Below are positions 1-64,000 of a stretch of 64,000 nucleotides of DNA, piece after piece (position 1 is the first letter of the stretch; each line of letters begins with the position of its first letter). A program made the position numbers and the translations under genes. The notes beneath the pieces were generated by a model that ran no database searches, was not told where the DNA came from, and saw only the letters and a list, made by a program, of their open reading frames with translations. This stretch comes from a virus: positions 1-64,000 of IMG/VR virus record IMGVR_UViG_3300042924_003217. One strand, given 5' to 3'.

Positions 1-2
1 AT

Positions 3-65
3 CACCTCGACGTGACCTACCTCCCGGCGGACCGCAGGCCCCGCCGGATCATCCGGGCGGCTTAA
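3..65 (+). CDS. 3' end of an unidentified gene (partial)
   Basis: An open frame enters from the left edge and ends at TAA 63-65 after about 20 codons (ending RRIIRAA). A strong plus-strand hairpin terminator begins 11 bases later, which is the main reason to think this is the end of a real gene. The fragment is too short to identify. It runs on the opposite strand from the following gene array, so the two units converge here. Confidence 0.35.
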   Translation, partial: HLDVTYLPADRRPRRIIRAA

Positions 66-76
66 CCGCTCCACCG

Positions 77-106
77 GCCCCGGGCCTCACGGCTCGGGGC
101 TTTTTT
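77..106 (+). terminator. Rho-independent terminator
   Basis: A 10-bp G+C stem (77-86 with 91-100, one G-U pair) closes on a TCAC loop and is followed by six T (101-106). The T-run is only on the plus-strand side, so it should end transcription from the truncated gene at the left edge. The opposite strand lacks a U-tract. Confidence 0.75.
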
Positions 107-332
107 GTGCCCTGCCGCCGCCGTCCTTTGGCCTATACGGCCCAATTTGTGCCTGACGGCACGTCCGGACGCCCTGCGCGTTCCCGGGCCGGAAAGGCGG
201 CTTGACGGCGGGTCGGCGGGTCGTACGGTGGTGGTGCCGGACGCGGTGCTCACGCTGGTCCGGGTGTCGTTCATGTGCAGTATAGCTGGCCTCGGGGGCT
301 TCCTTCCTACGGCCCGGGGCCAGCTCCTGCGC

Positions 333-860
333 TCAGCTCCGCTCGACGGAAGGGATCACGGTCTGCCGATAAAGGCCCGAGGGCGTGAACCCCGGGCGCA
401 TGAAACTGCGGTCGAAGAACAGGATTTCGTTCGTGGCTCGAATGACCAGCCTGCCTGTATCCATCCACGCCACGACGAACTCCTTGGCCTGCTCCGGGTG
501 CCGGGAGAACGCGTCGCCCACGGGGACGATGGTCGCGAGGTACGTCCCCGAGGGGCCGATGGGCAGACGCACCTGCAATCCCCTGAGGTAGTCGTACTCC
601 ACCACCTCGCACCGTTCGGAATAACAGTCCCAGAGTTGCAGGTCGGCGGGCCTGTGCGTGACACACTGTGTCACCTGCGGGTGCGAAAGATGGTGTAACG
701 GTATATTCCGATACAAGGCTCCGTTGTCCAGCAGGACGTGCCCGCCGTACACGCCGCCGACGTTGCACTGGACGGCGAACCAGACGCCGTGCTGCGGGCC
801 GTCCGAAATCGCCCCCGCGTCCACGTTGACGTATTGATGAACTGGAAGATCAGCGGCCAT
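333..860 (-). CDS. Conserved phage protein, paralogue of the gene at 62390-62965
   Basis: 175 aa. It aligns along its whole length with the 191-aa protein at 62390-62965: both open (M)DLPVHQYV.IDAG.IS, share YGGHVLL.NGALYRNIPL, a W.CYSE...V.EY.YLRGL block, FSRH/YSRH..QAKEFVV and IRATNE..F.D.S, and end IPSVE. No catalytic motif or transmembrane segment is evident and I cannot name the family. The start at 860 overlaps the upstream gene's stop by 11 bases, and a matching start exists in the paralogue. The conserved aromatic-rich core suggests a folded enzyme or binding domain. Coding is very likely; function is unknown. Confidence 0.85.
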   Translation of the reverse strand: MAADLPVHQYVNVDAGAISDGPQHGVWFAVQCNVGGVYGGHVLLDNGALYRNIPLHHLSHPQVTQCVTHRPADLQLWDCYSERCEVVEYDYLRGLQVRLPIGPSGTYLATIVPVGDAFSRHPEQAKEFVVAWMDTGRLVIRATNEILFFDRSFMRPGFTPSGLYRQTVIPSVERS

Positions 861-1050
861 TGTTGGGTAGTTTCTTGCGGTGCAGCCGCCAAAGCGGGCT
901 CCACTGCTGGTAGCTCATGCACCATATCATGTTTCGGTTCTCGCGCTCCAACGATTCCAGCCGCTCCACCGCCCGCTGAACAACAATCGCACAACAGGGG
1001 TGGTCGTCGGCGACGCGACGAAGCCCGTTGATCAGCTCCTCAGTCGTCAC
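850..1050 (-). CDS. Small coiled-coil-like protein, GTG start
   Basis: 66 aa from GTG at 1050, chosen because GGAGGA lies 8 bases upstream and the frame begins TTEELINGLRRV. The middle (RAVERLESLEREN) is a short heptad-like helix resembling the LEREN motifs of the paralogues further along the array. The start overlaps the upstream stop (1040) by 11 bases and the stop overlaps the next start, so it belongs to a coupled operon. Function unknown. Confidence 0.65.
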   Translation of the reverse strand: MTTEELINGLRRVADDHPCCAIVVQRAVERLESLERENRNMIWCMSYQQWSPLWRLHRKKLPNNGR

Positions 1051-1246
1051 TCTCGGTCTCCTCCACGGTCCACGGGCCGTCTGGGTCGTGCATCCCGGCA
1101 CGCTCCATCACCTCGCGGAAGTCGAACGCGTTGTGGACGATGATGTCGCCCTCGTCCTCTCGTTCTGTCCTCGGGACGCAAGGACATTGGGTCGAACGGT
1201 CGTGGGGTTGCAGGTCGTGAAGTGGTAGGACGTGGATACAGGTCAT
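1040..1246 (-). CDS. Small acidic protein of unknown function
   Basis: 68 aa from ATG at 1246, whose ATGA overlaps the stop of the tiny membrane-protein gene upstream. The open frame extends further upstream, but that part is the other-frame shadow of the 48-aa gene at 1243-1389. It carries C.HVLPLHDLQPH and CPCVPR segments (possible metal ligands) and ends in an acidic stretch, EETESDD. Its C-terminal codons supply the Shine-Dalgarno for the next gene. No family recognised. Confidence 0.6.
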   Translation of the reverse strand: MTCIHVLPLHDLQPHDRSTQCPCVPRTEREDEGDIIVHNAFDFREVMERAGMHDPDGPWTVEETESDD

Positions 1247-1389
1247 CGGCGTGATTTCCAGTTGAGCCACCAACTGTACGCGATCACCGCCCAGCACGCC
1301 GCGAGCAACCCGGCGAAAACCGCGAGGAGGACGTAGGCTACGCCGGATTCCCAAAGCCACTGCTCGAATGGATGTCGGTATCTGATCAT
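1243..1389 (-). CDS. 48-aa single-pass membrane protein
   Basis: Starts at ATG 1389, with GAGGA 6 bases upstream. The sequence is MIRYRHPFEQ, a hydrophobic helix of about 25 residues (VAYVLLAVFAGLLAACWAVI), then a short basic tail ending NWKSRR, so one transmembrane segment is likely. It ends in a 4-base ATGA overlap with the next gene, and its Shine-Dalgarno lies inside the last codons of the gene before it (1392-1565). Such small membrane proteins in early phage regions are often host-takeover or superinfection functions, but nothing here identifies the role. Confidence 0.65.
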   Translation of the reverse strand: MIRYRHPFEQWLWESGVAYVLLAVFAGLLAACWAVIAYSWWLNWKSRR

Positions 1390-1391
1390 GG

Positions 1392-1565
1392 TTAGTCCTC
1401 GTCCACCCAATTAACGTCGCGCTCAAGATCGTCGCGCAGCTCCTGAGACGCCTGCTTCAGAGCCTCACGTCGCCACTCGAAATCCTCGCGGCAGTGCACG
1501 ATGGCCCGCTCGTCAATGCGGGCGTCGATGTACGCGAACAGTTTCTCCAGTTGTTCAGGTGTCAT
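1392..1565 (-). CDS. 57-aa charged helical protein
   Basis: Starts at ATG 1565 with AAGGAGG seven bases upstream; the ATGA overlaps the stop of the preceding coiled-coil gene. The protein (MTPEQLEKLFAYIDARIDE...) is almost entirely charged helix with alternating Arg/Glu and ends NWVDED. Its last codons contain the GAGGA that serves the next gene. No family recognised. The tight coupling on both sides is the best evidence that it is expressed. Confidence 0.7.
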   Translation of the reverse strand: MTPEQLEKLFAYIDARIDERAIVHCREDFEWRREALKQASQELRDDLERDVNWVDED

Positions 1566-1834
1566 GGCTGGGCCTCCTTGGCTCGGGCTATTTCAATCTC
1601 TCTGTCTAGGTCGCAGGTGCTGAACGCTACAAACGCCTCAAGGACACCAGCCACACGGGCGGAATCGCGCTTGATCCACCGATACCGTTCTGCGTCTGCC
1701 CGCAGCGCGGCGTTCTCGCGTTCGAGTCGGTCGATGTGCTTCAGCACGAGAAGGCTCTCGTCGGGCAGAGGATTTCCGCGTACGTCGCGCAAGACTTCCC
1801 CCGGGGAGTAGTCAGCTAAGCTTGGGAAGCTCAT
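1562..1834 (-). CDS. Coiled-coil paralogue of the small-gene array
   Basis: 90 aa. A central heptad segment, DRLERENAALRADAERYRW at about residues 34-52, matches the repeated unit found in four neighbouring genes; the RYRWI extension resembles phage Ead/Ea22-like proteins. The C-terminus RAKEAQP is shared with neighbours, and its codons contain the AAGGAGG that initiates the next gene. ATG 1834 overlaps the upstream stop by 4 bases. Probably oligomerises; role unknown. Confidence 0.75.
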   Translation of the reverse strand: MSFPSLADYSPGEVLRDVRGNPLPDESLLVLKHIDRLERENAALRADAERYRWIKRDSARVAGVLEAFVAFSTCDLDREIEIARAKEAQP

Positions 1835-2352
1835 GGCTGGCCCTCCTTGGCGCGTGCGGCGTCGATAGCGGCGTTCAAAGTCTTATGCAGCGCGTCGTTC
1901 TCCCCCGTGAGGCGGCGAATCTCATCGCCCTGACTCTGCATCACCTCCTCGAACCGGATGCACTTCTCGCGCTCGCGCTGAAACGCTTCGCCGAGCTGCT
2001 GCGCGTCGGCGTACCACGTCACGAGGCCGTGGAGGCCGGGCACGGCAACGGGCTTGCGGGCCTCCCGAAGCGAGAGGTTTTCGCGCTTTAGAGCCGTCAC
2101 CTCGTTGTGGAGCTCCGCGTTCTCGCGTTCCATCTCATCGACAGCATCGCACCACTTGAACCCCTCGTAACTGTTCTCGGATGTGGGAGGGCACTGGTAC
2201 ACGTCGCGACGTAGCGCGGCGTTCTCGCGTTCGAGTTCGCGGGTGAATTCGGGGGAAACAAACTCTTGCGGCTCAGACGAAAGCCCCCAATGTCCGACAA
2301 AAGCAACGTCCACGTCTCGGACCGCTGCGTCAGTTCGTGGAGTGTCGCTCAC
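1831..2352 (-). CDS. Coiled-coil paralogue (173 aa), GTG start
   Basis: Starts with GTG at 2352, preceded by AAAGGAGG inside the end of the upstream gene. The N-terminus MSDTPRTDAAV is a common opening of phage Ead/Ea22-like proteins. Several heptad segments follow (ELERENAALRRDV, EMERENAELHNEV, LKRENLSLREARK, RLTGENDALHKTL), so much of the protein is predicted coiled coil. It ends AARAKEGQP, embedding the ribosome site of the next gene. Function unknown; probably a multimeric accessory protein. Confidence 0.8.
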   Translation of the reverse strand: MSDTPRTDAAVRDVDVAFVGHWGLSSEPQEFVSPEFTRELERENAALRRDVYQCPPTSENSYEGFKWCDAVDEMERENAELHNEVTALKRENLSLREARKPVAVPGLHGLVTWYADAQQLGEAFQREREKCIRFEEVMQSQGDEIRRLTGENDALHKTLNAAIDAARAKEGQP

Positions 2353-2732
2353 GGCTGCGCCTCCTTTCGGGCTTTAATTAAAGCCGTATTTGCGATTGAC
2401 GGACAATCGCAACCGTAAGGGCAAATGCCGTCTCCATGCGGTGAATTCTGATCATATTTGGCTATCGTCTTTAACGCCTCTAGCAGCGCGGAGTTTTGGT
2501 TCACAAGTACGCTTATCTCATCCCAACTGACTTTCATCTTTTCACGCAATGCCGCGTTTTCGCGTTCAAGCTGTTCGATCCTCCCTCGCAACGAGTATTC
2601 ACGCTCGCTGCCCTTAGCGTTGAGCGTGCATTGCTCTTTCACCTCCTCCCGCAGCGCGGTGTTGTCGCGTTCAAGCTGTCGCACTTTTTGAAACAACTCA
2701 GCCGCTCGACCTAATGCGTGGGTGTAGCTCAT
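2349..2732 (-). CDS. Coiled-coil paralogue with a C-terminal Cys cluster
   Basis: 127 aa from ATG 2732, chosen because of the 4-base overlap with the upstream stop and AAGGAGG just before it; the longer frame upstream is the shadow of the neighbouring gene. It has two heptad units (QLERDNTALREEV and QLERENAALREKM), then CPYGCDCPS near residue 108, a possible metal-binding knot absent from its paralogues. It ends ARKEAQP with the next Shine-Dalgarno inside. Confidence 0.78.
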   Translation of the reverse strand: MSYTHALGRAAELFQKVRQLERDNTALREEVKEQCTLNAKGSEREYSLRGRIEQLERENAALREKMKVSWDEISVLVNQNSALLEALKTIAKYDQNSPHGDGICPYGCDCPSIANTALIKARKEAQP

Positions 2733-3070
2733 GGCTTGGCCTCCTTGCGTGCGGCGTTGAACGCGGCGCGATCCATCTGCACGATGATGTCGTTGGGATA
2801 CATCCAGCATTCGATCACCCGCCATTCGCGTCGTCCATCGAAGTGAGTGTATTCTGCCAACACTTCGGCTCTCGCCAACACCTCGCGCAGCGCGGCGTTC
2901 TCGCCGTTCAATCGGTAGCGTTCCACAGCATCTTCGCACGCCATGTCGTGTGCTTTGCGGTTCTCCTCGCGCAGCGCGGCGTTCTCGCGTTGGAGCTGTT
3001 GCATTTTTTGCAGCAGCTCCTCTTTTTCCGTGAGGCCGGAATTGCTCCACAACTTGGTGTTGTCGCTCAT
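2729..3070 (-). CDS. Coiled-coil paralogue (113 aa)
   Basis: Heptad units LQRENAALREENRK and LNGENAALREVLARA lie in the N-terminal 70 residues. They are followed by a compact segment rich in Trp, Tyr and Ile (EWRVIECWMYPNDIIVQMDRAAF) that looks folded. It ends ARKEAKP; stop and next start overlap as ATGA. Same family as its neighbours, with a different C-terminal domain. Confidence 0.78.
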   Translation of the reverse strand: MSDNTKLWSNSGLTEKEELLQKMQQLQRENAALREENRKAHDMACEDAVERYRLNGENAALREVLARAEVLAEYTHFDGRREWRVIECWMYPNDIIVQMDRAAFNAARKEAKP

Positions 3071-3294
3071 GACTGACCTTTCTTAGCCTTGAGGCGTTCG
3101 GCCAGCATCTCGTCGGCGCACTCGTATGCGTGTTGAGAGGTGTCGCGCCATCCCAGTTCCCACGATGAGTTAGCCAACAGTCCTGACAACGCGGCTGCTG
3201 CGAGGTAGTCCCGCAGGGTCATGCCCTTAGCAATAACCGAGTGCCCTGTGGTGACGGGAAAAGCCGGGCCTCCGTCGTTTGGTGATGTGCTCAT
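3067..3294 (-). CDS. Conserved small phage protein with a GMTLRDYLA motif
   Basis: 75 aa: MSTSPNDGGPAFPV..., then GMTLRDYLAAAALSGLL, then YECADEMLAERLKAKKG. This order (GG.AFP, GMTLRDY.A, A..MLAER) is typical of a widespread small protein of phages and prophages with no known function. It is coupled on both sides by 4-base overlaps, and AAGAAAGG near its 3' end is the Shine-Dalgarno of the next gene. Confidence 0.8.
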   Translation of the reverse strand: MSTSPNDGGPAFPVTTGHSVIAKGMTLRDYLAAAALSGLLANSSWELGWRDTSQHAYECADEMLAERLKAKKGQS

Positions 3295-3614
3295 TGCTCA
3301 ACCTCAAAAGTGAGTGCGCTCAAGATCTCTGAACAGACAGCAGCAAGCTGCGGGTTGTGCTGGCACTGGATCATGGTTGCCGCGACAAATGCGCGAGCAT
3401 TAGCCAAACGCTTCATCCGTTCGGCCAAGCCTTCGCCTGCGTTCACGCTTGCCGCCAACTCCTTTGCCTTCACCTCCGCATCGGGACCATACATAGTGAA
3501 AGAATCACTGTAGTGGTAATCCGGAGTGCGGGTGACAATCCACCACCCCTGTTTCTTGCCTTCATGGACGCCTTCTACCGCTACCCATGGTTTTTTTTCT
3601 TCAGTCGTGCTCAT
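3291..3614 (-). CDS. Hypothetical protein (107 aa)
   Basis: The N-terminal half looks like a small beta domain (KKPWVAVEGVHEGKKQGWWIVTRTPDYHY), the C-terminal half like two helices (AERMKRLANARAFVAATM...). There is no catalytic motif and no family is recognised. Its start overlaps the upstream stop (3611-3614) with AAGGAG inside the upstream C-terminus, so it is translated as part of the same coupled series. Confidence 0.7.
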   Translation of the reverse strand: MSTTEEKKPWVAVEGVHEGKKQGWWIVTRTPDYHYSDSFTMYGPDAEVKAKELAASVNAGEGLAERMKRLANARAFVAATMIQCQHNPQLAAVCSEILSALTFEVEQ

Positions 3615-3811
3615 TTCTTAGTCTCCTTGTTGTTTGTGTTGTGCTTGTTGAACTGGCAGCAAGAGAGCGCCAGTCGTAAATGTTCGATAGCTTGCACAGC
3701 TTGTTCTGCTGTGCGCGACACACCATCGCCGTACTTCTCGTCCTGTTCTTCTTGCAGGATGCGAAGGTCCTCCACCAGTCGATCAAGCGCCTTCGGGTCT
3801 TCGTAGTTCAT
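3611..3811 (-). CDS. Hypothetical helical protein (66 aa)
   Basis: ATG 3811 is preferred to the longer frame because it forms the usual 4-base overlap with the upstream stop and follows AAGGGGG. The protein is largely acidic helix (DPKALDRLVEDLRILQEEQDEKYG) with two adjacent Cys (ALSCCQF), and ends in an Asn/Lys tail NNKETKK whose codons carry AAGGAG for the next gene. Function unknown. Confidence 0.65.
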   Translation of the reverse strand: MNYEDPKALDRLVEDLRILQEEQDEKYGDGVSRTAEQAVQAIEHLRLALSCCQFNKHNTNNKETKK

Positions 3812-4236
3812 GGCTGGGCCCCCTTGGCGCGTGCGGCGTTGATGGCGGTGCGGATGCGCTCTCGGCCCCGAACTTGATCGTAGAGCCACTCAGTATCGTG
3901 ACCCACAGTCCAGAATTCTCCTGCTAGCTCTTTGTCGCAGTCACGCCAGCAGACTCCACGCTTCAGCAGCCAACTGAGCAGTTCAGAGTCTTCCCGCAGC
4001 GCGGCGTTCTGCTTATCTGCGTCATCACGCTCCTCTAAAGCCTTGTTCGTCATCTCGACAAGATCGGTTTTGCTCCAAACCTCATCGGGGATGTTGCGGA
4101 AACGATCTTCGCTTTGCTGAAGCTCTTCGCGCAGCTTGGCGTTTTCAAACTGCAATTCCTCAATGCGTTCATGCTGCTCGTTGATTTTGCGAGTAGCCTG
4201 TTCCATGACAGAAGTAACGAAATCAAAAGTACTCAC
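3808..4236 (-). CDS. Coiled-coil paralogue (142 aa), GTG start
   Basis: GTG at 4236 overlaps the upstream stop as GTGA and is preceded by GAGGAGG within the upstream C-terminus. Residues about 15-50 (EQHERIEELQFENAKLREEL) form a strong coiled coil and a second unit, KQNAALREDSELLSWLL, follows. The C-terminal part contains C..DCDKELAG and INAARAKGAQP, the shared tail of this family. Function unknown. Confidence 0.78.
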   Translation of the reverse strand: MSTFDFVTSVMEQATRKINEQHERIEELQFENAKLREELQQSEDRFRNIPDEVWSKTDLVEMTNKALEERDDADKQNAALREDSELLSWLLKRGVCWRDCDKELAGEFWTVGHDTEWLYDQVRGRERIRTAINAARAKGAQP

Positions 4237-4538
4237 GACTTAACCTCCTCATCGTTCCACAGCGGGGACGGTTTCTTGTTGGTCACGATCCACTCGGCAG
4301 TCAGGAGATAGCCGTGCGCATCGATCAGGTTGTCATCCTTGGGGCGGTGCATCTGACGACGCAGCTTGAGTGCCGTCATCATCAGCGCCACATCCATCGG
4401 CTCGATCTCGCTCTTCAACTTGTTGTTGAGGAGCCCGGACCACATCAAAGCGATGCCCTCGAAATCTTCGCGAGGGTCGCCGTAGTCGGTGTTGCGGTCA
4501 CCGAGGACCAGTTGTGCTGCTTTGTCTGCGTTGTTCAT
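4233..4538 (-). CDS. DUF6378-type phage protein
   Basis: 101 aa. The pattern LVLGDRNTDYGDPREDFEGIALMWSGLL, then IEPMDVALMMTALKLRRQ and NLIDAHGYLLTAEW, is characteristic of DUF6378, a small helical family common in phages and often encoded near nucleotide-metabolism genes. Its biochemical role is unknown as far as I know. It is the first gene of the fully coupled run. No convincing Shine-Dalgarno precedes ATG 4538, and a 136-base gap with an imperfect hairpin (about 4561-4579) separates it from the gene upstream. Confidence 0.8.
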   Translation of the reverse strand: MNNADKAAQLVLGDRNTDYGDPREDFEGIALMWSGLLNNKLKSEIEPMDVALMMTALKLRRQMHRPKDDNLIDAHGYLLTAEWIVTNKKPSPLWNDEEVKS

Positions 4539-4674
4539 GGCAGTAGAAATGAATTCGCTCGGGGCTCACTTAGTGAACCCACTCATGCGGTTTTTCCGTT
4601 ACCTACGATCTCTGAAGTTTTTCAACTAGCAGTTATCTAGCCCGCATGATGCACGGTTTGTGCGAGCGAAAGTG

Positions 4675-4902
4675 TTAGTCATCAATCGCCGTTTCGGAAT
4701 CGGCGTTGACGCAAAGTGCGTTGATCTTGGCCAACTTGGCCTCCAGCTCTTCAATCTTGGCGTCAGCCTCCATAAGGGCGAGCACCAGCGTGTCGATGTC
4801 GTCAACAAACTGGGTGATGTTGTCGTGGTGCAGGCGCATGAATGCGCGGTTCTGATTAGCGGTGAAGGTTTTGAGCTTCATGGGTTGTTGTTGTTGCGCC
4901 AT
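4675..4902 (-). CDS. Hypothetical helical protein
   Basis: 75 aa if started at ATG 4902 (MAQQQQPMKLK); the frame is open to ATG 4935 and neither start has a good ribosome site, so the start is uncertain. The C-terminal half is an acidic amphipathic helix (VLALMEADAKIEELEAKLAKINAL), suggesting oligomerisation. No family recognised. Confidence 0.6.
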   Translation of the reverse strand: MAQQQQPMKLKTFTANQNRAFMRLHHDNITQFVDDIDTLVLALMEADAKIEELEAKLAKINALCVNADSETAIDD

Positions 4903-4955
4903 GACCTTGGACTGCGTTTGTCTCCAATGCAACATTATTTTGTAGGAAAGTTGTG

Positions 4956-5552
4956 TCAGCTCAAACGGAGCACGGTGTCGTGACCACTCCTGACTACCTT
5001 GTACCCCACGGACTCGTACCGTCGCACAACTTCCGCAACCTCCACGAAGTCCACCAATGAGTTGCTCTCAAACTCGCACTGAATGGGCCACTGGTGGTGC
5101 TTTCCGGCTCTGGTCAGGTAGCTCCACAACTGGAGCATGATCTTAGCGTCCATGCCCTCGGTGTCGATCTTCAGGCGCTCCACGCATTGAACGTCGTAAG
5201 CATCCCAGACGTACCCGATAGGCAGGCACGGCACCGTTTCCACGGTCACCAAGTGCTTGACCCCTAACTCAATGTGTTTCGGGTGATAGTCGCCAATGCT
5301 GTTGCAGCCGCGAAGCCAGTGGGGCAGGCCATGTTTCTCGATGACATCCTCTGTGACGTAGTACAGGGACAGGATCTGAAACTTATCGGTTGGCGAAATC
5401 GCGATGTTGAGCTTCTGAACGCGGGGCTTGTTCGGCAACCGGTCCAAGTAGAATTTCAACGGCTCGATGGACAGGCCAACGGTGTCGTCGCCTGCTTCCT
5501 CGATCAGGGTTTCAAAGCAGGACGTTCCAATTTCAATGAAGGAGTATAGCAT
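4956..5552 (-). CDS. FkbM-family SAM-dependent methyltransferase
   Basis: 198 aa. The N-terminus FIEIGTSCFETLI followed by GLSIEPLKFYLDRLP matches the FkbM motif I region, where SAM binds, and VERLKIDTEGMDAKIM matches the conserved FkbM DxEG block. The family O-methylates sugars and small molecules. Because the conserved motif begins at residue 5, the start at 5552 must be near-correct, giving a 49-base overlap with the helix-turn-helix gene upstream. Possible substrates are sugars added by this phage's glycosyltransferases; that link is inference. Confidence 0.75.
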   Translation of the reverse strand: MLYSFIEIGTSCFETLIEEAGDDTVGLSIEPLKFYLDRLPNKPRVQKLNIAISPTDKFQILSLYYVTEDVIEKHGLPHWLRGCNSIGDYHPKHIELGVKHLVTVETVPCLPIGYVWDAYDVQCVERLKIDTEGMDAKIMLQLWSYLTRAGKHHQWPIQCEFESNSLVDFVEVAEVVRRYESVGYKVVRSGHDTVLRLS

Positions 5553-5836
5553 GTGGGGGATTTGATGTTGTGGCGCTTACAAAGGGTTTTGATTGTGGTC
5601 TGAGAGGCTCCGTAACGATCACCAATCTCTCGGTACGAAATGCCAATCTCCCGTGCTTTCGTGATCTCTGCGAGCTTCTCCTCGTCCCAGACGTAGCGGT
5701 TGTTGTAGCGGTTGTTCTTGGCCTCGTACATGAGCTTCTTGAGGGGCACCCCAGCGGTTTCCCTCGGCAACTTACTCAAAAACCGCTCATGAATCGACTC
5801 AAAGTACCTCATGCATGACGATGTTTGGCTATCCAT
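5504..5836 (-). CDS. Helix-turn-helix protein, tandem paralogue A
   Basis: 110 aa. It shares the opening MDSQ..S.MRY.ESI.ER.LSKLP.ET with the next gene upstream (5829-6143), so the two arose by tandem duplication. The segment AREIGISYREIGDRYGASQTTIKTLCKRH (about residues 62-90) is a resolvase/MarR-like helix-turn-helix. The end of the gene overlaps the methyltransferase start by 49 bases. Probably a DNA-binding regulator or a small recombinase-like helper; the target is unknown. Confidence 0.7.
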   Translation of the reverse strand: MDSQTSSCMRYFESIHERFLSKLPRETAGVPLKKLMYEAKNNRYNNRYVWDEEKLAEITKAREIGISYREIGDRYGASQTTIKTLCKRHNIKSPTCYTPSLKLERPALKP

Positions 5837-6143
5837 GGTTCTTGATCACGTTCTTGGTGATGCTGGTAGGCGAGTACATTTTGTGGATTTCCGCCAGTCT
5901 CTGAATGGCGCAGGCGCTCATGTTGAAGTGCTTTCCGATTCGCCGGAAGCTGACGCCCTGTAGCCGCATTTCACGCATTGTCTGGATGTCTTCTTCGCTC
6001 CAGATGTAACCGTGCTTCTCGCGGCTCTTGATGCCCTTGTTCGTGAGTTTTGACGGATCCCCAGTCTCCACCGGCAGCTTACTCAGGTAGCGTTCGTAGA
6101 TGCTCTCATAGTAGCGCATCGTTGATGCCGCTTGTGAGTCCAT
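5829..6143 (-). CDS. Helix-turn-helix protein, tandem paralogue B
   Basis: 104 aa. Same N-terminal block as its neighbour, then EEDIQTMREMRLQGVSFRRIGKHFNMSACAIQRLAEIH, a helix-turn-helix with recognition helix SACAIQRLAE. Its stop overlaps the next start by 8 bases. Paired HTH paralogues beside a divergent control region fit a regulatory role for the early operons, but this is inference. Confidence 0.7.
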   Translation of the reverse strand: MDSQAASTMRYYESIYERYLSKLPVETGDPSKLTNKGIKSREKHGYIWSEEDIQTMREMRLQGVSFRRIGKHFNMSACAIQRLAEIHKMYSPTSITKNVIKNHG

Positions 6144-6145
6144 GG

Positions 6146-6292
6146 TTAGAGTTCGTGTGGAGTGTTGCGATACCTGTTGCGGATCTCGTCCAAGCGAGCC
6201 ATCTCCTCCAGTTCCGCTTCGGTGTAGCCGACATCGTTGGTATCGGCCAGAATCTCATCCAGTTCGGTCGTGTTTTGTTGAGCAAAGTTCAT
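6146..6292 (-). CDS. Small acidic protein at the head of the leftward operon
   Basis: 48 aa from ATG 6292 (MNFAQQNTTELDEILADTN...). The frame is open to a TTG at 6328, but the ATG gives a more natural N-terminus; neither has a clear ribosome site. The product is acidic and helical (AELEEMARLDEIRNRYRN). It is the first gene of the minus-strand unit, two bases from the next start. Function unknown. Confidence 0.5.
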   Translation of the reverse strand: MNFAQQNTTELDEILADTNDVGYTEAELEEMARLDEIRNRYRNTPHEL

Positions 6293-6324
6293 CGCCCAAA
6301 CTCTGAAAACACGACTGAGCGATT

Positions 6325-6369
6325 TCAAGCCTCAAAAGTTTTTTTCTAAAAAACTCGAAATAGGCTTGA
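6325..6369. promoter_or_regulatory. Divergent control region with inverted repeat
   Basis: Between the leftward early array and the rightward replication block lies a 110-base A+T-rich gap. TCAAGCC (6325-6331) and GGCTTGA (6363-6369) form an inverted repeat flanking a run of T and A that can itself pair. A TTGACG at 6366 could be a -35 element, but I see no matching -10. Best read as a divergent promoter/operator region of unknown specificity. Confidence 0.4.
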
Positions 6370-6402
6370 CGGTGTTCGGCGCGAGGTCCAATTGGGAAAT
6401 CG

Positions 6403-6819
6403 ATGAAAGCACTAGCCACCAAAGCACGGACCCTTCAGTTCGTTGCTCATTCAGGACACAACCTCATTGAGGGACGGTCCTTCTACGGAGATCACGCCGC
6501 TCTGGGTGAACTCTACGGTACGTACACCAAGCTCTACGATTTGATCATCGAACGGATGATCTCTGTCGATGAGACAACCCAACCGCTTGAGATCACCGTT
6601 GCCGCTGCGCAGGAAGCTGCTGGCGTTGGTGAAACCAAGGACGCTAATCAGATCTTCGCAGATCTCTCCTCGTTGGAGATTGAGCTTCGCGGACTGTGCA
6701 GCAAGTCCCTTGATCAGGACGAGTTGACGCCGGGAGTTAAGAACCTCGTTGAACAGATCGCCAGCGATAGCGAGGACCGTTCGTACAAGATCGACCAAAG
6801 GATCGCCAATGTTCGTTAA
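6403..6819 (+). CDS. Dps/ferritin-like protein
   Basis: 138 aa four-helix protein. Residues 14-51 (AHSGHN..., F.GDHAALGELYGTY, YDLIIERM) reproduce the Dps pattern in which His, His, an acidic residue, Asp and Glu form the ferroxidase site: H19, H31, E36, D46 and E50 are candidates. Dps proteins store iron and protect DNA as dodecamers. The C-terminus is unusual and lacks the typical Trp. It is the first gene of the replication block, and the next gene starts inside its 3' end. The fold is fairly convincing by pattern; activity is untested. Confidence 0.65.
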   Translation: MKALATKARTLQFVAHSGHNLIEGRSFYGDHAALGELYGTYTKLYDLIIERMISVDETTQPLEITVAAAQEAAGVGETKDANQIFADLSSLEIELRGLCSKSLDQDELTPGVKNLVEQIASDSEDRSYKIDQRIANVR

Positions 6820-7048
6820 CAACAGACCAGCCAAGGAGGGGGAAGAGGAATACGCTACGCTGACCATGCGCGTTAAGGACGGTCAGTTCAGCACCAACTT
6901 TGAGCTATCTCACACTCCCGACATCAGCAAAGGCCAAGAAGGCATCTCGTTTGTTCAGATGGCCGCTTACGTTGCTTTCGAGAGCGTAAAAAAGTTTGCC
7001 GATGAAATCTCGCAAAACGCACAAAACCCAGAAACCCCTAAGTCATGA
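6809..7048 (+). CDS. Hypothetical protein (79 aa)
   Basis: ATG 6809 has AAAGGA six bases upstream and overlaps the previous stop by 11 bases. The product has a beta-rich half (YATLTMRVKDGQFSTNFEL) and a helical C-terminus (VQMAAYVAFESVKKFADEI). No family recognised. Confidence 0.65.
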   Translation: MFVNNRPAKEGEEEYATLTMRVKDGQFSTNFELSHTPDISKGQEGISFVQMAAYVAFESVKKFADEISQNAQNPETPKS

Positions 7049-7196
7049 CGAATTGGTCGCTGAAATTGAACGACTTCGTGCCATTATTGCCGAGGCTGCT
7101 CAGTATCCCTTCCAGTCCATCAACCTACATAACATACTCAAGAAAGGTCTCAATGAAGCCCATCAAGAAGAAAACAGGACGACCGCTGCTCGGTAA
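7002..7196 (+). CDS. Hypothetical basic/helical protein
   Basis: 64 aa from ATG 7002 (MKSRKTHKTQK...). It contains one amphipathic helix (HDELVAEIERLRAIIAEAAQ) and a basic N-terminus. It overlaps the gene before by 47 bases and the gene after by 44, without a strong ribosome site. Codon pattern and sequence look protein-like, but it is less certain than its neighbours. Confidence 0.5.
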   Translation: MKSRKTHKTQKPLSHDELVAEIERLRAIIAEAAQYPFQSINLHNILKKGLNEAHQEENRTTAAR

Positions 7197-7338
7197 AGAG
7201 CGCCGCGTGCTCCTCACCGTATCAATCGACCCCAGTACTGCTGCGTACATCAAGCGTAACGCCAGCAAGTACGGGTCCCGTGGCAGCGTGGTTGATCGCG
7301 CTCTGGCCAAGCTCATCCGAAAGGACAAGCGGTCATGA
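7153..7338 (+). CDS. Small DNA-binding-like protein (ribbon-helix-helix type)
   Basis: 61 aa from ATG 7153, preceded by AAAGG. The basic arm KPIKKKTGRPLLGKERRV is followed by a strand (VLLTVSIDPSTAAYIK) and a helix (GSVVDRALAKLIRK), the layout of short ribbon-helix-helix regulators. It ends in an ATGA overlap with the OB-fold-like gene. Likely a small DNA-binding regulator; target unknown. Confidence 0.6.
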   Translation: MKPIKKKTGRPLLGKERRVLLTVSIDPSTAAYIKRNASKYGSRGSVVDRALAKLIRKDKRS

Positions 7339-7958
7339 GCAAGCTTACCAATCTCAGTGAGATCGCTGATCTGGCCGACAAGGCTTGGATCAATGGTTCC
7401 TTCAAGGCTATCGTCACCCGCGCCAAGGCTGGTTCCGGCAAGGTTCCCGGTCGCGCCGTGCTGGTTGACCCCGACAACGCCGCGATCACGGCTGAGTCCT
7501 GCTGGTGGGGTGGGCGCGATCCGTCGCCCTTCGAAGGCAAGATCGTCAACTTCGCTGGCGCTGGCATGTCCAAGTCCACGTACAAGGATAAGCTCCAGAT
7601 CAACGTGAACGAGAAGGCGAAGGTGGACGTGTTCCAAGACGCCATTCCCGGTCAGCACATGCCTCACAAGGCTCCTGCTGTCGCTGCTTCCGTTAAGCCT
7701 GCCGTTGCGGGCGATTTTAACGAGGAAATGACCAAGATCGGGCAGACGTGGCTCCACAGCCTCAGGACCGCTCTAATGGTCAAGGAACTGGCATCCCTGA
7801 GCCTGCAACACGATCTGACCGAGGATCAATTTCAGGCTCTTGTGTCCTCGATCTTCATTGAGGCGAATCGTAAGGGCTTGGGCGCTAACCCGCCTCCCTT
7901 GAGCCCCCGCGAGAATCCAGCCCCCTCCCACGCACCCGCACCGGAAGACCCGTACTGA
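7335..7958 (+). CDS. Probable single-stranded-DNA-binding (OB-fold-like) protein
   Basis: 207 aa. The first 105 residues are beta-rich with a Gly/Lys pattern compatible with an OB fold (KAIVTRAKAGSGKVPGRAVLV..., FEGKIVNFAGAGMSKSTYKDKLQINV). A helical middle follows, then a Pro-rich tail ending in an acidic tip PAPEDPY, like the acidic C-terminal tip with which SSB proteins contact partners. It sits just before the nuclease and primase-helicase, where phages often place their ssDNA-binding protein. The assignment rests on layout and context, not on a clear motif. Confidence 0.5.
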   Translation: MSKLTNLSEIADLADKAWINGSFKAIVTRAKAGSGKVPGRAVLVDPDNAAITAESCWWGGRDPSPFEGKIVNFAGAGMSKSTYKDKLQINVNEKAKVDVFQDAIPGQHMPHKAPAVAASVKPAVAGDFNEEMTKIGQTWLHSLRTALMVKELASLSLQHDLTEDQFQALVSSIFIEANRKGLGANPPPLSPRENPAPSHAPAPEDPY

Positions 7959-7981
7959 GCAGCACCTGAGCAACAACAACA

Positions 7982-8791
7982 ATGAGCTTTTTCACGTCGG
8001 GTAACCATTGGTATCAGGTCGATGCCAAGGGCGCTATTGCACCAGCGCACGATATCGACCTACGGGAGGCGCGGAAGATTAACGCCTACCCCTCGATCAC
8101 AACCATCCTCAAGGAGCGGGCCAACCCTGCTCTGGATAAGTGGAAACAGGATGAGTTGTTCAACGCGGTAGTGGACAACAAGCGGAAAAAGGGCGAGAGC
8201 GAGGACGATTACCGTGAGCGCATCGCAACCATTGCCCAGACCAAGGGCCGGGAGGCTGCTGAGTTCGGCACCCGCCTGCATGATGCGCTGGACTTGTTCC
8301 CCCAGACCACCATCGACGCGGACTTAGCTCCATACGTCGAACTATTCGCGCCCAGTTATTTCCATCACGTCAGGCAGCGTATTGCGAGTGAGATCATGCT
8401 GGCTGACACCGAGATTGGGGTTGCGGGTCGTACCGACTTGATCGCGGAAACCGAATGGGGTCTGGCAATCATCGACTACAAGACAAGCAAGTTCAAGGGC
8501 GGTAAGGCTAGCTTTTGGCCGAGCTACCGAATCCAGTTGGCTTTCTACGCCAAGGCGTACCAGAAGCTGCACAACTTGGCCAAACCCCCGGTGTGCATCA
8601 ACGTGGGCATCAACTCCCTTGCGCCCACTGAGCCAGTTTGGAAGGTCTACACGGTTGAGGAGCAGGAGGCGGCGTATGCGGAGTTTCTCGCAATTGCCTT
8701 CCTGTGGTTCTCCACCAAGAACTACTGGCCTGTGTCCAACCATCGTTGGACCGCTCACTTCAACGTCAACGGCAAGCTTCAATCCGCCTAA
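7982..8791 (+). CDS. PD-(D/E)XK nuclease (RecB/Cas4-like exonuclease)
   Basis: 269 aa. Motifs in order: GTRLHDALD with H100, GRTDL with D152, IIDYKTSK with D165 and K167, and RIQLAFYAKAY with Q185 and Y189. This is the full RecB-type PD-(D/E)XK signature. Phage members act as recombination or end-processing exonucleases. The stop TAA shares its last A with the ATG of the primase-helicase, so the two are translationally coupled. Direction and substrate cannot be told from sequence. Confidence 0.85.
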   Translation: MSFFTSGNHWYQVDAKGAIAPAHDIDLREARKINAYPSITTILKERANPALDKWKQDELFNAVVDNKRKKGESEDDYRERIATIAQTKGREAAEFGTRLHDALDLFPQTTIDADLAPYVELFAPSYFHHVRQRIASEIMLADTEIGVAGRTDLIAETEWGLAIIDYKTSKFKGGKASFWPSYRIQLAFYAKAYQKLHNLAKPPVCINVGINSLAPTEPVWKVYTVEEQEAAYAEFLAIAFLWFSTKNYWPVSNHRWTAHFNVNGKLQSA

Positions 8792-10623
8792 TGGACACCG
8801 CAGAACTCAACAACGCTCTCAAGCAGCGCATGAACGACATGGTCTCCATGTTGTACCCGAATGCCAAGGTTCGCGGGTCGATAGCCCACCTTGGCGGGAT
8901 TTCGGGTGAGGCTGGCGAGTCGTTCCATATCTACGTCAGTGGCCCCCGTATCGGTTGCTTCATTGACAGGGCGAACGAAGCCGACAAGGGAGGTACGCCG
9001 CTCTACCTGTGGTCAAAGGCCAAAAACATCACGTTCAGCCAAGCCGTCAAAGAAGCCAAAGACTGGCTGGGCATCGCAGACAACCACGTCAGCGTGAAGA
9101 AAGTGAAGCCGAAGACCTACTCCCAGCCCAATCTGGCAGGGCGAGGGGTCAAGCGACTGGAGCCGGAAACCCGAGCCATGGACTACCTCGTCATGGAGCG
9201 GAAGCTGGACCCGCTGATCCTTCACAAGAACAAGATTGCGGACTGCGACAATGGGGAGGTGATAGTCTTCCCGTACTTCGATCAGGTGACTGGAGAAAAG
9301 CCGCAGGCTTGCCATGTGAAGTATCTCGCGGTCCAGCGCGACGTAGACGGTAAGAAGAAGATGTGGTCTTCTGACGGCACCAAGCGGTGCTTGTTCGGGA
9401 AGCTGGGGATCGGTGAGGATGAGCGGGAGCTTATCATTGCCGAAGGCGAGATCGATGCCCTCAGTTGGCAGTCTGTAGGTTTGCCTGCGGTCAGCGTGCC
9501 CAATGGCGTTGCGGATCAAGAGTGGATCGAATTGGACTGGGAGTGGTTGGAGCGTTTTGAGAAGATCTACATCTCGACCGACATGGATGAGCCGGGACGT
9601 GAGGCTGCGGAGAAGTTTGCCCGACGCCTTGGCCTGCACCGTTGCTACATCGTCAAGCTGCCGCTCAAGGACGCTAATGAGTGCCTCTTAGACGGTATGA
9701 GCCGTGACGACTTCATCCGCAACCTAGAGGACGCCAAGCAGATCGATCTTGAGGAAATCAAGTCGGCTGGCGCGTACACGGACAACGTCTGGAGCCTGTT
9801 CGAAGGCAAGAACGGCAACAGCGGTTACCCTGTTCCGTGGGACGGTATCCCGCTGCGAATTCGTCCGGGCGAGTTCACGGTTGTTTCTGGTTACTCAGGG
9901 CACGGTAAGACGCAGATGCTCAATCACCTGATGATTCATCTGACGGCTTTGGGTGCCAAGATCTTCGACGCTTCGCTTGAGGTTACGCCCAGCAAGACGC
10001 TTCAGATGATGACGCGCACTGCGCTGGCCAAGCGATACCCCGACAACAAGCAGGAGCTTGAAGCGTGCATCAACTGGCTCAACGAGAGCATGTACTTCTA
10101 CGACTACGTCGGCATCGCCAACAAGAGCAAGATTCTTGAGGCAATGGCTTACGCCAGAAAGCGGTACGGTATCGATGTCTTCGTGATCGACTCCCTGTTC
10201 AAGTGCGGGGTGTCCGGTGAGGACTTCAATGGTCAACGCACGTTCATGGACGAACTGACGAGCTTTGCCCGCGAGACAGGTGCCCACGTCATCTTGGTGG
10301 CGCATGCCCGCAAGTCCGAGAACGAGGACAAGGTGCCGACCAAGACCGACATCGCGGGGTCGTCTGACATCAACAACTCAGCCTTCAACGTGCTGATCAT
10401 GTGGCGCAACAAGCTCAAGCAGCGCAAGTATGATGAAGCTGTTGCCAAGGAGGAAGCCATGAAGGCTGTGGAGATTCAGTCGTGGTACGACGGCAAGCTC
10501 CGTCTCGACAAGCAGAAGTTTGGCGAAGGCGAAGAGAAGGACCTCAGCCTGTACTTTGACTCAGTTAGCTGGCAGTACTGGCCCAAGCAGCACCATCGCC
10601 ATGCCTACTTCAAGCAAGGTTAG
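8791..10623 (+). CDS. Primase-helicase (Toprim plus DnaB-like helicase)
   Basis: 610 aa from ATG 8791, which overlaps the nuclease stop; the longer frame upstream is a shadow. A Toprim domain is shown by IIAEGEID (215-222) and STDMDEPGR (262-270). The helicase has Walker A GYSGHGKT (367-374), Walker B VFVIDSLF (463-470) and HVILVAHARK (motif 3). The architecture matches T7 gp4-type replicative primase-helicases. The N-terminus (GCFIDRANEADKGGT) resembles a degenerate primase zinc-domain remnant without the CxxC pairs, so priming may be altered or lost. It is the core replication enzyme of the block. Confidence 0.92.
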   Translation: MDTAELNNALKQRMNDMVSMLYPNAKVRGSIAHLGGISGEAGESFHIYVSGPRIGCFIDRANEADKGGTPLYLWSKAKNITFSQAVKEAKDWLGIADNHVSVKKVKPKTYSQPNLAGRGVKRLEPETRAMDYLVMERKLDPLILHKNKIADCDNGEVIVFPYFDQVTGEKPQACHVKYLAVQRDVDGKKKMWSSDGTKRCLFGKLGIGEDERELIIAEGEIDALSWQSVGLPAVSVPNGVADQEWIELDWEWLERFEKIYISTDMDEPGREAAEKFARRLGLHRCYIVKLPLKDANECLLDGMSRDDFIRNLEDAKQIDLEEIKSAGAYTDNVWSLFEGKNGNSGYPVPWDGIPLRIRPGEFTVVSGYSGHGKTQMLNHLMIHLTALGAKIFDASLEVTPSKTLQMMTRTALAKRYPDNKQELEACINWLNESMYFYDYVGIANKSKILEAMAYARKRYGIDVFVIDSLFKCGVSGEDFNGQRTFMDELTSFARETGAHVILVAHARKSENEDKVPTKTDIAGSSDINNSAFNVLIMWRNKLKQRKYDEAVAKEEAMKAVEIQSWYDGKLRLDKQKFGEGEEKDLSLYFDSVSWQYWPKQHHRHAYFKQG

Positions 10624-10906
10624 GCAGATCAACAGCATACCGGGGGAGCCTCTGCGCTTCTGGGTTGAGTCCTCAGAAGGCGACATCCCCCACATGGTGG
10701 ATTTGTTGGAGAAGTCGGGTAACGGAGAATGCTCCTGCCGCGACTTCCAGATCCGCTGTCAGCGCACTTTCAGGGAAAACGGCAGAAATCGCGTCGAGTA
10801 CGGAGACCCTGACCGCACACGATGCAAACACATCAACGCAGTATGTCTGTTCCTAGCGAACAGAGTCATCGAGGAAGTGAAAAATGAACACAGCAAAAGT
10901 AATTAA
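10601..10906 (+). CDS. SWIM zinc-finger protein
   Basis: 101 aa from ATG 10601, inside the last codons of the primase-helicase. It contains C44-x-C46 and C75-x-H77 (ECSCRDF..., TRCKHINAV), the CxC...CxH pattern of SWIM domains, which bind DNA or protein partners. The conserved end CKHINAV.LFLANRV fits SWIM proteins found near phage helicases. Probably a replication or recombination accessory. Confidence 0.7.
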   Translation: MPTSSKVRQINSIPGEPLRFWVESSEGDIPHMVDLLEKSGNGECSCRDFQIRCQRTFRENGRNRVEYGDPDRTRCKHINAVCLFLANRVIEEVKNEHSKSN

Positions 10907-11426
10907 GGCAGCTATCGCCATGATTGTAGTCGCAGTCATGATCAACGTGGTTTGGTCGTCCAACAAGCCTATCAAACAATGGCCTAAGGTAACAGAGGTG
11001 GACGAGCAAAAGATGCTGGAGAGCATCCGGCAGATCGAGAACAGCGGCTGGAGAACTGGTGCGCGGGGCGAGAAAGGTCCCTACCAGATTCATCCGAATA
11101 CGTGGGACGAGCACTGCAACATTCCGGTTAGCTTGGCACCCAAGTCCTACCACGACAGGATTGCCCTCAGCATCCTGCGCCAGTTTGGTAGCATCTTGCG
11201 TAAGCGTAACATAGAAGTTAATGCATATAATCTTGCATTAGCTTGGTGCAGTGGCCCATATTACAAAAAGCCGAGCAGCAGAGCGGTTAGCTACGCTTCC
11301 CGGCTCAGGAACTACTATGAGTCGATAAATGAAAGCCAGTATTCTCAATCGCAGCAACTGCCCGGAGTGCGGTACAAGCTTGCTGGGGAACGTGATTCCC
11401 GAAGCTTTGCGCAAGGAGTACGGTAA
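10884..11426 (+). CDS. Lysozyme-like/lytic transglycosylase with N-terminal membrane anchor
   Basis: 180 aa. Residues 6-24 (VIKAAIAMIVVAVMINVVW) form a hydrophobic anchor, either a single transmembrane segment or a signal-arrest-release sequence. The domain then starts IRQIENSG with E52 as likely catalytic Glu, and GEKGPYQIHPNTW is the GxxGPYQI..W pattern of lysozyme-like folds. It may be the endolysin, held at the membrane and released on depolarisation, although it lies with the replication genes and on the opposite strand from the holin-like genes at 13.2-13.8 kb. Its last 98 bases overlap the zinc-ribbon gene. Confidence 0.7.
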   Translation: MNTAKVIKAAIAMIVVAVMINVVWSSNKPIKQWPKVTEVDEQKMLESIRQIENSGWRTGARGEKGPYQIHPNTWDEHCNIPVSLAPKSYHDRIALSILRQFGSILRKRNIEVNAYNLALAWCSGPYYKKPSSRAVSYASRLRNYYESINESQYSQSQQLPGVRYKLAGERDSRSFAQGVR

Positions 11427-11544
11427 CCGTGAACGATTCACCCGACTTGTTGAAGTCCACGACTGGAACCGAAAGAGGATTGTTGGATGGGAGTGTCCCG
11501 ATTGTGGGGCGAACTTCAGCAATGATCACAATCGGAATCGATAA
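11329..11544 (+). CDS. Zinc-ribbon protein (71 aa)
   Basis: Two CxxC knuckles, NCPECG at residues 10-15 and ECPDCG at 55-60, flank a middle (IPEALRKEYGNRERFTRLVEV) that matches a small zinc-ribbon family common in phages. It overlaps the preceding gene by 98 bases in another frame. The Cys knuckles and their spacing argue that it is real. Role unknown; possibly nucleic-acid binding. Confidence 0.75.
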   Translation: MKASILNRSNCPECGTSLLGNVIPEALRKEYGNRERFTRLVEVHDWNRKRIVGWECPDCGANFSNDHNRNR

Positions 11545-11989
11545 CGGCACGTCGGGGTCTTGGTCCGTCCTTGGGAACGGGTGGGTGTACTTTGCGCCCG
11601 TTCCCACTAAGATGTCCCTGTTGGGGAGGATGGAGCGCCGGATCACCCGTATCGATGTGCCGCCGTTATTGCAAACCCTCATAAAAAGCAAGGGAGACAG
11701 GGCTTACGTGGAGCGTCCGTTCACAGGGAGGTTCCTGAATGCCGTGCTGCCTGCGCAAAGGGCCTTTGAAGCCGTTTTAATCGCCTTAGAGACCGCAGGG
11801 GTGCCTTATGAGGTGATCGACAGCAAAGTCTGGCAAAAGCCAATGCTTGGGGCCGTAAAGGGCTCTGAGAACCTAAAGCGGGCCAGCATGGAGCTTGGCA
11901 TCAAACTGTACCCTCAGTTGTCCTATCAGATCACCAAGCACGGGGATGCGGATGGACTACTGATTGCGCATTACTTCAGCTATCGGTAA
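11522..11989 (+). CDS. RuvC-like Holliday junction resolvase
   Basis: 155 aa from ATG 11522. The RNase H-like fold residues are visible: D7 in IGIDNGTSG, E64 in YVERPF, and H140, D142 and D144 in KHGDADGLLIAHY, with the connecting PYEVIDSKVWQK segment typical of phage RuvC-like proteins. It would resolve branched DNA before packaging or during recombination. It overlaps the zinc-ribbon gene by 23 bases. Confidence 0.8.
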   Translation: MITIGIDNGTSGSWSVLGNGWVYFAPVPTKMSLLGRMERRITRIDVPPLLQTLIKSKGDRAYVERPFTGRFLNAVLPAQRAFEAVLIALETAGVPYEVIDSKVWQKPMLGAVKGSENLKRASMELGIKLYPQLSYQITKHGDADGLLIAHYFSYR

Positions 11990-12001
11990 ACTGCCGGGGC
12001 T

Positions 12002-12214
12002 GTGGTAGATGCCCCAAAGTTCAACATTGGCGACCTTGTCTATCACCGGACAGAGGACATTCCCGGCATCGTGATCGCCATGATCTACCGCCCCACAGGC
12101 ATGCTGTATCAGGTAGTTTGGCAAGGGCGGATCACGGAAGACCACTACGAGGTGGAGTTGACCACCGAAAAGCCGTTCTTCGTCAGTAGCGGTGCGGATA
12201 CTGAGGAAGCTTAG
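12002..12214 (+). CDS. Small beta-barrel-like phage protein, GTG start
   Basis: 70 aa starting at GTG 12002. FNIGDLVYHRTEDIPGIVIAMIYRP..LYQVVWQGR forms an SH3/KOW-like small barrel, a type seen often in short phage proteins. It ends TEEA just before a promoter. No function known. Confidence 0.65.
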   Translation: MVDAPKFNIGDLVYHRTEDIPGIVIAMIYRPTGMLYQVVWQGRITEDHYEVELTTEKPFFVSSGADTEEA

Positions 12215-12219
12215 TATGC

Positions 12220-12249
12220 TTGACACGCAGGCACCAGCTATTGTATGCT
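12220..12249 (+). promoter_or_regulatory. Sigma70-type promoter
   Basis: Perfect -35 TTGACA (12220-12225), an 18-base spacer and -10 TATGCT (12244-12249). It lies between two plus-strand genes and points at a stretch with no ORF that ends in a terminator, so it probably drives a short RNA or an attenuated leader. Confidence 0.6.
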
Positions 12250-12255
12250 TTACGC

Positions 12256-12350
12256 ATAGTTTAGGACTAAGCCGTGTTATTGGCGCGGCAACGGTTGCGC
12301 AACCTGTCCAGAACGCCTCCTGTACGCACTGTGCAGGAGGTTTTCTTTTT
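12256..12350 (+). ncRNA. Candidate small RNA or attenuated leader
   Basis: Transcription from the promoter at 12220-12249 would begin near 12256 and stop at the terminator ending 12350, giving about 95 nt with no credible ORF. It can fold: GGTTGCGCAACC (12293-12304) is a perfect 12-base palindrome, followed by the terminator stem. It may be an independent small RNA or the attenuated leader of the exonuclease gene at 12386. No known RNA family recognised. Confidence 0.45.
12316..12350 (+). terminator. Rho-independent terminator
   Basis: CCTCCTG (12316-12322) pairs with CAGGAGG (12334-12340), followed by TTTTCTTTTT. It ends the short RNA from the promoter just upstream, or acts as an attenuator before the exonuclease gene. 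Confidence 0.75.
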
Positions 12351-12363
12351 GCGGTAGGCGCTT

Positions 12364-12373
12364 GTGGTATGAT
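12364..12373 (+). promoter_or_regulatory. Extended -10 promoter element
   Basis: TGGTATGAT has the extended -10 form TG-N-TATNAT (TATGAT at 12368-12373) without a good -35. Initiation near 12380 would put the exonuclease ATG (12386) only about six bases from the 5' end, giving an almost leaderless mRNA. Confidence 0.4.
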
Positions 12374-12385
12374 CGCCCCTACGCA

Positions 12386-13222
12386 ATGAACCGACTATTC
12401 TTCGATTTAGAAACCTCGCCAAACATCGTGTTGAGTTGGCGGGTGGGCAGGAAGATCAACATCGACCACGACAACGTTCTTAGAGAGCGATCTATCATCT
12501 GCATCGGCTACAAGTGGGAGAATGACAAGAAAGCCCACGGTTTGGTCTGGGACGGGAAGCAAGACGACAAGGCGATGCTCAAGGAGTTCGTGGAGATCGC
12601 GAACATGGCTGACGAGCTTGTTGCGCACAACGGGGACCGATTTGACCTGCCGTGGATTCGAACCCGCTGCATCTTCCACGGGATCCCGATGTTCCCCAGT
12701 TACAAGACGATTGACACGTTGCAGTGGGCGCGGCGCAGGTTCCTGTTCAACAGCAACCGTCTCGACTACCTTGGCAAGTTCCTTGGCGTTGGCGGCAAGA
12801 TCAAGACCGAGTTCGACCTATGGAAGCGCATCACGCTCGATAACGACCGCGAGGCGCTTGAGCGGATGCTGGTGTACTGCAAACGCGACGTGCAGATGCT
12901 ACAGGAGGTGTACAACAAGCTGGCCCAGCAGGCGCCCCACCACAGCCACGTTGGTGTGATGGAAGGTTTGGATAAATGGACCTCACCGTTCAACGGTGGC
13001 AAAAATGTGGTGCTATCGAAGCACGTTGTGTCGGCTTACGGGACGCGCAAACACCGCATGCAGTGTCTCGACACGGGTCGCTACTTCACCATCAGCGACA
13101 AATCCTTCTCCGACTACCGGGAATGGCGCAAAGACAAGGACGACAAAGCGAAGAAGCTTACTGCTTCGACTCGCGGTTCCACTTCCACAGCAGGTACAAA
13201 ATGCCGAGCAGACCGGCGATGA
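12386..13222 (+). CDS. DEDD-type 3'-5' exonuclease (RNase H-like)
   Basis: 278 aa from ATG 12386. FDLETSP (D7, E9) is Exo I, AHNGDRFDLPWI is Exo II, and MLVYCKRDVQMLQEVY carries the final YxxxD. This is the stand-alone exonuclease family related to the proofreading domain of polymerase B; no polymerase domain follows. The C-terminal 70 residues are basic and may bind DNA. The 3' end overlaps the convergent holin-like gene by 65 bases. Likely role: proofreading in trans, or DNA repair or degradation. Confidence 0.8.
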   Translation: MNRLFFDLETSPNIVLSWRVGRKINIDHDNVLRERSIICIGYKWENDKKAHGLVWDGKQDDKAMLKEFVEIANMADELVAHNGDRFDLPWIRTRCIFHGIPMFPSYKTIDTLQWARRRFLFNSNRLDYLGKFLGVGGKIKTEFDLWKRITLDNDREALERMLVYCKRDVQMLQEVYNKLAQQAPHHSHVGVMEGLDKWTSPFNGGKNVVLSKHVVSAYGTRKHRMQCLDTGRYFTISDKSFSDYREWRKDKDDKAKKLTASTRGSTSTAGTKCRADRR

Positions 13223-13325
13223 TTCCGACAAGCTGATTGATGACGCCCAAGGCGGCGGAACTAACCGCTGGTACTGCGGCTGCGATTAGGTCTTTGACCG
13301 TGAGGTGCATGTGGTTGTTGTCCAT
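13158..13325 (-). CDS. 55-aa membrane protein, holin-like
   Basis: ATG 13325 is preceded by AAAAGG. The sequence MDNNHMHLTVKDLIAAA leads into one or two hydrophobic segments (VSSAALGVINQLVGIIAGLLGILYLLW) and a basic tail KWNRESKQ. Size, charge and position next to a second membrane protein suggest part of the lysis cassette. Its last 65 bases run antisense to the exonuclease gene's 3' end. Confidence 0.6.
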   Translation of the reverse strand: MDNNHMHLTVKDLIAAAVPAVSSAALGVINQLVGIIAGLLGILYLLWKWNRESKQ

Positions 13326-13353
13326 GTTACCTTTTCATTGTTATCAGGACAAC

Positions 13354-13794
13354 TTATTTGGTGCCGTAAATTTGCCGTTGGAACCGGATGCCGAGCCAGA
13401 AGTAGCCGCACGCGAAGCAGAAGCTGACGATCTCCGGTTGCAGTGCGCCCAACTTGTCCTGTGGCAGCGTCCAGATGTACCAGCACGCACCAAACACCAT
13501 TGCAGGCCTCACAAGCCGCGTTACCGCCTCAACGCAGGTGAAGACCCAGTGCATGGCCATGGATGCGTTAGCGGGCGGCTGGTAGCTGCTGCCGATGGCC
13601 CCTTCCTGTGCCTTGCGGAAGGCCTCAAGCTCACCAATCGCGATGTCGCGCTCCTTGAGGGCTTGCAATTCCGCGATGCGTCGCTTGGCTGCGGACCACT
13701 CCTTTGCCTCACCGGCAACAACCGACAGTAGCTGGGTGAAGCCACCAAGCAGGGTGCCACCAGCAGCGGATGCGAGGAACGAGATGAGGCTCAT
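13354..13794 (-). CDS. Three-transmembrane holin-like protein
   Basis: 146 aa. Predicted membrane segments lie at about 4-26 (ISFLASAAGGTLLGGFTQLL), 93-109 (VRPAMVFGACWYIWTL) and 118-135 (IVSFCFACGYFWLGIRF), with a charged coiled-coil linker between the first and second (AKRRIAELQALKERDIAIGE). The ending FWLGIRFQRQIYG resembles the 3-TM holins linked to phage and gene-transfer-agent release. It probably forms the lesions that permit lysis, with the smaller membrane protein downstream as partner. Confidence 0.6.
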   Translation of the reverse strand: MSLISFLASAAGGTLLGGFTQLLSVVAGEAKEWSAAKRRIAELQALKERDIAIGELEAFRKAQEGAIGSSYQPPANASMAMHWVFTCVEAVTRLVRPAMVFGACWYIWTLPQDKLGALQPEIVSFCFACGYFWLGIRFQRQIYGTK

Positions 13795-13797
13795 GGC

Positions 13798-14040
13798 TTA
13801 GCACTTCCAAGCTTTGCGCGACCAGTAGTTAGCCGAGAACTTGTCACCGGTGCCCTTGATGCCGCCTGAACGTGCGCAGTAGGACGCCTTCCGTTCCGGC
13901 TGGCTGAGCTTGATGCTCATGTTGGCGTCGCCAAACCGCACGACCTTGCTCTGCCCGTCCTTGCAGGCGCGTACAACCGACTTCTTGCCGCCCTGTACGT
14001 CACGACGGGGCTGGTTGCAGGGGAGTTTCTTGGCGTTCAT
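13798..14040 (-). CDS. Conserved basic phage protein (80 aa)
   Basis: Pattern KLPCNQPRRD...KKSVVRACKDGQSKVVRFGDANM..., ending SANYWSRKAWKC. This PCN.PRR...KSHVV.ACK.G...RFG pattern occurs in many short-tailed and aquatic phages as a conserved protein of unknown function. Very basic, so nucleic-acid contact is possible. It overlaps the upstream gene by 41 bases. Confidence 0.75.
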   Translation of the reverse strand: MNAKKLPCNQPRRDVQGGKKSVVRACKDGQSKVVRFGDANMSIKLSQPERKASYCARSGGIKGTGDKFSANYWSRKAWKC

Positions 14041-14284
14041 GATTCGGTGGGGTTGATCGGATTTGTGCGGTGGACGTTTTCCAGTTTATCGCAAGGAACC
14101 CGTAGCAGCAAATGTTATAATCGACATCATTTGCGTCTTTCTCGCTTTTAACGGGTACGTTGATGTCTAAGTGTTTGCAGACGTACTCCTGATTGTCGTT
14201 TTCAAAGACCCGCCACACGTGATCAACCGACCCGCGACCGGGAAGGCCACGGGTCTTGTTGAAGCGTATGGCGTACTTGTTCAC
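14000..14284 (-). CDS. Conserved phage protein (94 aa)
   Basis: YAIRFNKTRGLPGRGSVDHVWRVF, then YVCKHLDINVPVKSEKD followed by a Cys-Cys-Tyr-Gly strand: a recurrent phage family without known role, commonly next to the basic protein that follows here. The 3' end overlaps the next gene by 41 bases; the 5' ATGA overlaps the tail-chaperone gene. Confidence 0.75.
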   Translation of the reverse strand: MNKYAIRFNKTRGLPGRGSVDHVWRVFENDNQEYVCKHLDINVPVKSEKDANDVDYNICCYGFLAINWKTSTAQIRSTPPNHERQETPLQPAPS

Positions 14285-14667
14285 TCAGGCTTCTGCGGCC
14301 AGACGGGGTCCGTAGGGAAGCTGGGTTGCAGGCGGATCTCACGCAGCACGCGCCGGTACTCGATCCACGCTGCTTTATCCCCAGACGACATCGGCACGTC
14401 AGGCAACATGGACCAATCAGACTCCGCAAGGAGGCGCTTTGCGCGATCCCACACCAGTTCAGCAGGCGTGGACGGTGTCGGCAACGCAGGACCATCACCC
14501 ACTTCGAACCAGCCGAGGTCCGTGTACGGCTCGCCCAGCCAACTCAGGTCATTGAGTCGGTCGGCAAAACCAGAGAGCCCGAAAATCGGACCCCAGTTTT
14601 CAGGCAGCGGTTGCGGCTCGCTTAATACGGTGCCGTCTTTGCGGTTTTTGAGTTGCCACAGTTTCAT
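14281..14667 (-). CDS. Phage tail assembly chaperone-like protein (APC type)
   Basis: 128 aa from ATG 14667 with AAAGGA four bases before it. The C-terminal 60 residues (RAKRLLAESDWSMLPDVP, WIEYRRVLREIRLQP.FPTDPVWPQKP) match the Phage_tail_APC pattern, found at the end of tail-fibre accessory proteins. The N-terminal part (LSEPQPLPENWGPIFGL) is typical too. A second copy of this domain lies at 18810-19277. Likely role: fibre folding or assembly. Overlaps the next gene upstream by 68 bases. Confidence 0.7.
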   Translation of the reverse strand: MKLWQLKNRKDGTVLSEPQPLPENWGPIFGLSGFADRLNDLSWLGEPYTDLGWFEVGDGPALPTPSTPAELVWDRAKRLLAESDWSMLPDVPMSSGDKAAWIEYRRVLREIRLQPSFPTDPVWPQKPE

Positions 14668-15118
14668 TGGAATCCTTTGGGGGTGGTAGGGCTAGTCCGG
14701 GTTGTTGATCAGGAGGCGGCAGCACTTGGCCTTTCGACTGGTGCGGTGCCATATCGTTAGAGTGCGGCGGATGACCGACGCCGGGAAGCGATTGCACGCC
14801 GCGATAGTGCGCTAGTTCCTCTGGCGTGTACTTCCAGTCGCGCCAGCTTGCAAAGTCACGACGCGGCAGCATCTGCAAGTGACAGCCGATCTGTGCGGAA
14901 AGCTGGTGAATCAGCTCAACCACTTCGACTGGTTGCAGGATGATGAAAGTGTTGCTGCCGTCAGCACGGCGCATCGCGACCTCAATCGTGCCACCACCGC
15001 ACGTCCCGACCGTGATCGAGCGTGCGCGATTCAGTCCTTCGCTGACGCCGTTTAGATGCGTGCGCAGCGTAGCCTCATCGATCTTCTTCTGAATGGCTTT
15101 TTTTACTGCGGGTTCCAT
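14600..15118 (-). CDS. Hypothetical virion-region protein (172 aa)
   Basis: Starts at ATG 15118, overlapping the end of the glycine-rich fibre gene by 16 bases. The N-terminal domain (EGLNRARSITVGTCGGGTIEVAMRRADG..TFIILQPVEVVELIHQL) looks folded. After residue 120 the protein becomes Pro/Gln-rich and disordered and ends in a basic tail (RRHRIKRAATAA). No family recognised. Confidence 0.65.
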   Translation of the reverse strand: MEPAVKKAIQKKIDEATLRTHLNGVSEGLNRARSITVGTCGGGTIEVAMRRADGSNTFIILQPVEVVELIHQLSAQIGCHLQMLPRRDFASWRDWKYTPEELAHYRGVQSLPGVGHPPHSNDMAPHQSKGQVLPPPDQQPGLALPPPKDSNETVATQKPQRRHRIKRAATAA

Positions 15119-16128
15119 GACACGTTCACAAATCCGCCGCCGCCTTGAATTGTGATTGGATAGCTTGTGCCGCCTGTTACTGGGACGCAGTTGTAGACTG
15201 TGGCTGCTGGTGCTGCGCTGCCTGCATTGCCGGGATTGGCGGGATTGCCTGCGTTGCCGCGCCCGCCACCACCGCCGCCACCACCACCAATTCCAAGATT
15301 TCCGCATCCGGCCCCACCACCACCGCCTGCGCCTGCCCTTCCGGTGCCTCCTCCACCGCTATTGCCGGGAGCATTTGATCCAGAATTTCCTCCTGTACCG
15401 CCTCCGTTACTTCCACCGGCCCCACCTAAACCCGGAGTTCCTATAATGTTAGTACCGCCCGGAGAACCAGAATTGCACGTTCCAGCACCACCACCCCCTC
15501 CACCGCCTTTTTGGCAATATGATTGACCGAAACCGCCGTCTCCGCCTCCGGGAACTCCTCCGTTTCCGCCACAGCCTCTTGATTGATAACAAGCAACTGG
15601 TCCGCCTTGATAATAATTACCTCTGGTTCCTTTTTGCCCGTAAGCGCCACCAGTTCCTCCGTTTCCAGCAGTTCCTCCATTTCCACCTAATCCGCCAGAA
15701 AAAGTGTAATTAAATGCACTTGAGTTTCTGGTTGTACCCGCGCTTCCAGTACTGCCAGTTCCTCCACTGTACCCTGTTTGCCCATTGTTCCCGTCGCATC
15801 TCAAGCCACCGGTTCCACCAATTGCTCCTAAAGTATTGTTTCCTCCATTACCTCCGCTTGTACTAGGAAAACAATTACATGAGCAGTAGTAACAACAAGT
15901 AAAATACCATTTTTTGACACCGCCGCCACCTCCGCCACCTGCCCCGCCCCCACAGCCTCCCGGATTTCCGGGATTTCCGGGATTTCCAGTGCCACCACGA
16001 CCAACAACGGTTACTTTACTAACGCCAACCGGAGCAGTAAAAGTCCCGCTTGTGTTGTAGGTCGTAGAACCTCCCGGCACAAGCGCCTTACCTCCGAACA
16101 AGTTAACTTTAGGTGTTCCAGCGGGCAT
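15103..16128 (-). CDS. Glycine-rich tail fibre/adhesin
   Basis: 341 aa. A short N-terminus ends in the cue FTAPVGVSKVTVVGRGG, typical of glycine-rich phage fibre domains, followed by about 280 residues of Gly/Asn/Thr runs that could form polyglycine-II helix bundles, as in phage adhesin tips. A Cys-rich hydrophobic insert (YFTCCYYCSCNCF, about residues 73-85) is unusual. The end TIQGGGGFVNVSWNPQ is a standard terminus of the family. The ATG at 16128 is used because an upstream ATG lies inside the preceding gene. Probable receptor-binding tip. Confidence 0.75.
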   Translation of the reverse strand: MPAGTPKVNLFGGKALVPGGSTTYNTSGTFTAPVGVSKVTVVGRGGTGNPGNPGNPGGCGGGAGGGGGGGVKKWYFTCCYYCSCNCFPSTSGGNGGNNTLGAIGGTGGLRCDGNNGQTGYSGGTGSTGSAGTTRNSSAFNYTFSGGLGGNGGTAGNGGTGGAYGQKGTRGNYYQGGPVACYQSRGCGGNGGVPGGGDGGFGQSYCQKGGGGGGGAGTCNSGSPGGTNIIGTPGLGGAGGSNGGGTGGNSGSNAPGNSGGGGTGRAGAGGGGGAGCGNLGIGGGGGGGGGRGNAGNPANPGNAGSAAPAATVYNCVPVTGGTSYPITIQGGGGFVNVSWNPQ

Positions 16129-16133
16129 GATGT

Positions 16134-16730
16134 TTACTCGTAGTAGAACCAACCGGTGACGATGTATTTGCTGCGCTGACCAAAAACCGTGTTGCCGCGA
16201 TGCGCGTGCGTGAACGCAGCAGGCCAGATCAGCATCAAATTCTCCTGCGGCTTAATGCGGCACTGCTGATACAAGAACTCTGTTTCGCCAGCCTCCTCCG
16301 GTTCAAGCGTGTTCAGATAGACCATGTACGCCAGCACGCGAGCCGAGTGCGCTCCGTTGCCCTGTTCGCCGTGCCAGACGTGATAGCCACCACCCGGATC
16401 AGTGCGCTGCATCTTCATCGCAGTGCCGGTGATCTTGTCGTTCTTCAGGATCGAGTACTGCTCGGCGTAGATGTCGTAACACTTTTGAAGACCGGCAAAG
16501 AACAGGTCCGTTGCATTCTTGCCCTCAAACGCTGCGACGTTGTGAACGCCGAAGTTCAGGCCAAGCTGCATATCGTTCTTGCGATGCTTGGCTGCGCCTT
16601 CGCTCTGCTGCCGGTTGCTGCCCGCTCCAGATTGCACCAGACGCTCAAACTCGCTGATCAGGTGCTTGCAGTAGCCCTCTGGGTAGAGGTCATGAAAGCT
16701 GCCAATGAAGTCTTTGAATTCGGCTCTCAT
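16134..16730 (-). CDS. 2OG-Fe(II) dioxygenase, prolyl-hydroxylase-like
   Basis: 198 aa from ATG 16730 (ATGA overlap with the upstream stop). Metal-site candidates are H120-x-E122 in YHVWHGEQ and H175/H177 in FTHAHRG, with K188 in SKYIVTGWF binding 2-oxoglutarate. It uses HxE rather than the usual HxD. Such enzymes hydroxylate peptidyl prolines or other residues. It lies between fibre genes and directly follows a second oxygenase, so a virion-protein substrate is plausible but inferred. Confidence 0.75.
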   Translation of the reverse strand: MRAEFKDFIGSFHDLYPEGYCKHLISEFERLVQSGAGSNRQQSEGAAKHRKNDMQLGLNFGVHNVAAFEGKNATDLFFAGLQKCYDIYAEQYSILKNDKITGTAMKMQRTDPGGGYHVWHGEQGNGAHSARVLAYMVYLNTLEPEEAGETEFLYQQCRIKPQENLMLIWPAAFTHAHRGNTVFGQRSKYIVTGWFYYE

Positions 16731-17308
16731 CGAAATGCGGGTCCGCTGACCCAAGAAACAAGGGATTGACGACTGCCGCTCGTTACTGGCGTGACTTGGT
16801 GAAGAACGTAGGACGGGAAAGCCGCAATGAGGCCGCGCTGCTTGCGCACGTTCATTGCTTCGCCACCCGTCATCACCTGCAAGTTGCCGCCATCGTACTC
16901 GCTCGGATCGGTAAGCTGCACCACCAGACTCAGCTTGCGGCTGATCTTGGCGTTGTAGTCCTGATGCCAGCCGTAGGTTCCGGCGTCCGAGCCGTCGTAG
17001 TTCGTTAGCTGCAACTGCTCGCCAAAGCCAGTCAGATCAAAGCGGAAGTGCTGCGCGTTCAATGACGACGCAACGTGCGCGAGCTTCTCGAAAATCCACG
17101 CCGTGTCTTGCGTCTTGCCGAGCCACGAAACATTTGATCGACGCACCTTGCGCAGTGACTCCTCATCCTTGGCTCCGCCAATCTGCGCCTGCGTGTCGGC
17201 GTTCTTGGCCTGCTCTTGCAGCCAGTTTAGCTCCTTCTCGGAGAACGCGCCTTCCCACCAAGCGTATGGCTCAATGTTGGCGGCGTAAGGTGTTAGCAGA
17301 TGATGCAT
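16727..17308 (-). CDS. 2OG-Fe(II) dioxygenase, PKHD-type
   Basis: 193 aa from ATG 17308. Clear jelly-roll motifs: H115-x-D117 in YGWHQDYN, DGGNLQV, H170 in SYVLHQVTP and R180 in SGSRQSLVSW, which together bind iron and 2-oxoglutarate. The layout matches PKHD-type hydroxylases known from bacteria and cyanophages, whose substrates are mostly unknown. It overlaps both neighbouring oxygenase genes, indicating a coupled operon of three. Confidence 0.85.
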   Translation of the reverse strand: MHHLLTPYAANIEPYAWWEGAFSEKELNWLQEQAKNADTQAQIGGAKDEESLRKVRRSNVSWLGKTQDTAWIFEKLAHVASSLNAQHFRFDLTGFGEQLQLTNYDGSDAGTYGWHQDYNAKISRKLSLVVQLTDPSEYDGGNLQVMTGGEAMNVRKQRGLIAAFPSYVLHQVTPVTSGSRQSLVSWVSGPAFR

Positions 17309-17886
17309 GAACGGTCTTTGTGCGACACCATGAAGTGTACGCACCGCGTGGGGGTTTCAGATTGATTTGGGAAAAGCTGATGCTGAAGCCATGAATTGCC
17401 GAAGAATACCGACCCCGGCTTAACGTTGTTGAAGTGAATGGCTCGCGTTGCGTTGCTTACTTCTTCGGTCTGCTCGAAATCAAGCTCGACCATGGCTTTG
17501 TTGATGCGCGTATCGTGATAAACGGGATAAGAGCCGCCTTCTGGTGTTTCTAGGAAGAACCATCCGCATACTTGGGTGTTGCGATGAACGTGTACATCGG
17601 TTCCGCCGCCACGGTTCAGTTCTTGCGCCCAAAATCCTGACAGATGGAAGTCGTACTTTTCCGTGCTGTACCCTTGGTCCCGCAAGAACCCGACCGCCGA
17701 CAGGAGCAGGTAGTCCGACAATTCCCGCAGGGCCGATTCTTGTCCGAGGTGGATTGTTTGACTGATGGGGCGGTTGGGTTGACGCACTTCTTCCAAACGC
17801 CTGAGGCACGTGCCCAACACTTTCCCCACCAGATCGGGACGTTCATCGCGATAGATGATTACCGGGAAATACGCGAAGCCTTCCAT
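17293..17886 (-). CDS. Putative 2OG-Fe(II) oxygenase (PF13759-like)
   Basis: 197 aa. WAQELNRGGGTDVHVHRN with H99/H101, a GWFFLETPEGGSYPVYHD strand pair, then NSWLQHQL with H169 and R181 match the phage-common putative oxygenase family whose signature is H.H...SG.yYl.P.G. It is first of three coupled oxygenase genes. Unlike the second, it has HxH rather than HxD, so its activity is less certain. Confidence 0.75.
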   Translation of the reverse strand: MEGFAYFPVIIYRDERPDLVGKVLGTCLRRLEEVRQPNRPISQTIHLGQESALRELSDYLLLSAVGFLRDQGYSTEKYDFHLSGFWAQELNRGGGTDVHVHRNTQVCGWFFLETPEGGSYPVYHDTRINKAMVELDFEQTEEVSNATRAIHFNNVKPGSVFFGNSWLQHQLFPNQSETPTRCVHFMVSHKDRSCIIC

Positions 17887-18104
17887 TAGGAAGCGACGTA
17901 GTTCGTCAGAGTATCAGCAAACGCAGTGATCTGTTGCGCGGTCACGTCACGGGAATCCACCGGCTTGCTGCGGGCGTTCTCGATGAGAACCTCCTTGGCA
18001 AGGCGAACGGCTTCCAACTTGGCACGTTTGGCCTCAAGGGCCAGTTGGTTAGCGTGCCGAGCGGCTTCAAGGTCAATCTGGAGTTGTGCGGGATCGATGG
18101 CCAT
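17886..18104 (-). CDS. Small helical protein (72 aa)
   Basis: Ala/Arg/Lys-rich helix (QIDLEAARHANQLALEAKRAKLEAVRLAKEVL) followed by a short C-terminal helix. Probably a coiled coil. Its stop abuts the oxygenase start (shared base at 17886). It could be a small fibre accessory; function unknown. Confidence 0.6.
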   Translation of the reverse strand: MAIDPAQLQIDLEAARHANQLALEAKRAKLEAVRLAKEVLIENARSKPVDSRDVTAQQITAFADTLTNYVAS

Positions 18105-18116
18105 AGTTGTTAGGGG

Positions 18117-18803
18117 TTAAGCTTTAACGTCTTTCATTGAAATATTGCCGTACCATGTAGTGCCACCATCTGGCGTAAAGAACACCCAGATGTCAACCGC
18201 ACTTGCGGTGGTGGTGCGCGAAAGGGAAGCCGCGCCGCCGGGAAAGCGAAACGCGCCACCGGACCACGCCACAGTGCGTCCAGCCGTGCCGTCATTGGTC
18301 AAAATGAGCGTAAACGAGGATGCGCCAGAGGCTACAGGGTAGCGAAGCGTAAAGGTGCAGTTGCCCGTAAGGGTTGCCGTAAAGACGCCACCACTGGTCA
18401 CGTCAATGTTGATAGCGGTGCCGGTATTGCCAAGTGCCGTGACCGTGTCCGCAAACCCAGTCACTTTAAGATAGCTTCCGGTTGTTACCGCAGCCGAGAT
18501 AGCAGCAAGCGAGCTAGTACTTGGTGCCGCACCCGCACCGCCACCCACCACAATCTGATTGGCCGTTAGTGCGCCAGACGATGCAATGGTGGTCGCGCCG
18601 GAAAAGTAGGGCAAGCCGCCGGACGCACCCGTAGCAATGCCCAAACCGCCATTGCCGACCGGCAAAGTGCCCGTAACGCTCGTTGTGAGCGAGACATTGG
18701 TGATGGTATTGCTCGCACCGCTGATCGTCTTATTCGTCAGCGTAGCGGCATTGCTCGCAGTAAGGATGTTACTGGGCGTGATGGTAGCGGAAAGTGTTGC
18801 CAT
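18117..18803 (-). CDS. Tail fibre/structural protein
   Basis: 228 aa, Thr/Ser/Gly/Ala-rich and beta-repetitive. It contains TLTNKTISGASNTI, a motif repeated in the C-terminal part of the 878-aa collagen-like protein ([14 protein letters not shown]), and a C-terminal beta domain (FTLILTNDGTAGRTVAWSG, then a DGGTTWYG turn). These features are typical of phage fibre or appendage proteins. Confidence 0.65.
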   Translation of the reverse strand: MATLSATITPSNILTASNAATLTNKTISGASNTITNVSLTTSVTGTLPVGNGGLGIATGASGGLPYFSGATTIASSGALTANQIVVGGGAGAAPSTSSLAAISAAVTTGSYLKVTGFADTVTALGNTGTAINIDVTSGGVFTATLTGNCTFTLRYPVASGASSFTLILTNDGTAGRTVAWSGGAFRFPGGAASLSRTTTASAVDIWVFFTPDGGTTWYGNISMKDVKA

Positions 18804-18809
18804 GGTTGA

Positions 18810-19277
18810 TTACGGTTGTTCGGGCCACTGCACGTTGAACGGGAACCCGGCCTGTTCGGGTAGGGTTCGCAACGCCTGACGATAATTTGACCATGCTACA
18901 GAATTGACCGGTGCATCAGCAAGTTGCGTCCAGTCGGTTTCAGTAAGCTTGCGGTTGCGCTCCTCGCGCACGCCCTTGGCCTGCTCTGCGTCCTTCCGGG
19001 CCTTGTAGGCAGCTTCGTGCTGCGCAGCAGTTGTGACCGTGCCGTCCTCTGCCGTGGTGTCCGTAAAGATGGGGCCAAGCACGTACTTCGTGTACCACTT
19101 GCCGTCGATCTGCTCCACGCCAGCAGGCTGGCTGAACTGGTAGACGGTGCCGCCCGTGGCCTGCGGTCCCTCAAAGACTGGGTCCGCGCCAACAGCCTCC
19201 AGCACCTCGTCGGTAAGACGGTCAAACGACGGGCCGTCGTTCGCCAGCAGGTAGCGGCGTAGCTCGTCCTCAAACAT
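18810..19277 (-). CDS. Tail assembly chaperone-like protein, second copy
   Basis: 155 aa. ATG 19277 is chosen over 19310 because AGGAG stands five bases before it. The C-terminal domain RNRKLTETDWTQLADAPVNS, W.NYRQALRTLPEQAGFPF..WPEQP matches the Phage_tail_APC pattern also found at 14281-14667. The N-terminal part differs between the copies, so each may serve a different fibre. It follows the 662-aa fibre gene. Confidence 0.7.
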   Translation of the reverse strand: MFEDELRRYLLANDGPSFDRLTDEVLEAVGADPVFEGPQATGGTVYQFSQPAGVEQIDGKWYTKYVLGPIFTDTTAEDGTVTTAAQHEAAYKARKDAEQAKGVREERNRKLTETDWTQLADAPVNSVAWSNYRQALRTLPEQAGFPFNVQWPEQP

Positions 19278-19315
19278 TACGGCTCCTGTGGAGCGAAGTC
19301 GGATTTGCATGGTGA

Positions 19316-21304
19316 TTAAGCGATGGCGAGGAAGAAGTAGTTAACTCCACTCGCGTTGAGAGCTACAGGTGCGGTTGCGGTGAGGCCAAAACCCGAAGAT
19401 TGCACGCTAATGTAATCGGTGCCGGTTGTTTCAGCAGCCGTACTGTTCAACAACAAGTATGGGTCGTTACCGGCGGTTATTCCGCGAGCCGTGTCCCACA
19501 CATACCAATCGTATCCAGCACCCGTAGTGCGCTTGATTAAAACAAAGCGAGCCCCACCCGTGAAACCGCAATTGATGGTCTGGGCGGCTCCTGTTCCAAC
19601 GTAGATTCCTGCTTTGCTAACACCGGGACAATCGGCAAACAAGTACGCAACGAACGTTCCGCCGCTGCTGTTGACTTCGGAGTAGCTTACCGGAAAAGTT
19701 GTGCTTGTAGGTGAGCCCGTGCCCCAGAGTATCGTGCTGGTGCCGAACTGGCCCGTGCCGTTGAGTTCGCCGTAACCAACTCCACCGTTAAATGCAGCAG
19801 CCCAAGTCCACCAAGAACCAGTCGTGCTGCGGCGTTTCACGATGTAGAAACTTGGCGTAACTCCAAGCGAGTGGGTTACGTTACGGTTGGACGTTCCGTC
19901 GCCTGTGTAGCACACAACATCGAAGAAGCCGGGAGCGCGGCGGAAATTTTGAAAAACTTGTGACTCGGTTGAGTAGTTAGGCCAATCGTAGTATCCGTTA
20001 TTGTTAATGACCAAACCCATTCGATCTAAAGAAACTCCGGGAGGCGAACTTGAAGCTACTTCTGCTTGAGTGCCAGTTCCCAAAAGGCAGGAGCTTAATT
20101 CATTTAACGCGCCTCTGAGTCTGTCGTAAAAAACGCTAGAATTGGTACCACTTCTGTTTAAGTTTATAGCCAAATCCACGTATGAAAGTGAAATCGGAAG
20201 AGATCTTCCGTTGGTGTTGTTCGCAATATATGCTACTGGTTCAAACACGCTCGTCCCGCTCGTCGGCGTGCGCATCGGCCCACGGCGAATGGCCATGTAG
20301 ATGTAGGTGGTGGACGGCGAGCCAGTCGCAGTAAATCCTGTTGCAGTGGGACCAAAAACGCGAGTACCCAGAGAAGACTCAGCTAAGGAGGTATTTGCAG
20401 TAAGAAACGGACTTCCACTCGGAGGAGCCAAAAGACCTCTTATGTTGTCGCCAATCTCCCAGCCCGTAGCCGTTGAGCTTGACGACTTGCGCATGATCCA
20501 TTGCGGCTCCCAACCAAGCGTCACCGTCGCGTTGCCTGATCCGTCTGTCGTAAACGACCCACATGAAATTACGTTGTCCGTCCCAGCCGCACCAAAGCCG
20601 CCCGCGTCGTGGGCGAATAGGTAGGCGACGTAAGTGCCGCCAAGGCCATCGGTGGCGTTGACGTTAATGTTTGTTCCAAGCGAAAAGTTTGTGCTTGTTG
20701 GCGTGGTGCTATTCCAAAACGTGGAGTCAGTTACTACGGAGTCTGCTGTGTTGAGATAGAGGCCCTGTGTGTTGGACAAAGAACGGTGGTAAACGACCCA
20801 GTTTCCGCCGTAACCATCTATCCGCTTCACCATTATGCAGCCGGGAACACTGCCGAGGTTGTGGGCGATGGTGCGATTAGCACCGTTGCCCGTGTACGTC
20901 ACCACATCAAAGAACTTCGGTTGTTTACGGAAAGTCCATGAGGCGTAGGTCTCTGCGCTGGTGTTTAATTTTGCAAGCGATCCGATACTAAATCCTGACG
21001 ACGTGAAAGACGTAAGACCTGTGGCCTGCGTTGATTGAGCGTCTGATGTATTACTAACTAAGTCTTTCGTAGCACCACGTGCCGTGTCGTAGAGTGCATG
21101 TGCCGTTGAACCTGAACGACCTTTCATCCAAACGAGACCGCCTTTTGTGGATAGATCGATCCCGTTGGTGATCGTCTGCGTGCTACCGTTGCCCGTGTAC
21201 AAATACGTCGAGAACACGTCCTCGATGTAGTTCGCGGCAACCTGCCGAGCAAACTGCCCGAATCCACCTGACGATGCGGCACCCTTTGTTTCGATTACGG
21301 GCAT
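19316..21304 (-). CDS. Modular tail fibre with repeated YTGNG...KR domains
   Basis: 662 aa. At least four copies of one beta module are visible: YTGNGSTQTITNGID..GGLVWMKGR near the N-terminus, FFDVVTYTGNGANRTIAH..CIMVKR, FFDVVCYTGDGTSNRNVTH..FYIVKRR, and GTGAAQTINCGF..FVLIKRT near the C-terminus, with YDTARG / WDTARG after the first and last. The modules resemble repeats of uncharacterised phage fibre proteins. Likely a trimeric host-contact fibre. Confidence 0.75.
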   Translation of the reverse strand: MPVIETKGAASSGGFGQFARQVAANYIEDVFSTYLYTGNGSTQTITNGIDLSTKGGLVWMKGRSGSTAHALYDTARGATKDLVSNTSDAQSTQATGLTSFTSSGFSIGSLAKLNTSAETYASWTFRKQPKFFDVVTYTGNGANRTIAHNLGSVPGCIMVKRIDGYGGNWVVYHRSLSNTQGLYLNTADSVVTDSTFWNSTTPTSTNFSLGTNINVNATDGLGGTYVAYLFAHDAGGFGAAGTDNVISCGSFTTDGSGNATVTLGWEPQWIMRKSSSSTATGWEIGDNIRGLLAPPSGSPFLTANTSLAESSLGTRVFGPTATGFTATGSPSTTYIYMAIRRGPMRTPTSGTSVFEPVAYIANNTNGRSLPISLSYVDLAINLNRSGTNSSVFYDRLRGALNELSSCLLGTGTQAEVASSSPPGVSLDRMGLVINNNGYYDWPNYSTESQVFQNFRRAPGFFDVVCYTGDGTSNRNVTHSLGVTPSFYIVKRRSTTGSWWTWAAAFNGGVGYGELNGTGQFGTSTILWGTGSPTSTTFPVSYSEVNSSGGTFVAYLFADCPGVSKAGIYVGTGAAQTINCGFTGGARFVLIKRTTGAGYDWYVWDTARGITAGNDPYLLLNSTAAETTGTDYISVQSSGFGLTATAPVALNASGVNYFFLAIA

Positions 21305-21309
21305 GAGGA

Positions 21310-23946
21310 TTAAGCGAAGCGGGTTTGCGACGCGAAGACCGAGTAGGTCGGCGTAGCGGCTGTCTTGACGATGGTGTAGACGTAGGCGTCCACGCTACTT
21401 GCGTTGCCCGCGCTGGGGGCCGTGCCGCCCTGCCAACGTGTCGTCACACCAACAGTCGTGCCGTCAACCTGCACGGACGTGTTGTAGAATGCCGCAGCAC
21501 CGTTCGTAACAAGGAACGCAGCGGTGACGCTTTGGCCAACAGCAAGAGCCGTGTTGAGCGTTGTTCCCGCTGAGGCTCGAAAGTTGACGACAAAGTTGCC
21601 AGAAGCGTTGCTGGTGTAAAACAGCACCGATTGCGTGGTGATATCGTAAGCGATGGTGCCGGTGGCTGCGGTAGCGGACACTGTCACGATCTCGGCAGCA
21701 TCGTTCAAAACCAAGGCCAGTGCGCTGCTTGAGCCGCTGAGGGTCTGTGTAGCAGTAAACGTGTTGGCAACACCGGTTCCAGCCACACCGGTTAACGTGT
21801 TGTTTGAGTAAGCAATGGTCTTGTTGGTGAGCGTTTGAACGCCGTTTAGCGTTACCGCATCACCGCCACCGCCACCGATCTGAGCATAAACTTCCCACGT
21901 TGTGCCGTCATAGACAAACTGCACGCTGACGCCGCTAATGTCGCAGATAAGATCCTGAGCAAGGTTGCTGATGGTGGATCCGTTGCGGCCAACGGTCAGG
22001 TTGTTTGTGCCCCATGCGGCACCAGCATCCGCCACGACCACAAGGTCGCCAACAGACGGGGTTGCGGGCAGGGTTACCGTGAATGCTCCGCCAGAAGTGT
22101 CTGCTAGAACGCCTTCCTTATTAACAGCCGTATAGTTAGCAGTCTTGTAGACGTAGTTGGCTACGTTGCCTTGTGCTCCGGTTGCTCCGGTTACGCCAGC
22201 AGGCCCAGTTGCGCCAGTCACGCCAATCGGTCCGGTGGGGCCAGCAACCCCCGTTGCGCCCGTGGGACCAGTCGCGCCGTCAACGCCAGCCACGCCAGTG
22301 GCACCGGTAGGCCCAGTGACGCCCGTAGCTCCATTGACGCCAGCAACACCTGTTGCGCCTGTGGGCCCTGTTGGGCCATCGACACCCGCAACACCAGTAG
22401 CTCCGGTTGGGCCTGTGGGACCGTCAACGCCAGCTACGCCGGTAGCACCTGTCGGACCAGTTACTCCAGTAGCGCCAGTCGGACCAGTGACACCTGTGGC
22501 GCCTTGCGGGCCGGTAGCACCCGTGGCGCCAATCGGTCCAGTCGGGCCATCAATACCGGTTGGGCCTGTCGGACCTGTTGCGCCATCAATGCCAGCTACA
22601 CCCGTGGCACCAGCAGGCCCAATTGCGCCCGTAGCACCAGTCGGACCGTCCACGCCAGTCGCTCCAGTCAATCCTGTTGCGCCGGTGGGGCCAGTTACGC
22701 CCTGCGGACCCGTCGGACCCTGAATACCAGTAGCGCCTGTTGGGCCACTAGCTCCAGCTTGCGTGTACGTCACCTGCATGACCGTGATAATCACGGACGG
22801 AACAGCAGGCGCAGGCGAAGTTGCGTTGTTAGCCTCAAGGACAATGTTCACATTGTCCACGGACCACATGATCTCGATGTTGTCTCCACCAACAACGCTG
22901 TTCAGCAGGAAGTCCCAAGCAGCAACCTGCAAGGTATTGCTGGCAATGTTGATCCGGGTTGCGGAGTCAGGGATATCAACACCGTTCTTGCGAAACCAAA
23001 TTTGGATGGTTTCGCCCGTGCCGCCACCGCTACGGTGGTTCAACTGAGCCGAGAACTGGATGTCGTATGCGCCGGGGTTGACAAACGTGATCTGCGAGCC
23101 ACCAACCACGGTAACACCGCTGGAATAAGCGACGCTGGGCGCGGTCATCGCGTAAGCGGTGTTCGGGAGTGCCGCGATTTGATCAACCGTGCTGTAGAAG
23201 GAACCGTAGTGGGCAATCGCACCACCCGGACCAGCGGGACCCGTTACGCCTTGCGGGCCAGTCGCGCCAACCGCACCGGTGGCACCCGTAGCACCAATTC
23301 CTGTTGCTCCAGTTGCTCCGATGTCGCCTTGCAAGCCTGTAGCGCCTGTCGGCCCGGTAACGCCAAGTCCGGTTGCTCCAACAGGACCCTGCACGCCAGT
23401 CGCACCAGTAGGTCCGGTAACGCCAGTGACGCCAAGACCCGTAGCGCCAGTGAGACCAGTTGCCCCTGTTGGTCCCGCAACACCAGTAGCACCAATACCA
23501 GTTGCACCACTAAGACCAGTAGCGCCCTGCGGACCTTGGACTCCAGTTGCTCCGGTAGGGCCGGTAACGCCAGTTACTCCAAGCCCAGTCGCGCCGCTAA
23601 GTCCTGTAGCTCCGGTTGGACCTTGAACGCCAGTCGGACCCGTTGCGCCAAGCGGACCAGTAGCACCGAGAGAGCCCGTTGCGCCTGTGGGGCCTTCGAT
23701 ACCTGTAGCGCCTCGATATCCTTGCACGCCGGTTGCGCCGATAACGCCGGTTGCACCCGTAAGACCAGTTGCTCCGGTCGGACCTTGGATACCCGTCGCA
23801 CCAGCGCCTTGCGGGCCGGTCGCACCCTGTGCACCGGTTGGCCCCTGCACGCCAGTAGCACCTGTAGGCCCAATCAGGTCAGGGAACAGAACGTCAAAGT
23901 TGGGAGGCGTACACCAATTAGGCGTTGAACACGGGTTGCACGACAT
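21310..23946 (-). CDS. Large collagen-like fibre with C1q/TNF-like middle domain
   Basis: 878 aa. After a Cys-rich start ([13 protein letters not shown]), Gly-X-Y repeats run from about residue 26 to 240 and again from about 396 to 594, dominated by GPTGATG, so Thr often fills the third position. Between them is a beta-rich domain ([16 protein letters not shown]..., [24 protein letters not shown]) resembling C1q/TNF-like trimer domains. The C-terminal 280 residues hold fibre-type repeats. Expected to be a long trimeric virion fibre and a candidate substrate for the adjacent hydroxylases. Confidence 0.85.
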
Positions 23947-23958
23947 AGTGTTAAAGTA

Positions 23959-24303
23959 TCATTTCCTGTTGCCAGAGGCAACCTTCGCGAGCCCTCTAAT
24001 GTACAGCCCATCCTGCATGGAGAGCAATGATTTACGCCGCACGTCGGAGTGTTCGAAGTGGATGCCGATCATTTCGCGGCTTGGTCCGTTGACCTTGATC
24101 TTGTTGGCGGGCAATCGGCTCAAAAGCTCGTCATCCAGCGAGATGTCGTAGTACCGGACGATGTCCAACAGCCATTCTCGGCTGCAACCGTCCTCAATCG
24201 CCTTGAGGAGAACTGCCCACGCTAGGCCACGGTAACCCGGAGTGACGTAATCCAGTGAAAAACGACACTTCCGGCTATCATCCGTGTAGTAGTTAGCGTT
24301 CAT
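23959..24303 (-). CDS. Hypothetical protein (114 aa)
   Basis: The start at ATG 24303 is preferred because the longer frame runs through the capsid promoter region. The product has a helical middle (GYRGLAWAVLLKAIEDGCSREWLLDIVRYY), then DELLSRLPANKIKVNGPSREMIGIHFEHSDVRRKSLLSM, which resembles short HTH-associated phage proteins (compare LSKLP at 5.5-6.1 kb), and a basic end. Function unknown. Confidence 0.6.
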   Translation of the reverse strand: MNANYYTDDSRKCRFSLDYVTPGYRGLAWAVLLKAIEDGCSREWLLDIVRYYDISLDDELLSRLPANKIKVNGPSREMIGIHFEHSDVRRKSLLSMQDGLYIRGLAKVASGNRK

Positions 24304-24341
24304 CGCCCCATTGCGATGTTTATTGCATACTTCTATCCCTA

Positions 24342-24375
24342 TTGACAAGAGCAAACGACTTTTGCTATCGTTTGC
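24342..24375 (+). promoter_or_regulatory. Capsid-gene promoter overlapping a palindromic operator
   Basis: TTGACA (24342-24347), an 18-base spacer and TATCGT (24366-24371) face the capsid gene. GCAAACGA (24351-24358) and TCGTTTGC (24368-24375) form a perfect inverted repeat around a 9-base spacer, overlapping spacer and -10, which is where a repressor or activator would sit. The mRNA would carry a leader of about 135 bases. Confidence 0.55.
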
Positions 24376-24515
24376 CTTGCAGGGGTCTAACGGAAACGTC
24401 GCGCTCTCCCACCCGCTGTGAGCAAACGGGTCTAGGACATCTGGAACTACCCACCGGATGGCAGTAGTAATGGCTGCGAAACCATTGCAAAAAACAAACC
24501 AACTCACGTTAGAAA

Positions 24516-25772
24516 ATGCCTATCACTCCTACTCCCGCGTTTGTCGATCTTCCGACAGCGGTTCAACTGTTCGCGGCTGACCCGACGCGCATCATTGCGC
24601 CCATCGGTGCGGCTCTTGCTGCCAATGTGCCTTACCTCTCCGTCCTCCCGCAGAAGACGTTTGAGGCTCAGGTGTCCCCGATCCACGTCTCGGTCGTTCA
24701 GGGTCGTACCGTCCCCGGTACGTCCATGACGTTCCCGCAGTTCGTGACCATGGGCAACGTGACGAACATCGGTTCCAATGCTGGCAACAGCAAGTCCGGT
24801 ACGTCGTCCTACCAGTATCAGGCCAAGATCTATCAGGACTTCTCTGATGTGATTGCCCTGAACGTGGCCTACAATGCCTTCAAGGAGTCCCTGACGAGCC
24901 AGCTTCAGGCTGTGCAGCAGTACTCCACGGAGCTTATCAACGCTGACGTGCGTGGTGAAATGTTCACCCGCTCGGGCGTTAAGGCTATCGTGCAGTCTGG
25001 TGTTTCGTTCTACTCGACCATCTCCGGTGGTCAGCAGCAGATCGACACGCCGCTCCCGAATACGTATTCGAATGCGCGTCTGACGTTTGCGCTGCTCCAC
25101 CACTACGCCCGCTACCTCACGCAGGACCTCCTTGCGTGGAAGTTCGGTGAGGGTGATGCCGCTCACGTCCGCTTCATCGGTTCCGCTGACATCCTTGAGG
25201 CCCTGCGTAATGACCTCGGTGGTGCGGCTGGCCCCGGTGGCTACACGCAGTACCCGATTGGTCCGCTGGGCGTTGGCTCGATGTCCGGTGACTCGGAGTC
25301 GAAGAAGGGTAACCTCAGTTACATCTTCAAGCCGATGTTCCGTGGTATCGACTTCGGTGAGGACCAGCGTCCGCTGCGCTACAACTGGACGGGTTCCACC
25401 TACGTCGCGGTTGAGCCGTATGTTTCGGTTGCCGGTACGACTGGCAACATTGAGGTCGTTAACCCCGGCTGGCTGGTCGCTTCGCACGAAGTAGGCTTCC
25501 TGTTCGCTCGTAACTCTTTCGAGCGTCAGGTTCCGGCCAAGTGGGTTGGCGAGGGCCGCGTGAAGTGGGCTCAGCAGATGTTCGGTGGCGAAGTCATCTT
25601 CGGCGCTTACCCGGACATGGTGCAGAACTTCTTCCGCAACTACGGCGTGCTGGCCTTCCAGCTCGGTCGCGCTTATCGCCCGATCTATCCGTGGTTCGTG
25701 CTGCCGATCCTCTACCATCGCTGCCTTGAGAACGATAATGTCACTTCTTGCAGTGGCATTAGCGGCGTCTAA
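24516..25772 (+). CDS. Probable major capsid protein
   Basis: 418 aa. No signal peptide; alternating helix and strand segments, including RFIGSADILEALRNDLGG and a C-terminal half (NPGWLVASHEVGFLFARNSFERQVPAKWVGEGRVKW..., GVLAFQLGRAYRPIYPWFVLPILYHRC) in keeping with HK97-type coat proteins of short-tailed phages. Codon choice is strongly biased, as expected for the most abundant protein, and leaves a long antisense open frame. It is the only structural gene on the plus strand, with its own promoter and terminator. Assignment is from pattern and context. Confidence 0.75.
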   Translation: MPITPTPAFVDLPTAVQLFAADPTRIIAPIGAALAANVPYLSVLPQKTFEAQVSPIHVSVVQGRTVPGTSMTFPQFVTMGNVTNIGSNAGNSKSGTSSYQYQAKIYQDFSDVIALNVAYNAFKESLTSQLQAVQQYSTELINADVRGEMFTRSGVKAIVQSGVSFYSTISGGQQQIDTPLPNTYSNARLTFALLHHYARYLTQDLLAWKFGEGDAAHVRFIGSADILEALRNDLGGAAGPGGYTQYPIGPLGVGSMSGDSESKKGNLSYIFKPMFRGIDFGEDQRPLRYNWTGSTYVAVEPYVSVAGTTGNIEVVNPGWLVASHEVGFLFARNSFERQVPAKWVGEGRVKWAQQMFGGEVIFGAYPDMVQNFFRNYGVLAFQLGRAYRPIYPWFVLPILYHRCLENDNVTSCSGISGV

Positions 25773-25797
25773 GGCTTCGTCTAGTTAGACGAACTCT

Positions 25798-25828
25798 GGG
25801 GCTCACTCGAAAGGGTGAGCCCTTTTTT
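25798..25828 (+). terminator. Strong terminator after the capsid gene
   Basis: GGGCTCAC (25798-25805) pairs with GTGAGCCC (25815-25822), followed by six T (25823-25828). A second perfect hairpin, TCGTCTA-GT-TAGACGA (25777-25792), lies just before it and may stabilise the mRNA 3' end. It separates the capsid unit from the convergent glycosyltransferase gene, whose stop is inside the T-run. Confidence 0.9.
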
Positions 25829-26759
25829 ATGTCACCAGCTTGACCCAACTGGGCACAAAATTGTGCCAGTCGTAAGCCCTTGCGCGTTCGTGTATCTCCC
25901 AGCACTTGTCCTGATAGGCCAGCGGGTTGTCCCGGTAGAACTTCAGGAGCCTGATGGTCTCGCGCATGAACTCCGTCTCGTCTTTTGACACCGCGATGCC
26001 GCCATGCGAGCCAATGCGGTCCATCCAATGCCCGACTGCCGTGCCGATCACCAATCGCCCTGCCGCGCCAGCCTCAAGTGCTGGCATACCGGCACCCTCT
26101 TCAAGGGACGGAATGATCACGCAGTCCACGTTGCGGTAGTAGGTCGGCATGCCCATGTACGACGTGTGGTACGTACTGGCGGCTGAGAACTTCAATCCTG
26201 CCTCCTTGGCGGCTTCCTCTGCGAGGTAGCTACGCTTGCTGAATCGCGGCTCAAGCTCCTGCCCCGGTGTTGGTTGCGCGGAGTCCTGACGGCTCATGAA
26301 TACGCCCCCGTAACCTACGGTCTTCAGTGACAAGGACGGATCGGCTCGGAAACGGTCTACATTGATCCCTACGGGTACGTTTTTGAGCACCCTTGGCACA
26401 TCGATTTCCCACGCTTTTTCGCACAAGAACTGGCTGACTGCTGCGGTCCTCTTGAACCGCATGAACTCGTCGTGCGGGATCTTGGTCTTCATCTTGTGCA
26501 GATCGACCACCGCATGGGCCACTAAGGCCACTTTTTCTGGCCTGTTTATGCCGTAGCTCTTCAGGGCGTCCCAGCCTTGCGGTAGGGTAACCCAGAGATC
26601 CGTATTGGCGTCCAGTTCCTGAATCTCAAGCGAGTTGTAGACGCGATGCCAAGGCAGCACCTGAGCGTCAATGTCAGCCATCCAGAGATGCTTGCAAAGC
26701 TCGTAATGAATGGACCCCAGCGCCCATTCATAGTCCACGAAGAAGATTACCTTGCGCAT
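25827..26759 (-). CDS. Glycosyltransferase (GT-B, family 4-like)
   Basis: 310 aa. The C-terminal half has the donor-binding pattern of GT4 enzymes: VDCVIIPSLEEGAGMPALEAGAAGRLVIGTAVG, including the E.G.G.P.LEA signature for nucleotide-sugar binding. The N-terminus begins MRKVIFFVDYEWALGSIHYEL. It is paralogous to the gene at 62972-63877 (shared VGINVDRFRADP..LKTVGYGG). Coupled through TGATG to the next glycosyltransferase. Substrate unknown; it lies beside the capsid gene. Confidence 0.8.
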   Translation of the reverse strand: MRKVIFFVDYEWALGSIHYELCKHLWMADIDAQVLPWHRVYNSLEIQELDANTDLWVTLPQGWDALKSYGINRPEKVALVAHAVVDLHKMKTKIPHDEFMRFKRTAAVSQFLCEKAWEIDVPRVLKNVPVGINVDRFRADPSLSLKTVGYGGVFMSRQDSAQPTPGQELEPRFSKRSYLAEEAAKEAGLKFSAASTYHTSYMGMPTYYRNVDCVIIPSLEEGAGMPALEAGAAGRLVIGTAVGHWMDRIGSHGGIAVSKDETEFMRETIRLLKFYRDNPLAYQDKCWEIHERARAYDWHNFVPSWVKLVT

Positions 26760-27943
26760 CAGTTTGGCAAGTGGACGATGTGACCCTTCCGGTGATACCA
26801 GCCACTCCCCTGTGGGTCGTCTGCGGGCCTGCGAAGGTCGGCAATCTGTGCAAAGATGGCGTCAAAGCGTTTTGCGCAGGTTTCCATCGAATAGAGGTTC
26901 CTAGCCCTTGTTGCGGTGGCTTCGCGGCTTATAGCGCCCGCGTTGACCATTTCTATGGCTTCCAGATAGTCTCCGAGGGTGTTGCAGCGGTAACCGGTCC
27001 AGCCGTGGTCGATGGTTTCCGCAAAACAGCCGAAATTGGAGGCAATCAGCGGTGTGCCGCAAAGCTGGCCCTCGACCCCGGCTCCACCGAAGGGCTCAAT
27101 GTAGCGGGTTGGCATCAAAAGCGCCTTGGCGTTGCCAACAAGGTCAGAACGAGCCTTACCGGTTACCGGACCAATGTACTTGAGACGCGGGTGCTTCCAC
27201 GGGTCCAAAGAACCCTGTCCCGCCACCCAAATCTCCTCGTCAATGGCCTCAGCGATGGCTTTGACGACATCCAGACCCTTTTCGGGACAGATTCGACCGT
27301 AGTAGAGCAGGTACTTGCCGGGATTCGGCTGATAGTCCCAGTCATCAAGGTCAAAGTAGTTCGGGACGATCCAGTTGTACTCCTTGCCGCCCGACCCCTG
27401 CACCGGAAGGTGATCCGAGCCGAAGCAAAGCCGCCCGTTGCCGTCAAAATGGAGCGTCTTGCCGTAGTGATAGTGCATCCATGCGTAGCTTTCGAAGATG
27501 CGGAAAGCTCCAAAGTCGGGATCCGGGTATCCGATGCCGGTTTCGACGTGGTAGACGTTCGGGAACATCTTCACCAAGTCCATGTGGGCGCGACCAAACG
27601 GGTGACACACGATGTCGCCGTCCTTCAGGTACTTCGGTAGCGCGGCTTTCAGGCGCTTGTCGAACTCAGTCCACTGCTTGGATCCCAAAACCGCTGTATT
27701 GCCGTGGAAAGCCGTCTTCTGGTGGCGTCCTGTTGCCGCCATAAGCTCTTGCTCGGTCAGCATCTGCACCTTGGTCTCTGCTGCGGATTCCGACGTTCCG
27801 TTGTGGTACTCGATACACGGGTAACCAAGCGGCTGCATCATTTTCGGGATGCGGAACGCTTTCTGGGTGAACGCGCAGTGATGGTAGTCACTGTTCGGAA
27901 TCGTGTGAAACAGTCCCAGTACGTGCAGCGTTGGTTTGCTCAT
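26759..27943 (-). CDS. Glycosyltransferase (GT-B, family 4)
   Basis: 394 aa. LLYYGRICPEKGLDVVKAIAEA is the classic GT4 donor-domain motif, followed by EIWVAGQGSLD and LLMPTRYIEPFGGAGVEGQLCGTPLIAS, with E.FG...VE binding the nucleotide sugar. N-terminal acceptor domain complete. Second of two adjacent glycosyltransferases. Confidence 0.85.
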   Translation of the reverse strand: MSKPTLHVLGLFHTIPNSDYHHCAFTQKAFRIPKMMQPLGYPCIEYHNGTSESAAETKVQMLTEQELMAATGRHQKTAFHGNTAVLGSKQWTEFDKRLKAALPKYLKDGDIVCHPFGRAHMDLVKMFPNVYHVETGIGYPDPDFGAFRIFESYAWMHYHYGKTLHFDGNGRLCFGSDHLPVQGSGGKEYNWIVPNYFDLDDWDYQPNPGKYLLYYGRICPEKGLDVVKAIAEAIDEEIWVAGQGSLDPWKHPRLKYIGPVTGKARSDLVGNAKALLMPTRYIEPFGGAGVEGQLCGTPLIASNFGCFAETIDHGWTGYRCNTLGDYLEAIEMVNAGAISREATATRARNLYSMETCAKRFDAIFAQIADLRRPADDPQGSGWYHRKGHIVHLPN

Positions 27944-27972
27944 GAATTTCAGTTGCCTTGATAGGCAGCGTC

Positions 27973-28191
27973 ATGCCTAAATCAAGCATGAAAGTCTCAA
28001 GCAGCAATATCGATGAGGTCAGCTACGACGAAAACAGCCAGACCATGACTGTTGAGTTCAACAGCGGTGCCCGATACCTGTACCGGGACGTACCCAAGGG
28101 TGTGTACGAGCGGCTGATCAATGCCGCCAGCAAGGGCGGTTACTTTGCCGACAACATCCGCCCCAACTTCACAGGCATCAGGATCCGCTAA
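27973..28191 (+). CDS. KTSC domain protein
   Basis: 72 aa from ATG 27973. The whole protein is one KTSC domain: MPKSSMKVSSSNIDEVSYD, then YLYRDVPKGVYERLINAASKGGYFADNIR. KTSC domains are found in phage and bacterial proteins and are suspected to bind nucleic acids. The gene sits alone on the plus strand between minus-strand genes. A KTSC-like module is embedded in the neighbouring 1124-aa virion-region protein. Confidence 0.8.
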   Translation: MPKSSMKVSSSNIDEVSYDENSQTMTVEFNSGARYLYRDVPKGVYERLINAASKGGYFADNIRPNFTGIRIR

Positions 28192-28193
28192 CC

Positions 28194-31100
28194 TTACGAA
28201 TCGAAGTTGATGGTGATGCCCTTGTCGGCGTTCTTGAAGATTCTCGGCTTCTCCGAGGAGATTGACTTCAAGACCTTGTCGAGGGCAGGGAGGCTCCAAT
28301 ACCTCTTGGTCTTGCCATCGACAATCAGCGTGTAAGGCGCAGCACCGGAACGTTCGCTGGGCGACGTTTTCATCGACTCTAGGTTGAGGCTTTCCGCGCT
28401 CCAGTACTGTTTGCTGCCGGTTTCCTTCTTAGCATCGATCTTATCCTGTAGAAGCTTGTTAAGATCGCTGATCTTCCTGACTCCAGAAACCTCGTCAGCG
28501 GTCAACAGGCCCTTTTTCACAACGCCGTCCGCGATCATGCCTACCACCTTGGGGGAAACAGGTCCCGGAGGAACCACCTGAGAGATTCGATAGATCTCGT
28601 CCTCGTAAGACTTGGTTGTGGGCTTAGAGGGGGGCGTGCTTGTCTTGGCGGGTGCCGGTTTTTCCGCAGGCTGCTCAAGCGTGACCTTTTTGCCGCCCTT
28701 CGGAGCAGGTTCCGCGAATTTGCCAGCAAGCTCCTCCGCAATAGCTGCCTTCTTCTTCTGGGCGCGAAGGTCCTTAACCGAGGTCACTTCCTCGGACTCT
28801 GCCTTAGCTTTCTTGGGCGCGGACTGCTTGGGTTTCACAGCGCGACCCTCAATCGGGGGTTGGCCAACAACGGGAGGCTCAGCAGTGCGTGGAGCAGCAA
28901 ACGCATCCGCAATGAAACGGGTCGTGCTGTTGATGTCCCACGTAGCCTGATCGCCAAGCATCAAGCCATACTCAACAGCCTTCTCGGCAATCGTTTCGCC
29001 AAGCTCATCCAAGGTTTTGCCACCTTTCTTGAAGCTCTTGAAGTTGATTCCGCTTTCACGCAGCAAGTTTACCTCGCCAGCGTTCTTGTACTTCGGATCG
29101 TTTGTGATGCCGCTTTCGTTGACCAGTTTGCGAACATCGGAGTAGAACTCAGCCTCGACATTTGGCTGCTGCCACTTCGATAGGGCCTCTGCCGCTTTCT
29201 CGTTGCCCAGTTCCGCAGCAAGCTCAAGGCGCTCTTCCAGTAGCTTGACGCGAGTCTTCGGGCCAGACGTGCCCATAAGCTCCGCATCGATCTCGCGCAT
29301 GCGCTGCGACATGCGCTTCGCGTCACGGGCTGTCTTGCCCGGAGGTACGGTTGCGGACGCTTCAAACGGAGCATCAGGCTCCTTGGTTACTGGAGCAGGC
29401 GTTGCCTCAACGTTGGCCTGACGAAGAGCCTCTTCGGATGGCGGGAACTCCACGCCAGCTTTCTTGCGATACGAAGCGAGCGGCACGCGGCCCTCTTCCT
29501 TGTAACGCTGACGACGTTCAGCGTCCTGCGCGCGTTTCTTGAGCGTTCCGCGAAGGGCTTCAGCACCAAGGGGCGACTGGCGGATCTGTTCCTCACGCGC
29601 CAAACGAGCATCCTCTTCCGCAAAAGCCGCTTCCACGTCTTCTCGACGTTGGACTCGCTCAGTAGGCTCCTGAAGCATCGGCCTACGGACCTCGGTTGTG
29701 CCAAGAACGGGTTGCGGCTCGGGCAACGGAGCAGCAGCAGCCAACGCACGTCGCTCAGGAGCAGCGCCAAGCGCCTTCTGTGGCTCTTCTACAGGAGTCC
29801 CACGGGTGCGCGATTCACGCCGGAATCGTGCGATGTCAGCGTCACTGACCCTTTCTGAAGCGGCTGGAGTACGCTCGCCCTCTTCCATCGTACCAAAGGC
29901 TTCGCGAACGCCTTTGTAGGCTTCGCCAGCCTTTTTCCCGACAAATTCAAAAAACGCGGGATTCCATTCCTTGCTTCCAATGTCGCCAGAAGAAGCAGTA
30001 GTTGGTTCGGTCTTGGAGATTTCCGGTACGCGAAACTGAAACTCAGGAGGCGTACCGCTTCCCTTGCTGAAGCCCCACTCAGGATGAAAATCCAACTTTC
30101 CTGTGTTGAGGTCGTTAATCAGCGAATTGAGTTGCGCGTCCGTGATTACGGGGCGCGACATGCGAACGCCGTACCCGCCCTCCCCGGCAATTGCGTTCAA
30201 TTCGGCCTGAATGCTGGGAGAATCGATGATACGCTGCGCAAGCTCAGGTGGCACGTTCTGGTAAACGTAGCGATCACGCGGTACGTAGTCCCCCTTGGTT
30301 GATTCGCTCATCACCACCTGCATGGTGCGCGTCTCAGGATCATACCCAAAGCGCATGACCGAATCGTCCGCACCATAGCGCGGATTGGCTTGCATGTTCT
30401 GATACGAACCAAGCGTGTCCCGATGAAGCGTTTCTCGCGTCGGACCAGAGAATTTTTGCGCTTGTTCGCCAACGCCAAGACCGGTTTCCATCGCCCAGCG
30501 GTTTTGATCAACACGAACCGCTCCTCCACCATCAAAGTCTCGGAACGCATCTGCGGGGCGCGGAGCGTTTCGTTCGGCAATAGCAGCTTTGCCTCCAAGG
30601 AACGCACCAGCACCACCGCCCATTATTACGCCGGGAGCAACGCCACGCGAAAGTGGCGTGCCAACGGGTTCCTGTGCGCCAACCGTGCCAGCGCCAAGCA
30701 CGCCACCCACGGTTCCGCCAGTAAGAGCACCCTTCGCGGTGCCAGCGGTAACATCGACTACAGGCTCAATCGTTGTGCCAACTGCGCGACCAAGCCCAGA
30801 CCCGATTTCTTCGCCTACGGCTTTACCCAAAGGCCCGCCCGCACGTCCAACAACCCTACCGGCAAAACCGCCTGCCTTTTCTGACATTGCCGCAAACCTG
30901 CCAGCTTTTGCGGCAGTTTCAGCAGCCTCAGCCGCAACACCAGCAGTCTTTGCGCCCTTGGCAATTCCGCCAACCGGCAAAGCAAAGCCTGTTGCCGTGC
31001 GACTGATGTCAAACACGCCCTGCCCCTGTTCGCTTTCCGGTCTAAGGTACTTTTGAACGCCAGCCTCGTACCTTGCGGTGTCGCGCAATCTGCCAGCCGC

Positions 31101-31568
31101 ACGTTCAGCAGCGGTTTCGTACTGACCAGCTTCCGCCAGAGCCTTTTCGCCAAGCCACGAAACGCCCTGTAGGGCCATGACGCCCAAATCGGAAATTGCC
31201 GCAGCAGCACCGGCTTGCTGTCCATACAGAGCTTGTAGCGGGTTTACGCCGCTTGCCGCTTTCTTGGCCGACTCCCATTGCGCACCAAAGAATTGCTTAC
31301 CGCCCTCAACCAAATTCTTGACCGTGTTCTCGTCAGGAATCAGATCGCCTTTGGCCCCGCCCTGAACCGTGTAGTAGGTCTTTACGGCATCACGATAAGC
31401 ATTGTAGGCGTTATCGTCATCGGGATTGGCACGCAGTGCGTTGCCTAGTTCCCGCGTGCCATCGGTAACGTACTTCGTGTAATCCTTGTAGTCGGCAACG
31501 TACTGCTCGTACTCTTGCCGCTCTTCAGGAGTAGCGTCTGCGGGCACGGTAGTACCTTTCGAGTCCAT
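28194..31568 (-). CDS. Large internal-virion-type protein (1124 aa)
   Basis: Ala/Gly/Lys/Glu-rich. The N-terminal 60 residues are charged helix. Around residues 190-330 come Ala/Gly-rich, weakly hydrophobic stretches (GFALPVGGIAKGAKTAGVAAEA..., GGTVGGVLGAGTVG) as in ejection proteins that cross membranes. Near residue 405-470 is a KTSC-like module (MRFGYDPETRTMQVVM..., RDRYVYQNVPPELAQRI). Long charged linkers and a small C-terminal domain follow. Size and position suggest a DNA-ejection or internal head protein, but no specific domain proves it. Confidence 0.65.
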   Translation of the reverse strand: MDSKGTTVPADATPEERQEYEQYVADYKDYTKYVTDGTRELGNALRANPDDDNAYNAYRDAVKTYYTVQGGAKGDLIPDENTVKNLVEGGKQFFGAQWESAKKAASGVNPLQALYGQQAGAAAAISDLGVMALQGVSWLGEKALAEAGQYETAAERAAGRLRDTARYEAGVQKYLRPESEQGQGVFDISRTATGFALPVGGIAKGAKTAGVAAEAAETAAKAGRFAAMSEKAGGFAGRVVGRAGGPLGKAVGEEIGSGLGRAVGTTIEPVVDVTAGTAKGALTGGTVGGVLGAGTVGAQEPVGTPLSRGVAPGVIMGGGAGAFLGGKAAIAERNAPRPADAFRDFDGGGAVRVDQNRWAMETGLGVGEQAQKFSGPTRETLHRDTLGSYQNMQANPRYGADDSVMRFGYDPETRTMQVVMSESTKGDYVPRDRYVYQNVPPELAQRIIDSPSIQAELNAIAGEGGYGVRMSRPVITDAQLNSLINDLNTGKLDFHPEWGFSKGSGTPPEFQFRVPEISKTEPTTASSGDIGSKEWNPAFFEFVGKKAGEAYKGVREAFGTMEEGERTPAASERVSDADIARFRRESRTRGTPVEEPQKALGAAPERRALAAAAPLPEPQPVLGTTEVRRPMLQEPTERVQRREDVEAAFAEEDARLAREEQIRQSPLGAEALRGTLKKRAQDAERRQRYKEEGRVPLASYRKKAGVEFPPSEEALRQANVEATPAPVTKEPDAPFEASATVPPGKTARDAKRMSQRMREIDAELMGTSGPKTRVKLLEERLELAAELGNEKAAEALSKWQQPNVEAEFYSDVRKLVNESGITNDPKYKNAGEVNLLRESGINFKSFKKGGKTLDELGETIAEKAVEYGLMLGDQATWDINSTTRFIADAFAAPRTAEPPVVGQPPIEGRAVKPKQSAPKKAKAESEEVTSVKDLRAQKKKAAIAEELAGKFAEPAPKGGKKVTLEQPAEKPAPAKTSTPPSKPTTKSYEDEIYRISQVVPPGPVSPKVVGMIADGVVKKGLLTADEVSGVRKISDLNKLLQDKIDAKKETGSKQYWSAESLNLESMKTSPSERSGAAPYTLIVDGKTKRYWSLPALDKVLKSISSEKPRIFKNADKGITINFDS

Positions 31569-33361
31569 TATTTATTGGCGTTAGGCTTATTTGCGCGTCG
31601 ATCTTTTAGCCATTCGTCGAATAGCATTAACCCACCACTAGAACTCATCGGTAATGATTCAGTTCTGGTTGGTGCGCTTTCAGTCTTGCGAGACATCGGT
31701 GCGCCGGGGTTCTGTCGCGCGAATTTCTCGTAAGGAACGTTGCTGAAATTGCGCGTAATGACCTGACGGACTTGATTCGGTGGAAGCCCACGGCTCAAGC
31801 CCTCGTTTGCCGCAAGGGCGGCGTCCTGCCAACGGCTCAGTCCCTTCGCCAAGTAATCGATCTTGGACGTAACCACGCTTGGGTCGTCCGAAGGCTCAGG
31901 CTTGGTCGCACGAATGAGGTCAACCACCGCGAAGTTGCGGAACTTGGTGTCTTCGGAGAGCTTGTTGACAAGTTCGTTAACCGAAGAAACGAAATCTTGC
32001 TTTGATGGATCGCCCATCAACTGAAGCAAGTCAGCGGGTACGTACTTCTGCCATGCTCCAGTACCGACGCCATCGCGTTCAATTTTTTCAGCAGCAACCT
32101 TAAGTCGAGAGAGAGCGTCAATCTTGGTTTGCAGCGTTTGCGCCGCAAGCGTGGCCTCTTGCTGATATTCCGTGAAGTCCTTGGCCACGTCGCCCTTTAA
32201 CTGAGCCTGTGGCGCTTTACTTGATTGCAGCCTGTCGAATTCCATTTCCGTCTTTGCCAGCGGCGAATCAACGGTAACCTCGCGGTTTTGCAGCCACGGC
32301 AATACGACCGTTTCCGGCTTTGCGGGTGCGGCAGCGGGCGCACCAGCACTCGGAGTGGGCAAGAACGGTGACGGTTGAATGCGCGTGTCAACTGGAGCCG
32401 CTGGAGCGGGTGCCGGTGCCGGAGCAGGAGCGGCAGCAGCAAGTGCGCTACCTGCCCTTCCCGGCATCAGCCTTGTATCAGGCGCAGCGATTGTTTCCCC
32501 GCCAAAGGTTGCCAACGGGCGCTGCGGAAAAGACTGAGGAGCAGCCTGAGGCGTCGGCTGCGCTCCCATCATTCCTTGACCCATCGGGTACTGAACTACT
32601 TCGTCTCTAAGGTCGGGGCTGTATGGGACAACCGTCTTTGTCAGAACCGATCTCGATCCGTTGGGATGAGTCTGAAAGCGTGTGCGCTCGGCAAATTGAT
32701 TTCCTGCCGCGTCTGTAAAGACGTTGGTTGTGGTCGTGTACTCGCCAGTAACGCCCCGCGACAGCATCTGACCGGCAATCGTGCCGCCAAGTTGCGTGAC
32801 GCCGCCACCGGTACCAACTACAATCGGAAGCTCAATACCGCCACCAAGTGGAACTTTTTCAATCGCAACGCCACCGCCCTGCAACCGTTTCTGTTGAATT
32901 GCGCGATCAGCCTCAGCACCGTAGAAGCCACTCAGTGCTTTGCTTTGCCCGACCGGAACAGCCAATCCACGTTCAGCTAAAGCAGCAATTTCTCCTGTTT
33001 CGGCACCCGCAAGTTGACCACCAGCGGCTGCGCGTGCGGTTGGCGCAACATACGGACGCTGAGCCCCAGATGCGATTGCAAGATTCTCCTTGGCAAGCTG
33101 ATCCGCGCGGTAACCGGCAACCAGCGCCTGTTCCTGCGGTGAGAGCAAGCGGCTCTGTTGGCGGGCCAACTGCTCCTGATAGTCCAAGGCTGCTTTCTGC
33201 GCGGCTACACGCTGGCCAAACAGTGCCGTGTCCTGCACGTTCTGCATGGCGTTGGAGTACGCCTTCTGCATCTGCCCAACATCGACCACACCGATATTGG
33301 TCGGGATGCTCAGGGGCTCGGGCAACTTACTAAGCTGAAAGCCTGATGTGGGGTTAGCCAT
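31568..33361 (-). CDS. Internal virion-type protein (597 aa)
   Basis: Helical N-terminus (QKAYSNAMQNVQDTALFGQRVAAQKAALDYQEQLARQQ), a central Pro/Ala linker (APAPAPAPAPAAP), then a helical C-terminal domain (VGTGAWQKYVPADLLQLMGDPSKQDF...). The coiled N-terminus and helical C-terminus with long linkers are in keeping with podovirus ejection proteins. It overlaps the 1124-aa gene by one base. Confidence 0.6.
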   Translation of the reverse strand: MANPTSGFQLSKLPEPLSIPTNIGVVDVGQMQKAYSNAMQNVQDTALFGQRVAAQKAALDYQEQLARQQSRLLSPQEQALVAGYRADQLAKENLAIASGAQRPYVAPTARAAAGGQLAGAETGEIAALAERGLAVPVGQSKALSGFYGAEADRAIQQKRLQGGGVAIEKVPLGGGIELPIVVGTGGGVTQLGGTIAGQMLSRGVTGEYTTTTNVFTDAAGNQFAERTRFQTHPNGSRSVLTKTVVPYSPDLRDEVVQYPMGQGMMGAQPTPQAAPQSFPQRPLATFGGETIAAPDTRLMPGRAGSALAAAAPAPAPAPAPAAPVDTRIQPSPFLPTPSAGAPAAAPAKPETVVLPWLQNREVTVDSPLAKTEMEFDRLQSSKAPQAQLKGDVAKDFTEYQQEATLAAQTLQTKIDALSRLKVAAEKIERDGVGTGAWQKYVPADLLQLMGDPSKQDFVSSVNELVNKLSEDTKFRNFAVVDLIRATKPEPSDDPSVVTSKIDYLAKGLSRWQDAALAANEGLSRGLPPNQVRQVITRNFSNVPYEKFARQNPGAPMSRKTESAPTRTESLPMSSSGGLMLFDEWLKDRRANKPNANK

Positions 33362-33379
33362 GGTGTAAAAGTTTTTACC

Positions 33380-34189
33380 TTAGAAACGAGGACCAAAATT
33401 AAACCCGCCGCTTGTCGGGGTTGTAATGTTGGACGAACCGAATCCGCCACCTAGAATGCTGGTGTTGGTTGGCGAGATGCGCGGCGCACCAGCACCAAAA
33501 GGATTGATCATGGTGCCGCCCTTGCCAGCAGAGTCCGCAAAAGTCGGCAAGTTGGTGGAACCGCCACCGGCGAAATACATGCCCCCGAGGGATCCAAGCT
33601 GGCCAATCATGCTCGACATAGCATTACCCTGCGACTGGATTAGGTTGGCCTGAGCGCCAGCCTTGCTGAGGTCGAACTGGTTCTGGGCCTGATTCTGTGA
33701 GATTGTAGCGGAAGCCAGAGCACCCGGATCAAGCCCCGAGACGGGAAGCTGGTTGGCGGCAAGGAATGCGTTGGCGCGTTCCTGTGCGCGGGCGCGAAGG
33801 TCAAGCGACGTGAGGCCAAGTTGACCAGCAGTGAGCGGGCCAGCGCCAAAGCCGCCAGCACCAGCCTGAGCCATGCTGGACCGCGTTACTTGATTGGCGA
33901 CATCAAGGGGAAGTTTGCCACCGCGAGCAAGGTCCTGAGCAATCTGGCTCTGAAGCTCAAAACGCGCAGCAGAAACCTGCGGCATGTACTTCTGCTCAAG
34001 AGCAATCGACTTCGCGAGGTTCTGCTCGGCGTTCTCACGCGCATCGGTCTGGAGCTTCGCCAGATCGATGGGGTTATACTGAAGTTTGTCGATCTGGGCT
34101 TGAGCCTTCTTGGCGGCATTGCGCTGCACAAGCGAGCTAGCAACAGTCGCGCCGCCCATGACCAAGGCTGCTGTGGTTCCAATAGCCAT
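33380..34189 (-). CDS. Small internal virion (gp14-like) protein
   Basis: 269 aa. N-terminal hydrophobic segment (TTAALVMGGATVASSLVQ), then a long Ala/Gln/Lys helix region (RNAAKKAQAQIDKLQ..., LQTDARENAEQNLAKSIALE) and a Gly/Ser-rich C-terminus. This pattern of hydrophobic N-terminus plus Gln/Ala helices is seen in T7 gp14-like pilot proteins. It is part of the ejection-protein cluster. Confidence 0.6.
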   Translation of the reverse strand: MAIGTTAALVMGGATVASSLVQRNAAKKAQAQIDKLQYNPIDLAKLQTDARENAEQNLAKSIALEQKYMPQVSAARFELQSQIAQDLARGGKLPLDVANQVTRSSMAQAGAGGFGAGPLTAGQLGLTSLDLRARAQERANAFLAANQLPVSGLDPGALASATISQNQAQNQFDLSKAGAQANLIQSQGNAMSSMIGQLGSLGGMYFAGGGSTNLPTFADSAGKGGTMINPFGAGAPRISPTNTSILGGGFGSSNITTPTSGGFNFGPRF

Positions 34190-34190
34190 A

Positions 34191-34652
34191 TTACGAAATC
34201 TCCTTGAAGTAGTGGGTTTCCATGGGGCGGTATCCTTTTCTAACGTAAAGTTTGTTTAGTGTCTTATTATTATCACCTAGCAGGTGAACGAGGCCAATTC
34301 TTTTGACGCCAATATGCTGCGCAACTTTCTCGTATGTGTTCAAAAGTTTGATGCCTTCGCCTTTTCTGTACTCAGGATCCACAAACCAAAACATCTCTTG
34401 CGAAACCAACTCTCCATCGTTGGGGTCGTTCGCAATCACAAATCCCATGACGCCAATCAACTTGGGTCCTCGCAGCGCACCAATGATCGCGCCCTTTGAG
34501 TTTGTGATGATGCTTGTCCAGTTGGCTTTGAATACCTCCGGTTTGAGTTTCCCGATCAAAAATCCCTCATCAAAGAACTTCTGCCCAACCCGGATGACTT
34601 CATCCAATTCCTGATACTGCATCAGCCGGATTGTCAGGGCGTCGTTTTCCAT
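34191..34652 (-). CDS. GNAT-type N-acetyltransferase
   Basis: 153 aa from ATG 34652, three bases after the upstream stop. EMFWFVDPEYRKGEGIKLLNTYEKVAQ has the strand-4 and acetyl-CoA loop pattern R-K-G-x-G typical of GNAT motif A, and NKLYVRKGYRPMETHYFKEI is the typical C-terminal GNAT ending (LY.k.GY). Small phage GNATs of this type often lie among tail genes; their target is unknown. Confidence 0.75.
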   Translation of the reverse strand: MENDALTIRLMQYQELDEVIRVGQKFFDEGFLIGKLKPEVFKANWTSIITNSKGAIIGALRGPKLIGVMGFVIANDPNDGELVSQEMFWFVDPEYRKGEGIKLLNTYEKVAQHIGVKRIGLVHLLGDNNKTLNKLYVRKGYRPMETHYFKEIS

Positions 34653-34654
34653 CG

Positions 34655-35362
34655 TTAGGACGGATAGCCGCAGAACACGAACCAACGGGGTCCGAATATC
34701 GCGCTACCGGTGAGCAGTGAGTTGAGTACTTGATCAGAAGTGGCCTGAACTTGCGAAACAACCGACTGGAGGTTGTTCGTGGAACCAAGCAGGGTCTCGG
34801 TGTTGTTGCGCAGCGTGGTGATTTGCGTCTGGTCGTAAGTGCTGCCGATGTTGATCGAACCAATCGCACCCACGTTGGGCTGAATGGGGTTGTTGGTGAT
34901 TGCGCTGAATGCCCCAGAGGACGGCAAGCCAACCAATGCTCCGAGGAAGGAGTAGTTCGGCAGTGACGAATTCACCCCAAAGAGCGTCTCAAGGTTGCTC
35001 TTCTGTAACTGGGTGATGTTGCTGAGGCTGTTGATGCTGCGACCGTTCAGCAGGATCCATCCGTTGGCGGGATCATCCACTTGGCTCAGCGCCACCTTGA
35101 GGTCGCCAACCGAGTTCTCCGTGATCGGCAAGTATGCGCCTGCGGTCGAACTCCAGTCTTCGAAGCGGCGCGTGGTCGTGTTGTAGAAGATGCCCTGATT
35201 GCTCTGCGGGGGCGTGGACCCCTGAATGAAGAAGCTGACGTTCTGCGAGATCGTGCCGCTGACGTATTCCGCAACAATGCTCAGCAAGTCATTGATATTA
35301 ACCGCCTGAATGCCAACAGGAACGGGGTTGGCGTTGAGGGTGATCGGAATCGAGGTCGGCAT
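34655..35362 (-). CDS. Tail structural protein (235 aa)
   Basis: Beta-rich with a segment like a tail-fibre collar (GIFYNTTTRRFEDWSSTAGAYLPI, then GWILLNGRSINSLSNI). A C-terminal helix (LLGSTNNLQSVVSQVQATSDQVLNSLL) may trimerise, and the end is IFGPRWFVFCGYPS. Located with the tail tube genes. Likely a fibre or tail-hub component; no family assigned. Confidence 0.6.
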   Translation of the reverse strand: MPTSIPITLNANPVPVGIQAVNINDLLSIVAEYVSGTISQNVSFFIQGSTPPQSNQGIFYNTTTRRFEDWSSTAGAYLPITENSVGDLKVALSQVDDPANGWILLNGRSINSLSNITQLQKSNLETLFGVNSSLPNYSFLGALVGLPSSGAFSAITNNPIQPNVGAIGSINIGSTYDQTQITTLRNNTETLLGSTNNLQSVVSQVQATSDQVLNSLLTGSAIFGPRWFVFCGYPS

Positions 35363-35397
35363 AACGTTACTTTATCACTGTCAGTTGGTTGAGGCAA

Positions 35398-37434
35398 TCA
35401 AGACGGGTACTGCGGCACATAGCCAGTTTCGATGTACTGATTTACAACAGGAACCAGTACTTCCATGCTGTCGCGTTTGACCAACGTGTACGCCTGACTG
35501 GTGCCGGGGTAGTACTTGGGGCAGGAAGACTCCGGGAGGACTCTTTGTCCTGTTTCCGGCGGCACCACAGCGCCTTCCGTGTTGTCCGGGTTGTAGTCTA
35601 CTGCCAGACGATACGCTTTAAGCGCACCAATGCCCTCAAACTGAAGCAGTAAGCTGAACGCACGGTCGATGTCGTCTTGGTTAGGAGACTCAACCATAGC
35701 AGAAGTACATAACTCTTTAGCTCTGTTGTCTTTAGAGAGAATGTCGCGCGTCTGCTTTGAGAAGTTTTCATTGATGGTGGTGTTGGTTAACGGGTAGTAG
35801 TTTGGGTTGTTCAGCAGGACGGATCCCGGCGTGGCATAGACCGACGTGTCCAGCAACTGATGGTACTTGCCGCGCAGGCCCTTCCAGTAGCCTTTCATTT
35901 CCAACGTACCGTAAACCTGTGTCAACAGCAGGCGGAAGTACCGGAAAACCGCCTGCGAGAAGGGGCTATCCGTCATGGCATGCGCCCGCGTCTCGATTGT
36001 CCACTTGATCGATCCGTTGTTGTCCGCGCGATTGCCGTTAAACCCCTCCCAAATGCGAATTACGCCATCGTAATCCATGGACATACAGAAGGTACGCACC
36101 CGCCCGCCAATGTTCGCTGTAGCCCATTCTATGGGCCGAATACCGGTCCATACGCCCTGCCATTGACTGTTCACCAAGGACGCTGCCGTAGAGACTTTGA
36201 TGTCAATGGGCATGACAATGCGGTCCATCACCTGCGTGTGACCGTTGTAGATGCGCCCGCCATGAGTCGCCTTGTACTGCGGGTCCTCAGGCTTGACCGC
36301 AACCGGAACCGACCACCAAACGTAGCTATCGAAGGAGCCCGCACAAATGGCCGACTTGTCGTATGCCATCTGCAATTTGGAGTACGCCATTTCACTGTCC
36401 GATGGCACCAAGGACTGCGTGGACGTGATGGTGCCAAGACTGTCAAAAGATACGATGCCGTTCTCTGTGTACCAGTACAGCAGGCCCATGTGCGTGATCA
36501 TGGACTTGTGGGACACGCAGGACACGCCAGCAAAGACCTTGCGAACGAAGTCTTCCGTAATCACCCAGTAGCCGCGATTCTGGACGCCAGAGTGAATGGT
36601 AAAGATGCCGTTCTTGGTTCCGACAAACAGCAGGTTCTGCTGCACGCCCGAGGTTCCGCGATCAATCAGGCCAGTGACTTCGTCCGGAAACGTGAACGAC
36701 GGAATGTTGACCAGTACGGTCTCTTCCGTGAAGTGCAGCGGGTCTCCAAGGTCAGAGGCAAAGACTTGGTTGCCGTTGGCCACCCAAAGACGATTGGCTG
36801 ACCACGCCATCCAACGGCCCATGCGGGTCTGGTTGTAGCCGTCAACGTAGATGGTGCTGCCGAAGTCATCGGTCGTCCATTTCTTGATGGGATTCAGGTG
36901 ACCACCGGAGTCGCCATCCCAGAAGGCTGCGCGACTGACTCCGTCCTGCATCATCAGCAGGTTGGCTGGCGTCACCACCACGTATGCGCCGTTCTGAAGG
37001 CTAGCAGTCTGGACGACCTGCGTTGCGCAAATCTGCGTTACGTTCGCATCAAAGCTGATGGACGTGATAAGACGCGGCTTGTCGATGGTGCGGTCTGCAT
37101 TGATGCGGCAGTAAAACACCGCACCGGACACCGCGAAGACAAACTGAGGATCGCCACCAGTCGGCTGAAAAACCGTGAAGAACTGGGGGTGCACAGTCGG
37201 CTGACCGTTAGCCAACCACCAGTTGTAGAACTCACCGCTGCTGCTGTTGAAAGCGAGCGCCACGATGCTATCAAATCCCGGTCGCGTCTGCCAGATGCCG
37301 CCCTTGTTGACGGCATTCTCTGCCCAGCGCACCTCGTCGTCACCGACAAACTGAGGGTCAACGTAGCTGTTGACGCCCCCAGTAAGTCCAATGACATCTT
37401 TGAACGTTCTGGTCGGTGGGACTGTTAGCGCCAT
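35398..37434 (-). CDS. Tail nozzle/tubular tail protein (gp12-like)
   Basis: 678 aa. Opens TFKDVIGLTGGVNSYVDPQFVGDDEVRWAENAVNKGGIWQTRPGF, the common N-terminus of podovirus tail nozzle proteins, then a long beta-propeller-like region (FVGTKNGIFTIHSGVQNRGYWVI). Follows the tail-adaptor gene in the expected order. It should form the distal part of a short tail tube. Confidence 0.75.
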   Translation of the reverse strand: MALTVPPTRTFKDVIGLTGGVNSYVDPQFVGDDEVRWAENAVNKGGIWQTRPGFDSIVALAFNSSSGEFYNWWLANGQPTVHPQFFTVFQPTGGDPQFVFAVSGAVFYCRINADRTIDKPRLITSISFDANVTQICATQVVQTASLQNGAYVVVTPANLLMMQDGVSRAAFWDGDSGGHLNPIKKWTTDDFGSTIYVDGYNQTRMGRWMAWSANRLWVANGNQVFASDLGDPLHFTEETVLVNIPSFTFPDEVTGLIDRGTSGVQQNLLFVGTKNGIFTIHSGVQNRGYWVITEDFVRKVFAGVSCVSHKSMITHMGLLYWYTENGIVSFDSLGTITSTQSLVPSDSEMAYSKLQMAYDKSAICAGSFDSYVWWSVPVAVKPEDPQYKATHGGRIYNGHTQVMDRIVMPIDIKVSTAASLVNSQWQGVWTGIRPIEWATANIGGRVRTFCMSMDYDGVIRIWEGFNGNRADNNGSIKWTIETRAHAMTDSPFSQAVFRYFRLLLTQVYGTLEMKGYWKGLRGKYHQLLDTSVYATPGSVLLNNPNYYPLTNTTINENFSKQTRDILSKDNRAKELCTSAMVESPNQDDIDRAFSLLLQFEGIGALKAYRLAVDYNPDNTEGAVVPPETGQRVLPESSCPKYYPGTSQAYTLVKRDSMEVLVPVVNQYIETGYVPQYPS

Positions 37435-37437
37435 GGA

Positions 37438-38439
37438 TTACCGGTAGTCAGTGCAGCCGAGACCAAAGCTGGGCTCGACTTGCAGCTTGAAGGTGGCGGG
37501 ACCGTCCTCAATGAGCGTGCGCTCAAGGAGAATGGCCACAGCCTTGTTTTCGTAAGCTTGTGCGATGTCGATATTGTTGGTCTCGAAAAGGCGGATGCTC
37601 TTAAGGAGCAGCAGCATTGCCTGCTTGGACGGGAAGGGCACGATGTCCGTGTCGTTCACCATCTTCAGTTCGCTGCGGCGATATTTCACGCGCACCCACT
37701 TGCAGGCAGCGTTGACGCGGATGCGGCGGTATTGCGGATCCGTTTCGGACGGCGCATACCAGCCAAGCGTGCGACCCTGAGCCTGCTGCTGGCCGGGGAA
37801 TGCGATCAGCTTCACGTAGCCCTGCGTTACCGGCTTCACCACGCGAGTGATCCGCTTCAACTGAGTCGCGTTGGCGTCAGTTGCCGCGTAGCCGTTGAGG
37901 AGTGGGATCTGGATCGTGACGAAACGATCATTGTAGCCGGGGTCCATCGTGTCACCGTACACCGTGATGGACTTGTCACCCAAGCCATCGGCAGGGTTCT
38001 CTACAAACGCCGCGAGGTACGACCAGTTGTTGAGGTCCTGAAATACAGGTGAGGTTCCCCGATCATCCCAGATGTAGCCAGTATCCGGGCCAATTCCGCC
38101 ACCCCAAGGCTGTCCCGGCATCCTCTCCGTGCCCGGACCATTGATGTGGTACTCAAACCACGAATTGCGGAACTGCGCCGGAAAGCCACCAACGTTGGTC
38201 GCAAGGATGACGCCAACCTCGCTAGGAAGCGTAACCACGCCACAGGCATCCGAGCAGATGTCCATGGTCCCGATGTACGGGTTCCATTGCGCCTTCCACG
38301 TCGCCAACTCGATTGCGCGTTGGATGTAGTCGATGATCGAGCTACGGTCCTCGATGCCAAGGATGTCCCGGCTCTTGGAGGCTTCGATAATCTCTCCAAG
38401 GGTCGGGTATCCCAAAATGGGTTGGCCATGGGTTAGCAT
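37438..38439 (-). CDS. Tail adaptor/head-tail connector (gp11-like)
   Basis: 333 aa. The N-terminal helical part (LGEIIEASKSRDILGIEDRSSIIDYIQRAIELATWK) is followed by a beta domain and a C-terminal helical bundle (LLLLKSIRLFETNNIDIAQAYENKAVAILLER). This matches podovirus tail tubular protein A/adaptors, which bind below the portal. It immediately precedes the nozzle gene. Confidence 0.7.
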   Translation of the reverse strand: MLTHGQPILGYPTLGEIIEASKSRDILGIEDRSSIIDYIQRAIELATWKAQWNPYIGTMDICSDACGVVTLPSEVGVILATNVGGFPAQFRNSWFEYHINGPGTERMPGQPWGGGIGPDTGYIWDDRGTSPVFQDLNNWSYLAAFVENPADGLGDKSITVYGDTMDPGYNDRFVTIQIPLLNGYAATDANATQLKRITRVVKPVTQGYVKLIAFPGQQQAQGRTLGWYAPSETDPQYRRIRVNAACKWVRVKYRRSELKMVNDTDIVPFPSKQAMLLLLKSIRLFETNNIDIAQAYENKAVAILLERTLIEDGPATFKLQVEPSFGLGCTDYR

Positions 38440-38442
38440 AGG

Positions 38443-38823
38443 TTATTCTTCGTCTTCGTCTTCCTCTGTGTCGTCACCGACAACCTTCTTCGACTTCTTG
38501 TACATCTTGTCGATCATGTCGTCCGTGTCCGTGTCTTCCTCTTCCTCTTCAAGACAGATAGTGCGGATCTCAATTTCAACGGACGCAGTGGTTTCGCCCT
38601 TGTCGTTTTCATTGACCGACAGGTTGCGGCGCTTGAAATCGACAAGCATGCATCCCTCAGCCGGGATGTTTTGCAGCCCATCCACGTTAGCAATGTAGAG
38701 CGTAGGATAGACAGTGCGCTTCTTGCCCTTCTTGACGCCTTTCGGAGTGATTTCAATATCATCGGCTTTTTCGCCAAGTTCAATGTGGATGGGGAAAGCC
38801 CGTTCGCGTTGCTCTTCGGTCAT
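38443..38823 (-). CDS. Virion-region protein with acidic tail (126 aa)
   Basis: A beta-rich body (FPIHIELGEKADDIEITPKGVKKGKKRTVYPTLYIANVDGL...) ends in a very acidic tail (EEEEEDTDTDDMIDKMYKKSKKVVGDDTEEDEDEE). Between the adaptor and collagen-like fibre genes. It might be a head decoration or tail accessory; unassigned. Confidence 0.6.
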   Translation of the reverse strand: MTEEQRERAFPIHIELGEKADDIEITPKGVKKGKKRTVYPTLYIANVDGLQNIPAEGCMLVDFKRRNLSVNENDKGETTASVEIEIRTICLEEEEEDTDTDDMIDKMYKKSKKVVGDDTEEDEDEE

Positions 38824-38850
38824 GGTAGTGGTGGTTAAGTGATTGGCGCG

Positions 38851-39549
38851 TTACATGTTGATCACGTAGCTCGGCACATTGAAGACCGTGAGCTGCGCAC
38901 CAAGCAGGAAAGGACCGTCATCGGTCGTCTCGACGTAGATGTTCTGGCCCTGTGCAACCGTGGCGATGAACTGGTGGCTGTAGCTCTCGACCTCACCGTA
39001 GTTGAAACCGGATCCGCCATTCTTGATGCGTGCCCAGTTCCACTTCGCCATGTAACCCGTACTGGCGTTGGCCTCGATTTGACTGATCCACAGCCAGCCA
39101 TTGCGCTGGTTCTGACCAGACGGATTGCCGTTCCAGCCGATTTGAGTCTCAAGGTGGAAGAGGTACTGACCGCTCGCGAAAGGCACATTGCCAAGGTTGA
39201 TGGTAGCGCGAGCGTTGTTGTACGCCGAAAGTTCCGAAGAGTATGGATAGATCGGCTCCCAGATCTTGCCCGTGAAAATGGCCACAGGAGCACTTGATCC
39301 GGCGGGACCGGTCATACCAGTTGCTCCAGTGTCGCCCTTGAGGCCAATCGGACCCTGCGGACCCGTGGGACCAATCGGGCCAGTGGGGCCGGATGGACCG
39401 CGAATGCCGGTCTGGCCTGTGGCACCAGTTGGGCCGGTTGGCCCCTGCGGTCCCGCAACAACTGTTGCTACAGGAACCGGAGGCTGGCACATCGAGTCAA
39501 ACGGCTGCAAGCAGCCCGTAGCTCCGTAGTAATTTTGGTTGCAGGACAT
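38851..39549 (-). CDS. Short collagen-like fibre with C-terminal beta domain
   Basis: 232 aa. MSCNQNYY...C start, Gly-X-Y repeats at about 34-86 ([26 protein letters not shown]), then a C-terminal beta domain rich in Trp and Asn ([37 protein letters not shown]) of C1q-like appearance. The Cys-rich start is shared in style with the other collagen-like genes. Virion fibre or receptor-binding protein. Confidence 0.8.
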
Positions 39550-39585
39550 AGGATCAGTTTAGCAGTTGAAGGTGAGGTGGAGCAA

Positions 39586-42039
<2,454 letters not shown>

Positions 42040-42088
42040 TTGTTTACCGGATGACTGTAGCTACTGCCAATTGCTGATGGCTAGCCAA

Positions 42089-42976
42089 TTACGGCTCCTG
42101 AATCCAATAGGCCACGATGTTGCTTTCCGTCGTGCCGTAGGAGTAAATCGTCAGGATTGCGGTCTTAAATGCGCCCATGCTGCCCGGAGCGCCAAAGCCG
42201 AGCCAAACCCAAGGCCCCGGCCAGCTAAGCGCACGGTTGCTGGCATCGCACACCACGCGCAGGTACAAAACCTGACCAGCCGTGATGTTGGTCATCTCGA
42301 TGTAGGCGTCGTCCGAGATGTTCAAAGTTTGCATGGAACCAGCGGACATGTCCACGCTGCTGATCGGGAAGCCCCAAGTAGCGCCGGTAGGTGTGCTGAT
42401 AAACCGCTTTGAGCCAACGGAATTGGCTGCGCGGAAATCCGGTTGGATGCTGATCGTGTTAACGCCAAGAATGTTGAGGGCAGTAACGCCGTTTGCTGTG
42501 CCTACAATGGTCGTTCCCGGTCCAGTGGCACCCGTAGCACCCTGTGCGCCTGTCGGCCCCGTAGGGCCGCCCGCAGGGCCAGTTGGACCCTGAACGCCAG
42601 TCGGGCCTTGAATGCCGGTGGCGCCAATAGGGCCTTGATCGCCTGTGGGACCTGTAGGACCTACAATGCCAGTAGCCCCTGTGGGGCCGTGTGGTCCGCT
42701 TGCGCCGACGGATCCTGTTGCGCCGGGAGCCCCCTGAATGCCTTGAATGCCGCTCGCGCCTGTTGCGCCAACTCCGGTAGCCCCGGCAGGGCCGGTCGGG
42801 CCAGTCGGACCAACAATGCCTGTCGCTCCCGTAGGGCCAGTCTGTCCAGTAGGCCCACCACCCGGACCCGTGGGGCCAACCGGTCCCGTCGCCCCGGTCA
42901 TGCCCTCAACCCCCTTGAAAAGGTACGCAACGGTCGGGGGGATCATGCAACTGTTAGTGCTCGACATGCATGCCAT
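42089..42976 (-). CDS. Collagen-like fibre (295 aa)
   Basis: Starts at ATG 42976 ([10 protein letters not shown]) or 42967. Gly-X-Y repeats run from about 25 to 155 ([35 protein letters not shown]), followed by a 140-residue beta domain ([31 protein letters not shown], then [18 protein letters not shown]). Fourth collagen-like virion protein of the genome. Confidence 0.8.
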
Positions 42977-43018
42977 GATAGACTTTACCGAAGGCTGACG
43001 CAACTCTATTACTTACAG

Positions 43019-43882
43019 ATGAAAGCAGAACTCTTCCTGATCAGCTACGAACCCGATTACCAGTTTGCGGAATACTGCCTGAAGTCGGTCCATAAGTTCG
43101 GTAGCGGGTTTGCTGGCATAACCATCGTTGTGCCAACGCAGGATGAGCACAAATTCAAGTATCTGGCACAAAAGTATGATGCTACCCTGAGGTCGTACTA
43201 CGTTGCTGCTGGTAAGGGGTTTCTGCATCACGAAGTCTGCAAGTGCGAAGCGGACCTTTGGATTCCGAAAGACCGGGATCTGGTTGTTCACATCGACTCC
43301 GACTGCATCTTTCAGCACAAGTTTTCCCTCGATACGTTCATGCATGAGGGGAAGCCGATTCTGTTGCGCGAACATTTTGAGGACTTCCGGCACTATGACC
43401 ATCGGTACTCATGGAAGTCGTGCGTAGATCGTGCGCTGGGTTGCGACATGGGGTGGGAAACGATGGTGCGCCATCCGTCCGTGTTTCATGTCGATCTGTA
43501 CCCGCGCATGCGCAGCCACATCGAGCAGCGCCACCGGATGCCGTTCACGCAGTACGTCCTCCTGCAACGCGAAGAGTTCCCGCAGACGTTCACTGAGTTC
43601 CCGACGTTGGGCGCGTACTCGCTCATCAATGATGCGGATCGTTATCAGATCGTGACCCGTGTCGTTACGCCGGGACCGTACTGGGAGGATCCGCGTTGGG
43701 GCGTAAAGCCGATGCAGCGTCAGGCCAACGGACAGCCTGTAGGCACGTTCGACCCGATTCACATCTGGCACCACGGTGAGGCATTCACCGTGGCGCCCCT
43801 TGACTATCCGATTCACTATTTCTGGTCGCGCCGTGGGGTCACGCCAGAAATTCGTGCGAAGATTGAGCAGATTCTTGCCTAA
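43019..43882 (+). CDS. GT-A-type glycosyltransferase (DUF6492-like)
   Basis: 287 aa from ATG 43019. DLVVHIDSDCIF carries a DxD-like donor/metal motif, MKAELFLISYEPDYQFAEYCLKSV opens like DUF6492 proteins, and the C-terminus HIWHHGEAFTVAPLDYPIHYFW is typical. It is on the plus strand, opposite its glycosyltransferase neighbours, ending in a 4-base convergent overlap with the next gene, so it may have been inserted later. Acts on a carbohydrate acceptor; target unknown. Confidence 0.75.
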   Translation: MKAELFLISYEPDYQFAEYCLKSVHKFGSGFAGITIVVPTQDEHKFKYLAQKYDATLRSYYVAAGKGFLHHEVCKCEADLWIPKDRDLVVHIDSDCIFQHKFSLDTFMHEGKPILLREHFEDFRHYDHRYSWKSCVDRALGCDMGWETMVRHPSVFHVDLYPRMRSHIEQRHRMPFTQYVLLQREEFPQTFTEFPTLGAYSLINDADRYQIVTRVVTPGPYWEDPRWGVKPMQRQANGQPVGTFDPIHIWHHGEAFTVAPLDYPIHYFWSRRGVTPEIRAKIEQILA

Positions 43883-45279
43883 GGCTTTAGCGTCTTCAGG
43901 TGCTGCTCAATGATGGACGGCTTGTGCGGGTTAGCGGATACCGTCTTGCACGCAGCCAGAGAGAAGTGAACCAGTTTTGATTCAGGCCAACGTTGGGTGT
44001 TCCAATTAACGCAACGCTGTTCTTTCTTCAGCCAAAACGGTGAGTCCTCTTTTGCGAGGATGTCGGCATCCGTTGGCACAGTCTGCGCATTCGCGTAGTC
44101 GAAGTTCTCGATAACTTCCGAGAAGCAGCGGAGCCCCTGACGATCAGCGGACACCGCAGCCATGCCTTTCGCCTCAAGGGCAATCACGCCATCCGGCGTT
44201 GGTACGTCGTCACTCGTAAAGGACTGACCGGGAAGCACGTCGTACTCAAGGTACAGTCCCCCGCCAACGTTTTCCAAAGCCAGCCAACGGTAAATGCTGG
44301 CCAGTTCCTTCTTGCGCGAGTGCGTGCCCTTTAGCGTTGCCAGCTTCGGCTTGATCTTGGCGTACACGGGATTCTTGCTCGCGTCCCACTCAGTCAGGAC
44401 AATCGGATTGTAGCCGTAGGCGCTCCAAACGTGCTTCCAAACGTCAATCTGACGCTTTTGCTCTTCCTGATTGTACTCCGCGCAAATGTCGAAGTACGTG
44501 AACACGGTCTTCAGTCGGATCGGAACGCCATTGGAGCCACCACCGCAGTACTTGTTGCGGACATGGATGAAAGCCGAGGAGTCTTTCACGCCATGTAGAA
44601 GATACGGACGCTTGCCGTGCTTGTTGATCAGATCAAGGTCTTCAGCACTGATCGTCTTGCGATTGAAATCCAAGAGGATGTTCGTGGTGTCGATTGAGAT
44701 CGGCAGCACACGCTCGGCGTGGTGAACGTCGTAGGCGATGTTGGCGGGACCACCGATGATGTTCATCGCACCAGCCTTGTGCCAGAAATCCGTGGAGTAG
44801 ATCGCAACGCCGTTCAAGTGGACCTTGACCGGATCCTGACAAACATGCCCAGCAGCCGATTTACCGCTGTTCCATGCCTCTTCGTAGGACTCGATCATCT
44901 TGTCGATCCATTCGGGCGCTAATGGGCAGCAATCAGCCTCCAAATTGAGGAATGCGTAGTACTCAAGCTGCCAGTCCCGGTTGCCGAGCCGCTCAAGGAT
45001 GTCGTAAAACATCTCGTTAGGCCCAAACGGATAGCCAACCGCGTTCATGCGGCGGCACTTGAACTCCAGTACCTTGGAGAACTTGCTGAGCAGCTTGTCC
45101 TTGACCAGATTGGGCATCTGCTCGGCGTCAAAACGCCGATGGAACGCGATGTCCGCTTTCTCGTTGGTCCCCGGCTCAAGGTCAGCGATCAACTCGCCAA
45201 GCTTTCTGGCCATGTCCCGGTCACCAGAGTAGTAATTGATGACGATCAGGAGCTTCCGCTTCTTTTTTTGATCAAACAT
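43879..45279 (-). CDS. Two-domain glycosyltransferase
   Basis: 466 aa from ATG 45279, overlapping the upstream stop. The N-terminal domain (KRKLLIVINYYSGDRDMARKLGELIADL..., YYAFLNLEADCCPLAP) is GT-A-like with an ExD motif. The C-terminal domain (KRQIDVWKHVWSAYGYNPIVL, IYRWLALENVGGGLYLEYDVLPG) matches sugar transferases with the GG.Y.E.DV motif of the Gly_transf_sug type. Two catalytic domains could add two sugars in sequence. Membership of the late structural cluster suggests a virion substrate. Confidence 0.75.
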   Translation of the reverse strand: MFDQKKKRKLLIVINYYSGDRDMARKLGELIADLEPGTNEKADIAFHRRFDAEQMPNLVKDKLLSKFSKVLEFKCRRMNAVGYPFGPNEMFYDILERLGNRDWQLEYYAFLNLEADCCPLAPEWIDKMIESYEEAWNSGKSAAGHVCQDPVKVHLNGVAIYSTDFWHKAGAMNIIGGPANIAYDVHHAERVLPISIDTTNILLDFNRKTISAEDLDLINKHGKRPYLLHGVKDSSAFIHVRNKYCGGGSNGVPIRLKTVFTYFDICAEYNQEEQKRQIDVWKHVWSAYGYNPIVLTEWDASKNPVYAKIKPKLATLKGTHSRKKELASIYRWLALENVGGGLYLEYDVLPGQSFTSDDVPTPDGVIALEAKGMAAVSADRQGLRCFSEVIENFDYANAQTVPTDADILAKEDSPFWLKKEQRCVNWNTQRWPESKLVHFSLAACKTVSANPHKPSIIEQHLKTLKP

Positions 45280-46237
45280 TGCTGTACTGAGGCTGAAAAC
45301 CTCGTTTTTGGGTGGTGTTGTGGTAGCAGTACGCAGCTTCGCCAACGTGGAGCGGCATCACAGCGTAATCGACGTAGGTTTGGTGACCCGCTTTCTTTGC
45401 GCGGATGCAGAACGAGGCGTCCTCCGAGTATTCCTCAGTGATGTGGTTAAAAAACCGGTACTTGTAGCCGAATTTTGCCACAAATGCCTGATCGTTCACC
45501 TCGATTTCAGGCTGCGTCTTGATGATGTCCTCAAAGACGCTGCGGTGAACAAGCACGCAGCCAAATCCAACCCACCCAACAGGGTCCACGCTGTTGCGCG
45601 GGCCGTTATGGGCAGCGTCATTGACCATTTGCGAGCTATACGCCTCCTGAAACTGAGCAACTCCGGTCGGGTTTCGGCCAAAATAGCAACCACCAACCAG
45701 CGTTCGCTTGGTCTGGATGAGACGCGCAATCGGGTTGATGTTGATGTAGGCCGAAGGAAAGTTCGGATTGGCTGCAACCTTGCGGTAGTAATCAACGTCT
45801 CCATGCGGCAGGATCGTGTCGTCATCCAGCCAGAAAGAGTACTCGCAGTTGCTGTCCAAAAACCGCTGTGCGCAGGCGTTTCGGGAGCGAACGATAGACG
45901 TGTCGCTCAGGGTGAAGAACTGCATCTTGTCGCGCTCGTACAGCGTAGCGAACGCTTTCACGACACCGGGATGCACGGAACGGTTCGTGGGCATCAGCAC
46001 GCACACACGCTGACCGCTGGGGATCTCGTATGGTGCCAAGACCTCTACCGTATCGGCAGCAACGTCAAAGCACTCCGGTGAGTTGTCGATCATGAACTGA
46101 ACGTCCGCTACGGTCGGGTTCTTGCCCGATGCCCATAGCGCAACGTAGTTCGCGGTCTTGCCCAGTTGAGTGGCGACCTCTTCAGTACCGTACTTCTGTA
46201 GGTACTTGTCGATGCCAGCCCGTAAGTTGAGGCCCAT
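45272..46237 (-). CDS. Glycosyltransferase with N-terminal helix-turn-helix-like domain
   Basis: 321 aa. Residues about 5-50 (AGIDKYLQKYGTEEVATQLGKTANYVALWASGKNPTVADVQFMI) resemble an XRE-like helix-turn-helix. They are followed by a GT-A domain with SFWLDDDTILPHGD (DDD donor/metal site) and VGWVGFGCVLVHRSVFE, as in glycosyltransferase family 2. HTH plus GT-A in one chain is unusual. The frame is continuous and no split is seen. Confidence 0.7.
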   Translation of the reverse strand: MGLNLRAGIDKYLQKYGTEEVATQLGKTANYVALWASGKNPTVADVQFMIDNSPECFDVAADTVEVLAPYEIPSGQRVCVLMPTNRSVHPGVVKAFATLYERDKMQFFTLSDTSIVRSRNACAQRFLDSNCEYSFWLDDDTILPHGDVDYYRKVAANPNFPSAYININPIARLIQTKRTLVGGCYFGRNPTGVAQFQEAYSSQMVNDAAHNGPRNSVDPVGWVGFGCVLVHRSVFEDIIKTQPEIEVNDQAFVAKFGYKYRFFNHITEEYSEDASFCIRAKKAGHQTYVDYAVMPLHVGEAAYCYHNTTQKRGFQPQYSNV

Positions 46238-47649
46238 TAGGATTCGCGGTTAGTGATTTCCGACGCGAGGCTGTCAACGATGTCGTCAAAACCCTGATCG
46301 AAATTGACGTTGCTCTTCGGCGTGGCACGCGGAGCGGTTGTTCCGATGCTCTTAGCGGCAGAACCGGACTGCTTCATCTTGCCGACTTGCGAGCGCAGGG
46401 CTTCAATTTCCTTGCGAGCCTCAGCAAGCTGGTTCTGCAACTGCGGCGTTACGTGGTCGCGATACAGAATGCCTACGCGAGCAGCAATCTGAGCATTCAG
46501 CGGATCAGTCGTCTCGTTCTTGATCGTCTCTGCAAACTTGAGAGACGCGTCATTGTAGCGGTTGATCGCCTCTTCCTTCTGCTTGCGGATCGCAGGAGCA
46601 TCCGAATCCATGATGTCCGAAGGCTTTTTCAGGAAGTCCCACTTACCGAGGTGCGTTTCGAATTCCTTATTGAGCCGCGAAGTGGCTTCCTCGATGGATT
46701 TTTGCTGCTGTCCCTGCGTCTGCTTCGTGCGCTCCTCGTAGTTGGTGCGCCACTCGTCAATTTCTCGCGTCTTGTCCTTCGACAAGCGCAGGTTTTCCCG
46801 CAGCGTTTCGCGGATTGCCTCAGCCGTATCGGGATCGGCATCGTACTGATTGCCGTCAGCGCCTTTTCCTGACTCCAACGTATCGAGATACGGCTTCAAG
46901 TTCGCAAGCGTGATGCCGCTCTTCTTGAGCTTCTCAGCGTGCTCCTTGGGGAGCCCTGCATCCGTCAGCGTCTTGATGATGTTCTCGTTGTTCTTGGTGA
47001 TCGTCTTGTCGTACTTCTCGACAATCGCGGGATCCGCGTTTGCGTCGAGCGAACGAAGGCGATCACGTAACTGCTGAAGCTCCTCGTTAACGGTGGCAGG
47101 AGCCGCATCCTTGGCTTTCTTGATCTCCTCTAATTGCTTGCGCGTGTCTTCAAGCTCCTTTGAGATTCGCTCACGCTCAGTCCGCTCCTTCGATGCGAGC
47201 GCCTTTACCTCATTGAAGAGCTTCTTGGTCTTGGGGGACGTATGCTGACCCAACTTAGACTCAATCGCCTCCAACTCCTTGTTGGCTTCCTCTGTCTTTT
47301 GCTCGGTCTTGGCCTCTTCAGGAGCAACCTCTTCCTTTTTGGGCTCGCTTTCCTTTGCGGCTCCCTCTGCCTTGGCCTCAGGGGCCTCCGCTGGCGTTTC
47401 CTCGGCAATCTCTTCCTGCTTTGGCTCCTCTTCCGTGGCGGCTTCCTTGGCAGGCGGATCGTTGCTTACAACGTCCTCTGCCTTCTGCTCGGTCAAATTC
47501 GCAAACGCCCCATCGATAATGTTGTCAAAATCAATCGGGCTAAACGGTTCGTTTGACTGACGCTGACCAACGCCAAGTTCCTCAGGCGAGGCGGGCGTGT
47601 TCGGATCTACAACAGGCTGCTCCTCATTCGCAACGTTCTGATTATCCAT
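46237..47649 (-). CDS. Scaffolding protein
   Basis: 470 aa from ATG 47649. Glu/Lys/Ala-rich and almost entirely helical, with a long acidic N-terminal half (EEAEEAPEA-type repeats), extended coiled coil (LASKERTERERISKELEDTRKQLEEIKKAKD) and a conserved-looking C-terminal tail (NVNFDQGFDDIVDSLASEITNRES) that could bind the coat. Position after the portal gene is typical of podovirus scaffolds. An inverted repeat ATTGATG-CATCAAT (about 47651-47668) lies just upstream. Confidence 0.75.
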   Translation of the reverse strand: MDNQNVANEEQPVVDPNTPASPEELGVGQRQSNEPFSPIDFDNIIDGAFANLTEQKAEDVVSNDPPAKEAATEEEPKQEEIAEETPAEAPEAKAEGAAKESEPKKEEVAPEEAKTEQKTEEANKELEAIESKLGQHTSPKTKKLFNEVKALASKERTERERISKELEDTRKQLEEIKKAKDAAPATVNEELQQLRDRLRSLDANADPAIVEKYDKTITKNNENIIKTLTDAGLPKEHAEKLKKSGITLANLKPYLDTLESGKGADGNQYDADPDTAEAIRETLRENLRLSKDKTREIDEWRTNYEERTKQTQGQQQKSIEEATSRLNKEFETHLGKWDFLKKPSDIMDSDAPAIRKQKEEAINRYNDASLKFAETIKNETTDPLNAQIAARVGILYRDHVTPQLQNQLAEARKEIEALRSQVGKMKQSGSAAKSIGTTAPRATPKSNVNFDQGFDDIVDSLASEITNRES

Positions 47650-47699
47650 AATTGATGGGCTCATCAATCATGGCATCAAATGCAAGCGTCAAGCACAAA

Positions 47700-47969
47700 T
47701 TAGTCGCGAGGGTCGAGCAGTATTCGGTCATATTCGTTTACAGCAGCAGGCGCAACCTCATGCGGCAGAGCAAGAATGGTGCTGATCGCCAATTCGTAGC
47801 CTTCACGCATCTTGGCCTGTAAGGCGACTACGTGTAGGTCGTTTGTGCTGTTCGCGTACTCAGGAATGCGGGCTTTGGCTACCTCAATGAGGTGCTTAAA
47901 AACCGCGCCCTCCATCATCTTCAAAGCATCTGCCTTGAAGCCGTCTTGGAAGATTGCGTTATCGCTCAT
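47700..47969 (-). CDS. Small helical head-region protein (89 aa)
   Basis: MSDNAIFQDGFKADALKMMEGAVFKHLIEVAKARIPEYA... is all helix with no motif. Its start overlaps the portal stop by four bases, and it stands between portal and scaffold. Probable head-assembly accessory. Confidence 0.65.
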   Translation of the reverse strand: MSDNAIFQDGFKADALKMMEGAVFKHLIEVAKARIPEYANSTNDLHVVALQAKMREGYELAISTILALPHEVAPAAVNEYDRILLDPRD

Positions 47970-50401
47970 TCAACTCCGGGTGGGCGATAGTACGCCCGCT
48001 TCTTGCGCTCTTCGATCTCCGGTGGCGCAAACTCACCAGCTTCGCGTGCAAGGGCAGTCTGGATCGCCTCAACGTCAGGACCCTCCTGCTCAGTACCCAT
48101 GTCAGGGGAAGTCGGAGGAGCGCCAACGCCTGCGCTGTACGGAGGCAGATTGGGGTTCTGCGTGTTAGTAGCAGCGGCAACCTGTTCCGGTGTAGCCCCC
48201 TGCTCAACCAATTCCGCAGCCATCTTCTGCTGTTCAGCAATCATCACAGCCTGCGCGAAGTCAGATTTGAATTTCTTGTAGAAGTCGTTCATCTCCTTGA
48301 ACTGCGGGTTCTGACTGGGGTTACCCTGAGCAAGGTAGTTGGCCAAGTGCTCCGCGAAGTGATTGAGCAGTAGCTCGGTCGGCTTCGCAAACATGTCGAT
48401 AGTCGTGAGGTCACTAATGCCTTGACCCGCCTGAATGAGTAGCTGCATGCACACCTGCGCATGAGCCATGTGGTTGTCACGCGGTGATACCGGAACCGGC
48501 ATCTTCAGCGTCATCATGGTCGTGGCCTCTTGCTGCTGCATGCGCGTAGCCTCGGCCATGATCGTCTGGTCAGGATTCTCGATGATGAGAGCCTTGGCAG
48601 CATCCGGACCAGCAAGAGCCTCGACGTTGCGCTTGGTAAGCTCCACCTGATCCACGTTCGGGTTGTTGGCGTACATGCGCCCAACTGCAAGGATTCCCTG
48701 AGCAACGATAGCGTCGTCTGTGTGCGCGTAACCAGAGGTTGCGGCATCGCGGCAAATGCGAATCTCGCTCTCCGTGAGGCCATCCATGAACATCATGACC
48801 AACGTCCGCACCGGAAGGCGCGATTCGTCGGTCGTGTCCATCAGGTCCGTGATGGTCTTCATCACCTCGTTACTGTCGGACCCCTGCGTCACAAACTGCT
48901 CGGTGATCTTGGTGAAAAGCTCTCGCGCTTCCTTGATGTGATCATCGGAGAACGCACGCTTCTGCATCGTCTGCACAAGCTGGGAGAATTGATCACGCCA
49001 GCGGGCCTCTGTGATGTCGGAGTTCTCGCGCTCGCGTTGCGCGTCCTGAGACGCCTCAGTTGCGGTTACGGGTTGACCAGAAGCGTTCGGATTGGCCGAG
49101 ACGTAAGCGCCCGCAGCCTGCTCCATGTAGTTCACCATGCGCTGGTCGAGCGCGGCATACATCTCGCCATCAGCCGAGAACTTCTGCTGATCGACCTCAA
49201 TCGACTTGTCGATCACCACGAACGGAGCATGAACGACAGGCTGTAGCTTGTTCCTGTTGGCGGAATCCGCCTTCAGGATCACAAGGGACGACATGTTGAC
49301 GTTGTCCACCATGCGATTGCGGATGCGCTCCGCGATACGCACGTTGCCAATGATCATGCGCCCAATGCCCTTGGACGAGTGCAGGTGTCCGTTTCCGGGC
49401 TGGAAACTGAACAGCGTTACCACCTCGTCAAAGCTGTCGTAAATCTTCTCCGCAAAGCGCAACAGCTTGCCGTTGTCGCGCAGGAGGATCCAGAAGGACA
49501 CCTTGCCGTCATACTCGCGATTCCAAAGCAAATACGTCTTCACGACGCGCGGACCAGAAACCGAGTACGTCAGACCAAGCACACCGTCACTGATGAATTC
49601 CGCAAACTTGCGGAACTCCGTAACCATCATGTCCTCGCGGGGATTTTTGATCTCCGAGGTGTTAGCCGCCATGATGCAGTTCGGGATGTTGTAGCCCATC
49701 TCCTCGGCGGCTTTCTCGTCCTTGAACAGATCAATGAATTCGTGCAGGAGGAAGTCGTGCTTGATGACGTAGAACTGTAGCTCGTTCGCGTACTGCGATG
49801 ATTCGTCGGGCACGTAGGAAACGTCCTGCTTGAACATGCGCGGCGTCCAAGTGTACGGATCAAGGAAAACACCGTAGGCGTAACCGTGCAGCACGTTCTC
49901 GCGGGCGAGCGCGGGGATGAACGTCGAGTACTTCTTCCACGACTGGATCATCCGCGTCGTGTGAATGTCGAACAGGTCGCTCTTCTTCTTCCAGTCCGGG
50001 TACGAAGTCGGAAGGGACGAGCGAGTCAGGTAAATCTGCGAAGTGATCGCATTGACGAACCGCAACGTCTTGCGGTCCACAATGCCAGCAAGGATGCCCG
50101 TGGAGGTGTTCGACTGCCAGCTATTCGCCTTCTCGATCTGGTCGGTTTGCGAGAACGGTGCCTGACCGGAGTACTCCAACTCCATCATGGTGGCACGCTG
50201 GGAACGGGTCTTGTTGGCCGATTCCGTGGACTTACACAGGTTCCACGCTTGATCGGTAGTCCTGACCGACCTCGCCTCAAGGTTAAGCTCAGGCTTGCCG
50301 CCCTTCTCCTTCAGGGGCGGAGCCTCAATGGTCACAACACCGGAGACGTTCGGGTACTTACTGGCGGGAACTGTGGTATCTTGAGGAGCCGTCGATGCCA
50401 T
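47966..50401 (-). CDS. Portal protein
   Basis: 811 aa. Typical podovirus portal layout: an N-terminal region with a clip/wing-like domain, a middle containing FHIHTTRMIQSWKKYSTFIPALARENVLHGYAYGVF-type helices, GIGRMIIGNVRIAERIRNRMVDNVNMSS (stem region), and a long helical C-terminus ending in a Pro-rich tail with RKKRAYYRPPGVE. It follows terminase-region genes and precedes scaffold. Large size suggests a barrel extension. Confidence 0.85.
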   Translation of the reverse strand: MASTAPQDTTVPASKYPNVSGVVTIEAPPLKEKGGKPELNLEARSVRTTDQAWNLCKSTESANKTRSQRATMMELEYSGQAPFSQTDQIEKANSWQSNTSTGILAGIVDRKTLRFVNAITSQIYLTRSSLPTSYPDWKKKSDLFDIHTTRMIQSWKKYSTFIPALARENVLHGYAYGVFLDPYTWTPRMFKQDVSYVPDESSQYANELQFYVIKHDFLLHEFIDLFKDEKAAEEMGYNIPNCIMAANTSEIKNPREDMMVTEFRKFAEFISDGVLGLTYSVSGPRVVKTYLLWNREYDGKVSFWILLRDNGKLLRFAEKIYDSFDEVVTLFSFQPGNGHLHSSKGIGRMIIGNVRIAERIRNRMVDNVNMSSLVILKADSANRNKLQPVVHAPFVVIDKSIEVDQQKFSADGEMYAALDQRMVNYMEQAAGAYVSANPNASGQPVTATEASQDAQRERENSDITEARWRDQFSQLVQTMQKRAFSDDHIKEARELFTKITEQFVTQGSDSNEVMKTITDLMDTTDESRLPVRTLVMMFMDGLTESEIRICRDAATSGYAHTDDAIVAQGILAVGRMYANNPNVDQVELTKRNVEALAGPDAAKALIIENPDQTIMAEATRMQQQEATTMMTLKMPVPVSPRDNHMAHAQVCMQLLIQAGQGISDLTTIDMFAKPTELLLNHFAEHLANYLAQGNPSQNPQFKEMNDFYKKFKSDFAQAVMIAEQQKMAAELVEQGATPEQVAAATNTQNPNLPPYSAGVGAPPTSPDMGTEQEGPDVEAIQTALAREAGEFAPPEIEERKKRAYYRPPGVE

Positions 50402-50425
50402 AAGGCGTAATATATCAAATGTTTA

Positions 50426-50662
50426 TCAACTGCGCCACCTGCCCAATGGGCAACGTTCGCTTTTCAGCAAAGCCTTGACGGCAACATAGCAGGAGCACTG
50501 GTAGCACTGACCGTCACGGTATGACTCGCACGCATGGCATTCTGCAAGTCGTTGGTCTGTTTGCTCAGCCGAAAGGATGACATCTCGCCCCTGCAAACGC
50601 AGCTTTGCTGCGCGATACATGGCAGCAACAAAGCGAAACGGAGATGCCAGCGTCAGCCTCAC
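50426..50662 (-). CDS. Cys-rich zinc-binding-like small protein
   Basis: 78 aa. ECHACESYRDGQCYQCSCYVAVKALLKSERCPLGRW gives CxxC...CxxCxC...C, a likely zinc site seen in a common small phage family. The N-terminus is a basic amphipathic helix. Start overlaps the upstream stop by four bases. Confidence 0.75.
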   Translation of the reverse strand: MRLTLASPFRFVAAMYRAAKLRLQGRDVILSAEQTDQRLAECHACESYRDGQCYQCSCYVAVKALLKSERCPLGRWRS

Positions 50663-50976
50663 AGCGTGAAATCTACGAGATACCGGAGTCCTTTCTCGCT
50701 CACCACGGCATAGTCGCCCTCCGAAACAATCAGCTTCTTGTCCAGCAACAGCTTGAGCGTTTCCGTGTCCACCGCATCCCTGCGGCTGACTTTGGAAAAA
50801 ACGGAGATGGCTTCAATGACCTTCGAAGCGTTGTTCTTTGGCTGAACTGGTTGCGCAACGGGCGCAGGCGCTTCGGGCACAGGAACCCCTGCGGCTTCAG
50901 GAATCGGAGGCAACTTACCGTCGCCAACAGGAATCGTCACGTTGATGTCAGAGAATCCCTGTCTGCGGGGTATCAT
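50659..50976 (-). CDS. Hypothetical protein with winged-helix-like C-terminus
   Basis: 105 aa from ATG 50976, 29 bases into the upstream gene; the longer frame is a shadow. Pro-rich linker (VPVPEAPAPVAQPVQP), then VIEAISVFSKVSRRDAVDTETLKLLLDKKLIVSEGDYAVVSEKGLRYL, which looks like a small winged helix. May act as a packaging-region regulator or DNA-binding accessory; not identified. Confidence 0.6.
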   Translation of the reverse strand: MIPRRQGFSDINVTIPVGDGKLPPIPEAAGVPVPEAPAPVAQPVQPKNNASKVIEAISVFSKVSRRDAVDTETLKLLLDKKLIVSEGDYAVVSEKGLRYLVDFTL

Positions 50977-51271
50977 GGTATTTGATGTTGGCTTGGAAGA
51001 TGTGCTTGGTGGGCGTCTGGATAATCGGGATCTTGCATTCCCACTCTCCCGCAATCGAGGACTCGCCCTCTTTGTTTTTGACGTAATGCACGACGTGCAG
51101 GATCGCCTTGCGCTCCTTGATTCCCGCCTCGTCAATGATCGGAAAGACGGCAAGGAGGTTCTCCTTGTCCTCCACGAACTTGTACGGACAAAGGCTGGCG
51201 ATGTGATTCGCGTCAGCCTTGCTGTAGTTGAGTACCGGGATGCAGATCACCTCGGGTCGTTTGTCGCTCAT
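50948..51271 (-). CDS. Hypothetical protein (107 aa)
   Basis: Beta/alpha mixed: VICIPVLNYSKADANHIASLCPYKFVED and AILHVVHYVKNKEGESSIAGEWECKIPII. No motif recognised. Coupled (4-base overlap) to the gene upstream. Confidence 0.65.
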   Translation of the reverse strand: MSDKRPEVICIPVLNYSKADANHIASLCPYKFVEDKENLLAVFPIIDEAGIKERKAILHVVHYVKNKEGESSIAGEWECKIPIIQTPTKHIFQANIKYHDTPQTGIL

Positions 51272-51540
51272 AGAGTTTCAATCTTCATCTGCAAGCCACC
51301 CGTCTCCTCATTGAAGCGGTCCCAAGCTTTTTGAGCTTCGGGACCATGCGTGGACGGGTTGGGAAGCTCGTAACGCTTCCCGTTTTTGTAGACGATCTTT
51401 ACGTGGCCGGGATTGCGACTACGAGTCTTGAACGCCTCGTCATAGTTGGCGAGGAACTGCTCAGTCGTCTTGCTCTTTTCCCCTGCCCGCGACCATGAAT
51501 CCTTCGTCTTGCCGAAAGGCTTTTGGTCGGGAATCTTCAC
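51268..51540 (-). CDS. Hypothetical basic protein (90 aa)
   Basis: Basic and probably partly disordered at the N-terminus (KPFGKTKDSWSRAGEKSKT), then VKIVYKNGKRYELPNPSTHGPEAQKAWDRFNEE. No family recognised. Four-base overlaps on both sides mark the coupled operon. Confidence 0.6.
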   Translation of the reverse strand: MKIPDQKPFGKTKDSWSRAGEKSKTTEQFLANYDEAFKTRSRNPGHVKIVYKNGKRYELPNPSTHGPEAQKAWDRFNEETGGLQMKIETL

Positions 51541-51731
51541 TTGTAGCTCGACAGGGACTTCTTGGACTTGCGCTTGAACGCGGGCGTGACCGGCTTGTTC
51601 TTGGCTTGGTCTTTACTGCCAACACGTTCCGGCAGGTTCTTCAAGCTAGTCGTGTCCTCGGCCATGTCCTCCGCAGTCTTGGGGGCTTGGGAGAACAGGT
51701 AACGCATCTGGGCTTTCGATTTGATGGGCAT
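51537..51731 (-). CDS. Small basic protein near terminase (64 aa)
   Basis: MPIKSKAQMRYLFSQAPKTAEDMAEDTTSLKNLPERVG... then a Lys-rich tail. MP.KSKAQ.R is the opening of small proteins often found near phage terminase or portal genes; the function is unknown. The longer upstream frame is the shadow of the Cys-rich gene. Confidence 0.65.
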   Translation of the reverse strand: MPIKSKAQMRYLFSQAPKTAEDMAEDTTSLKNLPERVGSKDQAKNKPVTPAFKRKSKKSLSSYK

Positions 51732-51735
51732 GGTC

Positions 51736-52329
51736 TTAGTCGATTGATTGTTTGAGCCAGCAGTTTTGTGGGATCGCCTGAAGCTTTTCCTCGGTCTGCT
51801 TGAGAGCAGACAAAGGCAGGTGCACGGCTGTTCTGTTATCCCAGCCATTGATAGCGCAACCCAGCAATGACTCGTCAAGCACAATTTTCCGTAACTGCCT
51901 CAGGCGAATCAGTATTGTATCAGTTGCCTGCGTGCAACTGCCACATCCGTTGCGCCATGCTTTGTTGAAGGGGCAACTGTTGCAAATTTTGCAACGATTG
52001 GTCGCCACGTTCTGATCAACCAACGGATAGCCGCCAACGGGCGTATCGCGCATCGTCACAGCCGCCCATCCGTTGACTCGCTTTAGCATATCGCTGTTCT
52101 TTTGAATCAAAGCGCCCTCTGCTTCCGTTGTAACGCAGTAGCTTGGCCACTTGGAGCAAAAGTAATCGTCAATGTCCTTGTCGGGGTCACCCATCGGGAT
52201 GCCGTTCTGCGTGCGCCAGTTGACGATTTCCTTGACCAGCAGTTCGTAGGTGCTGGCCCGTAGGACAACTCCTTTATCGACCGGGAAGTGAAAGTTGTTT
52301 GGCGGGATGACGCCGCGATTGAGGTGCAT
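51736..52329 (-). CDS. Cys-rich conserved protein next to terminase (197 aa)
   Basis: NRCKICNSCPFNKAWRNGCGSCTQAT gives four Cys in two CxxC pairs plus a fifth, with further Cys at CAINGWDNRTAVHL and NCW, suggesting a zinc or iron-sulfur site. N-terminal domain: PVDKGVVLRASTYELLVKEIVNWRTQNGIP. Such proteins recur beside terminase genes in aquatic podoviruses, but I do not know their role. Confidence 0.65.
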   Translation of the reverse strand: MHLNRGVIPPNNFHFPVDKGVVLRASTYELLVKEIVNWRTQNGIPMGDPDKDIDDYFCSKWPSYCVTTEAEGALIQKNSDMLKRVNGWAAVTMRDTPVGGYPLVDQNVATNRCKICNSCPFNKAWRNGCGSCTQATDTILIRLRQLRKIVLDESLLGCAINGWDNRTAVHLPLSALKQTEEKLQAIPQNCWLKQSID

Positions 52330-52331
52330 CG

Positions 52332-54320
52332 TTAATCCTTATCAAGCGCCAGTTCCTTGGGCAACTTGGGGTTGAAGCCAAAGTCAACGGACTCACCCAT
52401 CCGCAGCGCAAAGGCGTCCTTCATGGCGTATAGCGGCGGGTTTTCCACCAGTGCGACCGTATCGGGCGACTTGGGCTTGATTCCGCCAGCAATGCGGGCG
52501 CACTGCACCAGCATGGTGAAGGCATCCGCCCTGTCGGGGCTCTTGTTGCCGCGACTCTTGTAGGCGTCCTTGCTTTCCACCTGTAGCAACTTTCCGCGAC
52601 CAGCCGGGGAGCCTCCTTGGCGCTCGATAAGCTCCTGAACGGTTTCCAGATCAACGCCATTGCCGATCTTCAGGTAGCCGTACTCGAAAAATCTGCCTGT
52701 AGCGAACCACAACTCTGACCGGATACCGTCATAAAGCTCCTTTGGCACCTTGGTGTCCTCTTCGCACACCGAGGTCTCGGTTGCGGTTTCCGCATAGTTG
52801 ATGCCCATGATTCCGGCAGGCTCCGCACCGCCCCTAAGGTTCTGTGCACCCATGACCTTCTGCGACCATTGGCGGCGGATGTTGTCGTGAACGCCCTGAC
52901 CGATACCCGTGCGGTCGATAGCGAAGAACTCCGGGGCGCAATCGAGGTCCTTGAGCCTGCTCATGGTCTCGTCTGCCAGTTCTTGCGTGTCCCCGCGCGG
53001 CAGGATGCCCACAGCATCGATTTGCAGGCGCGTTCCGGGCGTTTCTAGCTCATATCTCTCACCAGATGGGGTCTTCCATGCCACCGCGTGTCCAATGCGC
53101 CCTGTAGCCATTGCCGGGAGGTCTCCCGTGAAGGCAGGGTCAAGGCTGGCAACCGTCCGGGTAGGCCCGTCAAAGACCCATTCCCCGTGTGCGCGGTCCA
53201 TCCAGTGCTTCTGAATGATGGCGGTCTTGCTGCCACGCGGCGGGAACATGCCGTAAACCTCCGTCCACATCATTGGGTGGTCGGGATCGCCATTGTACTG
53301 GCGCAACTTCATCCGGTAGCCGTTCCACGTGAAGAACCGCTTGTACACGTCCTTCCTCTGGATGACGTTTTCCGACTTCATGGCATTCAGACGCACGCAA
53401 TGCCAGCCAGTCGTGGAAGTCCACGTGTCCTCAGGCGCGTCAATCGACTGATACGCATCCCATCCTTTCTCTGGCGTGCAATTCTTGCCGTACTCCGAGT
53501 GCGGGTCCTTCGGATTAGCCGCCATCACGATCTTCGTGTGCTCCGTATCCCCCTCCTCCATTGAGGAGTAGAGGTTCGGGATCTCGTCAAAGGCGTTCGG
53601 CGGCACTTCCTGTGCCTCGTCAATCAGGAGCCGGGAGCGCGAGCTTGTCCCAAACAGCGGATGGACGGGGCGGGGTTTAATCTTAGCACCTTTGATGGCA
53701 CCACGGGCTTCGTGCCCGCGTGCGATGGTGAGGATGAAGATGCCCATACCCCCTCGCTTGCCCGTTTCTGTAGCGATTGACTCTGCATCAGCCTTTCCGG
53801 GGAGCGGAATGACTGAATTGGTGTAGAGACGCTGCATGTCACCGAAGAGGTTCTTTTTGACGTGCTCTTCCTTGGTGGACATGACGCGGACGAGGGTCCA
53901 GTCGGGGTCGAGTACCCAGTCGAGAAGCATCCAAGCAGATGCCGAATATGTCTTACCCATCGACGCAGCACCCAGAATGTTAACAAGGTTGTGGTTGCGA
54001 ATACCACCCCATACCATACGGACTGAACGAGGCTCATGAGTAAAAGTTTCGTCTCCCCAGAGTAGTGTTGCGGCAGATTCGTAGTCCCGACGCATCAGGA
54101 ACATCTGCAAGTACAGCTTCGTGATCGCGTACAGGTCCTCTTCAGACTTTATCTCGACCCTTTTGTTCAGTTTCGCGAAAACTTCTGCGAACGCTGGGTC
54201 CTGAAGGATCAGATAGACGGCTTCCGTCAAATCTTGGAACCGATCTGAATTGTGTGGATCCTTTGCACGCTCTAAGATCCGGTTTACGTCCGACAAATGC
54301 CTTTTTTGGGCTTCCGTCAT
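52332..54320 (-). CDS. terL: Terminase large subunit
   Basis: 662 aa. ATPase Walker A GAASMGKT (117-124) and Walker B RLLIDEAQE (230-238), with the motor motif VMAANP. The RNase H-like nuclease begins VASLDPAFTGD with D394, then FAIDRTGIGQG and SPDRADAFTML (third acidic residue). It cuts and pumps DNA into the procapsid, working with the portal and the small subunit. Its stop abuts the Cys-rich gene; the start overlaps the zinc-finger gene by four bases. Confidence 0.92.
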   Translation of the reverse strand: MTEAQKRHLSDVNRILERAKDPHNSDRFQDLTEAVYLILQDPAFAEVFAKLNKRVEIKSEEDLYAITKLYLQMFLMRRDYESAATLLWGDETFTHEPRSVRMVWGGIRNHNLVNILGAASMGKTYSASAWMLLDWVLDPDWTLVRVMSTKEEHVKKNLFGDMQRLYTNSVIPLPGKADAESIATETGKRGGMGIFILTIARGHEARGAIKGAKIKPRPVHPLFGTSSRSRLLIDEAQEVPPNAFDEIPNLYSSMEEGDTEHTKIVMAANPKDPHSEYGKNCTPEKGWDAYQSIDAPEDTWTSTTGWHCVRLNAMKSENVIQRKDVYKRFFTWNGYRMKLRQYNGDPDHPMMWTEVYGMFPPRGSKTAIIQKHWMDRAHGEWVFDGPTRTVASLDPAFTGDLPAMATGRIGHAVAWKTPSGERYELETPGTRLQIDAVGILPRGDTQELADETMSRLKDLDCAPEFFAIDRTGIGQGVHDNIRRQWSQKVMGAQNLRGGAEPAGIMGINYAETATETSVCEEDTKVPKELYDGIRSELWFATGRFFEYGYLKIGNGVDLETVQELIERQGGSPAGRGKLLQVESKDAYKSRGNKSPDRADAFTMLVQCARIAGGIKPKSPDTVALVENPPLYAMKDAFALRMGESVDFGFNPKLPKELALDKD

Positions 54321-54553
54321 GCGCCGCCCTCTTCGGTTTTGGGCTTACGTCCGCGCCCACCTGCTTTCCATGCGTTGCAGCGGTTCTTTTCGCGTGTCCT
54401 GAGCGTTTCAGCAGCTTGGCAGTCGTCGCAGCGGTGCTTATACAGATTGCGAGGCTTGCCGCAGCGCACACAACAGCCTTCAGCCAATCTTTTGGCCTGC
54501 CAAAGACGCTGACGAGACGGCTTTTTCTCTGAACCACCGGCTTCATTGCTCAT
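54317..54553 (-). CDS. Small CxxC protein before terminase
   Basis: 78 aa. CCVRCGKPRNLYKHRCDDCQA makes a two-knuckle zinc site in a very basic protein (RQRLWQAKRLAEG, TREKNRCNAWKAGGRGRKPK). Similar basic CxxC proteins are common in phages and probably bind nucleic acid. It overlaps terS-like and terL genes by a few bases each. Confidence 0.7.
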   Translation of the reverse strand: MSNEAGGSEKKPSRQRLWQAKRLAEGCCVRCGKPRNLYKHRCDDCQAAETLRTREKNRCNAWKAGGRGRKPKTEEGGA

Positions 54554-55250
54554 TTGTTACAACAATCTCTTTTTTCGTGTGGCTGATACCCTGTACCAGC
54601 TTCTCGGAATTGCCGTTCTGGATATTCACCAACAACATGTTCAGTTTACTCAATTTGCTCATCTCATCGCCAGTACCCATGCCGCTTGCGATCTTGCCGT
54701 TGAGCACCAAACCAATTCCCTGAGCGCCTGAAGCCATCTTCATGAAGCCGTCCATCGCCTGATTCAGTAAAAACACCTTGTCCTCGATCAATTTCGCTCG
54801 TTTCGGGTAACGTTTGACGACGCCGTTGCCGTCTTTCTCCAGTTCGTCTTCTGGAACCTGCGACGGCTCAACCGGAAGGTCGCTAATCTTGTCGATTACC
54901 TGTAAATAGGCTTCAGTTGCCTTTTTGATCGCGTAGTCCGCAGCCTGAACGACTCGATCATCAACTGCCTTGGCTGTGTTGATCCGCTTTTCGTTCTGAA
55001 CCGTGCTGATAATCGACTTCTGCTGAAGCCGCATCTGCTCCCACCCCTTGTTTTGCGCGTGACGCATCAGCGGGGCTGGCTGCATCTTCAATTCCCGCGC
55101 CACTTCCGTCAGGTTTAGCTGCCGGGGGTCGTTCATGAACAGATCGAAGGCTTTGAAGTAGAGATCCGACTTTTCCTCGGGACTCAGTGACTTCTGGGAC
55201 ACGATCGTATCCGGTATCTGGTCGGTGATCTGTTGGTTGACTTCCGGCAT
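54543..55250 (-). CDS. Probable terminase small subunit
   Basis: 235 aa from ATG 55250. An N-terminal helix-turn-helix-like region (NLTEVARELKMQPAPLMRHAQNKGWEQMRLQ), a central helix (DRVVQAADYAIKKATEAYLQVIDKI) and a C-terminal helical region fit small terminases, which recognise DNA and oligomerise. It stands two genes before terL. Its first 290 bases are also open in the frame of the gene upstream (54961-56043). Confidence 0.65.
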   Translation of the reverse strand: MPEVNQQITDQIPDTIVSQKSLSPEEKSDLYFKAFDLFMNDPRQLNLTEVARELKMQPAPLMRHAQNKGWEQMRLQQKSIISTVQNEKRINTAKAVDDRVVQAADYAIKKATEAYLQVIDKISDLPVEPSQVPEDELEKDGNGVVKRYPKRAKLIEDKVFLLNQAMDGFMKMASGAQGIGLVLNGKIASGMGTGDEMSKLSKLNMLLVNIQNGNSEKLVQGISHTKKEIVVTNEQ

Positions 55251-56043
55251 GGCGGCTTGCCGCACGATTCAGGTGCTTCTTTATCCAGTCAAGCACAATA
55301 ATCTCCTCTTCCTTTGCTGCCTTTTCCCATGTTTGCCACATCACGCGAGTTACGCGAATGCCATAGGTCGTCCTTTCGCCGTACTCTAGGAACTTACCAA
55401 GCCGCTTTTGCCATTTCTTGAAATTGTGGCGTGCCGTTTTGTACGAAATCCTGTGCTTTTTCAGCGCATGGTAGATCGGCATGCCATTCGCGATGTCCTC
55501 GTAGGCAGGGAGTAGCTTGTAGCCGCGCTTCTTGAGCCATTTTTCGTACTTACTGTTCCACGGATTGGCTCGCCACTTGGCGGCTTTCACTTTTCGCGCT
55601 GCCGTAGCCTTCCTCGCAATGGCTTTTTGACTACGAGAAACGTGTTTTCTGCGAAATTCACGGGCATCGTTCACGCCCATGCGCTTCAGGGCGTTGAAAA
55701 TCGCCGTAGAACCGCATCCCGCGATCTTCGCGATCTCCCGCATGCTCAATTTTTCGTGATAAAACAGATGAACAACGTCAAAACCGTCGAGTTCGGTGGT
55801 CCCAATCGTCCTGTACTCGGCTTTTTCGTCCTTGCGGGTCAGCTTCAGGTGGTTTCGCCACCTCACGGCCTTCTGTACGGTCAACGGAGTGCCCCTGACG
55901 GCTTGCAGGGGCGTCATACCAGCCATCAGGCGACTGGTTACGGTGGCGCGATACAGTTCATCAATGGGCTGCTCGTAGTACGTGATGCTGAAATCATAGT
56001 TCTTCAGCAATGGCCCCGGCGGGAGCGTGTCGATACCCTTCAT
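54961..56043 (-). CDS. HTH protein with a 97-codon extension overlapping the small terminase
   Basis: 360 aa as an open frame. Residues about 88-125 (YHEKLSMREIAKIAGCGSTAIFNALKRMGV) form a helix-turn-helix like the paralogues at 5.5-6.1 kb; a second HTH-like block follows (GMPIYHALKKHRISYKTARHNFKKW). From about residue 263 the sequence turns low-complexity (Ser/Ala/Gly/Asp) and is encoded across the terminase small subunit's 5' end, so the genuine C-terminus may be nearer 55.26 kb. Role unknown; a DNA-binding regulator is plausible. Confidence 0.6.
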   Translation of the reverse strand: MKGIDTLPPGPLLKNYDFSITYYEQPIDELYRATVTSRLMAGMTPLQAVRGTPLTVQKAVRWRNHLKLTRKDEKAEYRTIGTTELDGFDVVHLFYHEKLSMREIAKIAGCGSTAIFNALKRMGVNDAREFRRKHVSRSQKAIARKATAARKVKAAKWRANPWNSKYEKWLKKRGYKLLPAYEDIANGMPIYHALKKHRISYKTARHNFKKWQKRLGKFLEYGERTTYGIRVTRVMWQTWEKAAKEEEIIVLDWIKKHLNRAASRHAGSQPTDHRPDTGYDRVPEVTESRGKVGSLLQSLRSVHERPPAAKPDGSGAGIEDAASPADASRAKQGVGADAASAEVDYQHGSERKADQHSQGS

Positions 56044-56079
56044 CGCAGCTCAGCTTCCGCGCAATTTTGCTCTGGTCAA

Positions 56080-56095
56080 GCACACAAATATGTGC
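56080..56095. promoter_or_regulatory. Inverted repeat in divergent intergenic region
   Basis: GCACA-CAAATA-TGTGC, an inverted repeat in the 68-base gap between the leftward packaging operon and the rightward genes that start at 56112. A natural operator position. I found no good sigma70 consensus beside it. Confidence 0.35.
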
Positions 56096-56111
56096 AGTAG
56101 TGCCATCACGC

Positions 56112-56621
56112 ATGGTCTACGTTGGTCACTTGTTTCGCTGGCAACCGGAGAACGCCAAACTCCTGTACGTTGCTCGCAAGTACGACTACTTTTGGTGCCG
56201 CATGTGGTCGGACACCTCGTTTGACGAGATGGCCAGAATGTATCATGCCATGCGCGGGACCAAGACATGGCTCTGGTGTCGCGACCACAACAGCGTTCCG
56301 TACTACCTGTTGCACCCGCACTTGCGCCAGAAAGCGATCAGGCTTGGTGCCAAGATCAAGGACTGGGACAACCCACAACTTCCACCCGCAACCAAACCCG
56401 TTTACTTGAAGCCCAAATACCTTGAAAAGGAAAAGCAGACTCAAGCCTATCAGCAAGAAACGGAAAGAGGAACTGGCCCGTTACTATTTACTGAGGAAGA
56501 CCTACTTAAGCTCGCATCCATACTGCGAGATACCAAGCCGGATGCCCACTTTGACGACGACATGTTCGCGCCGCTCAACACAGATCCATCACGTGAAGCG
56601 CCGGGGCAAGCACCTCAATGA
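56112..56621 (+). CDS. Hypothetical protein (169 aa)
   Basis: ATG 56112 follows the divergent gap. The body is compact and aromatic-rich (YVGHLFRWQPENAKLLYVARKYDYFWCRMWSDTSFDEMARMYHAMRGTKTWLWCRDHN..., YLLHPHLRQKAIRLGAKIKDWDNPQLPPA). Gene unknown. Its last 200 bases are also the start of the HNH gene in another frame. Confidence 0.65.
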   Translation: MVYVGHLFRWQPENAKLLYVARKYDYFWCRMWSDTSFDEMARMYHAMRGTKTWLWCRDHNSVPYYLLHPHLRQKAIRLGAKIKDWDNPQLPPATKPVYLKPKYLEKEKQTQAYQQETERGTGPLLFTEEDLLKLASILRDTKPDAHFDDDMFAPLNTDPSREAPGQAPQ

Positions 56622-56742
56622 CGTAGCGACATGGCTTGCCTGCTGCCATAACTGCCACCGCTATGTCGAAACCCATGCCAATCTCGCCCGACTTGCCGGG
56701 GTCATCGAAGATGATCGATCCCACCAGAATCTTCCGAATTGA
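56422..56742 (+). CDS. HNH endonuclease-like protein
   Basis: 106 aa. MKRKSRLKPISKKRKEELARYYLLRKTYLSSHPYC is the usual start of phage HNH proteins, followed by STQIHHVKRRGKHLNDVATWLACCHNCHRYVE, with the catalytic HH pair, C..CH zinc/structural ligands and conserved spacing. HNH proteins next to terminase genes can help cut concatemers. The HH pair and CCHNCH are intact, but the first zinc pair is poorly conserved. Confidence 0.7.
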   Translation: MKRKSRLKPISKKRKEELARYYLLRKTYLSSHPYCEIPSRMPTLTTTCSRRSTQIHHVKRRGKHLNDVATWLACCHNCHRYVETHANLARLAGVIEDDRSHQNLPN

Positions 56743-56905
56743 GCGCCAGCTTGGGGAGCAGTGGCAAATCATCGAGCTTGTCCATGATGTCGGCCACGGC
56801 ATGACCCGCCTTGCCCATTGGGCTAACGCAGTACCGATGGAGCGCCATCGCCTCACCAGCTACGTCATTCTTCACGACACACATGACCCCCGATACAACG
56901 CCTGA
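56711..56905 (+). CDS. Small hypothetical protein (64 aa)
   Basis: MIDPTRIFRIERQLGEQWQIIELVHDVGHGMTRLAHWANAV..., helical, with a His-Asp-Val-Gly-His pattern that might be coincidental. Overlaps the HNH gene end and the next gene start. Confidence 0.5.
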   Translation: MIDPTRIFRIERQLGEQWQIIELVHDVGHGMTRLAHWANAVPMERHRLTSYVILHDTHDPRYNA

Positions 56906-57149
56906 CGACATTCTTGGCGTCAGCATCCTGCTCCGCAGCAACAGCGTTGAGTTCCACATCCGCAAATCGGAATTGGCGATGCTTGAGGAGACCCTCACCA
57001 CCATCAGCCTCATTCCCGCTGGATCACCCAAGAAAGTACAGATCCAGACCAACATGGGTCTGGTGAACTTCTTCTCCTCGCACCTGACCGGATGGGTCAT
57101 CTATGACGACCCTGCTCAAGTTCACGGCTGGATGCCTGATGAGATGTAA
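56883..57149 (+). CDS. Hypothetical protein (88 aa)
   Basis: From ATG 56883: beta-rich (DILGVSILLRSNSVEFHIRKSELAMLEETLTTISL..., LVNFFSSHLTGWVIYDDP). The longer frame is a shadow of the previous gene. No family recognised. Six bases before galE, so probably the same transcript. Confidence 0.6.
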   Translation: MTPDTTPDDILGVSILLRSNSVEFHIRKSELAMLEETLTTISLIPAGSPKKVQIQTNMGLVNFFSSHLTGWVIYDDPAQVHGWMPDEM

Positions 57150-57155
57150 CGGTTT

Positions 57156-58130
57156 ATGAACATACTAGTCACTGGCGGCGCTGGGTACATTGGCAGTCAT
57201 TGCGTGCGGCAACTTGTGGCGGCTGGCCACAGGCCCGTCGCACTCGACTCGTTTGAGTTCGGTCACCGCTACGCGGTGCCCACCGATGTACATTCGTACA
57301 ACTGCAACATCAGCGATACCTCACTGGTGCGCTTTGTCCTCAAGACCGAGGAGATCGATGCGGTCATGCACTTCGCGGCCTACACCTACGTGGGCGAATC
57401 AGTGAAGAGCCCGCTCCGCTTCTACCTCAACAACGTGGTCGGCACCCTGCACCTGCTGGAGGCAATGCGTGACGCCGGGGTCAACCGCATGATCTTCTCC
57501 AGCACCTGTGCCACCTACGGCATACCGGATGTCGTCCCGATCACTGAGGACGCCCCACAGGCCCCCATCAGTCCCTACGGGCAGACCAAGCTCGACATCG
57601 AGAACGCCCTCTGGGCGCTCAACGCTGCCAGCGACTTCCGCTTCATCTGCTTTCGGTACTTCAACGCTGCCGGTGCATCAGCCGATGCCACCACCGGTGA
57701 GGACCACACACCAGAGACCCACCTGATCCCACTCGCCATCAATGCCGTGCTCGGTCGCGGCGAACCCCTCCGCATCTACGGCAACGACTACCCCACGCCC
57801 GATGGCACCTGCCTGCGCGACTACGTCCACGTCGATGACATCTGCCGCGCCCACATTGCCGCACTCCCCATGCTCAATCACCCCAGCATGGCACGCGACT
57901 ACAACCTCGGCACCGGTAACCCCACGTCAGTCCTCCAAGTCCTCAACGCCATCAGCACCTGCGCGGGCAAGCCCGTCCCCCACACCATCGCCCCACGCCG
58001 CCCCGGCGACCCCCACACCCTCTGCGCTAACGCCACCCGTGCCCAACAGGAACTCAACTGGTTCCCCCACTACACCCACATCCAGCCCATCGTGGAGACC
58101 GCATGGCGCTGGCACACACGTACCCAGTGA
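57156..58130 (+). CDS. galE: UDP-glucose 4-epimerase
   Basis: 324 aa. Rossmann start GGAGYIGSH (residues 7-15), SSTCATYG, SPYGQTKLDIE (catalytic Tyr-x-x-x-Lys) and IYGNDYPTPDGTCLRDYVHVDDI are the full GalE signature. It interconverts UDP-glucose and UDP-galactose, or the N-acetyl forms, supplying donors for glycosyltransferases such as those of this phage. Codon use is strongly C-ending, unlike the structural genes, suggesting a distinct origin. Confidence 0.92.
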   Translation: MNILVTGGAGYIGSHCVRQLVAAGHRPVALDSFEFGHRYAVPTDVHSYNCNISDTSLVRFVLKTEEIDAVMHFAAYTYVGESVKSPLRFYLNNVVGTLHLLEAMRDAGVNRMIFSSTCATYGIPDVVPITEDAPQAPISPYGQTKLDIENALWALNAASDFRFICFRYFNAAGASADATTGEDHTPETHLIPLAINAVLGRGEPLRIYGNDYPTPDGTCLRDYVHVDDICRAHIAALPMLNHPSMARDYNLGTGNPTSVLQVLNAISTCAGKPVPHTIAPRRPGDPHTLCANATRAQQELNWFPHYTHIQPIVETAWRWHTRTQ

Positions 58131-58507
58131 CCACCCAGTTGTTGCAGATCATGCAACACGTGGCCCCGTCATGCACACATATACCCATGCCCATGCACCC
58201 ATGCCCATGTAGTGCCTAATAATATGGGACATGCACGCCTCTCTGGTGGGGGAGGTGGGGGTGGGGTGGGGTGGGGAGGGGCCGGGGGGTAGGGGGTGGG
58301 CGGGGGGTGGGTGCATAGGTCAATGCACGGGACCGGACGGGGTGCAGCGCAGCGTAGCGTGCCGCTCCCGCTGGCGTGGTGGTGGTGACCGGGAGGAAGC
58401 GGGTGGCATTGGATTGGATTGGATTTGATTGGCATGGCGATCCGATCCGACCGCTAGGCTGGCCTAGGCTGGCACCCGTTCGCCCCGTAAAGGCGACGCA
58501 AGGGCAT
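58131..58507. repeat. Non-coding region: tandem CCCATGC, G-tract and ATTGG repeats
   Basis: No convincing gene. It holds GTTGCA-GATCA-TGCAAC (a perfect hairpin soon after galE), CCCATGC repeats near 58181-58210, a very G-rich tract at about 58246-58312 with eleven or so runs of three to six G, and four near-tandem ATTGG units at 58408-58432, followed by GATCCGATCCG and a duplicated GGCTGG. The composition suggests a control or replication region, or a mutation-prone simple-sequence tract. Confidence 0.5.
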
Positions 58508-58540
58508 GAAAAAGCCCCCACCCGGTGAAGGATGGGGGCT
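58508..58540 (-). terminator. Rho-independent terminator (minus strand)
   Basis: AGCCCCCA (58513-58520) pairs with TGGGGGCT (58533-58540), followed on the minus strand by U-run 58509-58513. Ends the leftward unit that contains the DUF932 gene and the two small genes. Confidence 0.8.
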
Positions 58541-58559
58541 GAACGAACGAACAGCTAAC

Positions 58560-58652
58560 TTAGCGCACGGCCACGGTGATCAGGGCAACGATCAGGCCAA
58601 TGGCCATGACCGCGAGCCAGACCACGGTGACCGCAAAGTCGGTGCGTCTCAT
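58560..58652 (-). CDS. 30-aa membrane miniprotein
   Basis: MRRTDFAVTVVWLAVMAIGLIVALITVAVR: two Arg, one 24-residue hydrophobic helix and a final Arg. Start overlaps the previous stop as ATGA and a terminator follows 20 bases after the stop, so it is well placed to be expressed. Confidence 0.55.
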   Translation of the reverse strand: MRRTDFAVTVVWLAVMAIGLIVALITVAVR

Positions 58653-58876
58653 GATTGAGTCTCAGCGGGAAAGGTTACGGGGAGGTTCAGCAGGGCATCA
58701 GCCTCAGCATTGAGGCGGGCGACATGCTCATTCCAATTGTCGGCAGCGCGGGCCATGCGGGTGAGTTCGTCCAGCAGGTCGCGCTCGACCTCGTGGGGGA
58801 GGTCCGGGCTCTGGAGTGCGGCCACGATGATGGGCAGGATGCCGCGCCACGTGGGGGTGATGTCGATGGTGTTCAT
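58649..58876 (-). CDS. Small hypothetical protein (75 aa)
   Basis: MNTIDITPTWRGILPIIVAALQSPDLPHEVERDLLDELTRMARAAD..., helical, typical of short phage accessory proteins. A GCCCCGC/GCGGGGC hairpin (58893-58921) separates it from the DUF932 gene and could attenuate readthrough. Confidence 0.6.
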   Translation of the reverse strand: MNTIDITPTWRGILPIIVAALQSPDLPHEVERDLLDELTRMARAADNWNEHVARLNAEADALLNLPVTFPAETQS

Positions 58877-58936
58877 GATATGGGAGGGAGTTGCCCCGCC
58901 TGCGGGTTAGGCAAGCGGGGCGGTTGAGGCTAGGCG

Positions 58937-59896
58937 TTAAACGGCCAGCAGATCAAACGCGCGGGCCTTCAGATCGTCACCGGAGCCGAGCAGGACCGAC
59001 TCGAAACGCGCCTCCTGACGGGAGCGGCCACCCGAGACCCGGATCGTGCGGGCGTGATCAACGTACTCAGTTACGGCGTTGAAGGCGTCCCAACGAGTGC
59101 GTCCGTCAATCTGCGTCCCGGTGCGGAGAAACAAGGAGGACAAGTCATTGTAAGCGGTGCGCGACTTGGCGCTATTGTCGTCGTCCGTTGCGGCGGGGTT
59201 GTAGCCGATCAGGTCCGCGAAGACCTTGTGCGCGTCCCCGTGGCTGATCCGCGTTGCGGCCATCGTGGCCAGCTTGCGGCGCTCCTCCTGCTCCTGCTCC
59301 TCGACCTTCAGGAGGAGGTTGATCGCCTGCGCTGCACCCTGCTCGACGTTGACGGTGTGGCGAACCCCAAAGACGCGATTGCGACCCTTGCCGATAGCAG
59401 CATTCCACGTGTTCGCGCAGACCACGCGCACGTTAGTCCGGTGCAGTTCAAAACACCCGGAGCCGTCGTGACGGTTGACCCAAAGGTCATAGGCCCGGAT
59501 GTCATCCTGCCCGATGCGGTAGGCCTCGCGCCTGACAAGGACCCAGAGCCGCTTGCCGTCGCGAAGGGTCCCGGCGGTCTCGACCACAGCGCGGCCACCG
59601 TAAACCGCCTCCAGCATCTCAAACACCTTCTGATCTTTGAGGACGCCATAATCCGCTCCGACAATGGAGAGCGGGACCACAGCGCCCTTACTGGTGACGC
59701 CTGTCAGCGCCTTATAGCCGGGGAAAAGCTGACCCTGAATCTCCACGGGGGAAGAGAGAACGTCGCGCAGGCCGACGCCCTCCACGAACACCCGCAGGGG
59801 GGACATAAGACCCGCAAAGACGGTCCCCAGACCGTGCCAAGCGGGAACGTTGCGACCAAATACCGTTACGTCGTGCTGTCCGATTTCATGTGCCAT
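58937..59896 (-). CDS. DUF932-family protein
   Basis: 319 aa from ATG 59896 (AGGAG 11 bases upstream). MAHEIGQHDVTVFGRNVPAWHGLGTVF, DYGVLKDQKVFEMLEAVYGG and CANTWNAAIGKG are the conserved parts of the DUF932/phage-plasmid-like family. The family is widespread on phages and plasmids; its role is unclear. Confidence 0.85.
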   Translation of the reverse strand: MAHEIGQHDVTVFGRNVPAWHGLGTVFAGLMSPLRVFVEGVGLRDVLSSPVEIQGQLFPGYKALTGVTSKGAVVPLSIVGADYGVLKDQKVFEMLEAVYGGRAVVETAGTLRDGKRLWVLVRREAYRIGQDDIRAYDLWVNRHDGSGCFELHRTNVRVVCANTWNAAIGKGRNRVFGVRHTVNVEQGAAQAINLLLKVEEQEQEERRKLATMAATRISHGDAHKVFADLIGYNPAATDDDNSAKSRTAYNDLSSLFLRTGTQIDGRTRWDAFNAVTEYVDHARTIRVSGGRSRQEARFESVLLGSGDDLKARAFDLLAV

Positions 59897-60263
59897 GACT
59901 GAGCTAGCTCCTATGTTGTGTTGTTGTTGCCGAAGCGGAATGCCCCGGACTGACTGGAGGAGACCATAAGCGGGCGGCGTTGTCAGCAATAAACGGGACG
60001 GCTTGTGGTGCTAGTAGGGCAGCTAATGACCCCGGCTCTGGTGTATCAGGGTAGCTTATGGCCACGCGGGTGCGGGTGGCGGGGTGGTGCGGTGCCGGGA
60101 GGTGGGCGGCACGTTGCTCGGCACGACAAAGGGATTGCCCAATCGGATTGTTCAATCGGGTTGGCTTATGCCCGACCGTCACGCCATGCGTGAGCCAATG
60201 GGATTGCGCAATCGGATTGGATTCGCGCAAGCCGGATTCGCGAATTGGCGATTTCGCCAAAGC
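59897..60263. promoter_or_regulatory. Intergenic region with repeated 10-mers and ATTGC-N-CAAT units
   Basis: Upstream of the DUF932 gene. GCGTTGTCAG (59977-59986) and GCTAATGACC (60022-60031) recur in the same order before the 61017 gene. ATTGC(C/G)CAATCGG units lie at 60134 and 60203, with a variant at 60147. The tail 60220-60258 is full of inverted GATTCGCG-type motifs. No ORF is convincing. Confidence 0.5.
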
Positions 60264-60295
60264 AAAAGCCCCCACGGCATGGCGACCGTGAGGGC
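60264..60295 (-). terminator. Rho-independent terminator (minus strand)
   Basis: A 10-bp stem (60268-60277 with 60286-60295, one G-U pair) with U-rich 3' side TTTTGCTTT on the minus strand. It ends the transcript of the Cys-rich gene at 60313-61017. Confidence 0.75.
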
Positions 60296-60312
60296 AGGAG
60301 CTAGCAAAGGGG

Positions 60313-61017
60313 TTATGCGGTAGCAGCAGCGGTTGCGCGGGAGCTACGGGAGCCGTGGGGGGCGATCCAGACACTAAGGGGGCGACCCGTTAGACCGTTG
60401 CAGGCAAGCTTGCAGTTCGCGCATTGCACGCGCCCATGCGTGGAGGTGGCGAGGCATTCGACCGTGTCGGCAGGCTGATCGGGCGACACGTGAAACGTCC
60501 GGTAGCCGAGGGAGGAGGCGAGACGGTAGCTGCTCTCGGTCTCGGTGGACGCCATAAAGTAAGCCGAGTATTGCTTCGCAAGGGGGTTGGCCTGCCAGTC
60601 GTGGAAGTAACCAGTCCAGCCAGCCGAGACGCTAGCGATAGCCTTGACGATGGACAAGGGGAGGAGTGTCGGGTTGCCGTATGCCCCAAACCGGATCTTG
60701 CGCCCGCCAAAGACGGCTGCGTAGTCCTTCGGCTCAAGCTGGGGGTAGATACCGCGCTTGTACCCGTTGTAAATAGCCGAGGGGGCCTGACCTACGTTGA
60801 CGTAGCAGCCATTACCGGAGGCAAAGGGGCAACCGGAGCAAATAGTGCGCGCGTCCAGTCCCTGCTTAACGGCAAGGACGGGGTGGAGTCCGGTCAGGAT
60901 AAACCAAACCTGCACCATGTCCCCGGTCTTCCGGTTGGCGGTCTTGAGGGTGGCGATAGCGGCAAACTCATGACCGCTCACCGTGCCCGTATGGAGGAGA
61001 TAGCCCGTTGTTTTCAT
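60313..61017 (-). CDS. Cys-rich conserved phage protein (234 aa)
   Basis: From ATG 61017. ICSGCPFASGNGCYVNVGQAPSAIYNGYKRG gives CxxC...C, then a C-terminal C....CANCKLACNG; seven Cys are suited to metal or Fe-S binding. The middle has IRFGAYGNPTLLPLSIVKAI and GWTGYFHDW, resembling short TIM-barrel-like or radical-enzyme-like strands, but the typical CxxxCxxC is missing. A conserved phage protein I cannot name. Confidence 0.65.
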   Translation of the reverse strand: MKTTGYLLHTGTVSGHEFAAIATLKTANRKTGDMVQVWFILTGLHPVLAVKQGLDARTICSGCPFASGNGCYVNVGQAPSAIYNGYKRGIYPQLEPKDYAAVFGGRKIRFGAYGNPTLLPLSIVKAIASVSAGWTGYFHDWQANPLAKQYSAYFMASTETESSYRLASSLGYRTFHVSPDQPADTVECLATSTHGRVQCANCKLACNGLTGRPLSVWIAPHGSRSSRATAAATA

Positions 61018-61303
61018 CGTCCACACCCTAGCTGATGCCTCGCGTGCGGGCGAGCCGTAACGGTCTCGCGTGCGTTGTCAGTAGCTCTGCTAATGACCGA
61101 TATGGCTGACCCTAATGGCTACTGGGTCCGCTATGGCTGACGGCACCGGTGGCGGTGGGTGGCGGCACCGGTGGCTGACCGGCCAACCTCGGCTAGTAGC
61201 TGGGGGATTGCTCAATCGGATTCGGCATTAGCGTGTCTACTGACCAGCGATTGCTCAATCTATTGGATTGCCCAATCGGATTGGTGAATTCGTATTCGTC
61301 CAT
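61018..61303. promoter_or_regulatory. Intergenic control region with repeats
   Basis: Between the leftward Cys-rich gene and the rightward gene at 61304. It carries GCGTTGTCAG (61072-61081) and GCTAATGACC (61089-61098), shared with the region before the DUF932 gene, two TATGGCTGAC copies, two GGCACCGGTGGC copies, and ATTGCTCAATCGG-type units at 61207, 61250 and 61267. Likely divergent promoters with repeated binding sites. Confidence 0.5.
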
Positions 61304-61546
61304 ATGGACACCGGATTCGTGATTTCGGATATGGTTACGATCAGCAAGACATTGGGGTTCATTCCCAATGAGCTTCGCCCTATGGGCTGGGTTTGGTACG
61401 TGGACGGCAACGAGTGTCGCATCCTTGCCAAGTCCGGCAACCGCCACCCCTACCACGCTCCCGATTGGATCATCGAGGGACTCTTTGGCGATGCGGAGGG
61501 GGTTACCATCATTCCGACCAAACCGCGAGCTAAGCCCTTGACTTAG
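61304..61546 (+). CDS. Hypothetical protein (80 aa)
   Basis: MDTGFVISDMVTISKTLGFIPNELRPMGWVWYVDGNECRILAKSGNRHPYHAPDWIIEGLFG...: compact alpha/beta with several Trp. The start at 61304 lacks a good ribosome site. It is the only plus-strand gene in the right-hand region, just after the ATTGC repeats. Confidence 0.55.
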   Translation: MDTGFVISDMVTISKTLGFIPNELRPMGWVWYVDGNECRILAKSGNRHPYHAPDWIIEGLFGDAEGVTIIPTKPRAKPLT

Positions 61547-61617
61547 TCACACTCAACACCACATAGTAGCGGTGCAGGCTGTGCTGCCTGCTTCTGCTCC
61601 TTGTTGTTGTTGTTCAT

Positions 61618-61655
61618 CAAGACCCCGGTGCTGCTTAGCGGTGCCGGGGTTCTTG
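61618..61655. terminator. Hairpin between the small gene and the tRNA
   Basis: CAAGA-CCCCGG (61618-61628) pairs with CCGGGG-TTCTTG (61644-61655), leaving a one-base bulge. Downstream of the plus-strand gene and of the tRNA on the minus strand, it could terminate in either direction or protect the tRNA precursor. The U-tract is weak. Confidence 0.5.
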
Positions 61656-61666
61656 CTTACTGACAC

Positions 61667-61742
61667 TGGAGCCGTGTACAGGAATCGAACCTGCAACCGC
61701 CTGCTTACAAGGCAGGTGCTCTACCGATTGGGCTAACACGGC
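61667..61742 (-). tRNA. tRNA-Thr (anticodon UGU)
   Basis: Read on the minus strand from 61742: acceptor GCCGTGT pairs with ACACGGC, the anticodon stem CCTGC/GCAGG encloses loop CTTGTAA with anticodon TGT, the T-arm contains GGTTCGATTCC, and CCA is encoded after the discriminator (61667-61669). The D-arm has AGCCCAATCGGTAGAGC. Reads ACA (wobble ACG). The only tRNA seen in the window. Confidence 0.95.
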
Positions 61743-61814
61743 AAAAGGGAAGCGCCCCAATAGTGCACGGAACGTGTGTTAGGGGCAAGGGGTTCTGTGT
61801 TGTTGTGTGTTTGG

Positions 61815-62039
61815 CTAGGTGGGTGGCTTTTGGTTTTGGGGTTTTCCGTTCTTTGGGGGTTGGGTGAAGGGTTTGAGTTTTTGGGCTAGGGCTCTCTCTG
61901 TGGGGAGGGTTGCGGCGGCTGACGTTGGTTTGCCGGAATGGTAGATGAGGAGGGCTTCGTAGGCTTTGGTGTACTGCTTGAGGGCGTCCCTTAGTTTCTC
62001 TTGTGCTTTTTGGAAGGCTTGTTGCGGGTTGCGCGGCAT
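61815..62039 (-). CDS. Small helical protein with basic tail (74 aa)
   Basis: MPRNPQQAFQKAQEKLRDALKQYTKAYEALLIY forms a helix, then a Pro/Lys/Gln-rich basic tail. Start 62039; its first 49 bases overlap the end of the gene upstream. Function unknown. Confidence 0.55.
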   Translation of the reverse strand: MPRNPQQAFQKAQEKLRDALKQYTKAYEALLIYHSGKPTSAAATLPTERALAQKLKPFTQPPKNGKPQNQKPPT

Positions 62040-62377
62040 GGTTTTGCGCGGGGTTCGGGTTTCTTCTTGATGAGGTCGGGGAAGATGGTGCGCAGCTTGA
62101 GCAGATCGCGGAGTGTTTTGGCGTCGTAGGTGAGGATGAGCGGGGGTTGCAGTTTGCGCTTTGCGCTGTCCCTGATGCTTTTGTTTACTACGTTGCAGTA
62201 TCGTTCGGCGTCCCTGCCGAGGATGTTGTACAGGGTCCACTTGTTGTAGACGAGACGGCTGCAATGCAGTGCGTGGTCGATTGCGAGGCCGACAATGGCG
62301 TCGTCGCAGTTGGGGGTGCTGATGCTGGCGATGTTAGGGTAGAGCTTGCTGAAACGGGGCTCTGGTTTCTTCTTCAT
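61991..62377 (-). CDS. Hypothetical basic protein (128 aa)
   Basis: N-terminal domain (SISTPNCDDAIVGLAIDHALHCSRLVYNKWTLYNILGRDAERYCNVV) with three Cys, then a strongly basic C-terminus (KKPEPRAKPCRATRNKPSKKHKRN). Unknown. A gene arrangement of two overlapping small genes follows the paralogue unit at 62.4-63.9 kb. Confidence 0.6.
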   Translation of the reverse strand: MKKKPEPRFSKLYPNIASISTPNCDDAIVGLAIDHALHCSRLVYNKWTLYNILGRDAERYCNVVNKSIRDSAKRKLQPPLILTYDAKTLRDLLKLRTIFPDLIKKKPEPRAKPCRATRNKPSKKHKRN

Positions 62378-62389
62378 GTGCTGGTTGTG

Positions 62390-62965
62390 TTATTCGACGC
62401 TTGGAATGCTGTGTTGGCGGGTTAAGCCGCTGGGCCAGATGTGGGGGATGGGACCAAGGGACTTGTCGAGGAAGATGAGTTCGTTGGTGGCGCGGATGGC
62501 GATCCGGCCATGCCTGTCGTTGACCTCATCGGGAATTGCCGTGGTGATGGCTGACACCACAAACTCCTTGGCTTGATCGAGGTGGCGGCTGTACGGGTCG
62601 TTGCGCGGGATGATGGTGAAGAGGTAGCGCCCCCGGTATGAGCCAATCTCGCCATGGTTTTGCGCCCTGCTGAGGGTGGTTAATCCACGCAGGTAGCCGT
62701 ACTCATGGACTTTCACGTCCTCGCTGTAGCAGTTCCACCATTGTAGGTCCTCTGGTGCCCATTCCGTGGCTTTTACGGGCAGATCGGTGCTCAACCGTAG
62801 GCTGCATAGGGGTATGTTGCGGTAGAGGGCTCCGTTGGCCAGCAATACGTGGCCACCGTATATACCGCCAATGTTTGGCTGTATGGCGAACCAGACCCCT
62901 TCCTGTCGGTCCTTGCTGATGGTCCCGGCGTCGATGGTGACGTACTGGTGAACAGGGAGGTCCAT
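62390..62965 (-). CDS. Conserved phage protein, paralogue of 333-860
   Basis: 191 aa. Shares the whole layout with the left-end copy (DLPVHQYV.IDAG.IS, YGGHVLLANGALYRNIPL, W.CYSE, YGYLRGL, QAKEFVV, IRATNE, IPSVE). This copy has an additional loop (LSRAQNHGEIGSYRG). Immediately follows the glycosyltransferase gene, six bases away, suggesting it may act with it. Confidence 0.85.
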   Translation of the reverse strand: MDLPVHQYVTIDAGTISKDRQEGVWFAIQPNIGGIYGGHVLLANGALYRNIPLCSLRLSTDLPVKATEWAPEDLQWWNCYSEDVKVHEYGYLRGLTTLSRAQNHGEIGSYRGRYLFTIIPRNDPYSRHLDQAKEFVVSAITTAIPDEVNDRHGRIAIRATNELIFLDKSLGPIPHIWPSGLTRQHSIPSVE

Positions 62966-62971
62966 GGTGTG

Positions 62972-63877
62972 TTAGCGTTGGCGGGTTGGCGAACCGTTGA
63001 GTAGCGCGACCCAATCGTAGATGCACGATAGCCAATCGTGACTGAAGAGGGTGTACTCTTGGTAGGCGCGGCAGGCTTCCCGGAAGGCTCTGGGGTTGCC
63101 GCGATAGAAGCTGAGTGCTGCCTTGGCGTCCTCCACGTACTCCTCGTCAGGGGTACGGCAGATGATTCCCTGTCTCCCGTTGGCGTAGCCGACCAAGGCG
63201 CTCAGGACAAGGCGTCCTGCTGCTGACCCCTCAAGGATCGGCAGGCCCACGGTCTCACTACTGCTCGTCACCATGACCGCGTCGCACTTCAGGTAGAAGC
63301 CAGCCATGCAGAGGTGGTGGTACTTGTTATGCATGACCTTGGTTAGACCCAGTTCGTCACAGACCCGCAGGAACAACCTGCCTCGTTTGATCTCTGGCCC
63401 ATGGGAGAGCCATGCCTCCATGGCACCGGCGTAGCCAACTGTGTTGAGGCTGGTTGGCGGCTCGGCACGGAAGTGCTCAGCGTCAATGCCGATCTGCACG
63501 ACCTGCATGGGTCGCGTAACACCCATCGCCGCGCTCGTCTCGACCAAGTCCTCCGTGACCCCAGCATAACCATACAACGTGTTGAAGAACTCAGTGCCAT
63601 GCTCATGGACCGCAATGGCGATGTCCCGCTCACAATGAGCGACCGCCACAATGCGACTATTTGGGATCCCGCCGCTGTTGAGGATGTGAACCGCTTCAGG
63701 GTGCGTCACGAACAGGTCGTACTTGTCGTGCAGCATCTTCATCTCATCCACCGTGTAGTTGACCGTCCAGTCGAGGAGGTGTGCGTAGATGTCCTGCGCG
63801 TAGAGCCGCTTGATCAGCGCATGGTGGATCTGGGCATAAGCCCAGCGTGGTTGTGTAAAGAAAAGGACTGATTTCAT
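62972..63877 (-). CDS. Glycosyltransferase (GT-B), paralogue of 25827-26759
   Basis: 301 aa. The donor-binding half has CDAVMVTSSSETVGLPILEGSAAGRLVLSALVG, matching the GT4 pattern E..G.P.LE. It shares VGIDAEHFRAEP and LNTVGYAG with the enzyme beside the capsid (VGINVDRFRADP, LKTVGYGG). It precedes the paralogue at 62390-62965. Confidence 0.8.
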   Translation of the reverse strand: MKSVLFFTQPRWAYAQIHHALIKRLYAQDIYAHLLDWTVNYTVDEMKMLHDKYDLFVTHPEAVHILNSGGIPNSRIVAVAHCERDIAIAVHEHGTEFFNTLYGYAGVTEDLVETSAAMGVTRPMQVVQIGIDAEHFRAEPPTSLNTVGYAGAMEAWLSHGPEIKRGRLFLRVCDELGLTKVMHNKYHHLCMAGFYLKCDAVMVTSSSETVGLPILEGSAAGRLVLSALVGYANGRQGIICRTPDEEYVEDAKAALSFYRGNPRAFREACRAYQEYTLFSHDWLSCIYDWVALLNGSPTRQR

Positions 63878-63887
63878 GGTCTGTTGT

Positions 63888-63932
63888 TCAGAAGCGTAAA
63901 GAAAAGGGCTGTTTTGTTGGCACGTCGCTCAT
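63888..63932 (-). CDS. 14-codon leader-like ORF
   Basis: MSDVPTKQPFSLRF, starting in an ATGA overlap with the stop of the partial gene and preceded by GAGGAGG. Too short to be a normal protein. It might be a coupling leader for the glycosyltransferase gene that starts at 63877. Confidence 0.25.
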   Translation of the reverse strand: MSDVPTKQPFSLRF

Positions 63933-64000
63933 GACTGGGCCTCCTCTTCCCATTTCCCAATCGTGCGCAGGAAAGCCTCGGCACGCTGCGGGGCGGTGGC
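63929..64000 (-). CDS. 3' end of an unidentified gene (partial)
   Basis: Continues beyond the right edge. The visible C-terminus ends RTIGKWEEEAQS, with GAGGAGG inside the last codons and an ATGA overlap, the same design as the coupled genes of the left-hand array (ends such as AKEAQP). This suggests the small-gene array style continues beyond the window. Confidence 0.55.
   Translation of the reverse strand, partial: ATAPQRAEAFLRTIGKWEEEAQS

Follow-up and report, generated by a model that had tools for sequence, protein, structure and literature searches.

A cassette of three 2OG-Fe(II) oxygenase genes is linked to a gene for a glycine-rich adhesin-like protein in a viral tail module

On which molecule do three different 2OG-Fe(II) oxygenases act when a virus encodes them side by side among its tail genes? 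We addressed this question in a 64,000-nucleotide stretch of DNA (positions 1 to 64,000 of IMG/VR record IMGVR_UViG_3300042924_003217; hereafter the window), in which the three genes, called C, B, and A, have the following surroundings.

18117..18803, minus strand: tail fibre protein (PHROG tail fibre matches), the C-terminal domain of which precedes the cassette in 57 of 64 relatives
17886..18104, minus strand: sm72, small open reading frame of 72 amino acids with stop codon TAA (from the list of open reading frames; same place in 58 of 64 relatives)
17293..17886, minus strand: C, 2OG-Fe(II) oxygenase of PF13759 type, 197 amino acids (Pfam 44.2 bits; phrog_81)
16727..17308, minus strand: B, 2OG-Fe(II) oxygenase, PKHD/PiuC-like, 193 amino acids from ATG (Pfam PF13640, 52.1 bits; phrog_61)
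16134..16730, minus strand: A, 2OG-Fe(II) oxygenase, prolyl-4-hydroxylase-like, 198 amino acids from ATG (Pfam PF13640, 43.3 bits; phrog_61)
15103..16128, minus strand: GLY, Gly-rich adhesin-like protein of 341 amino acids, the proposed substrate (linkage counts, AF2, and Foldseek)
14600..15118, minus strand: short gene after GLY, NRARSITVGT... family (list of open reading frames; same place in the relatives inspected)
14281..14667, minus strand: tail fibre assembly chaperone, Phage_tail_APC (Pfam PF16778, 48.6 bits; 61 of 64 relatives)

When the ATG starts at 17886 (C), 17308 (B), and 16730 (A) were taken, C and B overlapped by 16 bases and B and A by 4 bases. The TAA stop of sm72, a frame with no match in Pfam or PHROGs, shares one base with the ATG of C, and GLY starts 5 bases past the stop of A, so that members of the series sm72-C-B-A-GLY overlap or lie a few bases apart. 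The coupled operon described in the first-pass annotation, and its location among fibre genes rather than replication genes, were thus confirmed by the open reading frames on the minus strand. Promoter and terminator signals showed no excess over shuffled sequences. All three proteins exceeded the Pfam cut-off of their models (27 bits) and belong to the 2OG-Fe(II) oxygenase superfamily; as had been proposed, they represent different subfamilies, with A and B of PF13640 type and C of PF13759 type. In a phmmer search of the PDB, B matched 3dkq (E 6e-8) and also PiuC (9ghl), and its score against NCBIfam PRK05467 was 63 bits, below the equivalog cut-off of 143 bits. The profile of A gave a weak match (E 0.001) to the prolyl 4-hydroxylase of Chlorella virus PBCV-1 (5c5t), and the motif GGGYHxWHxE...H...K of A is retained in a marine-virus homologue and in the S-PM2 homologue. 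Recent duplication as the origin of the trio, already doubted in the annotation, was rejected: pairwise comparison revealed no recognisable relatedness (BLASTP E 0.17 for A-B and 0.35 for C-B; hhalign probability 2.8% for A-C), despite the shared phrog_61 match of A and B.

We then compared the residues around the iron site. Numbered from the ATG, these are H99-x-H101...H169...R181 in C, H115-x-D117...H170...R180 in B, and H120-x-E122...H175...K188 in A, in agreement with the HxH, HxD, and HxE motifs reported before. Among 65 non-redundant cassettes from related viruses, at least 97% retain the ligand residues (H99, H101, and H169 of C and all four residues given for B and for A). The facial triad HxD/E...H is therefore present in B (HxD/H) and A (HxE/H) at this level of conservation, and C has three histidines and no acid (HxH/H). 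The HVH of C aligned in a profile match with HIH in 3bvc and 2rg4, two PF13759-like proteins of known structure, and HxH also occurs in the C homologues of pelagiphages, indicating that it is a trait of the family. A textbook triad with Arg had been ascribed to one enzyme only. This holds for B (HxD/H/R), in which the Arg is invariant, and can be refined for the other two: position 181 of C is Arg in 49, Lys in 15, and Gln in 1 of the 65 cassettes, and A carries an invariant Lys, a feature shared with prolyl-4-hydroxylases. Each enzyme therefore has a candidate 2OG-binding residue.

C, the only enzyme modelled, was predicted by AF2 with a pLDDT of 86.9, and Foldseek returned 437 PDB matches at E≤0.001. 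The best were 3bvc and 2rg4, followed by 2OG oxygenases (KanJ, prolyl hydroxylases, and phytanoyl-CoA hydroxylase), and the model has the double-stranded beta-helix fold. Pairwise dN/dS values of the enzymes were mostly 0.03-0.1, indicating purifying selection. Together with the conserved ligands, this selection suggests that all three enzymes probably bind metal. The comparison gave no sign that two of the three lack a metal site: candidate ligands are conserved in every member, and the modelled C folds as a 2OG oxygenase.

Relatives were taken from viral contigs, which yielded 122 loci with C, B, and A all present in that order; of these, 65 were not near-identical. A DNA-level search of annotated phages returned no close relatives. 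The recurrence of this order in 122 loci (65 non-redundant), combined with low dN/dS, indicates that the arrangement is more than chance. Neighbourhoods were counted over 64 relatives. GLY was located downstream of A in 63 of these 64 non-redundant cassettes, either directly (spacing of -39 to +33 bases; -175 in one locus with an extended open frame) or with one extra gene between (about 480-590 bases; 1118 in one locus). In the reverse search, the first 49 residues of GLY served as the query, and 59 loci with at least 2.6 kb upstream were counted. A and B were found upstream of GLY in all 59 and all three genes within the distance limit in 56; the exceptions were L161, a third tandem copy of GLY, and L186 and L188, in which C is located elsewhere. 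The linkage is therefore nearly absolute in both directions. It indicates a shared function, not in itself an enzyme-substrate relation.

Additional genes were observed at individual loci. One cassette is followed by a tandem array of three GLY paralogues (L120:10412-14100), and a fibre of 2307 residues with SGYSG repeats is encoded upstream of this cassette. A further PF13640 oxygenase lies just beyond the chaperone gene at L094:13060-13647; some relatives therefore have five oxygenase-like genes in the region. Tryptophan-halogenase genes (PF04820) were present near A/B homologues of other phages (L207:8115-9611, 343 bits; L005:12564-13664, 92 bits), in L005 directly after B.

The extra gene between A and GLY, D, occurs in about 40% of relatives. 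Changes in D and GLY were scored on a tree of C+B+A, on which the presence of D changes at least 14 times. Of 10 independent pairs with good support, 9-10 showed a change in the N- and C-terminal type of GLY along with D, and the reverse was almost never seen (median sign test p 0.002-0.004). This co-exchange supports a coupling of D to the GLY subtype. D and GLY are adjacent, and one recombination could therefore move both. Comparison of amino-acid composition between GLY proteins with and without D revealed no clear residue pointing to a D target.

We also characterized the GLY family, whose members have 270-470 residues and ~33% Gly (mostly 30-39%). In an alignment of 40 GLY proteins, the N- and C-termini were conserved and the Gly-rich core was hypervariable, the layout of gp38-type adhesins. 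The dN/dS of GLY was ~0.2, compared with 0.03-0.1 for the enzymes, and its identity was much lower than theirs. The AF2 model (pLDDT 86.9) was nearly free of helix with little strand, and Gly recurred at lag 3 with a frequency of 0.596 against a mean Gly content of 0.40. Foldseek matched the model to four PDB chains only, all from the Bxb1 tail tip (9d93) or the Pam3 fibre (7yfw/7ypx), with E values of 0.014-2.5 and low TM-scores that are not significant singly; the best BFVD match was a Gly-rich domain protein of P-SSM2 (E 2e-5). A profile search against PDB chains gave no sequence match, and the gp38 structure 6F45 was absent from the Foldseek PDB matches. Both 9D93 and 7YFW contain polyproline/polyglycine-II bundles, and those of Bxb1 have been likened to S16 gp38 (PMC13243192). 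The Foldseek matches and these published bundles together support, but do not prove, that GLY is a polyglycine-II adhesin. As it has neither sequence homology nor significant structural homology to gp38, we class GLY as working like gp38, not as its homologue.

The position of Pro in GLY is biased. The GLY of this phage contains GNPGNPG repeats, NPG is present in all 63 GLY proteins, and the cores contain 416 GxPG and 95 GPxG sites, compared with means of 244 and 239, respectively, after shuffling. The site classically recognised by prolyl-4-hydroxylases is X-Pro-Gly. S16 gp38 has three GxPG sites and no adjacent oxygenase; the Pro-Gly bias may therefore be purely structural and is weakened as proof of hydroxylation.

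We propose, with a probability of roughly 0.6, that C, B, and A, joined by D where it is present, form a maturation cassette that hydroxylates the polyglycine-II adhesin GLY encoded downstream. The enzymes, which include D in about 40% of relatives, would be translated in step with GLY and would use Fe(II), O2, and 2-oxoglutarate to hydroxylate one or more residue types in the Gly-rich polyglycine-II core, during or after translation and before GLY becomes part of the tail. Of the possible single targets, the likeliest would be Pro in Gly-X-Pro-Gly turns (GNPGNPG), modified by the prolyl-4-hydroxylase-like A, and the effect might be a stiffening or tuning of receptor binding. We infer GLY as the substrate, hydroxylation as the reaction, the residues modified, the division of labour among the enzymes, and the effect on receptor binding. 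Action of the trio on more than one site is plausible, of which the hydroxylation relay raised in the first-pass annotation would be a candidate form.

The linkage and the D/GLY co-exchange are explained equally well if the enzymes act on the host surface, be it a glycan, a lipid, or a receptor, or on a metabolite that can diffuse, and are exchanged with the adhesin as a host-range or superinfection-exclusion module. The halogenase genes near A/B homologues in other phages fit this explanation, and tailoring of capsule or secondary metabolites has been proposed for a cyanophage cluster of halogenase and 2OG genes (PMC7824862). We nevertheless consider it unlikely: translation of the trio is tightly coupled to that of a structural gene, the families of A and B point to hydroxylases of peptide or protein type, the enzymes stay constant while GLY diversifies, and the GLY-adjacent loci inspected carry tail genes, not other envelope-biosynthesis genes.

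The first-pass annotation had named collagen-like (GPT)n/(GAT)n fibres as the substrate. Three such genes are present in this phage.

21310-23946 (window): collagen-like fibre gene
39586-42039 (window): collagen-like fibre gene
42089-43003 (window): collagen-like fibre gene

One of the three is joined to a pectate-lyase-like domain, and one lies 3.4 kb upstream of the cassette in the same fibre region. Two GT1-type glycosyltransferase genes (25827-26759 and 26759-27943 of the window) were also observed upstream of a collagen-like fibre gene; their products could glycosylate Thr or hydroxylated residues of the fibre. In the literature searched, a single remark connects viral prolyl 4-hydroxylase with collagen in viral tail fibres (PMC9301287). 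However, collagen-like genes occurred near only 14 of 64 cassettes, compared with 63 of 64 (and 59 of 59 in the reverse search) for GLY, and Pro in these fibres occupies the X position (GPT), with Thr, Ala, or Gln at Y, whereas Pro in GLY is mainly in X-Pro-Gly. On these two grounds, we rejected the fibres as the main partner and regard their hydroxylation by the trio as improbable. Dozens of related viruses retain the pairing with GLY, which looks like the host-recognition tip of the phage, and the trio therefore probably modifies this putative tip instead.

Published proposals for phage 2OG genes concern DNA repair (PMC2984593, PMC9146016), a partnership with ferrochelatase as auxiliary metabolic genes (AMGs) of haem or iron handling (PMC9599517), and modulation of host 2-oxoglutarate; in addition, only three functional categories were reported as enriched in seasonal viruses, and two of them are phrog61 and phrog2954, there treated as AMGs (PMC11561400). 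For the present genes, we judge a role in auxiliary metabolism, DNA repair, or iron/haem handling to be more improbable still, as they lie within a tail module and are coupled to GLY. The ferrochelatase label itself is carried by D, which belongs to phrog_2954 and has homologues in HTVC023P (gp67) and HTVC033P (gp58). D matched no ferrochelatase family in Pfam or NCBIfam, the name being carried by PHROGs only. It has the invariant pattern H99xD101...H151 and scored 24.4 bits (E 3.9e-5) against PF13532 (2OG-FeII_Oxy_2), below the cut-off of 31.2, and larger proteins of other phages fuse a D-like part to a PF13640 domain. The "ferrochelatases" at L002:12611-13228, L003:12582-13223, and L132:11210-11794 (phrog_2954, phrog_3531) likewise resemble 2OG oxygenases; this label underlies the published haem/iron readings. 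That the proteins are now non-enzymatic chaperones or structural parts in adhesin assembly, as the fibre assembly chaperones in the same operon and the constant GLY linkage might suggest, is very improbable given ligands at least 97% conserved in 65 cassettes and in three subfamilies.

The pairing of oxygenases with a Gly-rich protein recurs independently in pelagiphages. In the HTVC023P and HTVC033P clusters, published as auxiliary metabolic or iron genes, homologues of B, C, and D stand in tandem beside a PF21722 (Gly_rich_2) protein (HTVC023P gp70 and HTVC033P gp62), as in the cassette described here; unlike in the latter, the order is B-C-D, A is mostly missing, and in the HTVC033P type the oxygenases come after, not before, the Gly-rich gene. 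Of 63 loci in HTVC033P-type contigs, 57 had the oxygenase block immediately beside a gene for a Gly-rich protein, compared with 30.6±3.5 for random blocks, although the contigs were not de-duplicated and 57/63 therefore overstates their independence. None of 2000 random placements reached the observed value. Only this whole-block test was significant; a distance test with D alone was not, and the Pro bias was weaker in the Gly-rich proteins of pelagiphages. Distant D homologues were adjacent to Gly-rich genes in 6 of 19 cases (5.8 expected), no excess over random, and the A homologue of S-PM2 lies behind a short tail fibre gene whose product is not rich in Gly. The link is therefore not universal for these families. 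Tentatively, and with somewhat less than even confidence, we suggest a swappable "hydroxylation code", in which three to five oxygenases would accompany each subtype of host-recognition adhesin as a set specific to it, and many abundant "2OG AMGs" and "ferrochelatases" of marine phages would be adhesin-maturation enzymes rather than metabolic ones.

Few genes of marine phages recur as often as those for 2OG oxygenases or are so poorly understood. If such genes mature tail adhesins, as proposed here for GLY, they would serve host recognition instead of host metabolism, phage receptor binding would gain a post-translational layer made by enzymes, and folding of the adhesin would be tied to the O2, iron, and 2-oxoglutarate of the host. 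The proposal can be tested directly, as two pelagiphages in culture, HTVC023P and HTVC033P, have this arrangement.

Finally, we compared the module with known systems. GLY shares Gly-rich motifs, hypervariable segments between them, and conserved ends with the T-even gp38 adhesins of S16 (6F45) and PP01 (PMC6851490, PMC13243192), and the polyglycine-II bundle proteins of Bxb1 and Pam3 are those whose structures it matched in Foldseek. Unlike all of these, GLY is richer in Pro (8 per 100 residues in Gly-rich parts versus 2-6). No annotated oxygenase was found next to the polyglycine-II adhesin in S16, T2, or Bxb1; the genes that come after gp38 in S16 and T2 are holin genes. B has the HxD...H...R of the PKHD-type hydroxylases PiuC/YbiX (3dkq, 9ghl), but only the catalytic half aligns. 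A aligns by profile with the PBCV-1 prolyl 4-hydroxylase, likewise a virus-encoded 2OG enzyme, for which work cited in PMC9301287 (Eriksson 1999) gives peptide substrates and evidence of 4-hydroxyproline in viral proteins. The similarity is weak (E 0.001), A has HxE instead of HxD, and, unlike the PBCV-1 enzyme, A belongs to a set of three to five enzymes whose genes are linked to that of a Gly-rich tail protein. In the literature searched, which covered few subscription journals, no coupling of phage 2OG genes to a Gly-rich adhesin was found. The kinds of enzyme are thus already known, and what is new is their assembly with an adhesin gene into a fixed multi-oxygenase module.
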